From IMG/VR virus record IMGVR_UViG_3300004231_000006, positions 1-41,300 of that record: a stretch of 41,300 nt of DNA. One strand, 5' to 3'. Positions 1-41,300 of this stretch are shown piece after piece. This DNA comes from a virus. Under the pieces are notes generated by a model, which saw only the letters and a program-made list of their open reading frames with translations, was not told the origin of the DNA and searched no databases. Both the position numbers and the translations under genes were made by a program. Positions within the stretch are counted from its first letter, which is position 1. Each line of letters opens with the position of its first letter.

Positions 1-60
1 TGGATAGAACGGCCGCCTCCTAAGCGGCAGATACAGGTTCGATTCCTGTCGGCGGGACCA
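1..60 (+). tRNA. tRNA-Arg(CCT), 3' part
   Basis: The anticodon stem GCCGC/GCGGC encloses the loop CTCCTAA, giving anticodon CCT (reads AGG, arginine). It is followed by a T arm with stem ACAGG/CCTGT around TTCGATT, the 3' acceptor strand CGGCGGG, discriminator A and an encoded CCA at 58-60. The 5' half lies before the window. The 3' end of a tRNA gene is a classic target of tyrosine integrases, and an integrase gene follows within 180 bp. Confidence 0.9.
38..60. other. putative attL core in tRNA T-arm/acceptor
   Basis: P4-type integrases usually recombine within the anticodon-to-3'-end part of tRNA genes and rebuild the 3' end. This segment is the likely crossover zone for the integrase at 239. 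I see no second copy elsewhere in the window, which fits attR lying beyond 41300. Inferred from context only. Confidence 0.4.
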
Positions 61-168
61 GTAGCCCGATTCAGCGGCTCCGAACTCGTCTCATCTAGCA
101 GCCTCTCCCCCATGAAAACAGCGCCTCGCAAGGCTTAGCGCGTCTCAGCGTTTCCCATGCGTTCGCGT

Positions 169-235
169 GTCCCCGTGGGGACCGGCGTGGGGAACAAGGG
201 CAGAATGTGCCGAATCCTCGATTTTTGTTCCCCAC
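169..235. repeat. cluster of GGGGAAC/GTTCCCC inverted repeats upstream of integrase
   Basis: An 11-bp perfect inverted repeat (GTGGGGAACAA at 187-197, TTGTTCCCCAC at 225-235, 27 bp between) ends 3 bp before the chosen integrase ATG. A related element with arms GTCCCC and GGGGAC and a 2-bp centre lies at 169-182. Such repeats between attL and int could be integrase arm sites or an autoregulatory operator. They could also fold in the mRNA leader and hide the start. Confidence 0.6.
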
Positions 236-238
236 AAA

Positions 239-1444
239 ATGCTTACCGACCTGGCTTGCCGCACCGCTGAATGTGATCCCGACAAACCAAGGAAGCGCTT
301 CGCCGACGCCGGCAGCCTTTACCTGGAGGTGTCGGCCCATGGGTCGAAGCGCTGGTTCTGGAAATACCGATTCGCCGACAAGGAAAAGCGCCTGGCGCTG
401 GGCTCCTACCCCGATGTGAGCTTGAAGCAAGCCCGGCTAGATCGGGATGCTGCGCGCCTGGTGCTCGCCTCGGGATCGGATCCAGCCATCAAGCGCCGCG
501 TGGAGAAGATCGCCGCGCTTCAGTCGGCCACCACCACCTACGAACAGGTGGCCAGGGAAATGCACGGGGTCAAGGCTGCGCTGTGGAGCAGCACGCACGC
601 CCAGCAGTGGCTGCGATGCCAGGAGAAAGACCTGTTCCCATGGATTGGCGCGCTACCCATCACCGAAGTGTCGGCGCCGGTACTGCTGGCCACCCTGCGG
701 CGCGTAGAAGCCCGCGGCGCCACCCAGATTGCGCACGATCTGCGCGAGTTCGCCGGTCAGGTATTTCGCTACGCCATCGCCAGCGGCAAGGCCTTGAGCA
801 ACCCGGCCGCCGATCTGCGTGATGCGCTGCGGCCTCATACTGTCAAGCACGTGGCCGCCATCACCGACCCTGCTGCTGCCGGCCAGCTCATGCAGTCGAT
901 CAGCCTCTACCAGGGCCAGCCGGGCACACGCGCTGCGCTGCGGCTGTCGGCGCTGATCTTCCAGCGACCAGGCAATGTGCGCATGCTGGAATGGGCATGG
1001 ATCGATGGGGACATGCTGCGCATTCCCGCCGCGTCGATGAAGCGCAAGAAGGCCGGCAAGCTCAACGGCAGGCCGCACCTGGTTCCGCTGTCCACCCAGG
1101 CCCAGGAACTGCTGGCTGACCAGCGCCGGCTGACGGGGCATTGCGCCTACGTGTTCCCGAGCGTGCGTGCTGACGATAGGCCGATGAGCGAGAACACTAT
1201 CAATGCAGCGCTGCGCGGGCTTGGCTACGGCAAGGACGACATGACGGCGCACGGCTTTCGAGCCATGGCGCGCACGATCATCAAGGAATCGATGGGGGGA
1301 TTCGAGGCGGATGTGATCGAAGCGCAGCTGGGGCACGCGAAGGGCGGCCCGCTTGGTGAGGCATACGACCGGGCCGAGTACCTGGCGCTGCGCCGGCAGA
1401 TGATGCAGGCCTGGGCCGACTACTTGGCCGCACTCGCCGGATAG
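239..1444 (+). CDS. P4-type tyrosine integrase (DUF4102 arm-binding family)
   Basis: Site-specific recombinase expected to integrate or excise DNA at the adjacent tRNA-Arg. With the ATG at 239 it is 401 aa. The N-terminus has the arm-binding pattern of this family (RFADAGSLYLEV, then a WFWKYRF and LGSYPDVSL segment), a SAM-like core-binding region follows, and the C-terminal catalytic domain carries the set Arg243 (QRPGN), His338 and Arg341 (HGFR), His366 (LGHAK) and Tyr376 (EAYDRAEY). The frame is open from 167, but residues before 239 lack the family pattern and would run through the inverted repeats. The gene ends soon after the AWADYL motif and overlaps the end of Rz tail to tail by 25 bp. 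Family and active site are clear; which element it belongs to is open, since a second integrase lies at 40925. Confidence 0.93.
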   Translation: MLTDLACRTAECDPDKPRKRFADAGSLYLEVSAHGSKRWFWKYRFADKEKRLALGSYPDVSLKQARLDRDAARLVLASGSDPAIKRRVEKIAALQSATTTYEQVAREMHGVKAALWSSTHAQQWLRCQEKDLFPWIGALPITEVSAPVLLATLRRVEARGATQIAHDLREFAGQVFRYAIASGKALSNPAADLRDALRPHTVKHVAAITDPAAAGQLMQSISLYQGQPGTRAALRLSALIFQRPGNVRMLEWAWIDGDMLRIPAASMKRKKAGKLNGRPHLVPLSTQAQELLADQRRLTGHCAYVFPSVRADDRPMSENTINAALRGLGYGKDDMTAHGFRAMARTIIKESMGGFEADVIEAQLGHAKGGPLGEAYDRAEYLALRRQMMQAWADYLAALAG

Positions 1445-1875
1445 GCCGCAATCAAGGCTTGTCGGTCTGCCCTAAGCGCTGCAACGTGTCCGCTGCCTTC
1501 TTCAACCAGTCCCGCGCCCTCAGCGAGTAGCTGCTCAAGGGCTCGGACTCGGGCGCGGTCAGGCTCGCAGGCAGGGGCTCCTGCTGGATCGGGGCCGGTT
1601 TGTAGGCTGTCGCGCAGCCGGTCAAGGTCAGAGCGAGCAGCAACGCGGGCAGCGCTCTCTGCACGCAGCTGGCCGGCCCAGGTGTCCATGGTGTTTGCTC
1701 TGGATCGTGCATTGATGCGCTCCTGTTCGCGGGCGTCCTCGGACGCGTGGAAAGCGGCCTCGGCTTTTGCCAGTGACTCGCGGTGCGCCTGATAGGCCAT
1801 GCCGGACAAGAAGAGGCCCAGGGCCACGGCAGCCGCGGCGCCGAGCTTCCAGAGCCAGAGGGGGAGCGGGATCAC
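1420..1875 (-). CDS. Rz: Rz-like inner-membrane spanin
   Basis: 151 aa. A short N-terminus (MIPLPLWLWKLG) leads into one transmembrane helix of about residues 9-28, then a long charged, coiled-coil-prone periplasmic part (ESLAKAEAAFHASEDAREQE and on). This is the architecture of i-spanins, which join an outer-membrane lipoprotein partner to fuse the two membranes in the last step of lysis. The start overlaps the endolysin stop (ATGA). The gene contains the Rz1-like frame and its last 25 bp overlap the integrase on the other strand. Role assigned from topology and position after holin and endolysin. Confidence 0.85.
   Translation of the reverse strand: MIPLPLWLWKLGAAAAVALGLFLSGMAYQAHRESLAKAEAAFHASEDAREQERINARSRANTMDTWAGQLRAESAARVAARSDLDRLRDSLQTGPDPAGAPACEPDRARVRALEQLLAEGAGLVEEGSGHVAALRADRQALIAAYPASAAK
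1452..1712 (-). CDS. Rz1: Rz1-like outer-membrane lipoprotein spanin, nested in Rz
   Basis: 86 aa in another frame wholly inside Rz. It has a hydrophobic signal segment ending in the lipobox LTGC, then a proline-rich stretch (PAPIQQEPLPASL), the hallmarks of o-spanins. After lipidation at the Cys it would sit in the outer membrane and bind the Rz periplasmic end. The track start at 1712 puts about 17 extra residues before the signal; a GTG at 1664 would give a more typical signal peptide, and I cannot choose from the weak ribosome site. Nested Rz/Rz1 pairs are common in lambda-like phages. Confidence 0.85.
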   Translation of the reverse strand: MHDPEQTPWTPGPASCVQRALPALLLALTLTGCATAYKPAPIQQEPLPASLTAPESEPLSSYSLRARDWLKKAADTLQRLGQTDKP

Positions 1876-2297
1876 GGGTAGAACACCCGGCGATTGGAGC
1901 GCGGCGGCACGGACTGAAGATGCGTCCAGCCCTTCGTAGCGCTCGGGTGCTCGATCCAGATTCCCAGAGCCACCAGCGCCGCCTGCCCCTCGCCGGTCAT
2001 CAGCCAGTCGTCCAGATCGCCGTCCGGGTCATAGAGGTCGATCGCCTGGCCGGTAATGTGCTTGGAGTTCACCGCCGCGCCGGGCGTCACCTCGTTGACC
2101 GTGGCCGGCCGCCAGCCGCTGCTGACGAAGCTGCCGGTGCGCAGGTTGACCTGGAAGCGCACGCCGTAGGTCTCGGCCTGGGTCATGAGCGCATTGGCCA
2201 GGCCGACGATCATCACGGCGTTGTGCTCGATCTCGGGGCTGCACTGTAGCTGGTACTGCTCGCGGCGGCCCATGTAGTAGTCGGCTAGAGTGATCAT
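1872..2297 (-). CDS. endolysin, peptidase M15 (D-Ala-D-Ala carboxypeptidase-like)
   Basis: 141 aa peptidoglycan peptidase. The zinc-binding pattern of M15 enzymes is visible: His80 and Asp87 in SKHITGQAIDL, and His126 in GWTHLQ, preceded by the SGWRP segment common in phage members. These cut peptide cross-links in the wall. It sits between holin and Rz with ATGA overlaps on both sides, a standard lysis cassette. There is no signal peptide, so export depends on the holin. Family assignment is strong; the bond cut (L-Ala-D-Glu or D-Ala cross-link) cannot be told from sequence. Confidence 0.9.
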   Translation of the reverse strand: MITLADYYMGRREQYQLQCSPEIEHNAVMIVGLANALMTQAETYGVRFQVNLRTGSFVSSGWRPATVNEVTPGAAVNSKHITGQAIDLYDPDGDLDDWLMTGEGQAALVALGIWIEHPSATKGWTHLQSVPPRSNRRVFYP

Positions 2298-2674
2298 TGC
2301 TGGCCTTTCTGGTTCAGGCGCGCTTGCGCGAATTCCTCAAGTGAGGCGATAGCCTTCGTGCCCATGTGCCCGGCGATGCCAACCAGCGCGGCCTGAAGCA
2401 TGGCCGGCGTGCCGGCCCACTCAGCTACCCAGAAGGCGAGCAGCCCGGCGAAGGCGCTGGTGCAGATCTCGCCGACGAACTGCATGACCGAGACAGCCTG
2501 GATTGCGCCGCTGCGCACCTTCCCGTACCAGCTGACGATGCCACCCAGAATGGCGATACCGAGCATCAGCCCGTACTGCTTCAGCGGGTAGTCCAGCGGG
2601 CCGCGCGAGGCGTCTGCCGCTGCTGCTGGGCTGGACATGGCCAGGGCGAAGATGAGGGCAAGGATGTGGCGCAT
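2294..2674 (-). CDS. holin, LydA/Phage_holin_3-like
   Basis: 126 aa with a signal-peptide-like N-terminus (MRHILALIFALAMSSPAAAA) followed by three hydrophobic segments near residues 33-50, 62-85 and 90-105, and a charged C-terminus ending in KGQQ. Length, topology and position directly before the endolysin match LydA-type holins, which form inner-membrane holes at a set time to free the endolysin. The N-terminal segment is unusual for a holin in that it could be cleaved, leaving a three-helix protein. Overlaps the endolysin start by ATGA. Confidence 0.82.
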   Translation of the reverse strand: MRHILALIFALAMSSPAAAADASRGPLDYPLKQYGLMLGIAILGGIVSWYGKVRSGAIQAVSVMQFVGEICTSAFAGLLAFWVAEWAGTPAMLQAALVGIAGHMGTKAIASLEEFAQARLNQKGQQ

Positions 2675-2676
2675 GT

Positions 2677-3522
2677 CTACTTGTCTTTCAGGATGGTTGC
2701 GGCCACGCCGGCCATGTACTGCTTGAGGATGGGCAGCTCGCTCGCGCCGCAGACCTGGCCCGGGTCGTCGCGCTGCCAGATAAACGCGAGCACCGCGTGC
2801 ACGTCGGTGCGGCTGCGGGCCCAGCTCAGCAGGGCCTCGTTCATGGCCACGCTGGCGCGCTGGCTGTCCTCTGGCACTGCGCTGCAGCTACCGGACGGCA
2901 ACGGCGCCCAGGCGTCCAAATTGAGGAACATTCGGCGCCGGTAGGCGGTCAGGTTGGAAAGGCGCGGCCAGGCGTTGTTTGGCGTGTCACCGTGGCCGCT
3001 GTAGAGGTTGACGCCCAAGAGGTTGACCGCAGGCGGCACTGGCACGCCCAGGTCTACCTCGGGCCGACTCAGCGACAGCATGATGAGCTTGTCAGCCGGT
3101 AGCGCCGCGGCGACGGCGGCCACATCGTCATAGCTGTGCTTGGCCAGGCCCGGCTCATCGTCCACGTAGTAGCCCAGCACCTTGGAATCTACCGCCGCGC
3201 GCAGGGCCTGCAACTGCTCGAGCCAGTCGGGCCGCAGGGTTGTCTGGCCTCTCCACAACATCGACCAGAGCATCACGACGGGCTTGTAGCCAAGCGCCAG
3301 CGCCTGGTCGACCAGGGCCACGGTTTCGGCAACGTCACGGCCCTGCACGGGCGCCAGGTTGCCCTGCGCTCCGTCGGCTAGGTGGTTGTTGAAGCCGTTG
3401 CCCAGGCCCCACCAGCCGAACAGCGCCGGCCCGGTGCTGGTGCTGGTGCTGCTGGCCGATGACGGCGAGCCCCCTCCACCGCATGCGGTGATCAGCAGGG
3501 CCAGGACCAGGGCGGCGCGCAT
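2677..3522 (-). CDS. phage-encoded lipoprotein with glycoside-hydrolase-like barrel
   Basis: 281 aa. The N-terminus is a lipoprotein signal with lipobox LITAC and an immediate GGGG and Ser/Thr linker. The rest reads as a (beta/alpha)8-like chain: YKPVVMLWSML, SKVLGYYVDDEPGLA (Asp-Asp-Glu at a strand end, as in many glycoside hydrolases), KLIMLSLSRPEV, NLLGVNLYSG and DVHAVLAFIWQ. It lies 2 bp upstream of the holin and 13 bp after the tail-region gene, so it is co-transcribed with late genes. A lipoprotein enzyme in a lysis cassette could act on cell-surface glycans, block superinfection or help release. Fold call is moderate, function unknown. Confidence 0.65.
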   Translation of the reverse strand: MRAALVLALLITACGGGGSPSSASSTSTSTGPALFGWWGLGNGFNNHLADGAQGNLAPVQGRDVAETVALVDQALALGYKPVVMLWSMLWRGQTTLRPDWLEQLQALRAAVDSKVLGYYVDDEPGLAKHSYDDVAAVAAALPADKLIMLSLSRPEVDLGVPVPPAVNLLGVNLYSGHGDTPNNAWPRLSNLTAYRRRMFLNLDAWAPLPSGSCSAVPEDSQRASVAMNEALLSWARSRTDVHAVLAFIWQRDDPGQVCGASELPILKQYMAGVAATILKDK

Positions 3523-3535
3523 GATGGTGGACGGG

Positions 3536-3853
3536 CTAGACGATCAGCGCGGCGGCCGCGAACAGGCCGTCAATCTCGGCCTCGGTGAGGCCAGCAGCGG
3601 CGCCGATGAATGCGACGGTTGGATGGTCACGGCGCACGGTACCGGTGCTCTGCCATTCGATCTCGGCCGCGGACTTGTCGGGCTCGCTGAGTGCGGCGAT
3701 GGCCGACTCCACCGCGCCGATCTTGCCGGCCGCCAGCAGCGCTAGCTTGGCTTGACGCATGGATACCTCGGGCACGATGGGCACGACAGGCGCAGGGATT
3801 GCCAGTCGCGTGACGACTGCGCCTCCGATCTGCTCGGTGATGTAGTCGCTCAT
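3536..3853 (-). CDS. small distal-tail region protein
   Basis: 105 aa. The C-terminal half has the pattern LALLAAGKIGAVESAIAAL, then EWQSTGTVRRDHP and GLTEAEIDGLFAAAALI. I recognise this pattern from small proteins near tail-fibre genes in many phages, some labelled XkdW-like, without a proven role. The start overlaps the upstream stop (ATGA), placing it last in the tail cluster before the lipoprotein and lysis genes. A fibre accessory or assembly role is only inferred. Confidence 0.6.
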   Translation of the reverse strand: MSDYITEQIGGAVVTRLAIPAPVVPIVPEVSMRQAKLALLAAGKIGAVESAIAALSEPDKSAAEIEWQSTGTVRRDHPTVAFIGAAAGLTEAEIDGLFAAAALIV

Positions 3854-4293
3854 ACCCGCACCTCGTAGTTCATGACCAGCGTGATCTTGTCGGTCTCGCC
3901 GAGGCTGCTGCTGTACTCGATCTTGAGAGAAGTCAGCGCGTCAACCGGTTGCGGGACGATGGAAGTGAGAGCGCCCACGACGACAGCGCCAACTGCGACA
4001 CGCGTATTTGTGTCAGCGCACGACACGGTGTTGTTGAAGACAACCGTCCCGTCGATCGTGATCTGAATCCTGACGTCGCGAGCCGTTGCATCTGCGCACG
4101 AAAAGGCCAGGGAATTAAGCCTTGACCTGGCCCCCGTGACGTTCAGCAGTGTCTTCAAGACGCCGGCCGACGTCGCCCCGGATAACGTCGAGATCCTGGG
4201 GCCATAAATAGCCGCACTGGACAGGCCTTGCGAGAAACCGCACGGCAGAGATGTCACGCGGCTCGCGCCGCCAAGTTGTGAGCGTCGGGTCAT
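3850..4293 (-). CDS. putative tail/fibre-region structural protein
   Basis: 147 aa. The ATG at 4293 is chosen over 4305 because it forms an ATGA overlap with the preceding gene. The sequence is rich in beta-strand patterns (RVAVGAVVVGAL, SLKIEYSSSL, KITLVMNYEVRV) with two cysteines, consistent with a small beta-sandwich. Base composition here is slightly less GC-rich than in the tape measure gene, as often seen for host-range genes. I do not recognise a family. Placed between a fibre-like protein and a small tail protein, so a virion tip or fibre component is likely. Confidence 0.6.
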   Translation of the reverse strand: MTRRSQLGGASRVTSLPCGFSQGLSSAAIYGPRISTLSGATSAGVLKTLLNVTGARSRLNSLAFSCADATARDVRIQITIDGTVVFNNTVSCADTNTRVAVGAVVVGALTSIVPQPVDALTSLKIEYSSSLGETDKITLVMNYEVRV

Positions 4294-4985
4294 TCTTCGA
4301 TCCATCCAAGTGAGGTTTGGCCGACAAGCTCAAGGCTGTCGGAACTGACATCAAGAACGAGGTCTTCACCCGTCAGACGGATGTTGTTGCCATTGCGAAC
4401 CACGGTGACGGGATAGGTAGAAAGCGCGCAGCCAACGTCCACGAACCCGATGCGGTCCTTGTCCGAGTAGCTGGCCGGAAGGGTGACGTTGAACGAGCCG
4501 CCGCGGCTGTCCAGCTCGTATAGCTTGCCCACCACGGCATTCGTGTTCGTGGTGATGCGGACGCGCTCACCGAACACCGCATCAACCCAGTTCGTCGGAT
4601 CGCCGGCCGGGTCCGTGGTGCGGCTGCCGGTGGTCTTGTTGATATAGACGCGCAGATTCGATGGGCTGCGCGCCGCTGCGCCAGCGGTGTAGGTGCCGCT
4701 TGACCACATGGCCGCGCCGGCAGAGCTGGCGGCTGCGATGGCGCTTGCTGCGGCGGCTGAGGCCGCCGAGTCGGCCCCGTTCTTGTAGCCCAGCGCGGCC
4801 ACCGCGCTGTTGTAGGCGTCGACCGCGTTGGCGTAGACATTGGCCAGGGCCGCCGTCATGTCGGCGATGAGCGTGGGCAGCCAGCCCATCAGCGCATCGG
4901 CGCGCGTGTCGAAGTTCGCCGGATCGTTCGAGCTTGGAGGCGTAGCCGGCGGCGCGGTCAGGGTGGGCGGGGTCGTCACTGACAT
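4290..4985 (-). CDS. tail fibre-like protein
   Basis: 231 aa. The N-terminus has NFDTRADALMGWLPTLIADM, a segment I associate with phage tail fibre/appendage proteins. It is followed by an Ala-rich helical stalk (residues about 60-95) and a beta-rich C-terminus with NWVDAVFGERVRITTNTNAVV and a VVRNGNNIRLTGEDLVLD segment. It would attach to the distal tail. It lies 3 bp after the gene at 4989 and overlaps the next start by ATGA. Short for a receptor-binding fibre, so it may be a connector or a reduced fibre. Confidence 0.7.
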   Translation of the reverse strand: MSVTTPPTLTAPPATPPSSNDPANFDTRADALMGWLPTLIADMTAALANVYANAVDAYNSAVAALGYKNGADSAASAAAASAIAAASSAGAAMWSSGTYTAGAAARSPSNLRVYINKTTGSRTTDPAGDPTNWVDAVFGERVRITTNTNAVVGKLYELDSRGGSFNVTLPASYSDKDRIGFVDVGCALSTYPVTVVRNGNNIRLTGEDLVLDVSSDSLELVGQTSLGWIEE

Positions 4986-4988
4986 GGG

Positions 4989-5903
4989 TCAGATCTCCTC
5001 AAGCTGGAGTTCAACCAGCAGGTGGGTGGGGCTGTGCAGGGTGATGGAGAACTTCTTGGCAATGCCGCCCAGCAGCAGGGCATTGAAGAAGGTACTTTCG
5101 GCCCGGTCGTCGGAGCCGCTCCAGAGCGCCGGCACAGCGTCGATGCGGTCGCGCAGATCGCGCAGGCGGTCGAGTTGGCTTGCCTCGGCCAGCACCCGGT
5201 AGTTCAGCACCGGCACATTGCGCCGGCGCACCAGGGTGGCGGTACCGAACTCGTCGCGGTCGACCTTGCTGAAGTTCAGCACCTCGCTGGCCGGCTGGTC
5301 GATGATCATGCCGACGTCCTCGTCGGTGCCGATCCACACACCGCCGCAGCGCGCCTCGCCGGCATAGGGCTGCACGGTGATGGTGACGGTGGCCGATGAG
5401 TCCATCGGGACATCGAACGTCACGACGGCCGGGCGCATCAGGAAGTCGCCGAAGAAGTATTGCCGCCAGGTCGTCGTGTTGCGCAGCAGCAGGTTCCAGG
5501 TCTTGCTGAATGTCTCGGTGGCGCCAACGTGCTGCGAGACCGTCACCGACGCACCGTAGAGCCCGCGTAGGCCCACCGAGGTGATGCGCTTGCCGGGCGC
5601 CAGCGTGACGGTCAGCGGGCCGCCCGTCACCACGGTCTGCGCGCTGCTGGTGATGTCGAACATGGCCCAGCGGTTGGTGGCGCCCACGTCCTTCCATTTG
5701 GTCGGCGCTGTCTCTGGCGATGCGGCATCCACACCGCCAGGCGCCAGCCGCTCGTAGCGGCGGTGCGTGGACGCCAGATAGGCCGTCTGCCCGATGGTGT
5801 AGTCCGTGGCTGAGCTCCACGCCGTCTCGCCCGTTCCTGGCTCGGCCGCAGTGCTGGACGACAGCATGCCGGCGGTGATCGTCATAGGCGGGATGACTCT
5901 CAA
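4989..5903 (-). CDS. tail protein following tape measure, with carbohydrate-binding-like segment
   Basis: 304 aa. The start overlaps the tape measure stop (ATGA at 5903). Residues about 25-75 have aromatic spacing (AWSSATDYTIGQTAYLA, RRYERLAPGG, PTKWKDVG) like carbohydrate-binding modules of the CBM5/12 type. The middle is beta-rich and the end (LVELQLEEI) looks like a structural subunit. In siphoviruses the slot after the tape measure normally holds distal tail or tip proteins, so this is the best candidate for the main tip component. No gpM, gpL or gpJ homologue is recognised. Structural role likely, exact role unknown. Confidence 0.65.
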   Translation of the reverse strand: MRVIPPMTITAGMLSSSTAAEPGTGETAWSSATDYTIGQTAYLASTHRRYERLAPGGVDAASPETAPTKWKDVGATNRWAMFDITSSAQTVVTGGPLTVTLAPGKRITSVGLRGLYGASVTVSQHVGATETFSKTWNLLLRNTTTWRQYFFGDFLMRPAVVTFDVPMDSSATVTITVQPYAGEARCGGVWIGTDEDVGMIIDQPASEVLNFSKVDRDEFGTATLVRRRNVPVLNYRVLAEASQLDRLRDLRDRIDAVPALWSGSDDRAESTFFNALLLGGIAKKFSITLHSPTHLLVELQLEEI

Positions 5904-8900
5904 GATGCGGCCTCCGTTTGCATGGCTCGGCCGTTCTCGGTGACGGTGGTCAACAGATCCCGCGTGCGCTCGCTGGCCGTAGCCGTGCGGCCCGATGTGC
6001 TTTGCAGGGCGTACACCTGCTCGCGAAGCGCCTTCACCTCCCGCACCAACTCGGCCACATCCGCGCCCCCGCCCGCCGCCGGGTTGAACGCCCGCGGCTG
6101 CACCGCCTCGCCCTCGTGCAAGAAGGCCAGCATGTCGCGGGGCACGTAGTTGGTGCCGGTGGCCAGCTTCGGCACGGCCAGCCCGTAGGTGCCGGCCAGC
6201 TTGTTGCCCGTGCCCTCCAGGCTGGCAGCCACCGCGGCGCGCAGCCGGTCCAGTTCCAACTGGCTGCCGGCCTGGCTCTTGCCGATCTCCACCACCAGCC
6301 GGGCCAGCTCGGGAAGCTGCTTCACAGCATCCTGGTCGCCGGCTCTGGCCTGGGCCGATGTGATGGCGAACTGCGCCTGCGCGGCGGCCAGGCTGGCCGG
6401 CGAGTCCGAGGTGGTCAGGCCGCGGATCTTGGCGGCCTCGGTGAACAGCGTATCGGTGGCCGACTGCCAGGCGTCCTTGAGCTGCTGCGCGGCGCGCGCA
6501 GCGGTCTCTGCGGCCTGCTCCTGGGCGCGTGCGATCGCCTCGGCGGCCTGCTGAGCGGCGCGCGTGGCGTCGATCTCCTTCTGCAGCGCGGCGTTGCGGT
6601 CATAGGCGGCCGTCACCTTGGCGGCATCTGCCTCGCTCATCCCGGCGGTGAGGTTGGCCAGATCGGTCTGGCGCTTCAGCGCCTCAGCCTCGGCCGTCTT
6701 GCCCTGTAGGGTAAGCATTTCCACGCGCTGGCTGGCATAGCTGCCGTCTAGCGAGGACAGCGCGCCGTTGACGGCCTGCAGAGCCTGGGCGGCCTTCTCG
6801 GCGGCGGCCTGCTGGTCCTGCAGGGCATAGATTTGCTCCTGGTAGCCGCGATTGCTCGCGTCCAGGGCGGCCAATTCGCGCGCGCGCAGCGTGGCGGTGT
6901 CGCCCTGCAGCTGCAGCAGCCTGCCTTCGAGGCCCAAGCGCTCGCTTGCTACCGCGCTTGCGCGCTGGTCTGCGGCGGCCTGGTCGCTGGAAGCCTTCTT
7001 CAGTGCCTCCAGCTGGTCCTGAATGCCCTTGTTCTTGTCGTAGAGGGCCGTGATCGCCTCGGCGCCTGCACCAGAGATGCCATCCAGCAGCCCCGCCAGA
7101 TCGACCTGCCGGCGCAGGGACGCCGCGCCAGCCGTGTCGCCCTGCGCATTCAGCAGCTCCACCATCAGCTCGTCGCCGCGCTGCTGCAGTTGCTTCACCG
7201 TACGCTGCACGGCCTCGGCCATCTGATCGGCCAGCGTGGCCACCGCAGTGCCCGCGGCCTCGGTCGCTGGCACCAGCGCAGCGAAGACGCCGTTCAGCTT
7301 GATCAGCGCGGTGTAGGCGGCCAGGCCCGATTCGGTGTTCTTGTCCTGCTGCTGCACCAGCTCCCGGTACTGCTCGCGCGTGGCCGGCAGGCTCAAGCCA
7401 ACCTTGGCCAACTCGTCGGTGATCTGCTTGATGCTCGAGGCCTTGCGTTCGGCCTCGGGCACAAAGTTCTCGTAGAAGCTGCTCGCCGCGGCGGTCAGGT
7501 TGTCCACACCGCCGAAGCTGCTGATCAGCGACGTGACCGCAGCGTCGGTCAGGTTGGCAAACTCTGGCATGGCTTTGCCGAGGTTGCTGATGGCCGTCTC
7601 GATGGCGTTGATCTGAGCAACGGTCTGGGCCAGCTTGTCCAGGCCGGGCGCGTCGCCCAGCTTGTCCAGCATCGACTTGGCCCAATCTGGGAGGCCAATG
7701 CCGTTCAGCGCGGTGCGCACATCGTTGGAGATGGCGGCCAGGTACTGGTCGGCGCCGGCCTGCCCGTCAGCGAAGCCGCGGCCCGGCCACTTGCCGTTGC
7801 CCTCGACGCCGAAGCCGGCAACCATCTTGTCGCCGATCTTGATTGCCAGCGCGCCCCAGGCGCCATCGCTGCTGCTGTCGTCGGCGAACGCAGCTGCCGC
7901 CGAGTAGCCGGCCTGCTTGCCGAAACTCGCGGCCGTGCTGTCCAGAATGCCGACGACCGATTGCGTGATCTGCGTCGTCAGCTGCTCGGTCTGCGAGCTG
8001 TAGGTGTAGAGCTTGGAGCCCACGCCATACAGGCCTTCGCCCGTGGCCAGGCCGCCCGAGGCGCTGTAGGACGAAGAGCCACCTACGTGCGGCGTGCCGC
8101 TCTTGTCAAGGCTCTTGGCAAGCGCGTATATCGCGAACACAGCCGCCACGTAGGGCGCGGCCGCACCGATGGTGCTCATGATCGAGCCGGTGGCCGCGTT
8201 GCCGGCCGCCGCTGCCGTCATTGCAGCGCCCTCCGCGCCGAATGCCCCGGTCTGTGCGGCGAGCATGGCGGCTTGCGAGCCCGCGCCGATGCTGGTGGTG
8301 CCGATGGCTGCGCCATAGGCGGCAGAGCTGCCCCACAGGCCCGCGGCCGTGGCGCCCGCGTTGTAGAGGTTCAGTCCGTTCGAGACCGCGCCGAGTGCGT
8401 TTCCAGCAGCGCCAGCCGGGCCAGCGCCCGCGCCGCCCACGGTGCCCAGCACATTGGCCGTGACGCTCAGCACCCACTTCTTGATGGTGATCTGGTAGAG
8501 CAGATCCAGCACCGAGGCCTTGATGGTGTTGCCGATGCGTTTGAACGCGTCCTGGCCACCGTTGGCAACGTCGGTCCAAACGCGGTGCGCGGTGCCTTCA
8601 ACAGCATTCAGGATGGATTCGGCCGCCTGCTGGCGCTCCTTCATCTGCTGCTGGAAGGCCGCGCTGGCATCCTTGCCCTCGATCAGGGCCAGCAGCTTCT
8701 CGCGCTGCTCGATCTCGGCCTTGATGGCATCCCCGGCCTCTTGGTTGCCGGAGCGGTACTGTTCGGCCTGCTTCTCCCGCAGCCGGGCGAGTGTCAGGCG
8801 CTGGATGGCCTGGGCGAGTGTGATATTGGCGTCGGCGGCGAGGTAGGCTGCAGCCTCCTCCAACTGCATGCGGTCCACCTGCTCGGCCACAGCTGCCGCA

Positions 8901-10504
8901 GAGCGCTGCAGTGCGTCCACCTGCTGCTCGTAGGCGCGTTCCACCTCGGCCATGGCCTTGGCGGTATCGCGTGCGGCCTCGGCCGCTTTCTTCTCGGCCT
9001 CCACCAACTGCTCGGCGGTGATCGCTGCATAGGCCTGCGACAACGCCAGTTCGCGCGGCGCGTCGGGCATGTTCTTGTAGCCCGGAGAGGTCAGGAACTC
9101 CACCAGGCGCTGCTGCGACTTCGTTAGGCTCAGTGTCTTTGCTTCGGCATCCAGCGCCGCGCGCGAGAAGTCCTGATAGGCACGCGCCCACTCCTGGGCC
9201 GCCTCGCGGTCGGCTGCGAACGGGTCGCCGCCAGCACCCGCCGGGCCCTTGTCGCGGTTCTTCTCGCGCAGCGCGGTGATGGCCTTTTCTATCTCGACCT
9301 GGGCGATGCCGCCGGCCACCAGCTGCCGGCGCAACGCTTCTTCCTGCTGGCTCTGGCTCAAGCGCTTGACGCCGAGTTGCTCCAGGACCTTGTTCGCCTC
9401 GATGTTGTCCTTGACGCCTTGCACGGCAGCTGCTTCGGCTGCTGCCACATCCTTCTCGATCAGCAGCCGGCGCGACAGCAGGTTTGCTTGCTCTCTCAGT
9501 TCCTGTGTGGCCCTGCCTTCCTTGATGCCGAGGTTCTGATTGTTCTCGACGCGGCGCGCGATCTCGGCCTGCACGCCCTTGAGCTGGTCCTCCATCGTGA
9601 GAGGCCGCCCGACGCCCAGCATCTTGTCCCAGGCTTCGGCCGCAGTTTCCTTGACGCCGCGCCATGCGCGCTCCAGCGTCCCCAGGTTCTTCTCCAGGGC
9701 CGCCGTGCGCTGCTCAACCGCCGAGGCATAGGCCTCCTGCGCGACCTTGGCGGCCTCGATGGAGCGGCCCTGGTCTTCCAGCGCGCGAATCTGCTCCAGC
9801 GTGCTGCGCGTGAGGTAGTTCTGCGCCTCGTTGAGCTTGATGGAGGCTTCGAGCGGCGCCTTGCCGATCTCGGCAAAGGCCTTGATGGTCGTCTCTGCAG
9901 CCTGGCCGCCGGCACGCTCGAACTCGATGGTCGCGGCGGTGAAGCGCTGCATGTTGCCGGCGCCGACCTGGCCGGTAGCCGCCAGCTGGGCCAGCACCTC
10001 GGCGGCCTTGCCCTGCGTGATGCCGCGGCCGGTAGCGTCCAGCGCGCCGGCCATCTGCATCAGTTCGCCCGTCGTCACGCCAGCGGCGTTACCGGTCAGG
10101 ATCAGCTGACGCTGGAACTCGGTCAGCTCCTGGGCGCCCTTGTAGGCTGCAAAGCCGACGGCGGCCGATGCGGTGGCGACCGTGCCAAGCACGGCAACGG
10201 CCGGCGTCACCAACGATGCCACCGCACGCGCCGCATTGCCGAAGCCGCCGAACACGGCAGACAGCTGCGAGCCCTGCTGGATCAGCGCCGTCATGGGCGC
10301 GCCGCCAGCCTGGATCTGGACGAAGAGATCCTGCAGCTGGGCGCTGACCTGCGCGACCTGCTGGCCGGTGAGCTGGGCCTGTTGCCCGGCCTTGGCGCCG
10401 GACTGGTTGAGCTTGTCCAGGCTCGCAGCAGCGCCCTGCACCCCAGCCTGCACCTGGCCGGCGCCATCAAGGCTCAGTCGGATCTTGACTTCGGGGTTGC
10501 TCAC
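5900..10504 (-). CDS. tail tape measure protein
   Basis: 1534 aa, the longest gene in the window. It starts with GTG at 10504, with AGGG 9 nt upstream. The N-terminus (VKIRLSLDGAGQVQAGVQGA, then QLSAVFGGFGNAARAV and a hydrophobic helix near 95-120) is typical of lambda gpH-type tape measures. Long Ala/Gln/Glu coiled coil follows, then an Ala/Gly-rich hydrophobic part around residues 690-810 and a C-terminal half with internal repeats carrying QGDTAGAASLRRQVDLA and QGKTAEAEALKRQTDLA. It sets tail length, is threaded through the tube and helps DNA entry. At the usual rough ratio of 0.15 nm per residue the tail would be about 230 nm, an estimate only. Confidence 0.95.
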   Translation of the reverse strand: MSNPEVKIRLSLDGAGQVQAGVQGAAASLDKLNQSGAKAGQQAQLTGQQVAQVSAQLQDLFVQIQAGGAPMTALIQQGSQLSAVFGGFGNAARAVASLVTPAVAVLGTVATASAAVGFAAYKGAQELTEFQRQLILTGNAAGVTTGELMQMAGALDATGRGITQGKAAEVLAQLAATGQVGAGNMQRFTAATIEFERAGGQAAETTIKAFAEIGKAPLEASIKLNEAQNYLTRSTLEQIRALEDQGRSIEAAKVAQEAYASAVEQRTAALEKNLGTLERAWRGVKETAAEAWDKMLGVGRPLTMEDQLKGVQAEIARRVENNQNLGIKEGRATQELREQANLLSRRLLIEKDVAAAEAAAVQGVKDNIEANKVLEQLGVKRLSQSQQEEALRRQLVAGGIAQVEIEKAITALREKNRDKGPAGAGGDPFAADREAAQEWARAYQDFSRAALDAEAKTLSLTKSQQRLVEFLTSPGYKNMPDAPRELALSQAYAAITAEQLVEAEKKAAEAARDTAKAMAEVERAYEQQVDALQRSAAAVAEQVDRMQLEEAAAYLAADANITLAQAIQRLTLARLREKQAEQYRSGNQEAGDAIKAEIEQREKLLALIEGKDASAAFQQQMKERQQAAESILNAVEGTAHRVWTDVANGGQDAFKRIGNTIKASVLDLLYQITIKKWVLSVTANVLGTVGGAGAGPAGAAGNALGAVSNGLNLYNAGATAAGLWGSSAAYGAAIGTTSIGAGSQAAMLAAQTGAFGAEGAAMTAAAAGNAATGSIMSTIGAAAPYVAAVFAIYALAKSLDKSGTPHVGGSSSYSASGGLATGEGLYGVGSKLYTYSSQTEQLTTQITQSVVGILDSTAASFGKQAGYSAAAAFADDSSSDGAWGALAIKIGDKMVAGFGVEGNGKWPGRGFADGQAGADQYLAAISNDVRTALNGIGLPDWAKSMLDKLGDAPGLDKLAQTVAQINAIETAISNLGKAMPEFANLTDAAVTSLISSFGGVDNLTAAASSFYENFVPEAERKASSIKQITDELAKVGLSLPATREQYRELVQQQDKNTESGLAAYTALIKLNGVFAALVPATEAAGTAVATLADQMAEAVQRTVKQLQQRGDELMVELLNAQGDTAGAASLRRQVDLAGLLDGISGAGAEAITALYDKNKGIQDQLEALKKASSDQAAADQRASAVASERLGLEGRLLQLQGDTATLRARELAALDASNRGYQEQIYALQDQQAAAEKAAQALQAVNGALSSLDGSYASQRVEMLTLQGKTAEAEALKRQTDLANLTAGMSEADAAKVTAAYDRNAALQKEIDATRAAQQAAEAIARAQEQAAETAARAAQQLKDAWQSATDTLFTEAAKIRGLTTSDSPASLAAAQAQFAITSAQARAGDQDAVKQLPELARLVVEIGKSQAGSQLELDRLRAAVAASLEGTGNKLAGTYGLAVPKLATGTNYVPRDMLAFLHEGEAVQPRAFNPAAGGGADVAELVREVKALREQVYALQSTSGRTATASERTRDLLTTVTENGRAMQTEAAS

Positions 10505-10513
10505 TGCTCGGCC

Positions 10514-10936
10514 CTACGCGCTGTCGCTGCGCTTTGCTTGTTCGATCTCTGCGCGCCGGGCCAGCCATGCGCGCTCCATGATGCAGACGCCCTCGAAAAC
10601 GTCTTCCTGCTCGGCCTCTTCGATGCGGCGGAAAGCCGGCGAGGCCCTGACGCCGCAGTAGTCGAGCCCGGTAGGGCCGGCCATGCCGCTGCGCCACTGG
10701 GTCTGAACGGCACCCCAGAGCCCGAGCACGGGCAGGTTCTCGGCCATGAGGTGGAACTCCTCGTAGAAGTCCGAGGCCTTGTGCACCTGGGCCATGGCCG
10801 CAAGGCGCGCGAGGCCCACTGCAGCAGCGCGCTGCGGGGCCTCTGGATCGGCTGGGGCTGCTTGCGCTGGCTGCTGGTCTTCGGCTTCATCGCTTGCGAT
10901 CTCGCCGGCTGCCAGCAGTTGCGCAAGCCGCCTCAG
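10514..10936 (-). CDS. tail chaperone GT: T extension reached by -1 frameshift (DUF1799-like)
   Basis: The frame continues without a stop from the slippery site at 10936-10942 to the TAG at 10514 and adds 140 residues to protein G, giving a fusion of about 258 aa. The first part (LRRLAQLLAAGEIASDEAED, then a Gln/Pro/Ala linker) has no good start codon. The second half holds the DUF1799-like pattern LMAENLPVLGLWGAVQTQW and GLDYCGV. In lambda the T domain of gpGT recruits the tube protein while G coats the tape measure. A separate start at GTG 10819 or ATG 10795 is possible but would drop the conserved linker. Confidence 0.85.
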   Translation of the reverse strand: MRRLAQLLAAGEIASDEAEDQQPAQAAPADPEAPQRAAAVGLARLAAMAQVHKASDFYEEFHLMAENLPVLGLWGAVQTQWRSGMAGPTGLDYCGVRASPAFRRIEEAEQEDVFEGVCIMERAWLARRAEIEQAKRSDSA

Positions 10937-11289
10937 TTTCCCGCGCGCCCCTTGGCGCCGTTCGCTTCCAGGTAGCCCACGTGGATGAGCGCCACCGTGC
11001 CGGCCACCAGCTCCTGCAGCGCCTTGAGCGCTTCGGGTCCGGGTGGCACGGGTTGGTTCTTCTCGTCCACCAGAGGCGCCTCGCCGATCCAGGCTTTCAT
11101 CGTCACCTCGCGCGCTGCGAGGAAGTCGCCCACGGTGATGCCGCTGGCCAGTTGCTTCTGCATCTCATCGAGAGGCAGGCGGTTGGCAGCCAGGCGAACG
11201 CCGAAGGGCTTTTCCACGCCGCCGTCGTTCAGCGTGAACTTCACGTCGAACTCGATGCGGTCGGAGATGATGAGCTTGAATTTGGACAT
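10933..11289 (-). CDS. tail assembly chaperone G-like protein
   Basis: 118 aa. It lies between the tail tube and tape measure genes, where lambda-like phages carry G/GT. It begins SKFKLIISDRIEFDVKFTLND and has a KAWIGEAPLVDE segment and a short helical C-terminus ending NGAKGRAGN. G-type chaperones bind the tape measure before tube polymerisation and are absent from the finished virion. The end of the gene is a slippery heptamer that gives a GT fusion. Assignment rests on position, size and the frameshift rather than on close sequence recognition. Confidence 0.85.
   Translation of the reverse strand: MSKFKLIISDRIEFDVKFTLNDGGVEKPFGVRLAANRLPLDEMQKQLASGITVGDFLAAREVTMKAWIGEAPLVDEKNQPVPPGPEALKALQELVAGTVALIHVGYLEANGAKGRAGN
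10936..10942 (-). promoter_or_regulatory. -1 ribosomal frameshift slippery heptamer G GGA AAC
   Basis: Read on the minus strand, the last sense codons of gene G are GCG GGA AAC followed by TGA. The heptamer GGGAAAC allows both tRNAs to slip back to GGG AAA, and the -1 frame then reads CTG AGG CGG CTT into the T domain. It is the classic X XXY YYZ form and close to lambda's GGGAAAG. The stop sits directly after the heptamer. Confidence 0.9.
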
Positions 11290-11315
11290 GGCGTCTCTGG
11301 TGGTGGGCCGGTGGG

Positions 11316-11954
11316 TCAGAAGGTAGTGAACATGCCGTTCATCGTGAGGGCCACCTTCTGCTTCATGATCTTCTCGAAGGTGGGCAGAGCGGAGGCCGAA
11401 ACAACGCCGTAGGCATAGCCGTAGTAGCCGCCCGGCAGCACGAACTTGAAAGCCCGCTTGCCGGCGCTGCGCGAGGCGGTCTGCAGCAGCTGCTGGTCGG
11501 TGCGCGAGCGGTCCCAGCCCAGGGTCATATTCAGCGATGCCGCCGAAAAGCCGGTCTGGATCTTGACGCCGTTGCGGCGGTCGAAGGGGTTGACCTCTTC
11601 GAACTGCGCTTCGCCACCCTGCGGGTCGATTGCAAGCACCTGGCCGATCTCCTGCCAGCCGCTGACCTTCTGGACGGTGCCGGGCGAGCTGGCGGCGGGA
11701 TACCAGTTGGTATCGCTGCTGTCATAGCCCGGGATCGAGAAGGTGGTGGTGGTCAACTGGTCGATGCGCGCGATCGACTCGTTGTAGTCGTCCCAGCTGT
11801 TCAAGATCAGGAACTCGTCACCGTCGACGCCGCCATGTGCCGCGCCAGTCGTGGCGACAGGCGGCGCAGCGTTGGAAATGCCGCTCAGGGCAACAGCGCC
11901 GGCCAAGCCGGTGGACATGTAGAACTTGGCGCCAACGAGGGTTTGGTAGGACAT
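11316..11954 (-). CDS. major tail tube protein
   Basis: 212 aa beta-rich protein (SYQTLVGAKFYMSTGLAGAV, then GDEFLILNSWDDYNESIARI and a C-terminal KIMKQKVALTMNGMFTTF). Size, position directly before G/GT and tape measure, and the balanced acidic/beta composition fit siphovirus tube subunits that stack as hexamers. It is 6 bp downstream of the small gene at 11961. I do not recognise the exact family with certainty. Confidence 0.8.
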   Translation of the reverse strand: MSYQTLVGAKFYMSTGLAGAVALSGISNAAPPVATTGAAHGGVDGDEFLILNSWDDYNESIARIDQLTTTTFSIPGYDSSDTNWYPAASSPGTVQKVSGWQEIGQVLAIDPQGGEAQFEEVNPFDRRNGVKIQTGFSAASLNMTLGWDRSRTDQQLLQTASRSAGKRAFKFVLPGGYYGYAYGVVSASALPTFEKIMKQKVALTMNGMFTTF

Positions 11955-11960
11955 GGTTCG

Positions 11961-12182
11961 TTACTCCTTCTTGGCGTCGGCCTTGGCCGGCGCATATTCG
12001 GGCTTGAGGGTGAGCTTCGGCGCGTCCTTGGCCGACACCGCGTCGGCGCGCTCGGCGCTCGATGCGAAGTCGGCATCGACCACGCGCAGGCCAGCCTTGC
12101 GGGCCAGGGCCTTCACGTCCTCGGCGTAGCGGTAGGTCGGGTGCGCGACCAGCCAGATGGGGGCTTTCGTCTTCTCGGTCAT
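11961..12182 (-). CDS. small protein between capsid and tail tube
   Basis: 73 aa from ATG 12182 (MTEKTKAPIWLVAHPTYRY). The open frame extends upstream to 12224 into the capsid gene, but the later ATG gives a sensible protein. The N-terminal half looks like a small alpha/beta unit (IWLVAHPTYRYAEDVKALA, KAGLRVVDADF); the C-terminus is Lys/Ala/Pro-rich and likely disordered. Genes in this slot are often head-tail junction or capsid accessory proteins. Function not recognised. Confidence 0.65.
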   Translation of the reverse strand: MTEKTKAPIWLVAHPTYRYAEDVKALARKAGLRVVDADFASSAERADAVSAKDAPKLTLKPEYAPAKADAKKE

Positions 12183-12195
12183 GGCTGGCTCCCGA

Positions 12196-13161
12196 TCAGG
12201 CGTCGCTGGCGATGGCAACAACACCAGCGGTCTGCTTGATGTCGGTCGCGGTCTTGTCCCAGTTCGAGCCGGTCGCCAGTTCGGCGTCGGTCGGCGACTT
12301 GCCGCCGTTGGTCTCGTCCCAGGTGTAGCCCTTGAGGCCCAAGCCGAACGAGTAGTCGGATTGCATCGTGGTCTCGATGCGGGTCTGGCCGTTCGAGGTC
12401 TCGATGTTGGTGATCAGGTCGCCACCGTCGAACACCGTGGCTGCACCGGACACCAGGCCCAGGACGTGGGTCTTGTTCGGCGTGCCGGCCACGTACAGCG
12501 CAGGCGCGTCGGTCACGATCACGGCCTTGCCAAGGATGTCCACAACCGTGACATTGCCGGCCTGGAAGAGGGTGCCGGCGTTGGCGATGTTCAGGCTGAT
12601 GAGCTTGTGATAGACCGCGCCGGTCATCACGTTGGCCACGATATTGCCGCTGGCATCGCCGAACTTGGCGTGCGCGCTGTTCACCACCGCGTAGCTCTGG
12701 CCACCAGTGGCCGAGTAGTCGAAGGTGGCGCTAGCCTGGTTGGCAATCGCGGCGCGCAGAGCGGCAATCGCGCTGTTCAGCTGATCGCGCAGCAGCGCTT
12801 CGGCCAGGTTGCGCGAAATCACCTCGATGCCTTCGGCCGTGGGCTTGTTCAGCCAGGTCATCTGCGAGGGCTCGAAGCGGATCGGGCCGAAGCCGCCAGC
12901 CACCTTCACCGAAGAATTCTTCAGCTGAGTCAGGTCGGTGGCCGAGGCGGAAGCCTGCGCGGCGTAGCGGTCCACGCGGCGCTGCGCGCTGTGGATGGCT
13001 TGCCAGAAAGACTGCTGCATGAAGTCGCCATCGAATCCGGCCGTGGTCAGCAGGATCGAGCCATTGCTGGCCTGGTTGAATTTCTCGACCATCTGGCCGA
13101 GCGTCTCAATGGCGGCCGGCGCCACGTACTTGTTGAACACCTGCATCTGCGAGAGGGACAT
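12196..13161 (-). CDS. major capsid protein
   Basis: 321 aa. It follows a scaffold-like gene and precedes the tail tube. The N-terminus (SQMQVFNKYVAPAAIETLGQM), the middle ISRNLAEALLRDQLNSAIAAL and the segments NIVANVMTGAVYHKLI and VTVVDILGKAVIVTDAPAL match a capsid family common in Burkholderiales and Pseudomonas phages. The central part has the alternating beta strands expected of an HK97-like fold. It would form the icosahedral shell. Ribosome site AGGAG lies just upstream. High confidence from position and pattern. Confidence 0.88.
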   Translation of the reverse strand: MSLSQMQVFNKYVAPAAIETLGQMVEKFNQASNGSILLTTAGFDGDFMQQSFWQAIHSAQRRVDRYAAQASASATDLTQLKNSSVKVAGGFGPIRFEPSQMTWLNKPTAEGIEVISRNLAEALLRDQLNSAIAALRAAIANQASATFDYSATGGQSYAVVNSAHAKFGDASGNIVANVMTGAVYHKLISLNIANAGTLFQAGNVTVVDILGKAVIVTDAPALYVAGTPNKTHVLGLVSGAATVFDGGDLITNIETSNGQTRIETTMQSDYSFGLGLKGYTWDETNGGKSPTDAELATGSNWDKTATDIKQTAGVVAIASDA

Positions 13162-13189
13162 GGTGCTACTCCTTCAATGAATGGATGGG

Positions 13190-13867
13190 TCAGGCTTTCG
13201 CCAGTTCAGGGAAACGGGCTGCAATGGCTGCGGTTCGCGCGTTGCGATCCCCACCCATGTCACCCGACTTGCCGCCACCACCGCCGCCCGTGCCCTTGAA
13301 GCCGCTGCCCTGCCCGCCATCGCCCTGCGCCTCGATGTAATCGGGGCGGGTCTTGGCAAACCAGGCGGCGCCGTCCTTGATGGGCACGGACTTGCCGTCA
13401 TCGGTCCGGAACAGCAGTTCTTCGCCCTCTTCCACCAGGCGCTTCTCAAGCAACACCTGCACGTCGGCCGGGTTCTTGAACTTGTGCTCCTGGATGGCAG
13501 CGGCCAGCACTGCGTTCTTCTTCATGCCCTTGATCTCGCCGCCCAGCGTTTCGCGCGCGGCCACGGCCTCGTCACGTTCGCGGGTCAGCTTCTTCACCTG
13601 CGCTTCCAGCTGCTTGGTCGCTTCGCCTTGGCCCTTGGCGTCGGTGAGCGCGTCCAGTTCGTCGGCGTCCGTGATGCCCAGCTTCTCGAACGCCTTGTCG
13701 CGTTCGGCCTTGAGCGTCTTGCGGCCGTCGATGGATTCCTTGGCAGCCTTGCGAGCCTTCTCCTCGGCCGTCTCGGCGCGGGTGCTCAGCTCATCCACGT
13801 GCGAACGCAGCTTGGTCAGCGTCTCGCCGTCCAGCTTGTCCTTCAGTGAGTCGAGATCGAATGGCAT
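13190..13867 (-). CDS. capsid scaffold-like protein
   Basis: 225 aa and very rich in charged residues, with a long predicted coiled coil (residues about 10-130: LKDKLDGETLTKLRSHVDEL, TRAETAEEKARKAAKE, LTRERDEAVAARETLGGEIKG). A Gly-rich linker near the end (SGFKGTGGGGGGKSGDMGG) and a terminal helix follow. This is the form of phage scaffolding proteins and it sits directly upstream of the capsid gene. Scaffold guides procapsid assembly and leaves before or during packaging. Divergent from the portal gene at 14009. Confidence 0.85.
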   Translation of the reverse strand: MPFDLDSLKDKLDGETLTKLRSHVDELSTRAETAEEKARKAAKESIDGRKTLKAERDKAFEKLGITDADELDALTDAKGQGEATKQLEAQVKKLTRERDEAVAARETLGGEIKGMKKNAVLAAAIQEHKFKNPADVQVLLEKRLVEEGEELLFRTDDGKSVPIKDGAAWFAKTRPDYIEAQGDGGQGSGFKGTGGGGGGKSGDMGGDRNARTAAIAARFPELAKA

Positions 13868-14008
13868 GGTGTCCTGTGGTGGTTGCTTGCCGGCTTGCCA
13901 TCTCGGCTGTACCTGGCGTGCCCATCTCGGGCAGTAGCAGCAATGTCGTGTCGCTGTGTCTCAGAGCCAGACAAGCGGTGAGCCAGCAGCGGTAGACATT
14001 CCGCTGCC
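13868..14008. promoter_or_regulatory. divergent intergenic region between scaffold and portal
   Basis: These 141 bp separate the minus-strand capsid/tail operon from the plus-strand portal operon, so they probably hold two divergent late promoters or an antitermination entry point. I see a near-repeat of CCATCTCGG (about 13899 and 13923) but no convincing sigma70 boxes. Only the arrangement is evidence for a promoter. Confidence 0.45.
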
Positions 14009-15421
14009 ATGGACTGGACCAACGCCAAGCAGCGCTTCAACTTCCTGGCCTCCGCATTCGCAGGGTCGGGCGGCTTCCGACCGCTGGTGACCTGGACCAG
14101 CGAGGCCATCAAGAACGAACAGGACGCCATCACCGGCTACATCACGGTGCCGTCGCTGAGTAGCGCCACTGAGCTTGTGCGTTATCCGCGCGAGAGCGAC
14201 GCCAAGTTCGCCGCGCGCAATGCGGTGGCCGTCTACGAGAACCACCTTGAAGACGCCGTGGGACGCTTCGTCGGGTTCCTCGGCCGCAAGCTCCCGCAGC
14301 GCCAGGGCATCGACGCGCCGCTGGTCAAGCTGCTGGTGCAGGACGCTGACTTGAAGGGCACGCCGCTGGATGCGTTCATGCTGCAGCTGTCCTCCGAAGC
14401 CAAGGCGCGCGGCACGATGCTGCTGGTGGTGGACACGCCGCGAGGCATTCCGGCCACGACACTGGCTGAGCAGATCGAGCGCCGTCGCGTTCCCTACCTG
14501 CGAACCGCACCGCCAGAATCGGTGGTCGATTACCGGCTGGACGCAGAAAGCGGCCTGTTCCTGACCGTCACCCTTGAAGCGCTTGAGTGGTGGGAGGACA
14601 AGGAGCAGGCGGTCTGGCGCGACTACACCACCACCGGCTGGCAAGTGCGCAAGGCCAACAGCCAGACGGTACTGGACCAGGGCGTTCACACCTTCGGCGC
14701 CTGCCCTGTGCTCGCGTTCACCGAAGACGGGACCGACTTCCCGCGCATTGGCCGGTATGCCCAGATCGCCGACCTCAGCCGGCGCCTGTTCAACGCGCGC
14801 AGCGAGCGCGACGAGATCCTGCGCAGCCAGACGTTCTCGCTGCTCACGCTGCAGGTTCCGCCTGAGCAATCCGGCACCTTCGACGCCAAGCGCGTCGGCG
14901 CCACCATCGGCACGCACTCGATGCTCATTCACGGCGGCGATCAGCCCGCCTTCATCGCGCCCGACTCCGGGCCAGCCGACACCTACGCCAAGAACATCGA
15001 GGAGTTGGAAGCCTCGATCATGCGCATCCAGCGCAAGTCCAGCACCGAGGGCAGCACGCAGGCCGAAAGCGGCGAGGCCAAGCGCTTGCGCTTCGAGGAA
15101 CTGAACAGCGAGCTGGCCACCTTCGCGCGCCAGTTGCAGGTGCTGGAGTCGCGCGTGTGGCATCTGTTCGCCAAGGCCACCGGCTCTGGCTCCAGCGTCA
15201 CCGTGGCCTGGCCCGATGACTTCAACCTATCGGACGTGCTGGCCGAGCTCGACGTGCTGCAGCTGATGCAAGCCACCGGCTTCCCGCCCGCTGTACTCAC
15301 CGCCAAGCGCCAGAGCATCGCCGCCTCCGAGTTCGACAACGCCGACGACACCACCAAGGCCGGCATCAAGGCCGCCATCGATGAGCAAGCGCAGCAGGAC
15401 GCGATTCCTCCTGCTGCCTGA
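14009..15421 (+). CDS. portal protein (DUF4055-type)
   Basis: 470 aa. It has the features of DUF4055 portal proteins: an N-terminal SATELVRYPRESDAKFAARN, the segment LEDAVGRFVGFLGRKLP, a central strand RGTMLLVVDTPRG, the NARSERDEILRSQTFSLLTL stretch and a C-terminal helical wing (ESGEAKRLRFEELNSELATF, QLQVLESRVWHLFAKATG). Portals form the dodecameric ring through which the terminase pumps DNA. It is the first gene of a plus-strand block, opposite in strand to both the terminase and the capsid, which is unusual. The ATG at 14009 follows a CGCTGCC leader with no strong Shine-Dalgarno. Confidence 0.9.
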   Translation: MDWTNAKQRFNFLASAFAGSGGFRPLVTWTSEAIKNEQDAITGYITVPSLSSATELVRYPRESDAKFAARNAVAVYENHLEDAVGRFVGFLGRKLPQRQGIDAPLVKLLVQDADLKGTPLDAFMLQLSSEAKARGTMLLVVDTPRGIPATTLAEQIERRRVPYLRTAPPESVVDYRLDAESGLFLTVTLEALEWWEDKEQAVWRDYTTTGWQVRKANSQTVLDQGVHTFGACPVLAFTEDGTDFPRIGRYAQIADLSRRLFNARSERDEILRSQTFSLLTLQVPPEQSGTFDAKRVGATIGTHSMLIHGGDQPAFIAPDSGPADTYAKNIEELEASIMRIQRKSSTEGSTQAESGEAKRLRFEELNSELATFARQLQVLESRVWHLFAKATGSGSSVTVAWPDDFNLSDVLAELDVLQLMQATGFPPAVLTAKRQSIAASEFDNADDTTKAGIKAAIDEQAQQDAIPPAA

Positions 15422-15444
15422 CCAACTACCAAATAGGAGCCACC

Positions 15445-16122
15445 ATGCCGACCATCTCTCAAGGCTCAGAAGTCACGTTGAGCCTGAGCGCCACAGATGC
15501 CTACCAAGTCACCGTTCCCAGCGGCGGCGAGGCCTATGTCGATCTGCTGTCTGGCGCTCCCGGTTCGCCGTTCAGTTCCCCTCGACTGAATGGCAAGACA
15601 GTCCTGTCGAAAGTGTTCGGGCCCTATGGTGTGCCGGCACAAATCAAGGTGCGCGCAACGTCTGGCAGCGTCACATATGCCAACTACGCGCCAAATGCGC
15701 CAGTCACCTACAACCCGACCACAGGCAATCTGGAAGCAAACGAATCCCCGGTGTCAGGGGCTGGGAATGCACAACAGGGCCGCGACGGGCTGCAGGCGCC
15801 GGTTGAGCACATCTCCAGCACCGCAGCGCTGAGCGCGACATCTACGATTCGTATCACGCCGACTGGCACGTATCGAACGGCTCGTATTTCCTGGGTAAAC
15901 AGCAGCGCGAGCGGATCAGCCAAGCTCAATATTGCTGCCAACTGTGGCAACGATGTCGAGGGCCTGGTGGCCTCTCAGAGCGCGCTGCAGCGCGACGCTC
16001 AGATGACGATGGGAGACGCCCTGATTCTGGCGTCGCCGACGCCGATCACATCCCTGAATTTCAGCAGTGATGGCGCCATCACTGCCAACACACATCGGCT
16101 TGTCGTCACTTTTGGAGCTTGA
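15445..16122 (+). CDS. beta-rich decoration/appendage protein
   Basis: 225 aa, 23 bp after the portal gene, with AGGAG upstream. The N-terminal half is a beta-sandwich pattern (GSEVTLSLSATDAYQVTVPS, VFGPYGVPAQIKVRATSGSV) that I know from several phage structural proteins. It then has APVTYNPTTGNLEANESPVS, a linker, and a second beta-rich domain ending LVVTFGA. Likely displayed on the virion, as head decoration or fibre base, given the LamG-like genes that follow. Function not established. Confidence 0.65.
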   Translation: MPTISQGSEVTLSLSATDAYQVTVPSGGEAYVDLLSGAPGSPFSSPRLNGKTVLSKVFGPYGVPAQIKVRATSGSVTYANYAPNAPVTYNPTTGNLEANESPVSGAGNAQQGRDGLQAPVEHISSTAALSATSTIRITPTGTYRTARISWVNSSASGSAKLNIAANCGNDVEGLVASQSALQRDAQMTMGDALILASPTPITSLNFSSDGAITANTHRLVVTFGA

Positions 16123-16123
16123 A

Positions 16124-16897
16124 ATGCCGCGCACCTTACAAGCAATCTATCCGCGAGACGCCTACCCCGCATCGAGCTACTGCAACTGGTTCTTTCTTGG
16201 TGCGCAAGCCTCTGGCGACATCGAGAATGAGGTGGTAGGTAAGGCTTTGGCCGCGAAGAACGGTACCTTTACCGATGGTGAGTGCTGGGCCACGGCCGGC
16301 TTTGCCACGGTAGGTGGCGCCACGGACAACTGGGCGGGCGTTGCGCCTGGGACCGCTGACCTCAAGAGCCTGGCCACGCATACCCTGATCGTGGCCGCTC
16401 GCGTCAAGAAGGTGGCGGCAGCGCTGCCAGGTGTCGAGAACTTCCTATATGCCAGCTACAAGCCGGGCTCCGAGTTCGGCGGCATCGTGCTCGCGCACGG
16501 CACAACCGGATTCGCGCGCCTTTACATCAACTCGACCGACAACACGACGGTCAGCCTGACCACAGCCACCAACACCATCACGGACGGCGCCACGGCAAAC
16601 GAGCGAACGCTGGTGTTCATCGTGCCCCGCGAGGGGGGCAGTGGCTATGTCGCCGTAGATGGCCTGGAGACGGTTTCCGCCACGGTTGCTGCGGTGGCCG
16701 GCAAGGATCTCGCTGGCGGGCGCACCGCTCGGCTCGGCGTCTCGCTGGCCGGCGTCGCTGCTGACGCTCACCAGTTGGCGTCTTTCCAGTCCTACTGTGT
16801 GCCGCTGGCCGGCGCGTCGATAAACAGGCTCGCTGTGTATGACTGGGTGCAGCGCAACCCGCATCTGCAGATTCCTGATTGGGTGTTCGGACTATGA
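16124..16897 (+). CDS. LamG/concanavalin-like virion surface protein
   Basis: 257 aa. ATG 16124 is chosen because GGAG lies 6-9 nt upstream and it is 1 nt beyond the previous stop; the open frame reaches back to 16067. The sequence is rich in beta strands (TLIVAARVKKVAAALP, ANERTLVFIVPREGG, GYVAVDGLETVSAT, RTARLGVSLAGVAADAH) and ends INRLAVYDWVQRNPHLQIPD. This closing pattern resembles the end of LamG-type jelly rolls in phage appendage proteins and the gene at 19119. Sugar-binding is a reasonable guess, not shown. Confidence 0.6.
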   Translation: MPRTLQAIYPRDAYPASSYCNWFFLGAQASGDIENEVVGKALAAKNGTFTDGECWATAGFATVGGATDNWAGVAPGTADLKSLATHTLIVAARVKKVAAALPGVENFLYASYKPGSEFGGIVLAHGTTGFARLYINSTDNTTVSLTTATNTITDGATANERTLVFIVPREGGSGYVAVDGLETVSATVAAVAGKDLAGGRTARLGVSLAGVAADAHQLASFQSYCVPLAGASINRLAVYDWVQRNPHLQIPDWVFGL

Positions 16898-17706
16898 GCA
16901 TCATTCTTGGCGGCGCGTTCGCTGCGGGCGCGTTCAACAACGGCATGCAGTCAGAGGCGGCCGGAACGTCGAACACCGCGCTATCTCAGTGGCTGCGCCT
17001 GACGCCTGACCACCTCGGCCGGCCATACCTGGTGCTAGCTGCGCGCATCTCTCAGTGGGACTATTACAACCCGGGCGGTCAGTCCAAATACCGCAGCGAG
17101 CTGGCAGGGCTGTACTCAAAACTGGTGTGGGGCGTTACCTACTGCTATCACTGGCGCATGACCGTGCCGAAGGATTGGTATAGCCTGGGCGCCAGTTCGG
17201 TCTACATCATCGGTCAGATGCACGACGTGAACGCCGGGGCAGTTGGTCGCCGGCCTACGTTCGCTATCGAGGTCGCAGACAGCACGATGAACCTCGTGTT
17301 CAGCCGCGACTCTGTGCCGTCAGGTCAGGCCGTCTATTCGACGCCGGTCCTTGCTGGCCAGGAGTATGAATTCACGATCCGTGTGCGCTGGGCAGATGGC
17401 ACAAATGCACAAGACTCTGACGGTTTGGTGGAGATCTACAACGGCGACACGTTGGTCGCGTCCTTTGCCGGGCGCAATACCTGGGCCGGCACGCCAGTGA
17501 CAGAGCCGAATCCCCCATACCTCAAATGCGGTGTTTACCAGGCTGGCCCTGCGTTTTCTTGGTGGGATGGAAAGTCGGCAACGATGTACTACACCGGGTG
17601 TCTGTCAGCGACCGGCGATGAGTCGCCGGCCTCGCTCCGCAGCCAGATCAACGCGCAACTGGCGGCTAAGCCAAGCACACCAGGTCTCGTAGCGCTTGTT
17701 TCCTAG
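16894..17706 (+). CDS. polysaccharide-lyase-like jelly-roll protein
   Basis: 270 aa, starting at an ATGA overlap (ATG 16894). Segments WRMTVPKDWYSLG, VYIIGQMHDVN, RPTFAIEVADSTMNLVF, EFTIRVRWADG, GLVEIYNGDTLVASFAG and YLKCGVYQAG follow the order seen in heparin-lyase-I-like (PF14099-type) beta-jelly-roll enzymes. Those have a QxH-type motif, a central strand run and a K-x-G-x-Y end. A capsule or exopolysaccharide depolymerase, or a binding-only relative, would fit a virion appendage. It sits in the fibre-like block between portal and gp10. Fold call moderate, activity unknown. Confidence 0.6.
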   Translation: MSIILGGAFAAGAFNNGMQSEAAGTSNTALSQWLRLTPDHLGRPYLVLAARISQWDYYNPGGQSKYRSELAGLYSKLVWGVTYCYHWRMTVPKDWYSLGASSVYIIGQMHDVNAGAVGRRPTFAIEVADSTMNLVFSRDSVPSGQAVYSTPVLAGQEYEFTIRVRWADGTNAQDSDGLVEIYNGDTLVASFAGRNTWAGTPVTEPNPPYLKCGVYQAGPAFSWWDGKSATMYYTGCLSATGDESPASLRSQINAQLAAKPSTPGLVALVS

Positions 17707-17768
17707 TCCCATCCCCTGCCGGTACACACAGCCCGCCCAGTGCCACCTACAAATACTGAGGACCCCCT

Positions 17769-18206
17769 ATGTCCAGCATGTCCGACTACCTCGAAAACAA
17801 ACTGGTTGACCAGCTCTTCCGGGGTCAGGCCTACACGTTCCCTGGGACGCTGTACTTTGCTCTGTTCACGGCCAACCCGACCGATGCAGCTGGCGGCACT
17901 GAGGTGACCGGCGGCAGCTATGCGCGCGTTTCGGTGGCCGCCTCACTGGCCAACTTCGCCGGCACGCAGAGTGCAGGCAGCACCACGGCAAGTTCCGGCA
18001 CCGGCGGCCAGACCAGCAACAACGGCGCCATCACCTTCCCCGCCCCAACGGCCAACTGGGGCAGCGTCACCGGCATGGCCATCTTCGACGCCAGCTCGGG
18101 CGGGAACATGCTCATTTGGTGCGCACTTGGCACAGCAAAGACCGTGAATAACGGTGATGCGGCCCCGAGCTTCGCTGCTGCCGCCTTCACTGCAACGCTG
18201 GCCTGA
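17769..18206 (+). CDS. tail fibre/appendage family protein
   Basis: 145 aa. The N-terminus SDYLENKLVDQLFRGQAYTF and the following LYFALFTANPTDAAGGTEV, GGSYARVSV and NWGSVTGMAIFDASSGG belong to a family widely seen in siphovirus genomes and often labelled phage tail fibre protein. It begins 62 bp after the previous gene, with GAGGACCCCCT upstream of the ATG. Likely a small beta-structured virion protein. Its exact location on the particle is unknown. Confidence 0.75.
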   Translation: MSSMSDYLENKLVDQLFRGQAYTFPGTLYFALFTANPTDAAGGTEVTGGSYARVSVAASLANFAGTQSAGSTTASSGTGGQTSNNGAITFPAPTANWGSVTGMAIFDASSGGNMLIWCALGTAKTVNNGDAAPSFAAAAFTATLA

Positions 18207-18214
18207 GGCCCGAT

Positions 18215-18709
18215 ATGAGCCTGACTACCCAACAGCTTCAAGCCATCAATGCCTACATCGCCAGCGTCCCGGCTTGGGCCGCGCTCGCCAATGACAGCAC
18301 GAATGCGGCCTTCATCGCGGATCAGCTGAACGTGCCCACGGCTGACTTCGTGGTCTGGCGCTCCCGCGTCGACCAAGACGAAATCATGCAGAACGGCATG
18401 GACTGGACGCGCGTGGACAACCTCACGATTGGCAAGGCGCGCATCTGGGAGTGGATGTTCAACAACGCCGAGCGCGTGTTCAACCCAAGCAAGGCCAACG
18501 TCCGCGCCGGTATCGACGCCACCTGGGTAGGGACCGCTGCAGACCTGGCTGTGCGGGCCTCGGTCTATGGGCACTGCAAGCGGTTCGCCACCCTGGGTGA
18601 GAAGGTGCTCGCCACCGGCACGGGCTCTGACGCCTCGCCGGCCACGATGGGCTATGAGGGGGCATCGGCTACTCCGATGTGCAGTCGGCGCGGAGTCTGT
18701 AATGGCTAA
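18215..18709 (+). CDS. conserved phage structural protein, 3' end frameshifted
   Basis: 164 aa as read. It has a conserved phage pattern: DFVVWRSRVDQDEIMQNGMD, TIGKARIWEWMF, NPSKANVRAGIDATWVGTAA and LATGTGSDASPATMGYEG. From memory the family ends in a form like GYxDVQxAR-L. Here that end (IGYSDVQSARSL then TAA at 18700-18702) is in the -1 frame, reached at the run of five G at 18658-18662; that TAA overlaps the next ATG as TAATG. In the given frame the protein ends with an unrelated 14-residue tail. This is a one-base deletion, a sequencing error or a -1 slip. Probably a head or connector component; role unknown. Confidence 0.75.
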   Translation: MSLTTQQLQAINAYIASVPAWAALANDSTNAAFIADQLNVPTADFVVWRSRVDQDEIMQNGMDWTRVDNLTIGKARIWEWMFNNAERVFNPSKANVRAGIDATWVGTAADLAVRASVYGHCKRFATLGEKVLATGTGSDASPATMGYEGASATPMCSRRGVCNG

Positions 18710-19115
18710 CTCGAACACCAACACGACCACGGTCCAGTGGTCCGCATCGTCCAGCAAGAGCCTGAACAGCTCGGCTCGAGTGGACAGCGACGCGGTGACG
18801 ATCCATGCCGACGCGGTGCAGGGCTCGCTGCAGATCACCGTGGACAACAGCGGCACGCCTGCCTCGGGTGACGTGGTGAACCTGTGGGTCAAGTGGTCTG
18901 CAGACGGCACCAACTACGACACCGACGAACACGCCCAACCGCTGTCGGCGATGGACACGGTTGCCGCGAACACCCCGGGTGAGGACCCGGCGACGCGTAC
19001 CTACACGCTCAACGTGTCGGGCAAGCAGAAATTCAAGCTGTCCTCGGCCGCGCCGCAGGGTGGCACGCGCGCTATCACCATCTCGGCAGCGTACAACGAG
19101 CATCGGATGGCCTAA
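18702..19115 (+). CDS. Ig-like/beta-sandwich virion protein
   Basis: 137 aa from ATG 18702, which overlaps the stop of the -1 frame of the preceding gene. The strand pattern VDSDAVTIHADAVQGSLQIT, DVVNLWVKWSADGTNYD and RTYTLNVSGKQKFKLSSAAP suggests a single beta-sandwich. Similar small proteins decorate heads or tails of siphoviruses. The upstream open frame to 18567 lies inside the previous gene and is not used. No family recognised with certainty. Confidence 0.6.
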   Translation: MANSNTNTTTVQWSASSSKSLNSSARVDSDAVTIHADAVQGSLQITVDNSGTPASGDVVNLWVKWSADGTNYDTDEHAQPLSAMDTVAANTPGEDPATRTYTLNVSGKQKFKLSSAAPQGGTRAITISAAYNEHRMA

Positions 19116-19118
19116 GTC

Positions 19119-20462
19119 ATGGCTGTCCGCCGCGTACCTGTCCCGTTTGACGGGCTCCCGGCTGAATATGCAAGCGCGGCCTCTGATGGCGGTCTGAGTG
19201 TCGGTCTCGTATCCCTGGTTAACGCTGGGAGTGGCCTCCTTGATCTGGCTGGGAATACAGCCGCTAGCCTTGATTCGGCGGCCAATGTAGTCTCCAAAGT
19301 AGGCGCGCGCGGCGCGGCGTTTGGCGGGGTTTCAAACGCAGATATCGGCGGGCTCGCTGTTGGAAGCACCGCTACATCGAAAGGCGCGACAGAGGCGCTT
19401 AGCTATACAGCCATTGCCCTGTTTGATCCGTTTGCCATCACCACGGCTAGCGGCGGCATTGTCGCCGTGGAGGCCGTCCCAACGACCTCGCAGAGTTGCA
19501 CGCTGACGCAGTCGAACTCGGTCAATCTCAGGTTCTCGTCAGTCTGGGCGTTCACCACAGAGACTCGAGCTCCTGTGGCGTTCGTCGTCACGAGAAACGA
19601 CGCCACAGGCAATCAGTACGCTGCCATTCTTGACAGGGACGGCGTCATCAGGTCAGCGAGTAGGGCGTGGACCTATGGGGGCGCCAGAGTGCGCCTTGGC
19701 CGCGCTGCTGCATTGGACAAGGGCTACCTGGTTGCAATTTGGGATCGCGTCTTGTCAGATGCGGAAATCCTTGAGGTTGTCAGGAGCCCGTGGCAGCTAT
19801 TTGAGGCGCGCGCACTGTTCGTACCGGTTGCGTCAAGTGGTGCTGGCGCCGCATTGGATGCCTCTGCCTCTGCCAGCGCCTCCGCAACGGCCACGCTTTC
19901 GACTCAGATCAACCTGGCAGCTTCAGCGACCGTTTCTGCCACGGCCTCGGCAGCCCTGACGACCTCGATTCGGCTTGATGCTTCAGCTTCAGCATCGGTA
20001 GTTGCGGCCGCTGACCTCACCACAACGCCCGCAGGCATGGCTGCTGCGGCGATTGCCTCAGCAACAGCCACGGCCAGCCTTTCGACAAGCATCCGGGTTC
20101 AGGCCACCGCCACCGCCTCGGCCACAGCGGCGGCAAGCCTGCTGACGTCGATTCGACTGGTGGCGAGCGCAACAGCATCAGCCTCTGCAAGCGCTGACCT
20201 GACGACCGGGGCAGCTTCGGCGATGAGCGCCGCAGCGGTGGCATCGGCAATTGTTGCAGCAGAGCTCACGACGCAGATTCTGATGAGTGCGGCCGCGCAG
20301 TCGTCGGTGATGGCATCTGCAAATCTGTCCACCGGATCGACCGCATATGAAGCGCAGGAGCGGTTCACTATCAACGCCGCGCGCCGCACCCTTGAGGTCA
20401 GGGCAGAGGCCAGGACGCAAGAGATAGGCGCCGCACCGCGCCGAACGGAGGTGAGAAATTGA
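19119..20462 (+). CDS. LamG-like protein with Ala/Ser-rich repeat stalk
   Basis: 447 aa in two parts. Residues 1-240 look like a LamG-type jelly roll (SYTAIALFDPFAITTASGGI, SQSCTLTQSNSVNLRFSSVW, LVAIWDRVLSDAEILEVVR, PWQLFEARALFVPV; the last is the usual end of phage LamG proteins). Residues about 240-410 are seven repeats of roughly 20-25 aa, each starting LSTQI/LTTSIRL-like and followed by an Ala/Ser/Thr run (ASATVSATASAA). A repetitive thin stalk bearing a sugar-binding head would fit. The terminal 35 residues are charged (RRTLEVRAEARTQE). Confidence 0.65.
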   Translation: MAVRRVPVPFDGLPAEYASAASDGGLSVGLVSLVNAGSGLLDLAGNTAASLDSAANVVSKVGARGAAFGGVSNADIGGLAVGSTATSKGATEALSYTAIALFDPFAITTASGGIVAVEAVPTTSQSCTLTQSNSVNLRFSSVWAFTTETRAPVAFVVTRNDATGNQYAAILDRDGVIRSASRAWTYGGARVRLGRAAALDKGYLVAIWDRVLSDAEILEVVRSPWQLFEARALFVPVASSGAGAALDASASASASATATLSTQINLAASATVSATASAALTTSIRLDASASASVVAAADLTTTPAGMAAAAIASATATASLSTSIRVQATATASATAAASLLTSIRLVASATASASASADLTTGAASAMSAAAVASAIVAAELTTQILMSAAAQSSVMASANLSTGSTAYEAQERFTINAARRTLEVRAEARTQEIGAAPRRTEVRN

Positions 20463-20767
20463 ACACCATCAGCAATCCGGGCTTCAGCCCCAAGGACCCC
20501 AGCGAGGTCATCATGCTGGCGTTCGACTTCTCGGCCCTCACGACCAGCCCGAGCGCTGCAGTCGTTACGGTCACGCGCCACGCAGGATCAGCAGACGCAA
20601 CCCCCGAAGCCATCAAGTCTGGATCGGCCACCGTGTCTGGCAGCAAGGTGATTCAGCGCGTATCCGACGGCGTGGCCGGGACTGACTACCTCCTTCGCTG
20701 CCAGGTCGACGCACCTGACGGCAGCCGCTACATCCTGACCGGCGTCCTCCCGGTTCGCACCGCATGA
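20459..20767 (+). CDS. small phage structural protein (adaptor-like)
   Basis: 102 aa with a TTG start at 20459, supported by the strong Shine-Dalgarno GGAGGTG about 6 nt upstream and a TTGA overlap with the previous stop. The pattern GFSPKDPSEVIMLAFDFSAL, VVTVTRHAGSADATP and GTDYLLRCQVDAPDGSRYIL is a small beta domain common next to gp10 genes and sometimes called a fibre-tail adaptor. It overlaps the gp10-like gene by ATGA, so it may be a head-tail junction component. Confidence 0.65.
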   Translation: MNTISNPGFSPKDPSEVIMLAFDFSALTTSPSAAVVTVTRHAGSADATPEAIKSGSATVSGSKVIQRVSDGVAGTDYLLRCQVDAPDGSRYILTGVLPVRTA

Positions 20768-21207
20768 AGCTCACCGCCAAGACCACCGGCATTGCCGAAG
20801 CGCGCGCGGAGATGCTTCGCATCGGCGCCATGCCATCAAAGGCGCTGGCCGTTGTGGCTGAGGACGTCGAGGAGTTCGTCTCACGCGAGGCGGCCAAGCA
20901 CAACAAGCGCGGCGCGCTGGTGCAGTCGGTCTACCTGCGCCGGGCCGGCGATGCCTACGACGTGGGCCACGACGGCCAGCGCGCGCCGCACGCCCCGTTC
21001 GTGCATTGGGGCACCAAGCCGCACGAGATCAAGCCCAAGAAGAAGGGTGTGCTGCGCTGGGCCGGCGGCGGGCTCTTCCACTTCGCCAAGCGCGTGCAGC
21101 ACCCCGGCTACCGCGGCGACCCCTGGATGACGCGCGCGGCCACGCTGGCACCGCGCCTCTTCGACCAACAGCTGCAGGCCCTGCTGGCCCAGCAGCGAGG
21201 AGCCTGA
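20764..21207 (+). CDS. HK97 gp10-like head-tail joining protein
   Basis: 147 aa. The pattern AAKHNKRGALVQSVYLRR, HAPFVHWGTKPHEIKPKKKG and HPGYRGDPWMTRAA is typical of the HK97 gp10 / minor tail protein family that forms the head completion or neck ring. Overlaps the upstream stop by ATGA and lies two genes before the tail terminator, the normal order at the neck. Strand is opposite to the capsid and tube genes it must work with. Confidence 0.85.
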   Translation: MKLTAKTTGIAEARAEMLRIGAMPSKALAVVAEDVEEFVSREAAKHNKRGALVQSVYLRRAGDAYDVGHDGQRAPHAPFVHWGTKPHEIKPKKKGVLRWAGGGLFHFAKRVQHPGYRGDPWMTRAATLAPRLFDQQLQALLAQQRGA

Positions 21208-21209
21208 AC

Positions 21210-21542
21210 ATGGCACTGCGCTACCCCTATCAAGACGCCTACCTGGCGCCACGAGTCACCCAGGCCCGGGAAGACCAAGCATTTTCCGATGTGGCAGACC
21301 TGGGCACCTTGCCCGCGGCCTGGGTGGCCCGCCTGACGGTGCTGCGCACCTACATCATCACCTGCATGGAGAACATGGCCAGCAGCGAGGACGCGTTTGC
21401 CGCCAAGCTCGCGGCCTACCGCAAGGACTACGACGCCGCGATCCCGCAGGCGCGCGCGGCGCAGGCCCTGGTGGATGCGCAAGCCGGCACGCCGCCCACC
21501 GGTGGCGGCTCGTTCTTCTCCGTTGACCTGCAGCGAGGCTGA
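21210..21542 (+). CDS. conserved small phage protein in neck cluster
   Basis: 110 aa from ATG 21210 (MALRYPYQDAYLAPRVTQA), with GCGAGGAGCC upstream. The frame is open from 21006, but that part is out of frame inside the gp10 gene. Helical middle (TYIITCMENMASSEDAFAAK) and a Gly/Pro-rich end. It sits between gp10 and the tail terminator, where head-tail connector or tail completion proteins occur. I do not recognise the family. Confidence 0.65.
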   Translation: MALRYPYQDAYLAPRVTQAREDQAFSDVADLGTLPAAWVARLTVLRTYIITCMENMASSEDAFAAKLAAYRKDYDAAIPQARAAQALVDAQAGTPPTGGGSFFSVDLQRG

Positions 21543-21545
21543 GCC

Positions 21546-21962
21546 ATGGCCAACTACGAAAACGCCTTGCCCGCCCTGGAGCAGCTGCGCGACGTGCTAG
21601 GCGCTGTGACCTGGGGCGCCGGCAACACGGTGAAGACCGCGCGCATCGGCCTGGAGGCTGGCCTGTCGCCGGTGGATTACCCGATGGTGCGCGTTGTGCC
21701 CAGCCGCGTGCAGCCCAGCGATCTGAGCGATATCCCTGGCCTGCGCCAGCGTGAGGCGCTGGTGTATTTCGGCCTGCCCATCGCCGAAGCTGACGACGGC
21801 CTGGAAACCCTCTGGGCTGAACTGTTCGACATGGAGTTGGCGCTGGTGAACGCCCTGCCGACCTATGGCGACTGGGTGGCGCGCTGGGAGGAGACCATCA
21901 CCGACGAGGACCGCGTGCCGGGCTACAAGCTCATGGCCCTGCGCGTCCTCGTGGATGGCTAG
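21546..21962 (+). CDS. tail terminator/completion protein
   Basis: 138 aa. Pattern YENALPALEQLRDVLGAV, DYPMVRVVPSRV, LRQREALVYFGLPIAEADDG and YKLMALRVLVDG, with size and fold expected of gpU-like terminators, which cap the tail tube and meet the neck. It is the last gene of the plus-strand block and its stop overlaps the end of the MuF-like gene on the other strand by 4 bp, with no room for a terminator between. Confidence 0.75.
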   Translation: MANYENALPALEQLRDVLGAVTWGAGNTVKTARIGLEAGLSPVDYPMVRVVPSRVQPSDLSDIPGLRQREALVYFGLPIAEADDGLETLWAELFDMELALVNALPTYGDWVARWEETITDEDRVPGYKLMALRVLVDG

Positions 21963-23116
21963 GCAGGCTCCGGCTCCCTCACCAGCGCATGCCCCTGCTC
22001 CGCGGCCTGCCGCAGCGTCCTGAGCCGGTATTGCATCGGCACACCCTCGTCCCGCACGCTGCGCGCTGATTCGCCGCCCAGCACACGCGCGGCACGTTCG
22101 CGCGAGCCCATGACCTCGGCCGCCTTGTCCTCGCCCAGCCGGCGCAGATAGTCGGCGTCTCCGTTCGGCGCGCGCACCGCGTCTCGGGCATCGAGCGACG
22201 GCCGAATGCGCACCCGGCACCAGCAGAAGGGATGGAACGGCGGAACCGGTGCCTTCTCCTTCGGGTAGCAGCCCAGGCCCAGGCCCCACAGGTCCGCGGT
22301 GGCGTGCAAGTCACAAATATCGGTGCGCGGGTGCGCCGGGTTCATGCGCACCTGCACCACCGTCGTGGCCTCGTCGTCCATCATCTCGCGCGCGACCTGG
22401 GATTGATGCGCCCGGGCCAGCTCGGTCTGCGCGATGCGGTCAGCGAAGAAGCGGTTCTTCTCGCGCTGGGCGACCTCCAGCCGTCGCTGCAGTGCTTCCG
22501 CGCCGGCGCCATCCTGCCAGGCCGAGAACGCCTCCTCGTAGGCCGCGCGCAGGCCGGACGACTTGACCCGGGCCGCCTGCTGCTGGCCGCGCACCTGCAG
22601 TGCGGTCAATTCCCGGCGGGCCTGCATGTCCTCGGTGAGCGAGCGCAGGGCCTTGGGTAGCTCTGCCCTCGCCCTTCCCTCCAGCGGCCTCTGCACGCCA
22701 TCCTCGGGGCTGTATCCGTCATACAGCGCCAGGCTGAGATCACGGGCCTGCAGCACGCCCTTGGCGTGCTCGCGCACCAGGGCCAGCACCTCAGCCGCCG
22801 TGGTGACGTTGTGCAGGTACAGGTGGCGCGACAGGCTGATGTCGCCCACCGGCAGGGCCCGCACCTCGTCCACGCCGATCGAGCGCTGCAGCAGGTCGGA
22901 GAACGCCGCGGCGAGCGCGTCAGCGAACGCGCCCCCGAACTCAGCCTGCGCAGCCTTGATGACGGCTTGCGGGTCGGCGTCTGGGTTGTCCACCAGGGTG
23001 CGCCACATCTTCTCGAATGCGGCCAGGGCCAGCGCATCGATCGCAGCGCGGGCACCCGCTGCTGTGCGCGTAGCGCGGGCTTCCATGGACTGCAGGAGGC
23101 GTTCGAGGTTGGTCAC
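21959..23116 (-). CDS. MuF-like head morphogenesis protein
   Basis: 385 aa. The C-terminal half carries the phage Mu gpF-like motif with cysteines (AHPRTDICDLHA, LGLGCYP, VPPFHPFCWCRVRI), preceded by the helical stretch FFADRIAQTELARAHQSQ. MuF proteins are minor head proteins linked to portal and terminase genes and may enter the host with DNA. Its start is 2 bp from the end of the small gene at 23119. Convergent 4-bp overlap with the tail terminator. No toxin-like C-terminal fusion is visible. Confidence 0.88.
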   Translation of the reverse strand: MTNLERLLQSMEARATRTAAGARAAIDALALAAFEKMWRTLVDNPDADPQAVIKAAQAEFGGAFADALAAAFSDLLQRSIGVDEVRALPVGDISLSRHLYLHNVTTAAEVLALVREHAKGVLQARDLSLALYDGYSPEDGVQRPLEGRARAELPKALRSLTEDMQARRELTALQVRGQQQAARVKSSGLRAAYEEAFSAWQDGAGAEALQRRLEVAQREKNRFFADRIAQTELARAHQSQVAREMMDDEATTVVQVRMNPAHPRTDICDLHATADLWGLGLGCYPKEKAPVPPFHPFCWCRVRIRPSLDARDAVRAPNGDADYLRRLGEDKAAEVMGSRERAARVLGGESARSVRDEGVPMQYRLRTLRQAAEQGHALVREPEPA

Positions 23117-23118
23117 GG

Positions 23119-23487
23119 TCAGTCTTCCTCATCATCAAGCGCCAGGGCCAGCTGACGCAGCCCGGCAGGTATTGCGTGGGTAGGCGGCACGACGGCGCGC
23201 GCGTTCAGCGCCTGCTCGATCAGCCGGTAGGCCTTGGCCTTGCTGATGCCGAGCCGCACCATCAGCGCTTCCTTGATCTCAGGCCGAGGCATGCCGCCCT
23301 TCAGCAGGCTCAGCGCAAGCGCCAGTTCTTCCGGGTGCACCACATCGCGCACGCGGATTCGGTAGCGCTGGCCCACCAGATGCCGCAGCGCGCGGCGCAC
23401 CTCGTCGAACGCAGCCGGGCTCAGCCGCTGCTGCAGTTCGGCCAGCAGGCTGGGGGTCTCGCATCGGTTGATCTGGCGGTAGCGCAT
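23119..23487 (-). CDS. small helical protein between TerL and MuF
   Basis: 122 aa, starting at a 1-nt overlap with the TerL stop (TGATG). Mostly helical, with AELQQRLSPAAFDEVRRALR and a segment like a helix-turn-helix (IKEALMVRLGISKAKAYRLIEQAL); acidic tail ALDDEED. It could be a packaging accessory or a DNA-binding regulator of late genes. I do not recognise a named family. Confidence 0.65.
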   Translation of the reverse strand: MRYRQINRCETPSLLAELQQRLSPAAFDEVRRALRHLVGQRYRIRVRDVVHPEELALALSLLKGGMPRPEIKEALMVRLGISKAKAYRLIEQALNARAVVPPTHAIPAGLRQLALALDDEED

Positions 23488-24902
23488 CAGAGGCCCGGCA
23501 CCATGGCGGTTGTGGTGAGGCCGGCGCCGGTCGTCAGCGTGTCGTAGGCCCGCGAGAGGCTGTCCACCTGATCGTCAAAGGCGCCGTTCGGGAAGGTCCG
23601 CATCTCGTCCAGCAGAGGCTGGTTCCAGGGCCCGCGCAGCATCACCACGTTCCCGACGTTGACCTGGCTGGCGAATGTCTCGGCACGCGTCACCTTGTCG
23701 CCGCTTTCCGGGCTGCTGTGCACAGGGTAGCCGGCCAGCATGGTCGTCATGGCGCGCACCTGGCCCTTGCCGGCCTGGCCTGGGTCCTGGGGTAGGCTCT
23801 GGCGGCACAGCCGGCCGTCGCGGCTCGCCGTGTTTCTGATGAGCTGATCGCGCTTGTCGGCCACGAAGCGCTCGCGCACTTGGTCGCCGATCACCAGCCG
23901 CCCATCCGGCAGCTTGCCCAGCTTGCCGCCGGCCGTGAAGTCGCCCTTCAGGCTGTCGGCGAAGTCCCAACCGCGCGCCCACTGGATGGGACCGGCAGGC
24001 AGCGCGTCGACGATCTCGATCATGTCTGGCTTGAAGATCAAGCCGTCAGGTGGGGCCGGCCTCTGCCGGTACTGGCCGGCGAAGGTGTACGGCATGGCGC
24101 GCTCCATGCGCTCCAGTTCCTCGGCGCTGTGCTTCTCGGGCCAGAGCGGCACCCGGCCGCCGTCGGCGCCAGGCTGCCACACGTCAAGGCAAAGGTGCTC
24201 CCACTGCTCGCCGTTGCCACCTTCCAGCAGCCAGCCGGCCAGGTCCTTCTCGTGCAGGCGCTGCATGATCAGGATGATGGGCGTTCGCTCGGGGTCGTTC
24301 TTGCGGCTCTCCAGCGTGTTCTGGAACCAGTCAATCACGCCCTGTCGCACGACATCCGATCGCGCCTCGTCGGCCTTGTGCGGGTCGTCGATGATGATGG
24401 CGCCGCCGAACCCATCGCGCATCTTGCCGGCGCCAAAGCCGGTGATCGTGCCGGCCGCGCCGGTCGCGTACATCACGCCGCCCTTGGTGGTGGTCCAGTG
24501 CGCCCGACCCTCAGAATCCAGCTGCACGCCTGGGAAGATCTCGCGGTAGGCCTCGTGCTGCACCAGCTCCCGGATCTGCGCGCTGTTGTTCGCCGCCAGC
24601 GTGGCGCTGTAGCTGGTGTGGATGAACTCGGCATCCGGTGCGTGGCCCATGCACCAGGCGATGAAGTCCACCACGGCCTGCTGGGTCTTGGAGTAGCGAG
24701 GCGGCTCGTTGATGATCAACCGCGTGCACTCGCCGCGGTAGACGCGCATCAGCGCGTCGGCCACCTGCCGGTGGTGCATGGCCCGGCGCCAGTGGAAGCC
24801 CCGGCGCTGCAGGAACATCCACCGGCTGAAGAAATACTGGTCCTGGCGCGCCATCTCGGCAGCCACCATGAGCTCGCGCTGATCGTGCTCGCCGTGCATC
24901 AA
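23487..24902 (-). CDS. terL: terminase large subunit
   Basis: 471 aa DNA-packaging motor and nuclease. The ATPase part shows a Walker-A-like NEPPRYSKTQ at 65-74 (an R/K-S/T form usual in this branch), Walker B IIIDDP at about 170-174 and the coupling region around IILIMQRLHEKD. The nuclease part begins at Asp313 (GWDFADSLKGDFTAG) and ends with AFDDQVDSLSRAYDTL, whose acidic residues bind metal. Overlaps TerS by 4 bp. The start may be Met1 or Met2. It transcribes away from the portal, which is on the other strand 9 kb away. Confidence 0.95.
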   Translation of the reverse strand: MMHGEHDQRELMVAAEMARQDQYFFSRWMFLQRRGFHWRRAMHHRQVADALMRVYRGECTRLIINEPPRYSKTQQAVVDFIAWCMGHAPDAEFIHTSYSATLAANNSAQIRELVQHEAYREIFPGVQLDSEGRAHWTTTKGGVMYATGAAGTITGFGAGKMRDGFGGAIIIDDPHKADEARSDVVRQGVIDWFQNTLESRKNDPERTPIILIMQRLHEKDLAGWLLEGGNGEQWEHLCLDVWQPGADGGRVPLWPEKHSAEELERMERAMPYTFAGQYRQRPAPPDGLIFKPDMIEIVDALPAGPIQWARGWDFADSLKGDFTAGGKLGKLPDGRLVIGDQVRERFVADKRDQLIRNTASRDGRLCRQSLPQDPGQAGKGQVRAMTTMLAGYPVHSSPESGDKVTRAETFASQVNVGNVVMLRGPWNQPLLDEMRTFPNGAFDDQVDSLSRAYDTLTTGAGLTTTAMVPGL

Positions 24903-25240
24903 ACCTCACGGGCCATGGCGGCGGCAATGGCCTGGAACTCGTCGAGCGTGCACGCGACAGAGGCCACCGGAATCGGCCCGCCGCCAACCCCGGACAACTG
25001 CAGCGGCAGCACCTTGCCGAGCAGCATTGAAAACGACTTCTTGTCGGCCCTGGCTACTGCCTTCAGGTAGCCGACCAGTCCCGCCTTGCCCTTCCCATCC
25101 TCGCCGATGGCCTCGGCCGCCTCGATGATAGCTTCCTTGAGCATCTTGGTCGTCTTGTTCAGGGTGCCGGGCTTCTTGCCCTTGCCGGCGTTCGGCGGCA
25201 TCCGCTTTGCTGCATTGGCCTGCACTTTGCTGTCCGTCAT
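24899..25240 (-). CDS. terS: terminase small subunit-like protein
   Basis: 113 aa from ATG 25240, with AGGAGGGGGGT upstream; the longer frame to 25456 is the shadow of the next gene. The N-terminus is a Lys/Asn-rich tail (MPPNAGKGKKPGTLNKTTKM) of the type seen in DUF5681/DNA-packaging proteins, then helices (LKEAIIEAAEAIGEDG) and an AAAMAREV end. Position directly upstream of TerL with ATGA overlap supports a packaging-recognition role. DNA specificity cannot be judged. Confidence 0.75.
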   Translation of the reverse strand: MTDSKVQANAAKRMPPNAGKGKKPGTLNKTTKMLKEAIIEAAEAIGEDGKGKAGLVGYLKAVARADKKSFSMLLGKVLPLQLSGVGGGPIPVASVACTLDEFQAIAAAMAREV

Positions 25241-25437
25241 ACCCCCTCCTCTCTCCGTTCCTTCTTCACCGGCAGCGCCGGCCTGAGCGTGCCCAGGTGC
25301 CAGCCGTGGCACTTGCAGCAGTGGTAGGGCTGCACGTTCTCGCGCCCGCTGTCGTTCACCCGTCGCGCCAGCTTCTTGGCGACCGAGCGGCTGCTGTAGA
25401 CGCGCTTTCCGCAGAGGCCGATGACGGGCTGGTTCAC
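25237..25437 (-). CDS. small zinc-ribbon-like phage protein
   Basis: 66 aa with a GTG start at 25437 and AAGG about 7 nt upstream. The pattern CGKRVYSSRSVAKKLARRV and PYHCCKCHGWHLG suggests a zinc site with Cys and His. Highly basic, so nucleic-acid binding is likely. Overlaps TerS start (ATGA) and the preceding small gene (GTGA), so it is translated in a chain. Similar short proteins are common before terminase genes. Confidence 0.7.
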   Translation of the reverse strand: MNQPVIGLCGKRVYSSRSVAKKLARRVNDSGRENVQPYHCCKCHGWHLGTLRPALPVKKERREEGV

Positions 25438-25586
25438 GCTTCCACCTTGCAAACACGCCAGACGATGCCGGCCAGGTTGAACTGCTCGCCGACGCGCACG
25501 ACGAATGGCGCCATCTGCGGGCCGGCGTAGGTCAGCACGAGGCTTGCCCAGTTGCCGCGGCCGACGGGCTTGCATGTGACGCTCAA
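25434..25586 (-). CDS. 50-aa protein with TTG start
   Basis: Short gene starting at TTG 25586, with a strong GGAGG about 8 nt upstream, overlapping the previous stop as TTGA and the next start as GTGA. Translation begins MSVTCKPVGRGNWASLVLTY and ends GIVWRVCKVEA, with a beta-rich look and two cysteines. The perfect stop-start chaining makes it believable. Function unknown. Confidence 0.65.
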   Translation of the reverse strand: MSVTCKPVGRGNWASLVLTYAGPQMAPFVVRVGEQFNLAGIVWRVCKVEA

Positions 25587-25816
25587 GGCTTCACCTCCCG
25601 CCGCATCACATCCGCCCGGGCTGCGTCCAGAACCTGCTGGTGCGTCATCCCGAACTGCTGCAGCTCAGCGCGATAGCGGCGGGTCTGCTGGCCCTGCTTG
25701 AGCGATTCGAAGTAGTTGATGCCGCGGCTGATGGCGCGGGCGCAGCAGCCTGGGCAGCCGTTGCGGAAACCGTGGTGCTGAAGGACAGCGGCGGTGGTGC
25801 AGTCGGGGCAGGTCAT
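25583..25816 (-). CDS. zinc-ribbon small protein
   Basis: 77 aa. An N-terminal Cys cluster (CPDCTTAAVLQHHGFRNGC followed by PGCCARA) looks like a zinc-binding site; the rest is helical and basic (ESLKQGQQTRRYRAELQQFG). Overlaps the RusA-like gene stop by ATGA. Such small zinc proteins are common in the nin-like region of lambda-like phages. Function unknown. Confidence 0.7.
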   Translation of the reverse strand: MTCPDCTTAAVLQHHGFRNGCPGCCARAISRGINYFESLKQGQQTRRYRAELQQFGMTHQQVLDAARADVMRREVKP

Positions 25817-26271
25817 GCTTCAACCACCATCAACTCGCCCTGCTGCAGAACGCGCAACGTCTGCGGCCAGACCTTCACCGTCACGCATGGGACAGCGCTG
25901 TAGCGCTTCTTCAGCATCAGGAACACGACCTGCACGTCGTCGCGCCACAGCACGCCATTGCAGCCGTCCAAGATGGCCTTTGCTACGTTGTCCGCGTCGG
26001 GCTTCGTTGTCGGGAAGATTGCGCAGCCGATGGCTTCCGCCTGCTTCTTGCGCGACCAGCTGGCCGGGATTTGGCACAGCAGCTGAAGCTCTACGCACAC
26101 CGGCCCTTCCAGCAGCGGCCGGCCATTCATGGCGTGCTGAGCGGCGTGCGCCACCAGGCCCTCATAGGCCACGGTCTTTGCCGGTGTCGCCATGCGCGAG
26201 AACCCGCCGATCTTGACGATCTTGGCGCGGCCCTTTCCCTGCGGCTGGCCTGGGACGGTGAAGCTGATCAT
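25813..26271 (-). CDS. rusA: RusA-family Holliday junction resolvase
   Basis: 152 aa from ATG 26271 (ISFTVPGQPQGKGRAKI). The RusA signature is clear: KPDADNVAKAILDGCNGVLWRDD at about 90-112, with Asp92, Asp94 and Asp111/112 as the likely metal-binding residues. RusA cuts four-way junctions made during phage replication and recombination. It is in the early minus operon downstream of the helicase, the usual position in lambda-like phages. Overlaps its neighbours on both sides by ATGA. The longer frame to 26385 lies inside the upstream gene. Confidence 0.92.
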   Translation of the reverse strand: MISFTVPGQPQGKGRAKIVKIGGFSRMATPAKTVAYEGLVAHAAQHAMNGRPLLEGPVCVELQLLCQIPASWSRKKQAEAIGCAIFPTTKPDADNVAKAILDGCNGVLWRDDVQVVFLMLKKRYSAVPCVTVKVWPQTLRVLQQGELMVVEA

Positions 26272-26471
26272 TCCGCCCTCGCTTTCAACAGCGCCTCGTT
26301 GCACTTGGCGCACACGTACACCCGCATGCCCACCTTGCGCACGAAGCGCAGGCGCCGGCCCATCAGCGGCTTCGCGCCGTTGCACTCGCCGCAGAGGAAC
26401 AGGCTCATGTGGCCCTGCCCGCGCGGCTGCATCTGGGGGTTCTCGGCGCGCATGTCGTTGTCGCTGCTCAT
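26268..26471 (-). CDS. small zinc-finger protein
   Basis: 67 aa. Two Cys pairs (LCGEC and VCAKC, about 30 residues apart) make a four-cysteine zinc ribbon; a basic stretch GRRLRFVRKVGMRVYV lies between. Overlaps RusA start and the previous stop by ATGA. Likely nucleic-acid-binding early protein; specific role unknown. Confidence 0.7.
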   Translation of the reverse strand: MSSDNDMRAENPQMQPRGQGHMSLFLCGECNGAKPLMGRRLRFVRKVGMRVYVCAKCNEALLKARAE

Positions 26472-26953
26472 GCGGATGCTTCCACTACACGCACCGAACC
26501 ATGGGAGCCCTTTGCGAGCGCCTGGCGCACCTTGCGCTTCACGCGTTCCTCGGCCTCGAAATACTCGCGGCAGGTGACGACGCTCAACACATCAGCCCAG
26601 GTGGCTGCCAGATCGCGCAGCAACTGCAACTCAACCGGCCGCAGCACGTTGGATCCCGTAGACCGCTGGCGGTCCATGGCGGCGACGATGGAGGCCTGGT
26701 GCTCGTCCACGAACTCGCGGGCATCACGCACCAGGCCGGCATGCGCGAAGGCCTCGATCATGTTCAGCGCATCGAACACATCGCGCCACTCGGGCACGCC
26801 GCCCTTGCTGCTGCCAAGCAGTTCGACCGAAGAGCGGACGCGGGCAGCGCGTGTCAGCTGGTCGTGCGCGCAGAGCTTGTGCGCTCCCTGGATGGCGGTC
26901 ATGTAGGCCAGCGGATTGGCTGCATGCTTCGGCCGGTATTTCTTGCGGGTCAT
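26468..26953 (-). CDS. conserved early protein of Burkholderiales phages
   Basis: 161 aa. N-terminus KKYRPKHAANPLAYMTAIQG, mostly helical with DLAATWADVLSVVTCREYFE and a basic C-terminus (EERVKRKVRQALAKGS). I know this type from similar phages only as hypothetical, near the helicase and RusA. Its place in a nin-like region makes a Q-like antitermination or late-regulator role possible, but nothing in the sequence proves it. Overlaps both neighbours by ATGA. Confidence 0.7.
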   Translation of the reverse strand: MTRKKYRPKHAANPLAYMTAIQGAHKLCAHDQLTRAARVRSSVELLGSSKGGVPEWRDVFDALNMIEAFAHAGLVRDAREFVDEHQASIVAAMDRQRSTGSNVLRPVELQLLRDLAATWADVLSVVTCREYFEAEERVKRKVRQALAKGSHGSVRVVEASA

Positions 26954-27903
26954 GCCTGCAGCTCCAAATGCGCGCGCGCGTCAAGCGGCCAGGGTTCGAC
27001 GGGCGTATTGCGCTCGTCGGTGAATCGCATCGAGGCGTCGTGCTGCCAGAACTTCAGCCGGCCTTCGAACGAGCCATTGCGCTGCTTTTCGACCGTGATC
27101 AGCGCCGATGGCTTGGCCAGCATGTCCTCGTCGTGCGGGTTGCGGTCGAGCGCTGCGGCGCGGGCCCGGTCGAACCACACGATCACGACGTTGTGCGCCT
27201 GGTCGCTGATGGCTGCGCTGCCGCGGATGTCGTACTTGGTGGGCGGCTTGGTCTCGTCACCGCTGGCCGGCTTGCGGCAGTGGGCGATCAGGTGCACATG
27301 CAGGCCAGTCTCCTGGGCGATGCGTACCAGGTCGGTCATGAACTGCTTCTGCTCGTCCATCGACTCTTCGGACTCGCAGACCATCATCATCGAGTCCACG
27401 AACACATGCTGGCCCTGTAGTTCCGCGGCGAAGTAGTTGCAGACCCCCAGCAGCTTGGCCGGCGTGATGCGGCCCATGTGGTCGAAGATCCAGAGCTTGC
27501 CGTCGGTCCAGCGGCTGAAGGCATCGATGGTGCTGCGTGCGAACTGGTTGCCGCCCAGGGTCTGGCGCATCATCCGGCCCAACGTCTGCTTGGGCAGCAT
27601 CTCGAAGCTGGCGGCCAGCACGCGCTGACCCTGCTTGCACAACTCGGCCTTGACCTGGCCGGCGAAGGTGGACTTTCGATGGCCGTTGTACCCGGCCCAG
27701 ATCGTCACCTCACCCGGGCGGAACTCCAGCCGACGGCCCAGCTTGCTGCTGAACATCGACGGGCTGGGCTTGCGCTTGCGGGTCTGGTCGAAGTCCTCGG
27801 CCAGGTCTTCCGCGAAGTCGCTGGCCTTGCGCACAGAGGCCTTGAACTCGGTGTCGCGCATGTACGCCGAAAAATCGATGTCGTCTCTCAGAAGCTCTGC
27901 CAT
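26950..27903 (-). CDS. DnaB/Twinkle-like replicative helicase
   Basis: 317 aa from ATG 27903. A RecA-like ATPase: Walker-A region GEVTIWAGYNGHRKSTFAGQ (about 65-84), Walker B QHVFVDSMMMV, the sensor LIAHCRKP and the DIRGSAAISDQAHNVVIVW motif of DnaB-type helicases. The primase or N-terminal part is absent, as in many phage helicases. Odd point: the Gly before the Walker Lys is Arg (HRKS, codon CGA instead of GGA). It follows a DnaT-like initiator, mirroring lambda O/P and P22 18/12. Upstream frame to 28071 is a shadow. Confidence 0.88.
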   Translation of the reverse strand: MAELLRDDIDFSAYMRDTEFKASVRKASDFAEDLAEDFDQTRKRKPSPSMFSSKLGRRLEFRPGEVTIWAGYNGHRKSTFAGQVKAELCKQGQRVLAASFEMLPKQTLGRMMRQTLGGNQFARSTIDAFSRWTDGKLWIFDHMGRITPAKLLGVCNYFAAELQGQHVFVDSMMMVCESEESMDEQKQFMTDLVRIAQETGLHVHLIAHCRKPASGDETKPPTKYDIRGSAAISDQAHNVVIVWFDRARAAALDRNPHDEDMLAKPSALITVEKQRNGSFEGRLKFWQHDASMRFTDERNTPVEPWPLDARAHLELQA

Positions 27904-28259
27904 TGCTGCATGTCCTCGGTGATGTAGGCCGCGGCTTCCACGGCGCAGGTTTCGGGGTTGTGGGTGACGACGAACACCCGCTTTGCGCCAGCTTCCATGG
28001 CGAGCTGCGCCACGGCTTCGGTGCGGTCCTGGTCGTACCCGACCACCTGCACCACGAGGCCGACAAGGCACCGGAAGTCCGCAGCGAGCGCGCTCAAGCG
28101 GTCACGCTCGGGCACCTCCAGCTGCGCGATCACGGCCCACGGATTCGAGGTCGGCCAGTCAGCCCAGGCCTTCGCCGGATCGGTCCCGACGGTGACGATG
28201 GCACCGGCCGGGCACTTGCCGCGCAGCCGCATGGCGATCAGGGGTTGATGGCCGCGCAT
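27888..28259 (-). CDS. conserved hypothetical early protein between initiator and helicase
   Basis: 123 aa from ATG 28259, overlapping the initiator stop by 1 nt (TGATG) and the helicase start by 16 bp. It begins RGHQPLIAMRLRGKCPAGAI and has alternating strands and helices (AIVTVGTDP, GLVVQVVGYDQDRT, KRVFVVTHNP), a small alpha/beta fold. Tight fit in the replication operon suggests a replication-linked role. Family not recognised. Confidence 0.65.
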   Translation of the reverse strand: MRGHQPLIAMRLRGKCPAGAIVTVGTDPAKAWADWPTSNPWAVIAQLEVPERDRLSALAADFRCLVGLVVQVVGYDQDRTEAVAQLAMEAGAKRVFVVTHNPETCAVEAAAYITEDMQQWQSF

Positions 28260-28963
28260 CACTGGCCCTCCCCGAAGATGTCGCCGCTGTGGCCGTTGGT
28301 GCGGCCGTGCTGCTGGGCCTTCTCTGCCCTGACCCAGTTGCGGTAGGTCGCGTCCCAGTCGAGCTTCGTGCCGTCCTTCCCGGCCTTGGCGGTCCAGTAG
28401 TCGCGGAAGCGATCCAGGGTCTTGAGGGGGTCCAGGTCGGGCCTCTCCTGCCGTGCCCAAAGGGCGAGATCCGCCGAAGGCTCCCAGCCGGCAGGCAGCC
28501 GCGAAGCGCGGCGCGGTCTCTCCTGTATTTCTTCTTCTCTTCTCTTCTCTTCTCTGGTCACGCTTTTGTCCGCATCCGATGCGGACAGCTGTCCGGATTT
28601 CTTCGTACTTTTTTCCGCGTCGCGCTCCAACCTTTTGCGCTCGGTTTCTTGCGCTCGTCGCTTTGCTGACTGGCCGTTGTGCTCTTCGAATCTGGGGGCT
28701 GTGAGGCCTTGGCCATCCACGTAATCAAGCCATCCGACAGCATTCATGGCTTGGGCGAAGCCCTTCCAGCCCAGCTCGATGTCGATGGCCTTGAAGGTAT
28801 AGCCATCGAGGATTCCGTCCTCTGAGTGCGCGTCGAAGATGGACCAGACGGCATGCAGGCCGCCGACCACACGCAACTTGTCCGCATTCAATGCGCCTGC
28901 CATTCGGACCACCTTGGGGTGGGTGCGCAGGTCGCAGCGCATCTTGATCCAGTCGGTGCTCAT
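28259..28963 (-). CDS. replication initiator with DnaT-like C-terminus
   Basis: 234 aa from ATG 28963. N-terminal winged-helix-like region (WIKMRCDLRTHPKVVRMAGA, GGLHAVWSIFDAHSEDGILD), a charged linker (SAKRRAQETERKRLERDAEK) and a C-terminal DnaT-like domain (WEPSADLALWARQERPDL, FRDYWTAKAGKDG, DWDATYRNWVR) that binds single strands. Such proteins bind the phage origin and load the helicase encoded downstream. The A/G-rich linker part near 28535-28570 is a run of short GAGAAGA repeats on the minus strand and could mark the origin, as iterons in lambda O do, though that is a guess. Confidence 0.85.
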   Translation of the reverse strand: MSTDWIKMRCDLRTHPKVVRMAGALNADKLRVVGGLHAVWSIFDAHSEDGILDGYTFKAIDIELGWKGFAQAMNAVGWLDYVDGQGLTAPRFEEHNGQSAKRRAQETERKRLERDAEKSTKKSGQLSASDADKSVTREEKRREEEIQERPRRASRLPAGWEPSADLALWARQERPDLDPLKTLDRFRDYWTAKAGKDGTKLDWDATYRNWVRAEKAQQHGRTNGHSGDIFGEGQ

Positions 28964-29091
28964 CAGATTCCCAGCCCTTCCGCGATCTTCTGCAGCGCCC
29001 GCTCGATCTGCTCGGGCGTAGCGTTTTGGTTTTGGGCGAGCCAGGCGGCCTTGCGGGCCTCGTACTGGCGCCAGGCGTCGGAGTGGGTCAA
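28963..29091 (-). CDS. 42-aa helical protein, TTG start
   Basis: Short gene with a TTG start at 29091 that overlaps the CII-like gene stop (TTGA) and ends at a TGATG overlap with the initiator. Translation MTHSDAWRQYEARKAAWLAQ then NQNATPEQIERALQKIAEGL is a clean helical miniprotein. The double stop-start overlap supports it. Function unknown. Confidence 0.6.
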   Translation of the reverse strand: MTHSDAWRQYEARKAAWLAQNQNATPEQIERALQKIAEGLGI

Positions 29092-29477
29092 GCTGCAGCC
29101 CCCAGCGCCTCGATCTGGCGCGCCAGGTCTGCGGCCATGGCCTTGAGGGCGCGCACCTGTTCGTGGTTCTTCGGCCGCGCATCGGGGGCCAGGAACTTCT
29201 CGATCAGGTACATGATGGGCTGCGTGTCGCCGGTCTTCTCGATGTAGCGCTCCAGGGCCTCCACGCTGAACTTTCGCGTCGGATCGGCGCTGAGCTTGAC
29301 GCTCAGATTGCCCGGGGCCTCGTCCAGATCGATCGCAACATTGCCCAGGCCGCGCTGGTAGATTCCCGAGGCGATGCAATCGCGCAGGCAGGTGAAGCGG
29401 TCGAGCATGCCGGGCGTGAAGTCCAGGGTGAGCTGGTCGGAGCGCGAGGCAACGGCAGTGAGAACTGGTGATCGCAT
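29088..29477 (-). CDS. CII-like (CP76-type) phage regulator
   Basis: 129 aa. The order LRDCIASGIYQRGLGNVAIDLDEA, then NLSVKLSADPTRKFSVEALE, then RYIEKTGDTQPIMYLIEKFL is like the phage CII/CP76 regulator family, which acts at the lysis-lysogeny choice. It is the first gene after a terminator on the minus strand and lies after the Cro-like gene in that direction, the same order as cro-tR1-cII in lambda. The start could be 29477 or a later Met. Family call moderate, role inferred from position. Confidence 0.7.
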   Translation of the reverse strand: MRSPVLTAVASRSDQLTLDFTPGMLDRFTCLRDCIASGIYQRGLGNVAIDLDEAPGNLSVKLSADPTRKFSVEALERYIEKTGDTQPIMYLIEKFLAPDARPKNHEQVRALKAMAADLARQIEALGAAA

Positions 29478-29553
29478 TTGCTATCACTCCTGATCGGCAG
29501 TTATCAGTGGAGGGCGTGCAAAGTGGCCTCATGGACGCCACGCACCAACCCCA
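29478..29553. promoter_or_regulatory. possible regulatory region with CTGAT-N8-ATCAG palindrome
   Basis: Just before the CII-like gene and before the plus-strand genes at 29649 lies a short inverted repeat (CTGAT, 8 nt, ATCAG). TTGCTA and TATCAG with an 18-nt spacer could be a weak plus-strand promoter. A PRE-like promoter reading antisense through cro toward cI would be expected about here. Weak evidence. Confidence 0.3.
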
Positions 29554-29587
29554 GAAAAGAAAAGCCTCGGCCCTTGCGAGCCGAGGC
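29554..29587 (-). terminator. Rho-independent terminator between Cro-like and CII-like genes
   Basis: A perfect 8-bp stem (GCCTCGGC at 29564-29571, GCCGAGGC at 29580-29587) with an 8-nt loop, followed on the minus strand by TTTTCTTTT. It terminates minus-strand transcripts coming from the cro side, before the CII-like and replication genes. The place matches lambda tR1, which implies antitermination or readthrough for the early operon. Confidence 0.85.
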
Positions 29588-29648
29588 AAGCTGCAGCGTG
29601 CCCACCGTTGCCGGCGACCTTTGGCAGTGCAGGGAGACAATCGAACCC

Positions 29649-29915
29649 ATGGACAAGAAGCCCACCGACCCGGCCCTGACCAAGCTGCTAGCCTCTGCGC
29701 AGGACGCCGAGGCTCTGTCGCGGCTGGAGCTGTACGAGCTGCTGCGTGCCAGCTTCCGCGTGACGGTGGCAGGGCTCGATGTGACCGACATCACCGGCCC
29801 TCCCCTGCTGGAGCCCGAACTGCAGCGGGCGCGCGAGTTGCGCGAGAGGCTGCGCGCCGAGGAGCAGCCCAGGGTGCCGTCGAAACGGGCGCTGAGGCGC
29901 AAGCGCAGGCGCTGA
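29649..29915 (+). CDS. small basic protein in immunity region
   Basis: 88 aa from ATG 29649 (MDKKPTDPALTKLLASAQDA). Helical, with LYELLRASFRVTVAGLDVTD in the middle and a very basic end (SKRALRRKRRR) that could bind nucleic acid. It lies on the strand opposite to cro and cII and between them. The start is chosen for a natural protein-like N-terminus; the ribosome site AGGGAGA is rather far (about 15 nt). Real gene plausible, function unknown. Confidence 0.55.
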   Translation: MDKKPTDPALTKLLASAQDAEALSRLELYELLRASFRVTVAGLDVTDITGPPLLEPELQRARELRERLRAEEQPRVPSKRALRRKRRR

Positions 29916-29981
29916 AGGGGTGCGCGCCCCTCCCTGGTTATGCTGGGGGTTCCTACACCAACCAGCCCAAGGGGGGCGCGC

Positions 29982-30254
29982 ATGGAATCCGAAGAAGCAG
30001 AAGCCTTTGTCATGCTCAAAAGCCAGCTCGACGCAATGGCATCGCTGCTGCTCGCTGTGACCGTGACCGTTTGCCGCGCAAACCCGCGAGCCCGCTCGAA
30101 GATCGAAGAGATGGCCCTGCAGCACAACCTGCACCAGTCAGCACGGGTTCAAGAGGCAGGACTACCCAAGGCAGGATTCGAAATGGAGCGGCAGCTGCAG
30201 GTGTTGCTGGAGACGGTGCGAATGACACTCGCCAACGACGCCCGGAAGGGGTAA
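29982..30254 (+). CDS. small helical protein upstream of cro/cI region
   Basis: 90 aa from ATG 29982, with a purine-rich AAGGGGGG upstream; an earlier ATG at 29940 is possible. The sequence ESEEAEAFVMLKSQLDAMAS, LLLAVTVTVCRANPRARSKI and MERQLQVLLETVRMTLAND reads as an ordinary helical protein. It points toward the Cro-like gene, to which it is convergent. Could be transcribed from a PRE-like promoter. No family recognised. Confidence 0.6.
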   Translation: MESEEAEAFVMLKSQLDAMASLLLAVTVTVCRANPRARSKIEEMALQHNLHQSARVQEAGLPKAGFEMERQLQVLLETVRMTLANDARKG

Positions 30255-30268
30255 GGCAACGCAGCATT

Positions 30269-30529
30269 TCAGGCCACCTTGGCTTCGGCGTGGGCCGGGG
30301 CCGGAAGATCTGGCCAAATCAGCCAGTAGTCATCGGGGCGCAGCTCCTGGCGGGTTACTTGGCCGCCGGTGGCGCGCTCGATGGCCACGCAGTACGGGGC
30401 GTCAGGCTTTCGGCCGCCGTACCCGAAACGCCATTGGCGCAGCTGGTCGGCGTTCTTGATGCCGGCCGACTCGCATAGCTGTTTCGGCGTCAACGCGCCG
30501 GGCGATTGGAGGTAGTCATGCAGGTTCAT
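30269..30529 (-). CDS. Cro/YdaS-like repressor
   Basis: 86 aa. Helix-turn-helix of the YdaS/Cro type: LHDYLQSPGALTPKQLCESA, GIKNADQLRQWRFGYGG, and a CVAIERATGGQVTRQELRPD end. That ERATGG-VTREELRPDDYW pattern is characteristic of this family. It faces away from the CI-like gene across the operators, as cro does in lambda. The leader is very short: the promoter -10 is at 30537-30542, so the mRNA may begin only a few bases before the ATG. Confidence 0.85.
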   Translation of the reverse strand: MNLHDYLQSPGALTPKQLCESAGIKNADQLRQWRFGYGGRKPDAPYCVAIERATGGQVTRQELRPDDYWLIWPDLPAPAHAEAKVA

Positions 30530-30536
30530 GCCCCTT

Positions 30537-30565
30537 ATTCTGGAGCACTTGCTACAGTTTTACAA
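30537..30565 (-). promoter_or_regulatory. PR-like promoter for cro and early minus operon
   Basis: On the minus strand: TTGTAA (30565-30560), 17-bp spacer, CAGAAT (30542-30537), each 4 of 6 to sigma70 consensus. The operator at 30542-30555 covers the spacer, so bound repressor would block it. Confidence 0.55.
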
Positions 30566-30594
30566 GTAGCCAATGCTCCTGGAGCGTTTGCGAC
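30542..30594. promoter_or_regulatory. three repressor operators between cro and cI
   Basis: Three 14-bp sites related to GTAGC-N4-GCTAC: GGAGCACTTGCTAC (30542-30555), GTAGCCAATGCTCC (30566-30579) and GGAGCGTTTGCGAC (30581-30594). The second is the inverse of the first at 12 of 14 positions. The same motif is found upstream of 31985. Three tandem operators between divergent repressor genes are the lambda OR design. Confidence 0.75.
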
Positions 30595-30604
30595 AGTTCA
30601 TCCC

Positions 30605-31201
30605 ATGGCTACCCGCATCCCCGCCTCCGTAAAGGAGGCACGCAAGAATTACATCGAGCAGGTGGTCGAACGCTGCTTTGGTGGGAAGAATGTCAACTTG
30701 GGCCGACGACTTGGGCACCTGGATGGGTCTATGGTCGGTCAGTGGTTGCGAGGCGACCGGGCTGTTAGCGAGAGCCAAATAGCTGTGGTGGCGTCACTGT
30801 CCGAAGTCCGCACAGTAGGGCTTCTACCCCCTCAAGGTGTGGTGCAGGTAGCTCATGAATTGAGCCAGGTTCGCCCCATAGTTGACCTCCCTAGATACTC
30901 GTGGGAGCAACTGATGACCGCCGATTTGAGTCAGCCGTTTGAGCTGGTGGTGGAAGACGACGCGCTGGCGCCGGAGATCTTCAAGGGCTGCATCGCCCGA
31001 TTTGATCCGGCACGGGAGCCAGCACCTGGGAGGCCTGTCCTTGTGCGAGACGCAAGCGGCCGACCGTACCTGAGGGACTACCAAACTGGCCCAGCCGGCC
31101 GGTGGCAGGCTGTAGCCAGGGCGCGCGGTTTCGCGCCGCTAGACTCAGAAGCAGACGGCCTGCAGCTGGTGGCCGTCATGAAAGGATTCGACTGGCCCTG
31201 A
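30605..31201 (+). CDS. CI-like prophage repressor, non-cleavable S24-like domain
   Basis: 198 aa from ATG 30605; the open frame to 30506 would run through the operators and is rejected. N-terminal helix-turn-helix (NLGRRLGHLDGSMVGQWLRG, DRAVSESQIAVVASL) then a C-terminal domain like LexA/CI S24 (EDDALAPEIFKGCIARFDPA, AGRPVLVRDASGRPYLRDYQ). Where LexA has the catalytic Ser of GxSM this protein has DDAL, and at the Lys position an Arg-like YLRDY. The Ser-Lys dyad therefore seems missing, and RecA-stimulated self-cleavage is unlikely. There is no Shine-Dalgarno before the ATG, and lambda cI is also leaderless from PRM. Confidence 0.85.
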   Translation: MATRIPASVKEARKNYIEQVVERCFGGKNVNLGRRLGHLDGSMVGQWLRGDRAVSESQIAVVASLSEVRTVGLLPPQGVVQVAHELSQVRPIVDLPRYSWEQLMTADLSQPFELVVEDDALAPEIFKGCIARFDPAREPAPGRPVLVRDASGRPYLRDYQTGPAGRWQAVARARGFAPLDSEADGLQLVAVMKGFDWP

Positions 31202-31220
31202 GGGGCGGCAAGGAGGGGGA

Positions 31221-31799
31221 ATGCGCTTTTTAGTTCTGAGCCTACTGGTGGCGTCGCTTCCGGCTGTAGGTGGATCGCTCACCTACAGATCCAGCGAAGG
31301 CGAACCGATGAGAACCACCATCTCATTCGGCATTGCAGCAAATGAGAACAGCAAGCTGAACAGAACGAAGATCGTCGTAGACGATCCGTCAGCTCCGTTC
31401 AAGCTCGAGGACACAGCGGCTGTCGGCATTGCCTACGACTCCAGAGGTTTGGGCAGCTTCAAGATGTACGCCAGGCCGTTCGTTTATCCGCGTGAGCCGT
31501 TGGTTGCGTATCAGTATCGAGCGCTCATCCTGGATGTGTTCGGCCAACCTCTGCAGACGCTCTCAGCTACGCACATCGCCGAGGTGAGTGCCGAATATTT
31601 TGCAACTGCCGAGTGGAGCGTCTTGATCGATTCGACCGCCACCACGTACCACACCTCGGTGATCTACCCATTTGCGGCTCGGACGGCAAGCGGCAAGGTC
31701 TACCAGATCAACCGTGAGGCCCTCGCAAGCACGCTTCGGACCATCTCGGCCGGGATCAAGGATGCCGACCTGGATCCGACAAAGCCACCACAAAAGTAG
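31221..31799 (+). CDS. secreted protein downstream of cI (possible lysogenic conversion gene)
   Basis: 192 aa, 19 bp after cI with a strong AGGAGGGGG. N-terminal signal peptide MRFLVLSLLVASLPAVGGS with likely cleavage after it, then a beta-rich periplasmic domain (TTISFGIAANENSKLNRTKI, PFVYPREPLVAYQYRALILD, YHTSVIYPFAARTASGKVYQ). Base use is less GC-rich than neighbours. In the position where phages carry genes expressed from the lysogen (superinfection exclusion, rexAB-like), closed by its own terminator at 31846. Family not recognised. Confidence 0.7.
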   Translation: MRFLVLSLLVASLPAVGGSLTYRSSEGEPMRTTISFGIAANENSKLNRTKIVVDDPSAPFKLEDTAAVGIAYDSRGLGSFKMYARPFVYPREPLVAYQYRALILDVFGQPLQTLSATHIAEVSAEYFATAEWSVLIDSTATTYHTSVIYPFAARTASGKVYQINREALASTLRTISAGIKDADLDPTKPPQK

Positions 31800-31845
31800 A
31801 TGGAGCCTGAATGCTGGAGCGCGCCCGGCGTATCCGCTCGAGACC

Positions 31846-31870
31846 AAGCCCGCACCACGCGGGCTTTTTT
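31846..31870 (+). terminator. Rho-independent terminator after the lysogenic operon
   Basis: Stem AGCCCGC/GCGGGCT (7-8 bp) with a 5-nt loop (ACCAC) followed by six T at 31865-31870. It ends the cI-31221 transcript and separates it from the next operon. Confidence 0.9.
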
Positions 31871-31922
31871 ACGCCCCTGTAGCTGACGCCAGGGACAAAT
31901 AAGCACGCTGTAGCATTTGCAC

Positions 31923-31951
31923 TTGCGAAATGCTGTAGCTGTTGCTACAGT
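31923..31951 (+). promoter_or_regulatory. PL-like promoter
   Basis: TTGCGA (31923-31928), 17-bp spacer, TACAGT (31946-31951). The operator GTAGCTGTTGCTAC (31935-31948) lies in the spacer and -10 box. A purine-rich Shine-Dalgarno (AAGGGGAG) precedes the ATG at 31985. Confidence 0.55.
31935..31948. promoter_or_regulatory. OL-like repressor operator
   Basis: GTAGCTGTTGCTAC, a palindrome with perfect 5-bp half-sites, the best copy of the motif seen three times in 30542-30594. A weaker half-matched copy starts at 31910 (GTAGCATTTGCAC). Its place over a promoter suggests CI or Cro control of the second early operon. Confidence 0.7.
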
Positions 31952-31984
31952 TACCCCATCGACACCACCCCAAGGGGAGCCGCG

Positions 31985-32803
31985 ATGGGACACACAGAGA
32001 CACAAGCCGGGCCGATCACCACGACCCTGAACCGCATCCGCGAGCACTCGCCGTGCTCGGAGGGCTGGTCCAAGTTGCTCAGGCACCTGGGCAAGACCAA
32101 GGCCGACGACGAGCCCTTGCCGTTCTCGGTGATCCTGGCGAGCAACGGCCTCGACGACGCGCTGTGGTGCTGCCGGGCAGAGCCTCAGCACGCATCGCTG
32201 TGGCGCCACTTCGCAGTGGACTGCGCCGAGACGGTCAAGCACCTGATGACCGATGAGCGCAGCCTGCAAGCGCTCGTGGTTGCACGCCAGCATGCCGAGG
32301 GCACTGCAACTGATGATGAGTTGGCCGCTGCCTGGGACGCTGCCTGGGCCGCTGCCAGGGACGCTGCCAGGGCCGCTGCCAGGGACGCTGCCTGGGACGC
32401 TGCCTGGGACGCTGCCTGGGACGCTGCCTGGGCCGCTGCCAGGGCCGCTGCCAGGGCCGCTGCCAGGGACGCTGCCAGGGCCGCTGCCAGGGCCGCTGCC
32501 AGGGACGCTGCCTGGGACGCTGCCAGGGCCGCTGCCTGGGACGCTGCCAGGGCCGCTGCCTGGGACGCTGCCTGGGACGCTGCCTGGGACGCTGCCAGGG
32601 CCGCTGCCAGGGCCGCTGCCAGGGCCGCTGCCATGGCCGCTGCCAGGGCCGCTGCCAGGGCCGCTGCCTGGGACGCTGCCATGGCCGCTGCCTGGGACGC
32701 TGCCTGGGACGCTGCCTGGGACGGCTTCGCTCAACGCTTCTTGCGCCTGGTTGAATCGGGCGTGTGGTCGCCGGCCCGCGTTGTTGACGAGGCGGCGGTA
32801 TGA
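31985..32803 (+). CDS. Imm-5-like protein with 33 AAxx tetrapeptide repeats
   Basis: 272 aa. The N-terminal 110 aa (RIREHSPCSEGWSKLLRHLG, FSVILASNGLDDALWCCRAE, LWRHFAVDCAETVKHLM, ERSLQALVVARQHAEGTAT) resemble a family of phage and bacterial proteins labelled putative immunity protein (Imm-5-like), which have Ala-rich helical tails. Residues 115-246 are 33 tetrapeptides of AAWD, AAWA, AARD, AARA or AAMA, encoded by a 12-bp array. The end FAQRFLRLVESGVW closes a helix. First gene of the PL-like operon. The repeat may form a long helix with Trp/Arg/Asp along one face. Function unknown. Confidence 0.75.
   Translation: MGHTETQAGPITTTLNRIREHSPCSEGWSKLLRHLGKTKADDEPLPFSVILASNGLDDALWCCRAEPQHASLWRHFAVDCAETVKHLMTDERSLQALVVARQHAEGTATDDELAAAWDAAWAAARDAARAAARDAAWDAAWDAAWDAAWAAARAAARAAARDAARAAARAAARDAAWDAARAAAWDAARAAAWDAAWDAAWDAARAAARAAARAAAMAAARAAARAAAWDAAMAAAWDAAWDAAWDGFAQRFLRLVESGVWSPARVVDEAAV
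32327..32722 (+). repeat. 12-bp coding minisatellite, 33 copies
   Basis: Exactly 396 bp = 33 units of GCTGCC(T/A)GG G(A/C)C type. Units vary at almost only two positions, giving Trp, Arg or Met and Asp or Ala. Because the period is a multiple of three, all other frames across it are also open (for example Gly-Ser-Pro and Leu-Pro-Gly repeats); these are artefacts of the array. Confidence 0.97.
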
Positions 32804-33195
32804 GCGCCGCCTTCCCCTGCCTAGTCACCCGCGCCGAGAACCGCGCCGCTGCTCGGATTGAGAAGGCCCAGGACACGCACCAGGCGTGCTTCGTCTTGCT
32901 CGCCAACGAGCTGAGCAACGCGCTGAACGCGCCGGATCTGCGCAAGGCCCTGGTGTCGACCCCGGGCTTCTTCGACAAGCTGGGCGGCACGCGGCAGATG
33001 AGCGTGGTTGATCTGTTCTCCGACCTCTTCGCTGGAAGCAACGGCGACCAGGCGCTGGGCGAGTTGCTGAGCATCGTTGCGGCTGCTGCACGCGGCGAGC
33101 AGGTGACGCACCGGGCGCTGGTGTGGGTGGGCTTCGTGTCGGCTGTGCACGCGACCTACCACGCGGGCGATTTGGCGCGGGGGATGCTGTCGTGA
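32800..33195 (+). CDS. hypothetical early protein
   Basis: 131 aa, overlapping the repeat gene stop by ATGA. Mostly helical: TRAENRAAARIEKAQDTHQA, FVLLANELSNALNAPDLRKA, MSVVDLFSDLFAGSNGD and a hydrophobic LLSIVAAAARG end part with AVHATYHAGDLARG. No membrane segment long enough. Family not recognised; early expression inferred from operon position. Confidence 0.65.
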   Translation: MSAAFPCLVTRAENRAAARIEKAQDTHQACFVLLANELSNALNAPDLRKALVSTPGFFDKLGGTRQMSVVDLFSDLFAGSNGDQALGELLSIVAAAARGEQVTHRALVWVGFVSAVHATYHAGDLARGMLS

Positions 33196-33545
33196 GCGCC
33201 GCGCATACGCCTGGGCCGTGGGAAGCAAAGTTCACCAGCGGTGCCGGCCTGAGCGTGCATGCCAACGTCAGCAAGGCTCTTGGGCCTCGCTATTCGCACG
33301 ACTGCCCGATCTACCACACCGCCTCCGACTCGGTCGGCCTGAGCATCGCCTATGAGTTGTGGACGCAGTTCCCACGCGCCGAATGGGAGGCGATGCAGCA
33401 AGCAAACGCCCGCCTGATCGCCTCCGCTCCTGAGCTGCTAGAGGCGCTGGAGCAGTGCGAAAGCTGGGTACACGAGAACGCGCCCAAGTACATCAAAGAC
33501 GACATCCGCGCCGCCCTCGCCAAGGCCACCGGGAGCGCGTCATGA
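33192..33545 (+). CDS. conserved HTPGPW-type phage protein
   Basis: 117 aa with a GTG start at 33192 overlapping the previous stop (GTGA). The N-terminal AHTPGPWEAKFTSG and the later QANARLIASAPELLEALEQC are the two hallmarks of a very common but uncharacterised phage family. The ORF could also be read from 33123, but that part lies in the previous gene. Function unknown. Confidence 0.75.
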   Translation: MSAAHTPGPWEAKFTSGAGLSVHANVSKALGPRYSHDCPIYHTASDSVGLSIAYELWTQFPRAEWEAMQQANARLIASAPELLEALEQCESWVHENAPKYIKDDIRAALAKATGSAS

Positions 33546-33916
33546 CCGGCCACCCCATCCCCGCCCCTCGCTCCTGGTCGCAGCAGACCGGCGCCGAAAT
33601 GATGGACGACATGGGCGAGCACGCTGTGCGCGTCGGCCGGCTGGATCGTGAAGACATGGACCGCCGCATGTTGGAAAAGCGCCTGCATGTGGCCGCCGTC
33701 ATCGCGGACAGCAATGGCACCTACAGCGTGCCCACCGAGGCCGCCAGCGCCGTCAGCGGGATCGGCTTTGAGAACGAGCCCGCGCCGAAGCGCCGCCTGG
33801 GCCCGCTGACAAGCATCGAACGCCGGTTGCTGCGCCGCGAACCGACCTACACCTGGGCGGTCGTCGTGGTGGGCTCGATCCTCTGCGCGATCCGGCTGCT
33901 GTGGGGTGCGTCGTGA
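33542..33916 (+). CDS. small protein with C-terminal membrane helix
   Basis: 124 aa from ATG 33542 (ATGA overlap). Charged N-terminal part (EMMDDMGEHAVRVGRLDRED, MDRRMLEKRLHVAAVI), then PLTSIERRLLRREPTYTW and a hydrophobic end WAVVVVGSILCAIRLLW that would insert in the inner membrane with the bulk in the cytoplasm. Family not recognised. Confidence 0.6.
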   Translation: MTGHPIPAPRSWSQQTGAEMMDDMGEHAVRVGRLDREDMDRRMLEKRLHVAAVIADSNGTYSVPTEAASAVSGIGFENEPAPKRRLGPLTSIERRLLRREPTYTWAVVVVGSILCAIRLLWGAS

Positions 33917-34020
33917 TGGACCGCCTTAAGACCTTCGCCGGCTGCACGTTCATCGTGCTGTGCTCGGGCGCGGATGGGCTGGTCGAAGTCGTGGCTGCAT
34001 GGCTGGAGAGCTTCACATGA
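33916..34020 (+). CDS. 34-aa hydrophobic miniprotein
   Basis: ATG 33916 overlaps the previous stop by 1 nt (TGATG) and its TGA overlaps the next start (ATGA). It reads MDRLKTFAGCTFIVLCSGAD then GLVEVVAAWLESFT, with a short hydrophobic middle. The stop-start chaining on both sides supports it as a real small gene. Function unknown. Confidence 0.5.
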   Translation: MDRLKTFAGCTFIVLCSGADGLVEVVAAWLESFT

Positions 34021-34844
34021 ACGCGCGCAATGAAATGCCCCTGGGGCTGGTGTACGGCCTCGCCAATGAGGCTTACCACTCGGGCCCTGGTCTGAGCAAC
34101 AGCGGCCTGTCGCTGCTGGCAAAGAGCCCGGCGCACTACTACGGCAAGAAGCTGGATCCGCGCCGGCCTGCCGAAGTCACGAAGGGCGGCCAGCTCGAAG
34201 GCTCGCTGATGCACTGCGCGCTGCTGGAGCCGGCCGAGTTCGACAAGCGCTATCCGGTGGGCCCGAGCGTCAACCGGAACACCACGGTCTGGAAGAAGTT
34301 CTGCGAGTCGCACCCTGGGCTTGAGTGCATCCAGAAGGAGCAGAAGGACGCCGCCTACCTGCAGGCCGCAAGCCTGCGCGCCATCCCCGATGTTGCAGCG
34401 CTGCTGTCCTCTGGCAAGCCCGAGGTGTCGGTGTACTGGATCGAACCGGAAACCGGCGTGCACTGTCGCGCCCGTCCCGACTGGGTGCACGAGATCCCCG
34501 GCCAGGGCGTGATCCTGTTCGACGGCAAGACCTACAGCGACTCGTCGGCCTGGGAGTTCTCGCGCCAGGTCGCGCGCAAGGGCTACCACCGGCAAGCCGC
34601 CTGGTATTCCGACGGCTGGACCGCAGCAACCGGCCAGCCGGTGCTGGGCTTCGTGTTCGGCGCCGTCGAGACCGAGTGGCCCTATGTGGCCTGCGCGCAC
34701 ATCCTGGACGACCAGAGCCTGGAGAAGGGCCGCCAGGAAAACCGCGAGCTGCTGAACCGCTTCGCCGAGTGCGAGCGCACCGGCATCTGGCCGGGCTACG
34801 CCGACTCCATCCAGCAAATAACCCTGCCCGCCTGGGCGCTTTGA
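34017..34844 (+). CDS. PD-(D/E)XK exonuclease, RecE/Exo VIII-like (DUF3799)
   Basis: 275 aa from ATG 34017. The nuclease fold motifs are present: GSLMHCALLEP (His65), CRARPDWVHEI (Asp155), ILFDGKTYSD (Asp169-Gly-Lys171) and YHRQAAWYSDG (Tyr190, Gln193), as in RecE C-terminal-type 5'-3' exonucleases. It would resect DNA ends for the recombination proteins encoded downstream, like lambda Exo with Beta. The open frame to 33960 overlaps the small gene upstream and is not used. Confidence 0.88.
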   Translation: MNARNEMPLGLVYGLANEAYHSGPGLSNSGLSLLAKSPAHYYGKKLDPRRPAEVTKGGQLEGSLMHCALLEPAEFDKRYPVGPSVNRNTTVWKKFCESHPGLECIQKEQKDAAYLQAASLRAIPDVAALLSSGKPEVSVYWIEPETGVHCRARPDWVHEIPGQGVILFDGKTYSDSSAWEFSRQVARKGYHRQAAWYSDGWTAATGQPVLGFVFGAVETEWPYVACAHILDDQSLEKGRQENRELLNRFAECERTGIWPGYADSIQQITLPAWAL

Positions 34845-34854
34845 AAGAGAGACC

Positions 34855-35928
34855 ATGAACCAACTTGTTACCCGCAACGAGTTCGCCAACGATCTGGCGG
34901 TTGCTGACACCGCATCGACCGCGGTGGCGGCCCAGGCCAAGGCCTTGGTGGAGGCCCGCTACATCATGGCGATTCGCCGCCCCCGCGATATGGACGTGGT
35001 GCGCGAGCGGATGCTGAAGGAATGCTGCCGCCCTTCATTCGCTGCGGTGGCTCGCTACTGCAAGCCTATCGGCAAGGACCGCAGCAAGTGGCCCACCGGC
35101 CCGTCCATTCGCTTCGCCGAGGCCGCGGTGCGCAACATGACCAACATCACCGTCGAGACGATGACGGTGTACGACGACCGCGAAAAGCGCATCGTGCGCG
35201 TGACGGTGACGGACCTGGAGGCCAATGTGCCCTACTCCCAGGACATCACCATTGCCAAGACCATCGAGCGCCGCCAGAATAAGGAAGGCGACACGGTGAT
35301 TGCCACGCGCACCAACAGCTACGGCGACACCCTCTACATCTTGGAGGGCACCGACGACGACATCATCAACAAGCAGCAGGCCCTGATCTCCAAGGCCGTG
35401 CGCACGCTTGGTCTGCGCCTGATCCCCGGCGACATCGTGGACGAGTGCATGGATCAGGTGATCGTCACGCAGCGCAACACCGATGCCGAAGACCCGGACG
35501 CAGCCAAGCGCAAGCTGTTCGATGCATTTGGCAGCCTGGGCGTGCGCGCTGAGCAGCTGAAGGAATACCTGGGACACGGTGCTGAGTCGCTGTCGCCCAA
35601 GGAGCTGGCCGATCTGCGCGCGCTGTATGCGGCCATCCGCGACGGCGAGGCCAACTGGCGCGACGTGATGGATGCCAAGGCCGAGTCCGACAAGAAGGCC
35701 ACCAGCGCCGAGGCGGTGAAGGATGTGCTGAAGAAGGCCGGCAGCAAGCCCAAGCCTGCCGAGCAGCCTGCCACCCCCACCCGCACCCTCGCCGAGTACA
35801 CCGACGACATCGACGGCGCCACCTCGGCCGAGACCGCGGGGCTGGTGCTGGACGAGGCGCGCGGCGTGCTGAGCGCCGAGGACTTCGCCGAGCTGCAGCG
35901 GCTGTACGACCTGGCCTGGAAGGTCTGA
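34855..35928 (+). CDS. probable recombination (single-strand annealing or mediator) protein
   Basis: 357 aa, 10 bp after the exonuclease. The pattern WPTGPSIRFAEAAVRNMTNI, KRIVRVTVTDLEANVPYSQD, KQQALISKAVRTLGLRLIPG is conserved in phages next to exonucleases and is not RecT, ERF or Sak as I know them. The C-terminal third is charged and likely flexible, with the Lys/Pro linker SKPKPAEQPATPTRTL. Working with the exonuclease as a Beta-like annealing protein is the simplest reading, from context rather than family proof. Confidence 0.65.
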   Translation: MNQLVTRNEFANDLAVADTASTAVAAQAKALVEARYIMAIRRPRDMDVVRERMLKECCRPSFAAVARYCKPIGKDRSKWPTGPSIRFAEAAVRNMTNITVETMTVYDDREKRIVRVTVTDLEANVPYSQDITIAKTIERRQNKEGDTVIATRTNSYGDTLYILEGTDDDIINKQQALISKAVRTLGLRLIPGDIVDECMDQVIVTQRNTDAEDPDAAKRKLFDAFGSLGVRAEQLKEYLGHGAESLSPKELADLRALYAAIRDGEANWRDVMDAKAESDKKATSAEAVKDVLKKAGSKPKPAEQPATPTRTLAEYTDDIDGATSAETAGLVLDEARGVLSAEDFAELQRLYDLAWKV

Positions 35929-35933
35929 CGCAA

Positions 35934-35949
35934 GGGGCCTGCGGGCCCC
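35934..35949 (+). other. intergenic stem-loop without T run
   Basis: GGGGCC-TGCG-GGCCCC directly after the stop at 35928. No T tract follows, so not a clear terminator; it could slow decay of upstream mRNA. The rest of the 75-bp gap holds only the AGGAG ribosome site of the gene at 36004. Confidence 0.35.
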
Positions 35950-36003
35950 GCCACCACAACCCGAACCCCGTTCTATTCCGCCCGCTATTCCAGGAGTCCT
36001 GCC

Positions 36004-36597
36004 ATGTTCCAGATCACCGAGAAAACCACCGCCATCATCACCGGCCTGAACACCCGCACCGAGAACCACGGCGATGAGAAAGTGCCGGCCATCAGCCTGC
36101 ACCTGAAGATCACCGGCCCGAACTCGATACTTGACCTGATGCAGCCCGGCCTGCGGCATGCGCTCTACACCGCGCCCGAGGGCCAGGAGCAGCTGGAAGG
36201 CATGGACGTGACGCCGCTGCTGCGCACCACCGCGCTGGAGCGCATCAAGCTCAAGATGCCCGAGCTGAAGGGCTGGCGGCTGTGCGTCGAGTACGGCATT
36301 GCCGACGACGAAGGCCTGATCGACCTGCACGACTGCACGGTCAAGAAGTTCCACCTGGAGCCGTTCCAAGGCGGCAGCTGCGAGCTGACTTTCATGGTCA
36401 GCACCTCGGATGTGGACGCGACCTACCTGGGCCGCCTGGGCATGAAGATCGGCCAGGAAGCGCAGATCCAGTTGCTGGCGCCCGAGCCCAAGCCCGAGGC
36501 GATCGACGGCAGCGTGGAGGCATTCGAGGCTGACCACCCGGACGCGGGCGACCTGTTCGCCGCGGCGCAGGAGGAGATTGCGGGGGTTGAGGGATGA
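36004..36597 (+). CDS. probable ssDNA-binding or annealing helper
   Basis: 197 aa, with AGGAGTCCTGCC upstream. N-terminus FQITEKTTAIITGLNTRTEN, then SLHLKITGPNSILDLMQPG, LIDLHDCTVKKFHLEPFQGG and the acidic end AFEADHPDAGDLFAAAQEEI. A beta-rich body with an acidic C-terminal tail is the outline of SSB-like proteins. It follows the exonuclease and the 34855 protein, so a recombination module is likely. Family name not known to me. Confidence 0.6.
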   Translation: MFQITEKTTAIITGLNTRTENHGDEKVPAISLHLKITGPNSILDLMQPGLRHALYTAPEGQEQLEGMDVTPLLRTTALERIKLKMPELKGWRLCVEYGIADDEGLIDLHDCTVKKFHLEPFQGGSCELTFMVSTSDVDATYLGRLGMKIGQEAQIQLLAPEPKPEAIDGSVEAFEADHPDAGDLFAAAQEEIAGVEG

Positions 36598-37382
36598 GCC
36601 GCGAACAAACCCAATCCCCAGCAGAGGCACATGGAGAGGCGCTCGCCGAGGTTGCCGCTTTCCTCGACGGCTCCGGCCCACTGGAAGGAGCGTGGTTCGG
36701 TGAGCCGCACCCGACCAAAAAGGGCAAATACTGGTGGCGGGAGAACCTGCGCGACGCCCTGACTGGCGCCCATGTGCAGCCCAAGGGGACGACGCTGACC
36801 GATGAGCAGGCCGACGCCATCGCTGACGCACACCGCTGGGACACGCGGGAGGGGCGCCGGGCAATGCTGCGCGCTGTCCAAGCCCCCGCGCCTGCACCTG
36901 AAATTCCGGCATGGTTTGATGATCCGTTCATCGCTGAAGGTTTGCAGGCGCTCGGCTTGACGCCACCAACGCCGCGAGAGTTTGGAGAGACGATTGCACG
37001 CCGCTACCTTGCCAAGATCAGCAGGCTTGAGAAGGCGCTGGCTGAAGCTCAAGCCCCCGCAGTAGCACATGCGGGCCTGCCTCTGACCCAGGAACCCAAG
37101 TACACGGTCAACGGCAGCGCCATCGTGAATCGCGCCAGCGGTGAGGCGATCCCGCCCGATGAGCCGGTCTTCATCTTCCGCGCCCGGGACGCGCACGCCA
37201 TGTACGCACTGCGCGACTACCTCATCCGCCTGCCGCTGGGCACCTCGCACCGCAAGGCTGTGGAGCAGCGCGTGATGGACTTCTTCGACTTCAAGGCTGC
37301 GCACCCCGAGCGGATGAAGGAGCCGGACACGGAGCCGGCTTCCCATGTGCCGGTACAGCACAAGGAGAACGGCAATGGTTGA
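36594..37382 (+). CDS. hypothetical early protein, Ea22-like region
   Basis: 262 aa, overlapping the previous stop by ATGA. Charged N-terminus, a WWRENLRDALTGAHVQPKG segment, and a conserved end PDEPVFIFRARDAHAMYALRDYL that I recall from many phage proteins of unknown role. The middle (LAKISRLEKALAEAQAPAVA) is helical. Likely a mosaic early protein like the ead/Ea22 group; function unknown. Confidence 0.6.
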   Translation: MSREQTQSPAEAHGEALAEVAAFLDGSGPLEGAWFGEPHPTKKGKYWWRENLRDALTGAHVQPKGTTLTDEQADAIADAHRWDTREGRRAMLRAVQAPAPAPEIPAWFDDPFIAEGLQALGLTPPTPREFGETIARRYLAKISRLEKALAEAQAPAVAHAGLPLTQEPKYTVNGSAIVNRASGEAIPPDEPVFIFRARDAHAMYALRDYLIRLPLGTSHRKAVEQRVMDFFDFKAAHPERMKEPDTEPASHVPVQHKENGNG

Positions 37383-37707
37383 CGCCATCCTTTGGTGGAC
37401 CGGCGCTGCTGTGTGGGCTGGCGCCGCCGCGTTCCTGGTGCTGCTCGTCGCCGAGGTCGTGAAGGCGTTCATCGTCGCCGCTGATCTGACCGCGTGGTCT
37501 ATGCGGTGCGTCAGGGCAGAGCGGCTCGCCTGGAAGTGGTGGATGCCGCTGCGCATGTGGCTTCACTACGGCCTGCGGTTCGCCCGCGACGGCCACGATT
37601 GCTACAGCTTCAGGCGCGCGGCCGGGGAGTGGGGCGGCTTCATGCAGGGTCAGCTCTACGCAGGCTACTCGCCCGCCACCGATTCAAGCCCCTCACAGGA
37701 GACATGA
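37375..37707 (+). CDS. small membrane protein
   Basis: 110 aa from ATG 37375 (MVDAILWWTGAAVWAGAAAF). One long N-terminal hydrophobic helix (about 5-35: LWWTGAAVWAGAAAFLVLLV), then a basic, Trp-rich part (RLAWKWWMPLRMWLHYGLRF). The earlier Met at 37345 lies inside the preceding gene. Probable inner-membrane protein in an early operon, perhaps an exclusion or accessory protein. Family not recognised. Confidence 0.6.
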   Translation: MVDAILWWTGAAVWAGAAAFLVLLVAEVVKAFIVAADLTAWSMRCVRAERLAWKWWMPLRMWLHYGLRFARDGHDCYSFRRAAGEWGGFMQGQLYAGYSPATDSSPSQET

Positions 37708-37991
37708 CCATGAACACCGAAATCGAGCGCGTCTACAAGTACGACCTGCCCATGGGCGACTGGATCAGCCTGACGATGCCTGCCGGCGCCGTGCCGCTAT
37801 GCGTCCAGGTGCAGAACGGTCAACCCTGCCTGTGGGCGCGCGTCGTCATCGGCCGCCCGCCCGTCACGCATCACTTCCGCATCGCCGGCACCGGGCATGA
37901 CCTGGGCGACAACGTCGGCCGCCACATCGACAGCTTCCAGCTTCACGGTGGCTCCCTGGTGTTCCACGTCTTTGCTGACGCTGGCGCCTGA
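37704..37991 (+). CDS. DUF7352-like early phage protein
   Basis: 95 aa from ATG 37704 (ATGA overlap); ATG 37710 would have a better-spaced AGGAG. The pattern VYKYDLPMGDWISLTMPAGA, VQVQNGQPCLWARVV, HFRIAGTGHDLGD and SFQLHGGSLVFHVF is typical of a widespread phage and bacterial family (DUF7352) of unknown role, a small beta-sandwich. Confidence 0.8.
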   Translation: MTMNTEIERVYKYDLPMGDWISLTMPAGAVPLCVQVQNGQPCLWARVVIGRPPVTHHFRIAGTGHDLGDNVGRHIDSFQLHGGSLVFHVFADAGA

Positions 37992-38024
37992 TCCCGTACT
38001 CGCCGGTCGCACATAGGAATCCGC

Positions 38025-38228
38025 ATGAGCAATACGAACAAGCCGCCGAAGCACCAGTTCTGGGGTGCAGGCGAACCCGACTGCCCTACTGACCTCTTCG
38101 CGCCGAACGGCCACGAGCTGTGCCGCCGTCGCTGCAAGGTGTGCGGCGAGACAAATCCGCACGACGAGTTCTGTTGGCCTAGGGCGTACGAGCCTGACCC
38201 CCTTGCCGATGAATGGAAGCGCGGATGA
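38025..38228 (+). CDS. small zinc-binding-like protein
   Basis: 67 aa, with TAGGAATCCGC upstream. Four or more cysteines (CPTD, CRRRCKVCGETNPHDEFC) suggest a zinc knuckle. The rest is Pro-rich. Overlaps the methyltransferase start (ATGA). It could aid the methyltransferase or be independent. Function unknown. Confidence 0.6.
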   Translation: MSNTNKPPKHQFWGAGEPDCPTDLFAPNGHELCRRRCKVCGETNPHDEFCWPRAYEPDPLADEWKRG

Positions 38229-38770
38229 GCACTGAAATCATGTCACCCCCCGTAGCCGAGCGCGTTCAGAAGGCCGCGCGCGTGACGCCGCACATCTCGA
38301 CAGACGAGTGGTGGACGCCGCTGCCGATCATCAAGGCGCTGGGCTCCTTCGACCTCGACCCGTGCGCGCCGGTTGCCGACCCGCTGCGGACCGGGGCGGC
38401 GCGCTCGCTCACGCGGCTGGATGACGGATTCACAGCTGAGTGGGCGGGGCGCGTCTGGCTGAATCCGCCGTACTCGACGGCCGGGGCCTGGGTGGAGAAG
38501 CTCGCCGACCACGGCAACGGCATTGCGCTTGTCTTCGCCCGGGTGGAAACCGGATGGTGGCACCAGCACGTCTGGCCCAAAGCCGCAGCCCTCTTGTTCC
38601 TGCGCGGCCGCATCGCGTTCGTCCGTGGCGATGGCATTGACCGGCCAGGCCACAACGCTGCAGCGCCGTCCGTCCTGATCGCCTACGGCGCCGAGAACGC
38701 CGAAGCCCTGCGCTTGTCCGGCTTGGCTGGTGCCTACGTAGACCTGGCGGCTGTCAAGGTCGCCGCTTGA
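38225..38770 (+). CDS. phage Dam-type N6-adenine methyltransferase
   Basis: 181 aa from ATG 38225. The pattern DEWWTPLPIIKALGSFDLDP, LDDGFTAEWAGRVWLNPPYS (NPPY catalytic motif at 80-83) and FLRGRIAFVRGDG matches the phage Dam family (PF05869-type DNA N-6-adenine methyltransferase). It would methylate adenine in phage DNA, possibly to avoid host restriction. No companion restriction enzyme is visible, so an orphan enzyme. Target site cannot be read from sequence. Confidence 0.88.
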   Translation: MSTEIMSPPVAERVQKAARVTPHISTDEWWTPLPIIKALGSFDLDPCAPVADPLRTGAARSLTRLDDGFTAEWAGRVWLNPPYSTAGAWVEKLADHGNGIALVFARVETGWWHQHVWPKAAALLFLRGRIAFVRGDGIDRPGHNAAAPSVLIAYGAENAEALRLSGLAGAYVDLAAVKVAA

Positions 38771-38784
38771 CCTTGGAGATACGC

Positions 38785-39075
38785 ATGCCTGAACTCATGA
38801 CCCGCGCCGAACAGGCCGAATGGATTCTCACCTCGGCCAAGCGGCTGGTGACCTTCTGCAAGCTGGACAACCCAGTGGACTTCATCATCGAGTCGGAGCG
38901 GCAGTTGCTGCTGGACAAGATCATCAAGTTCCCCGTGGATAGCGAGTGCCAGCGCCTGTGCCTGGAGCAGAAGCTGGAGATGCACCAGCAAGAGCAGAAG
39001 CACCTGATCAAGACGGGTTTCTATGCCGACGCCATCGCCCAGCTTGAGGCCGGCGAAAGCCAGCCTCCCGCCTGA
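38785..39075 (+). CDS. hypothetical early protein
   Basis: 96 aa from ATG 38785 with TTGGAGA upstream; the frame is open to a TTG at 38767. Helical and charged (MTRAEQAEWILTSAKRLVTF, DFIIESERQLLLDKIIKFPV, LEQKLEMHQQEQKHLIKTG). Composition suggests a coiled coil. Family not recognised. Confidence 0.6.
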   Translation: MPELMTRAEQAEWILTSAKRLVTFCKLDNPVDFIIESERQLLLDKIIKFPVDSECQRLCLEQKLEMHQQEQKHLIKTGFYADAIAQLEAGESQPPA

Positions 39076-39099
39076 CTTTCCAATACCCCATTGCCACAC

Positions 39100-39309
39100 A
39101 TGCTCTGCGGAACGATCCACCCAAACGAAACCTGCGTGCCGCACGACGAGCACGGCTGCAAGCTCGAAATGGGGCACCAAGGGCCGCACGAGTTCATAGC
39201 CGCGTCCGGAGTGGTGTACCAGTGGGAAAGCGACATTGAGTGCGCCGAGTGCGATCCGGACGAGTGCGATTGCACGATCTATTGGCGCAAGCAGTACCGC
39301 GCAACCTGA
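39100..39309 (+). CDS. small acidic Cys-rich protein
   Basis: 69 aa from ATG 39100 (or TTG 39091). Cys-rich and acidic (LCGTIHPNETCVPHDEHGCKL, DIECAECDPDECDCTIYW), probably zinc-binding. A common kind of uncharacterised small phage protein. No good ribosome site is visible, so the start is uncertain. Confidence 0.5.
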   Translation: MLCGTIHPNETCVPHDEHGCKLEMGHQGPHEFIAASGVVYQWESDIECAECDPDECDCTIYWRKQYRAT

Positions 39310-39330
39310 ACCCATCCCCTGCACCCGCAC

Positions 39331-39519
39331 CTATGACGGCTCTTTCGCCCGATCAATCGCGCCGGCCAGCCAATCGCTGCCGAGGCGCTTCAGCTTCTGC
39401 CAGCGGGCGTCATTCAGCCGCACGCTGCGCGGCTGGGTGGCGTCCTCGGGCGCCAGGCGCGGCCCGCCTGTGCCCGGCGGCCTGCCCCGGCGCTTGGGTT
39501 GCTCCGGGGCGGTGCTCAT
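39331..39519 (-). CDS. small ribbon-helix-helix-like regulator
   Basis: 62 aa from ATG 39519, overlapping the upstream gene stop by ATGA. A basic, Pro/Gly-rich N-terminus (KRRGRPPGTGGPRLAPED) leads to TQPRSVRLNDARWQKLKRLG, the strand-helix start of a ribbon-helix-helix fold, then DWLAGAIDRAKE. It is the second gene of a two-gene minus-strand operon inside the plus-strand early region and would bind DNA, plausibly at the palindromic promoter at 39753-39798. Compare Aca and antitoxin regulators. Confidence 0.65.
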   Translation of the reverse strand: MSTAPEQPKRRGRPPGTGGPRLAPEDATQPRSVRLNDARWQKLKRLGSDWLAGAIDRAKEPS

Positions 39520-39707
39520 GCGTTGCAGTACGCATCCCAAAGGGCGCGCATCGTCTCGTTGGCGTCGTTGTCCGTGCTGGTACGCACGCCATCGATGAAA
39601 TTTCCGGTCGAGTTACCGACCTTGGCATCGTGGCCGTTTGCATTCAGCCAAGCGGCGAATTCATCCGCTTCCACGGTGTCAACTGCGATTTCGATTTGGT
39701 GGCTCAT
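39516..39707 (-). CDS. 63-aa acidic protein, first gene of minus-strand operon
   Basis: 63 aa. It has a strong GGGAGA ribosome site about 7 nt upstream of ATG 39707 and a palindromic sigma70-like promoter. Very acidic (about 12 Asp/Glu, few basic residues): SHQIEIAVDTVEADEFAAWL, NANGHDAKVGNSTGNFIDGV, NDANETMRALWDAYC. Small, acidic and co-transcribed with a DNA-binding regulator is the arrangement of anti-CRISPR/aca pairs and of other anti-defence genes; a toxin-antitoxin reading is less likely because no toxin fold is seen. No sequence similarity to a known Acr is claimed. Confidence 0.6.
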   Translation of the reverse strand: MSHQIEIAVDTVEADEFAAWLNANGHDAKVGNSTGNFIDGVRTSTDNDANETMRALWDAYCNA

Positions 39708-39752
39708 CTTTATCTCCCGTTGCTGTCCGGCACCGCGCCGTCCATGGAAGTA

Positions 39753-39798
39753 AATGTATTACGAAATAAATCAGGATGCAAGGATTATTTTGTAACAC
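39753..39798 (-). promoter_or_regulatory. promoter with 14-bp imperfect inverted repeat (operator)
   Basis: On the minus strand: TTGCAT (39781-39776), 17-bp spacer, TACATT (39758-39753). Around it GTATTACGAAATAA (39756-39769) and TTATTTTGTAACAC (39785-39798) are inverse copies at 12 of 14 positions, separated by 15 bp. The left arm overlaps the -10 and spacer, so binding there would repress the promoter. The region is clearly more AT-rich than its surroundings. Confidence 0.65.
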
Positions 39799-39849
39799 GC
39801 GCAAAAGCTGCGCGCCCCTGATTTCCAAGCCCCTGCCGACGCCCATCGC

Positions 39850-40590
39850 ATGAAACACATCCACGGAAGCCCAGGAGGCGGCACGCGAAAGGATCAGGCC
39901 GAGTTCTGGCCGGGACGCGACGCGCTGGTGCCATTCCCGCGTCAGGACGACCTGGGCGTCATTGCCGCCACCGCGCGCTCGATGGTCTTCGACAACGGAG
40001 CATTCAGCGCATGGACCCGTGGCGAGCCCCTGGACGTGGCCGGCTATACCCGGTGGGTTGAAGAGTGGCACCGCCATCCGTCGTTCGACTGGGCGCTGAT
40101 CCCCGACGTGATCGACGGCAGCGAAGACGACAACGACGCCATGCTGCGCGACTGGCCAGCGCACCTGCCCGGCGTGCCGGTGTGGCACATGCACGAAGAC
40201 CTGGAGCGCCTGGAGCGCCTGTGCCGTGAGTGGCGCACAGTCGCCCTGGGTTCGTCCGGCCAGTGGGCCAGCCCTGGCACCGCGTCATGGTGGCAGCGCA
40301 TGGCCGAGGCCATGGACGTGATCTGCGACGAGCACGGGCGTCCGATGACAAAGCTGCACGGCCTCCGCATGCTCGATCCAGCCATCTTCACCAAGCTGCC
40401 GCTGACCAGCGCCGACAGCACGAACGCCGCCATGAACAGCGGAAGCCTTGACCGCTTCGGCATGTACCTGCCGCGCACTGCGGGTCAGCGCATGACGGTC
40501 ATTGCCGACCGCATCGAGGCGCACCCCAGCGCCCCGATCTGGACGCGCCAGCCCATTCAAGACGACATCTTTGGCCAGGAGGCTGCATGA
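39850..40590 (+). CDS. TGT/DpdA-like TIM-barrel protein
   Basis: 246 aa. A (beta/alpha)8 outline: SMVFDNGAFSAW (47-55), FDWALIPDVIDG (79-90), VPVWHMHEDLERL (109-121), VALGSSGQWASPG (131-143), KLHGLRMLDP (168-177) and TSADSTNAAMNSG (186-198). These recall the queuine tRNA-guanine transglycosylase superfamily and phage DpdA proteins, which exchange guanine for 7-deazaguanines in DNA. Next to no preQ0 synthesis genes, so it would need host precursors. Overlaps the next gene by ATGA. The family link is from pattern memory, moderate. Confidence 0.6.
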   Translation: MKHIHGSPGGGTRKDQAEFWPGRDALVPFPRQDDLGVIAATARSMVFDNGAFSAWTRGEPLDVAGYTRWVEEWHRHPSFDWALIPDVIDGSEDDNDAMLRDWPAHLPGVPVWHMHEDLERLERLCREWRTVALGSSGQWASPGTASWWQRMAEAMDVICDEHGRPMTKLHGLRMLDPAIFTKLPLTSADSTNAAMNSGSLDRFGMYLPRTAGQRMTVIADRIEAHPSAPIWTRQPIQDDIFGQEAA

Positions 40591-40889
40591 ACACCTACAC
40601 CCACACCTTCGTCGCCGAGTGCCCCAACAACGGCCAGCGCATCACCTACACGCTGGCCGTCACCAAGGCCACGCAGATCATGGCCGAGGACATCAAGGCC
40701 GCCGTCTCCGAGCACCCGAAGGGGTTCCACGAGGACATCGCTCACGCCTTGTGGGCGCGGCTGGGCGGACATCTTGTGCTGGAGGCCGATCACGACGGCG
40801 TGCACATCCGAACCGTGCTGCCCGACGTGCACGCCTGGATCAAGTCCAGCGAGCCGCCCTTGCGCGGCATGGCGGCTTGCGGCTACTGA
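40587..40889 (+). CDS. hypothetical early protein
   Basis: 100 aa, starting at an ATGA overlap. It reads MNTYTHTFVAECPNNGQRIT, YTLAVTKATQIMAEDIKAAV, a helix-rich part with FHEDIAHALWARLGGHL and then beta (HDGVHIRTVLPDVHAWIK). Small alpha/beta protein, perhaps linked with the TGT-like protein upstream. Family not recognised. Confidence 0.6.
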   Translation: MNTYTHTFVAECPNNGQRITYTLAVTKATQIMAEDIKAAVSEHPKGFHEDIAHALWARLGGHLVLEADHDGVHIRTVLPDVHAWIKSSEPPLRGMAACGY

Positions 40890-40924
40890 ATCCCATGTGC
40901 CTGCCACGCACAAAACACACCACA

Positions 40925-41300
40925 CCATGAAGAAACGCAAGCTCAAGAAGCTACTCAAGCAGGCCCTGCAACAGATCGCCGCCATGCCGCTGCCTGCTGG
41001 CGAGCCGGTCTCGAAGCCGGCCGCCAACGACCCAGCGCCGGTCGCCGGCGCGACCGTGGCCGAGTGGCTGGTGACCTACCGCACGATCATCGCCCAGCGT
41101 GGCTACCACGCGCAGACGATCAAGAACCGCACCACGTCAATCAACCACATCGAGGCGGCCTGGGGTGCGATGCCGTTGCGCGCCGTGCGCCCGGTCGACA
41201 TTTCCACCAAGCTGAAGCAGTGGACTCCGCACACGGCATGCCGCGTGCTGGGCGAGCTGCGCGACGTCTACGTCGAGGCCATCGCCAACGGCGCCGCCGA
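40925..41300 (+). CDS. second phage integrase, 5' part (cut by window end)
   Basis: 125 codons seen from ATG 40925. After a Lys-rich start (KKRKLKKLLKQALQQIAAMP) and a Pro/Ala linker, the core-binding SAM-like domain begins (TVAEWLVTYRTIIAQRGYHA, QTIKNRTTSINHIEAAWGAM, PLRAVRPVDISTKLKQW). This is the usual N-terminal half of lambda-family tyrosine integrases. The catalytic domain lies beyond 41300. It is last in the PL-like operon, the place of int in lambda. It differs from the P4-type enzyme at 239, so the prophage carries two unlike integrases. Confidence 0.85.

Follow-up and report, generated by a model that had tools for sequence, protein, structure and literature searches.

A reversed two-gene operon with its own promoter

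Two short minus-strand genes lie near the end of the window (the whole 41.3-kb viral record that we analysed), bordered by plus-strand genes on both sides. The first encodes an acidic protein of 63 aa (P0001, the cargo) and the second a basic protein of 62 aa (P0002, the regulator); the genes are chained by an ATGA overlap and share a single AT-rich promoter (Table 1). An earlier note, made from the sequence alone, had described this reversed pair, its ATGA junction and an AT-rich promoter with 14-bp inverted arms matching at 12 of 14 positions, and had called the 63-aa protein very acidic. These features were confirmed on the sequence; the computed charge of P0001 is about -8 at a pI of 4.1.

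Table 1 Features of the two-gene operon and its control region
Feature	Position	Strand	Remarks
P0002, 62-aa regulator	39331-39519	(-)	Proposed autorepressor; N-terminal RGRPP arm (AT-hook-like), strand-like RSVRL, two helices
ATGA stop/start overlap	39516-39519	(-)	Chains P0001 and P0002
P0001, 63-aa acidic cargo gene	39516-39707	(-)	Proposed anti-defence effector; pI 4.1
5' leader CCATGGACGGCGCGGTGCCGGACAGCAA and ribosome site GGGAGA	39708-39752	(-)	Conserved; aligned with leaders of cassettes bearing other cargo
-10 element TACATT	39753-39758	(-)	Inferred; 17-nt spacer to -35
Downstream operator site GTAATAC	39756-39762	(-)	Overlaps -10; conserved in relatives
-35 element TTGCAT	39776-39781	(-)	Inferred; position conserved in relatives
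Upstream operator site GTGTTAC	39792-39798	(-)	Upstream of -35; conserved in relatives
Inverted arms	39756-39769 / 39785-39798		14 nt each, 12/14 matching (86% complementary), 15 nt apart

The putative promoter reads GTGTTACAAAATAATCC-TTGCAT-17 nt-TACATT on the minus strand, with GTAATAC laid over the -10 element. The inverted arms are the sole such pair within 39700-39830, and a 44-bp operator pattern occurs once in the window and in none of 100 dinucleotide shuffles. A strict sigma-70 consensus scan did not call this promoter, and its assignment therefore rests on comparison with relatives. The leader of about 45 nt is nearly identical in the window and in the related locus L003, although the cargo differs; no common RNA hairpin or fold was predicted within it.

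At its left end the record carries a phage integrase beside a partial tRNA gene; it also has a tail tape-measure gene. The truncated tRNA gene (1-57) adjoins the integrase (167-1444), and the two likely mark one attachment end of an integrated phage. Among the plus-strand neighbours of the operon, 39850-40590 matches the phage queuine tRNA-ribosyltransferase-like family phrog_887 (E 2e-65) and 38213-38770 the DNA methyltransferase family phrog_111 (E 2e-38). These neighbours might provide DNA modification against restriction, in which case the P0001/P0002 pair may belong to an anti-defence cluster. The flanks of the window matched phage records only over short methyltransferase and transglycosylase segments, leaving no empty site for comparison. 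No attC sites were found in the window; by that criterion, this copy is not an integron gene cassette.

P0002 belongs to a family carried by mobile elements

The earlier note had suggested that the 62-aa protein be compared with Aca and ribbon-helix-helix (RHH) families. P0002 fell into no family in Pfam or NCBIfam. Relatives in viral contigs numbered 10, 14 and then 26 over successive scans; two plasmids carry one relative each, and among 399 Burkholderiales genomes only 3 gave a match. We conclude that P0002 belongs to a mobile-element-borne family outside Pfam and NCBIfam. An N-terminal GRP/GRK arm and the motif (P)RSVRLnDaRWxKLkrLGxxWLxxxID are invariant, or nearly so, across its members.

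The suggestion that P0002 is RHH-like is plausible and not proven. An AlphaFold2 monomer model shows RSVRL extended and followed by two short helices (37-46 and 48-57). Alignment to Arc/Mnt/CopG with hhalign gave an RHH register at a probability of 1.3%, which is not significant (the reference sequences were not taken from database records). Weak matches to a PHROG of Arc-like repressors were seen for three relatives (best E 0.0044), and the end genes of L070 and L075 resemble full-length RHH proteins by eye. P0002 had no Pfam hit, and a Foldseek search with the monomer model returned no match. Helix-turn-helix families were absent across 31 members of the regulator family, save for one weak HTH_37 match (E 0.064, 1/31). 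A V_ATPase_prox match of two relatives (E 0.0009) was rejected as an isolated match without context. We read P0002 as a short protein of the RHH type carrying an AT-hook-like arm; this is an inference, and its fold is not confirmed. In L023 (3590-4141), the regulator domain encoded by the last gene is joined to an unrelated domain at its N terminus, an arrangement that recalls bifunctional Acr-Aca proteins.

Operator and regulator predict each other

Paired sites of the form GTRTTACA / TGTAATAC, spaced by 35, 36 or 47 bp, were found in 30 loci, where they flank the -35 element and cover the -10 element. At the first count, paired GTRYTAC/GTAATAC-type sites lay upstream of 17 of 28 regulator loci, with 0.035 expected in shuffles; only one other operator pair was found in 242 kb, at the distal promoter of the four-cargo operon L010. 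Both half-sites of the 30 pairs have TGTnnTAC-like cores with A-rich sequence on the inner side. Between spacings of 36 and 47 bp the -35/-10 spacer is constant at 17, and it is the upstream site that is shifted, by 11 bp or one helical turn. The paired site is missing from several relatives (L002, L011, L012, L028, L044, L047 and L048), for L002 at least owing to a truncated contig. In L024 and L025 (around 3940-4159 and 240-461, respectively), the regulator stands alone, with no cargo before it, and immediately follows two direct copies of TTTCGTATTACCA.

In a reverse test, the operator pattern alone served as the query, without any protein. Of the 17 viral contigs that it retrieved, six were known before and eleven were new. 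Downstream sequence was sufficient in nine of the eleven, and in all nine a short GRP/GRK gene comes after small cargo; some of these end genes are too diverged for the protein search. A variant pattern added a tenth such cassette, L070. The operator-first search therefore gave 12 new contigs in total, and every one with sufficient downstream sequence (10/10) ends in a GRP/GRK regulator gene after the cargo. The operator pattern was absent from the 399 Burkholderiales genomes. Since the searches in the two directions agree, operator and regulator predict each other. Their co-occurrence is shown; that they are linked we consider very likely, with DNA binding and repression by P0002 remaining inferences.

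The cargo differs from virus to virus

The 35 cargo proteins encoded between operator and regulator form about 30 mutually unrelated groups of 43-143 aa, most of them without any known function, and several operons carry two to four cargo genes (L010, L040, L003). The earlier note had asked whether homologues of the regulator follow varied small genes elsewhere; they do so across dozens of mobile elements, and the same operator pair precedes these units. Its picture of an acidic effector as the general design did not generalise: many cargo proteins are acidic, yet their pI spans 4.1 to 10.6. The control region and regulator remain constant while the small gene differs in each virus, and we infer that the unit is likely a swappable cassette.

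The cargo of the window had been said to match nothing recognised, and this held. No homologue of P0001 was found in Pfam, NCBIfam, PDB, or the phage, plasmid or viral collections, and there was no PHROGs match below E 0.1. Its predicted structure, another of the proposed checks, is a low-confidence model (pLDDT 64.5). Foldseek matches to that model, all of them small alpha-beta domains, did not reach significance (best E 0.45) and were not used.

Two sister cassettes carry AcrIE4 relatives

Only one cargo was placed in a curated family above its cutoff. This 55-aa protein, from L043, scores 75 bits against a cutoff of 27 for Pfam PF25703 (anti-CRISPR) and matches the solved structure of AcrIE4-F7 (PDB 7vzm, E 3.5e-15). 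A scan of viral contigs with the L043 cargo returned a single further convincing AcrIE4 relative, the cargo of L075 (7vzm, E 3.1e-15). In L075 the operator sites (GCAGTAC) are paired at a spacing of 35 bp, the leader is that of L054, and an RHH-like gene follows the cargo. Hence, both of the only two convincing AcrIE4 relatives in viral contigs lie inside a P0002-type cassette. The third hit, L076, was rejected as a CI-like repressor with a short chance match. Mutation has shown that E19, D22, D30 and E31 of AcrIE4-F7 are important for Cas8e binding (PMC8887544); the L043 cargo retains all four, and that of L075 has N at position 22. Proteins about 61% identical to the L043 cargo occur in 29 phage records, nearly all from Pseudomonas, and in Pseudomonas phage LESphi4 the homologue heads an operon annotated acrF3/acrIF5/regulator. 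By homology, the L043 and L075 cargos are AcrIE4 relatives; that they inhibit CRISPR is inferred.

In a third locus, L035 (genome G288, Burkholderiales; 1032-1660), the gene for a 150-aa protein overlaps that of a regulator sharing 48% identity with P0002, and the promoter ahead of them contains one canonical operator site. We take the 150-aa protein to be AcrIF11-like, as it is 53% identical to an AcrIF11 sequence that was not taken from a database record. This is a lead: membership of the AcrIF11 family is likely, and rests on that one comparison alone. The regulator is thus encoded last beside an acr homologue in L043, L075 and probably L035, whereas its partner in the window is an unknown protein.

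Given the AcrIE4 relatives in two sister cassettes, the cassette of the window probably makes a protein that disarms bacterial immunity. The earlier note had proposed an acr-aca-like design with autoregulation by the second gene. This is supported for the cassette family, by two units with AcrIE4 relatives and one with the AcrIF11-like gene. For P0001, which has no homologue, it is only an inference, and operator binding by P0002 and inhibition of defence by P0001 are likewise inferred. By association alone, we lean towards an anti-defence role for P0001; we lean slightly against its being an anti-CRISPR in particular. It showed no homology to a proven Acr.

A probable acr-aca-like cassette and its alternatives

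We consider it likely that the operon is an acr-aca-type anti-defence unit, complete in itself, although the function of P0001 and the DNA binding, repression, fold and timing that this reading requires are inferred. On entry of the phage DNA the promoter would be free, giving a burst of the 63-aa cargo and the 62-aa regulator. P0002, a putative small dimer of the RHH type with an AT-hook-like arm, would then bind two sites some three to four helical turns apart, bracketing the -35 element and covering the -10 element, and so shut the promoter. Cargo would be swapped between phages while the control region and regulator are retained. In this model P0001 would most likely be another inhibitor of a host defence and might act as an acidic mimic directed against type I CRISPR.

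The strongest alternative, which we nevertheless regard as unlikely, is a general moron cassette. Regulator and operator would serve as a general expression module for small proteins with diverse accessory roles, such as superinfection exclusion, host takeover or metabolism; anti-CRISPRs would be only some of the passengers, and P0001 would not be an anti-defence protein. The roughly 30 unrelated cargo groups, with their wide range of pI (4.1-10.6) and mostly without known function, are consistent with this. However, the one cargo that scores above the cutoff of a curated family is an anti-CRISPR, and tight autorepression from such a layout, here inferred for P0002, is typical of Acr loci (PMC9410906).

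A type II toxin-antitoxin pair with an RHH antitoxin is very unlikely, and we reject it. RHH proteins are common antitoxins; the operon has two small overlapping genes with putative autoregulation, and one relative weakly matches the antitoxin family phrog_4692 (E 0.076). However, the partner gene changes from locus to locus without matching any toxin family, operons such as L010, L040 and L003 hold two to four partners, the L024 regulator stands alone behind its operator, and P0002 stops just past its second helix, with no toxin-binding tail. The lack of a P0001 homologue might point to chance ORFs or to the relic of a decayed locus on the non-coding strand, but both are all but excluded by the 26 regulator relatives that one scan found in viral contigs and by an operator, leader, ribosome site and ATGA junction conserved despite different cargo.

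Under the favoured acr-aca-like reading, the closest known systems are the acr-aca operons themselves (Aca1-Aca12; for example, the acrIE4-like/acrF3/acrIF5 operon of LESphi4 with its regulator). Both kinds of unit have varied small inhibitor genes first and a small regulator last, its DNA binding inferred for P0002, and both have overlapping genes, an inverted operator over the core promoter and AcrIE4 homologues. As of 2022, 12 Aca families were known, all of helix-turn-helix proteins that act on the core promoter, binding inverted repeats there and repressing it (PMC9765179, PMC9410906). P0002 operons meet the criterion of a conserved inverted repeat in their own core promoter. By contrast, the P0002 family consists of short proteins with a GRP arm and an inferred strand-helix-helix fold, and has its own operator. 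Because it matches no helix-turn-helix family, we do not file P0002 in any existing Aca family and describe it only as working like one. We found no RHH Aca in the open-access literature searched.

Two other systems offer partial parallels. RegP576-type repressors of clade II pLS20-family plasmids are RHH autorepressors that allow a burst of expression when the element enters a cell, as inferred for P0002; the paper describing them distinguishes these RHH repressors of plasmid establishment genes from the helix-turn-helix repressors of phages, and itself draws a comparison with Aca control (PMC8708921). They differ in serving establishment genes of conjugative plasmids, and no sequence link to P0002 was shown here. 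In archaeal viruses, a shared promoter/operator likewise marks unrelated small anti-defence genes (PMC11065993), but the promoters are archaeal, the genes mostly single and the regulator, Aca8, a wHTH protein.

AcaFinder, a tool for Aca-guided discovery, looks only for helix-turn-helix regulators and would miss the P0002 family by design. Operator and regulator together offer a sequence handle to about 30 untested groups of small proteins, for which the AcrIE4 and probable AcrIF11 relatives are internal positive controls.

Sister cassettes lie among attC-like sites

Several sister cassettes (L006, L007, L008, L051-L054, L059 and L011) lie among attC-like sites, and GTTAGGC often occurs a few bases before the operator. 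Terminase large subunit genes were found on 10 of 13 cassette contigs tested, including five with attC arrays, indicating that these are phages; L006, L053 and L054 are contigs with an attC run shown to carry a terminase gene. Arrays of attC sites on phages are already known (PMC9892861), and the cassettes of L006-L008, L051-L054 and L059 resemble such integron gene cassettes and CALINs in lying among attC sites on phage contigs. P0002-type cassettes differ in having their own promoter and putative repressor, and the window copy lacks attC.

A bolder reading makes the regulators a new kind of anti-CRISPR repressor, not of the helix-turn-helix type, that would mark out a large pool of exchangeable anti-defence genes among phages infecting environmental bacteria. 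Part of this pool would move as integron attC cassettes with their own promoter and repressor, and most of the unrelated cargo, P0001 included, would represent new inhibitors of host defence. Taken jointly, these claims are slightly less likely than not to hold. If attC-borne copies do move by integron recombination, phages and integrons would share a pool of regulated counter-defence genes.

The attC-like sites are GCCTAAC..GTTAGGC hairpins of 54-115 nt and form runs at L006 1-2054, L051 421-1523, L053 9010-10173, L054 4459-5561 and L059 2734-3638. Partly identical attC sites recur across the contigs of L006, L051 and L054.
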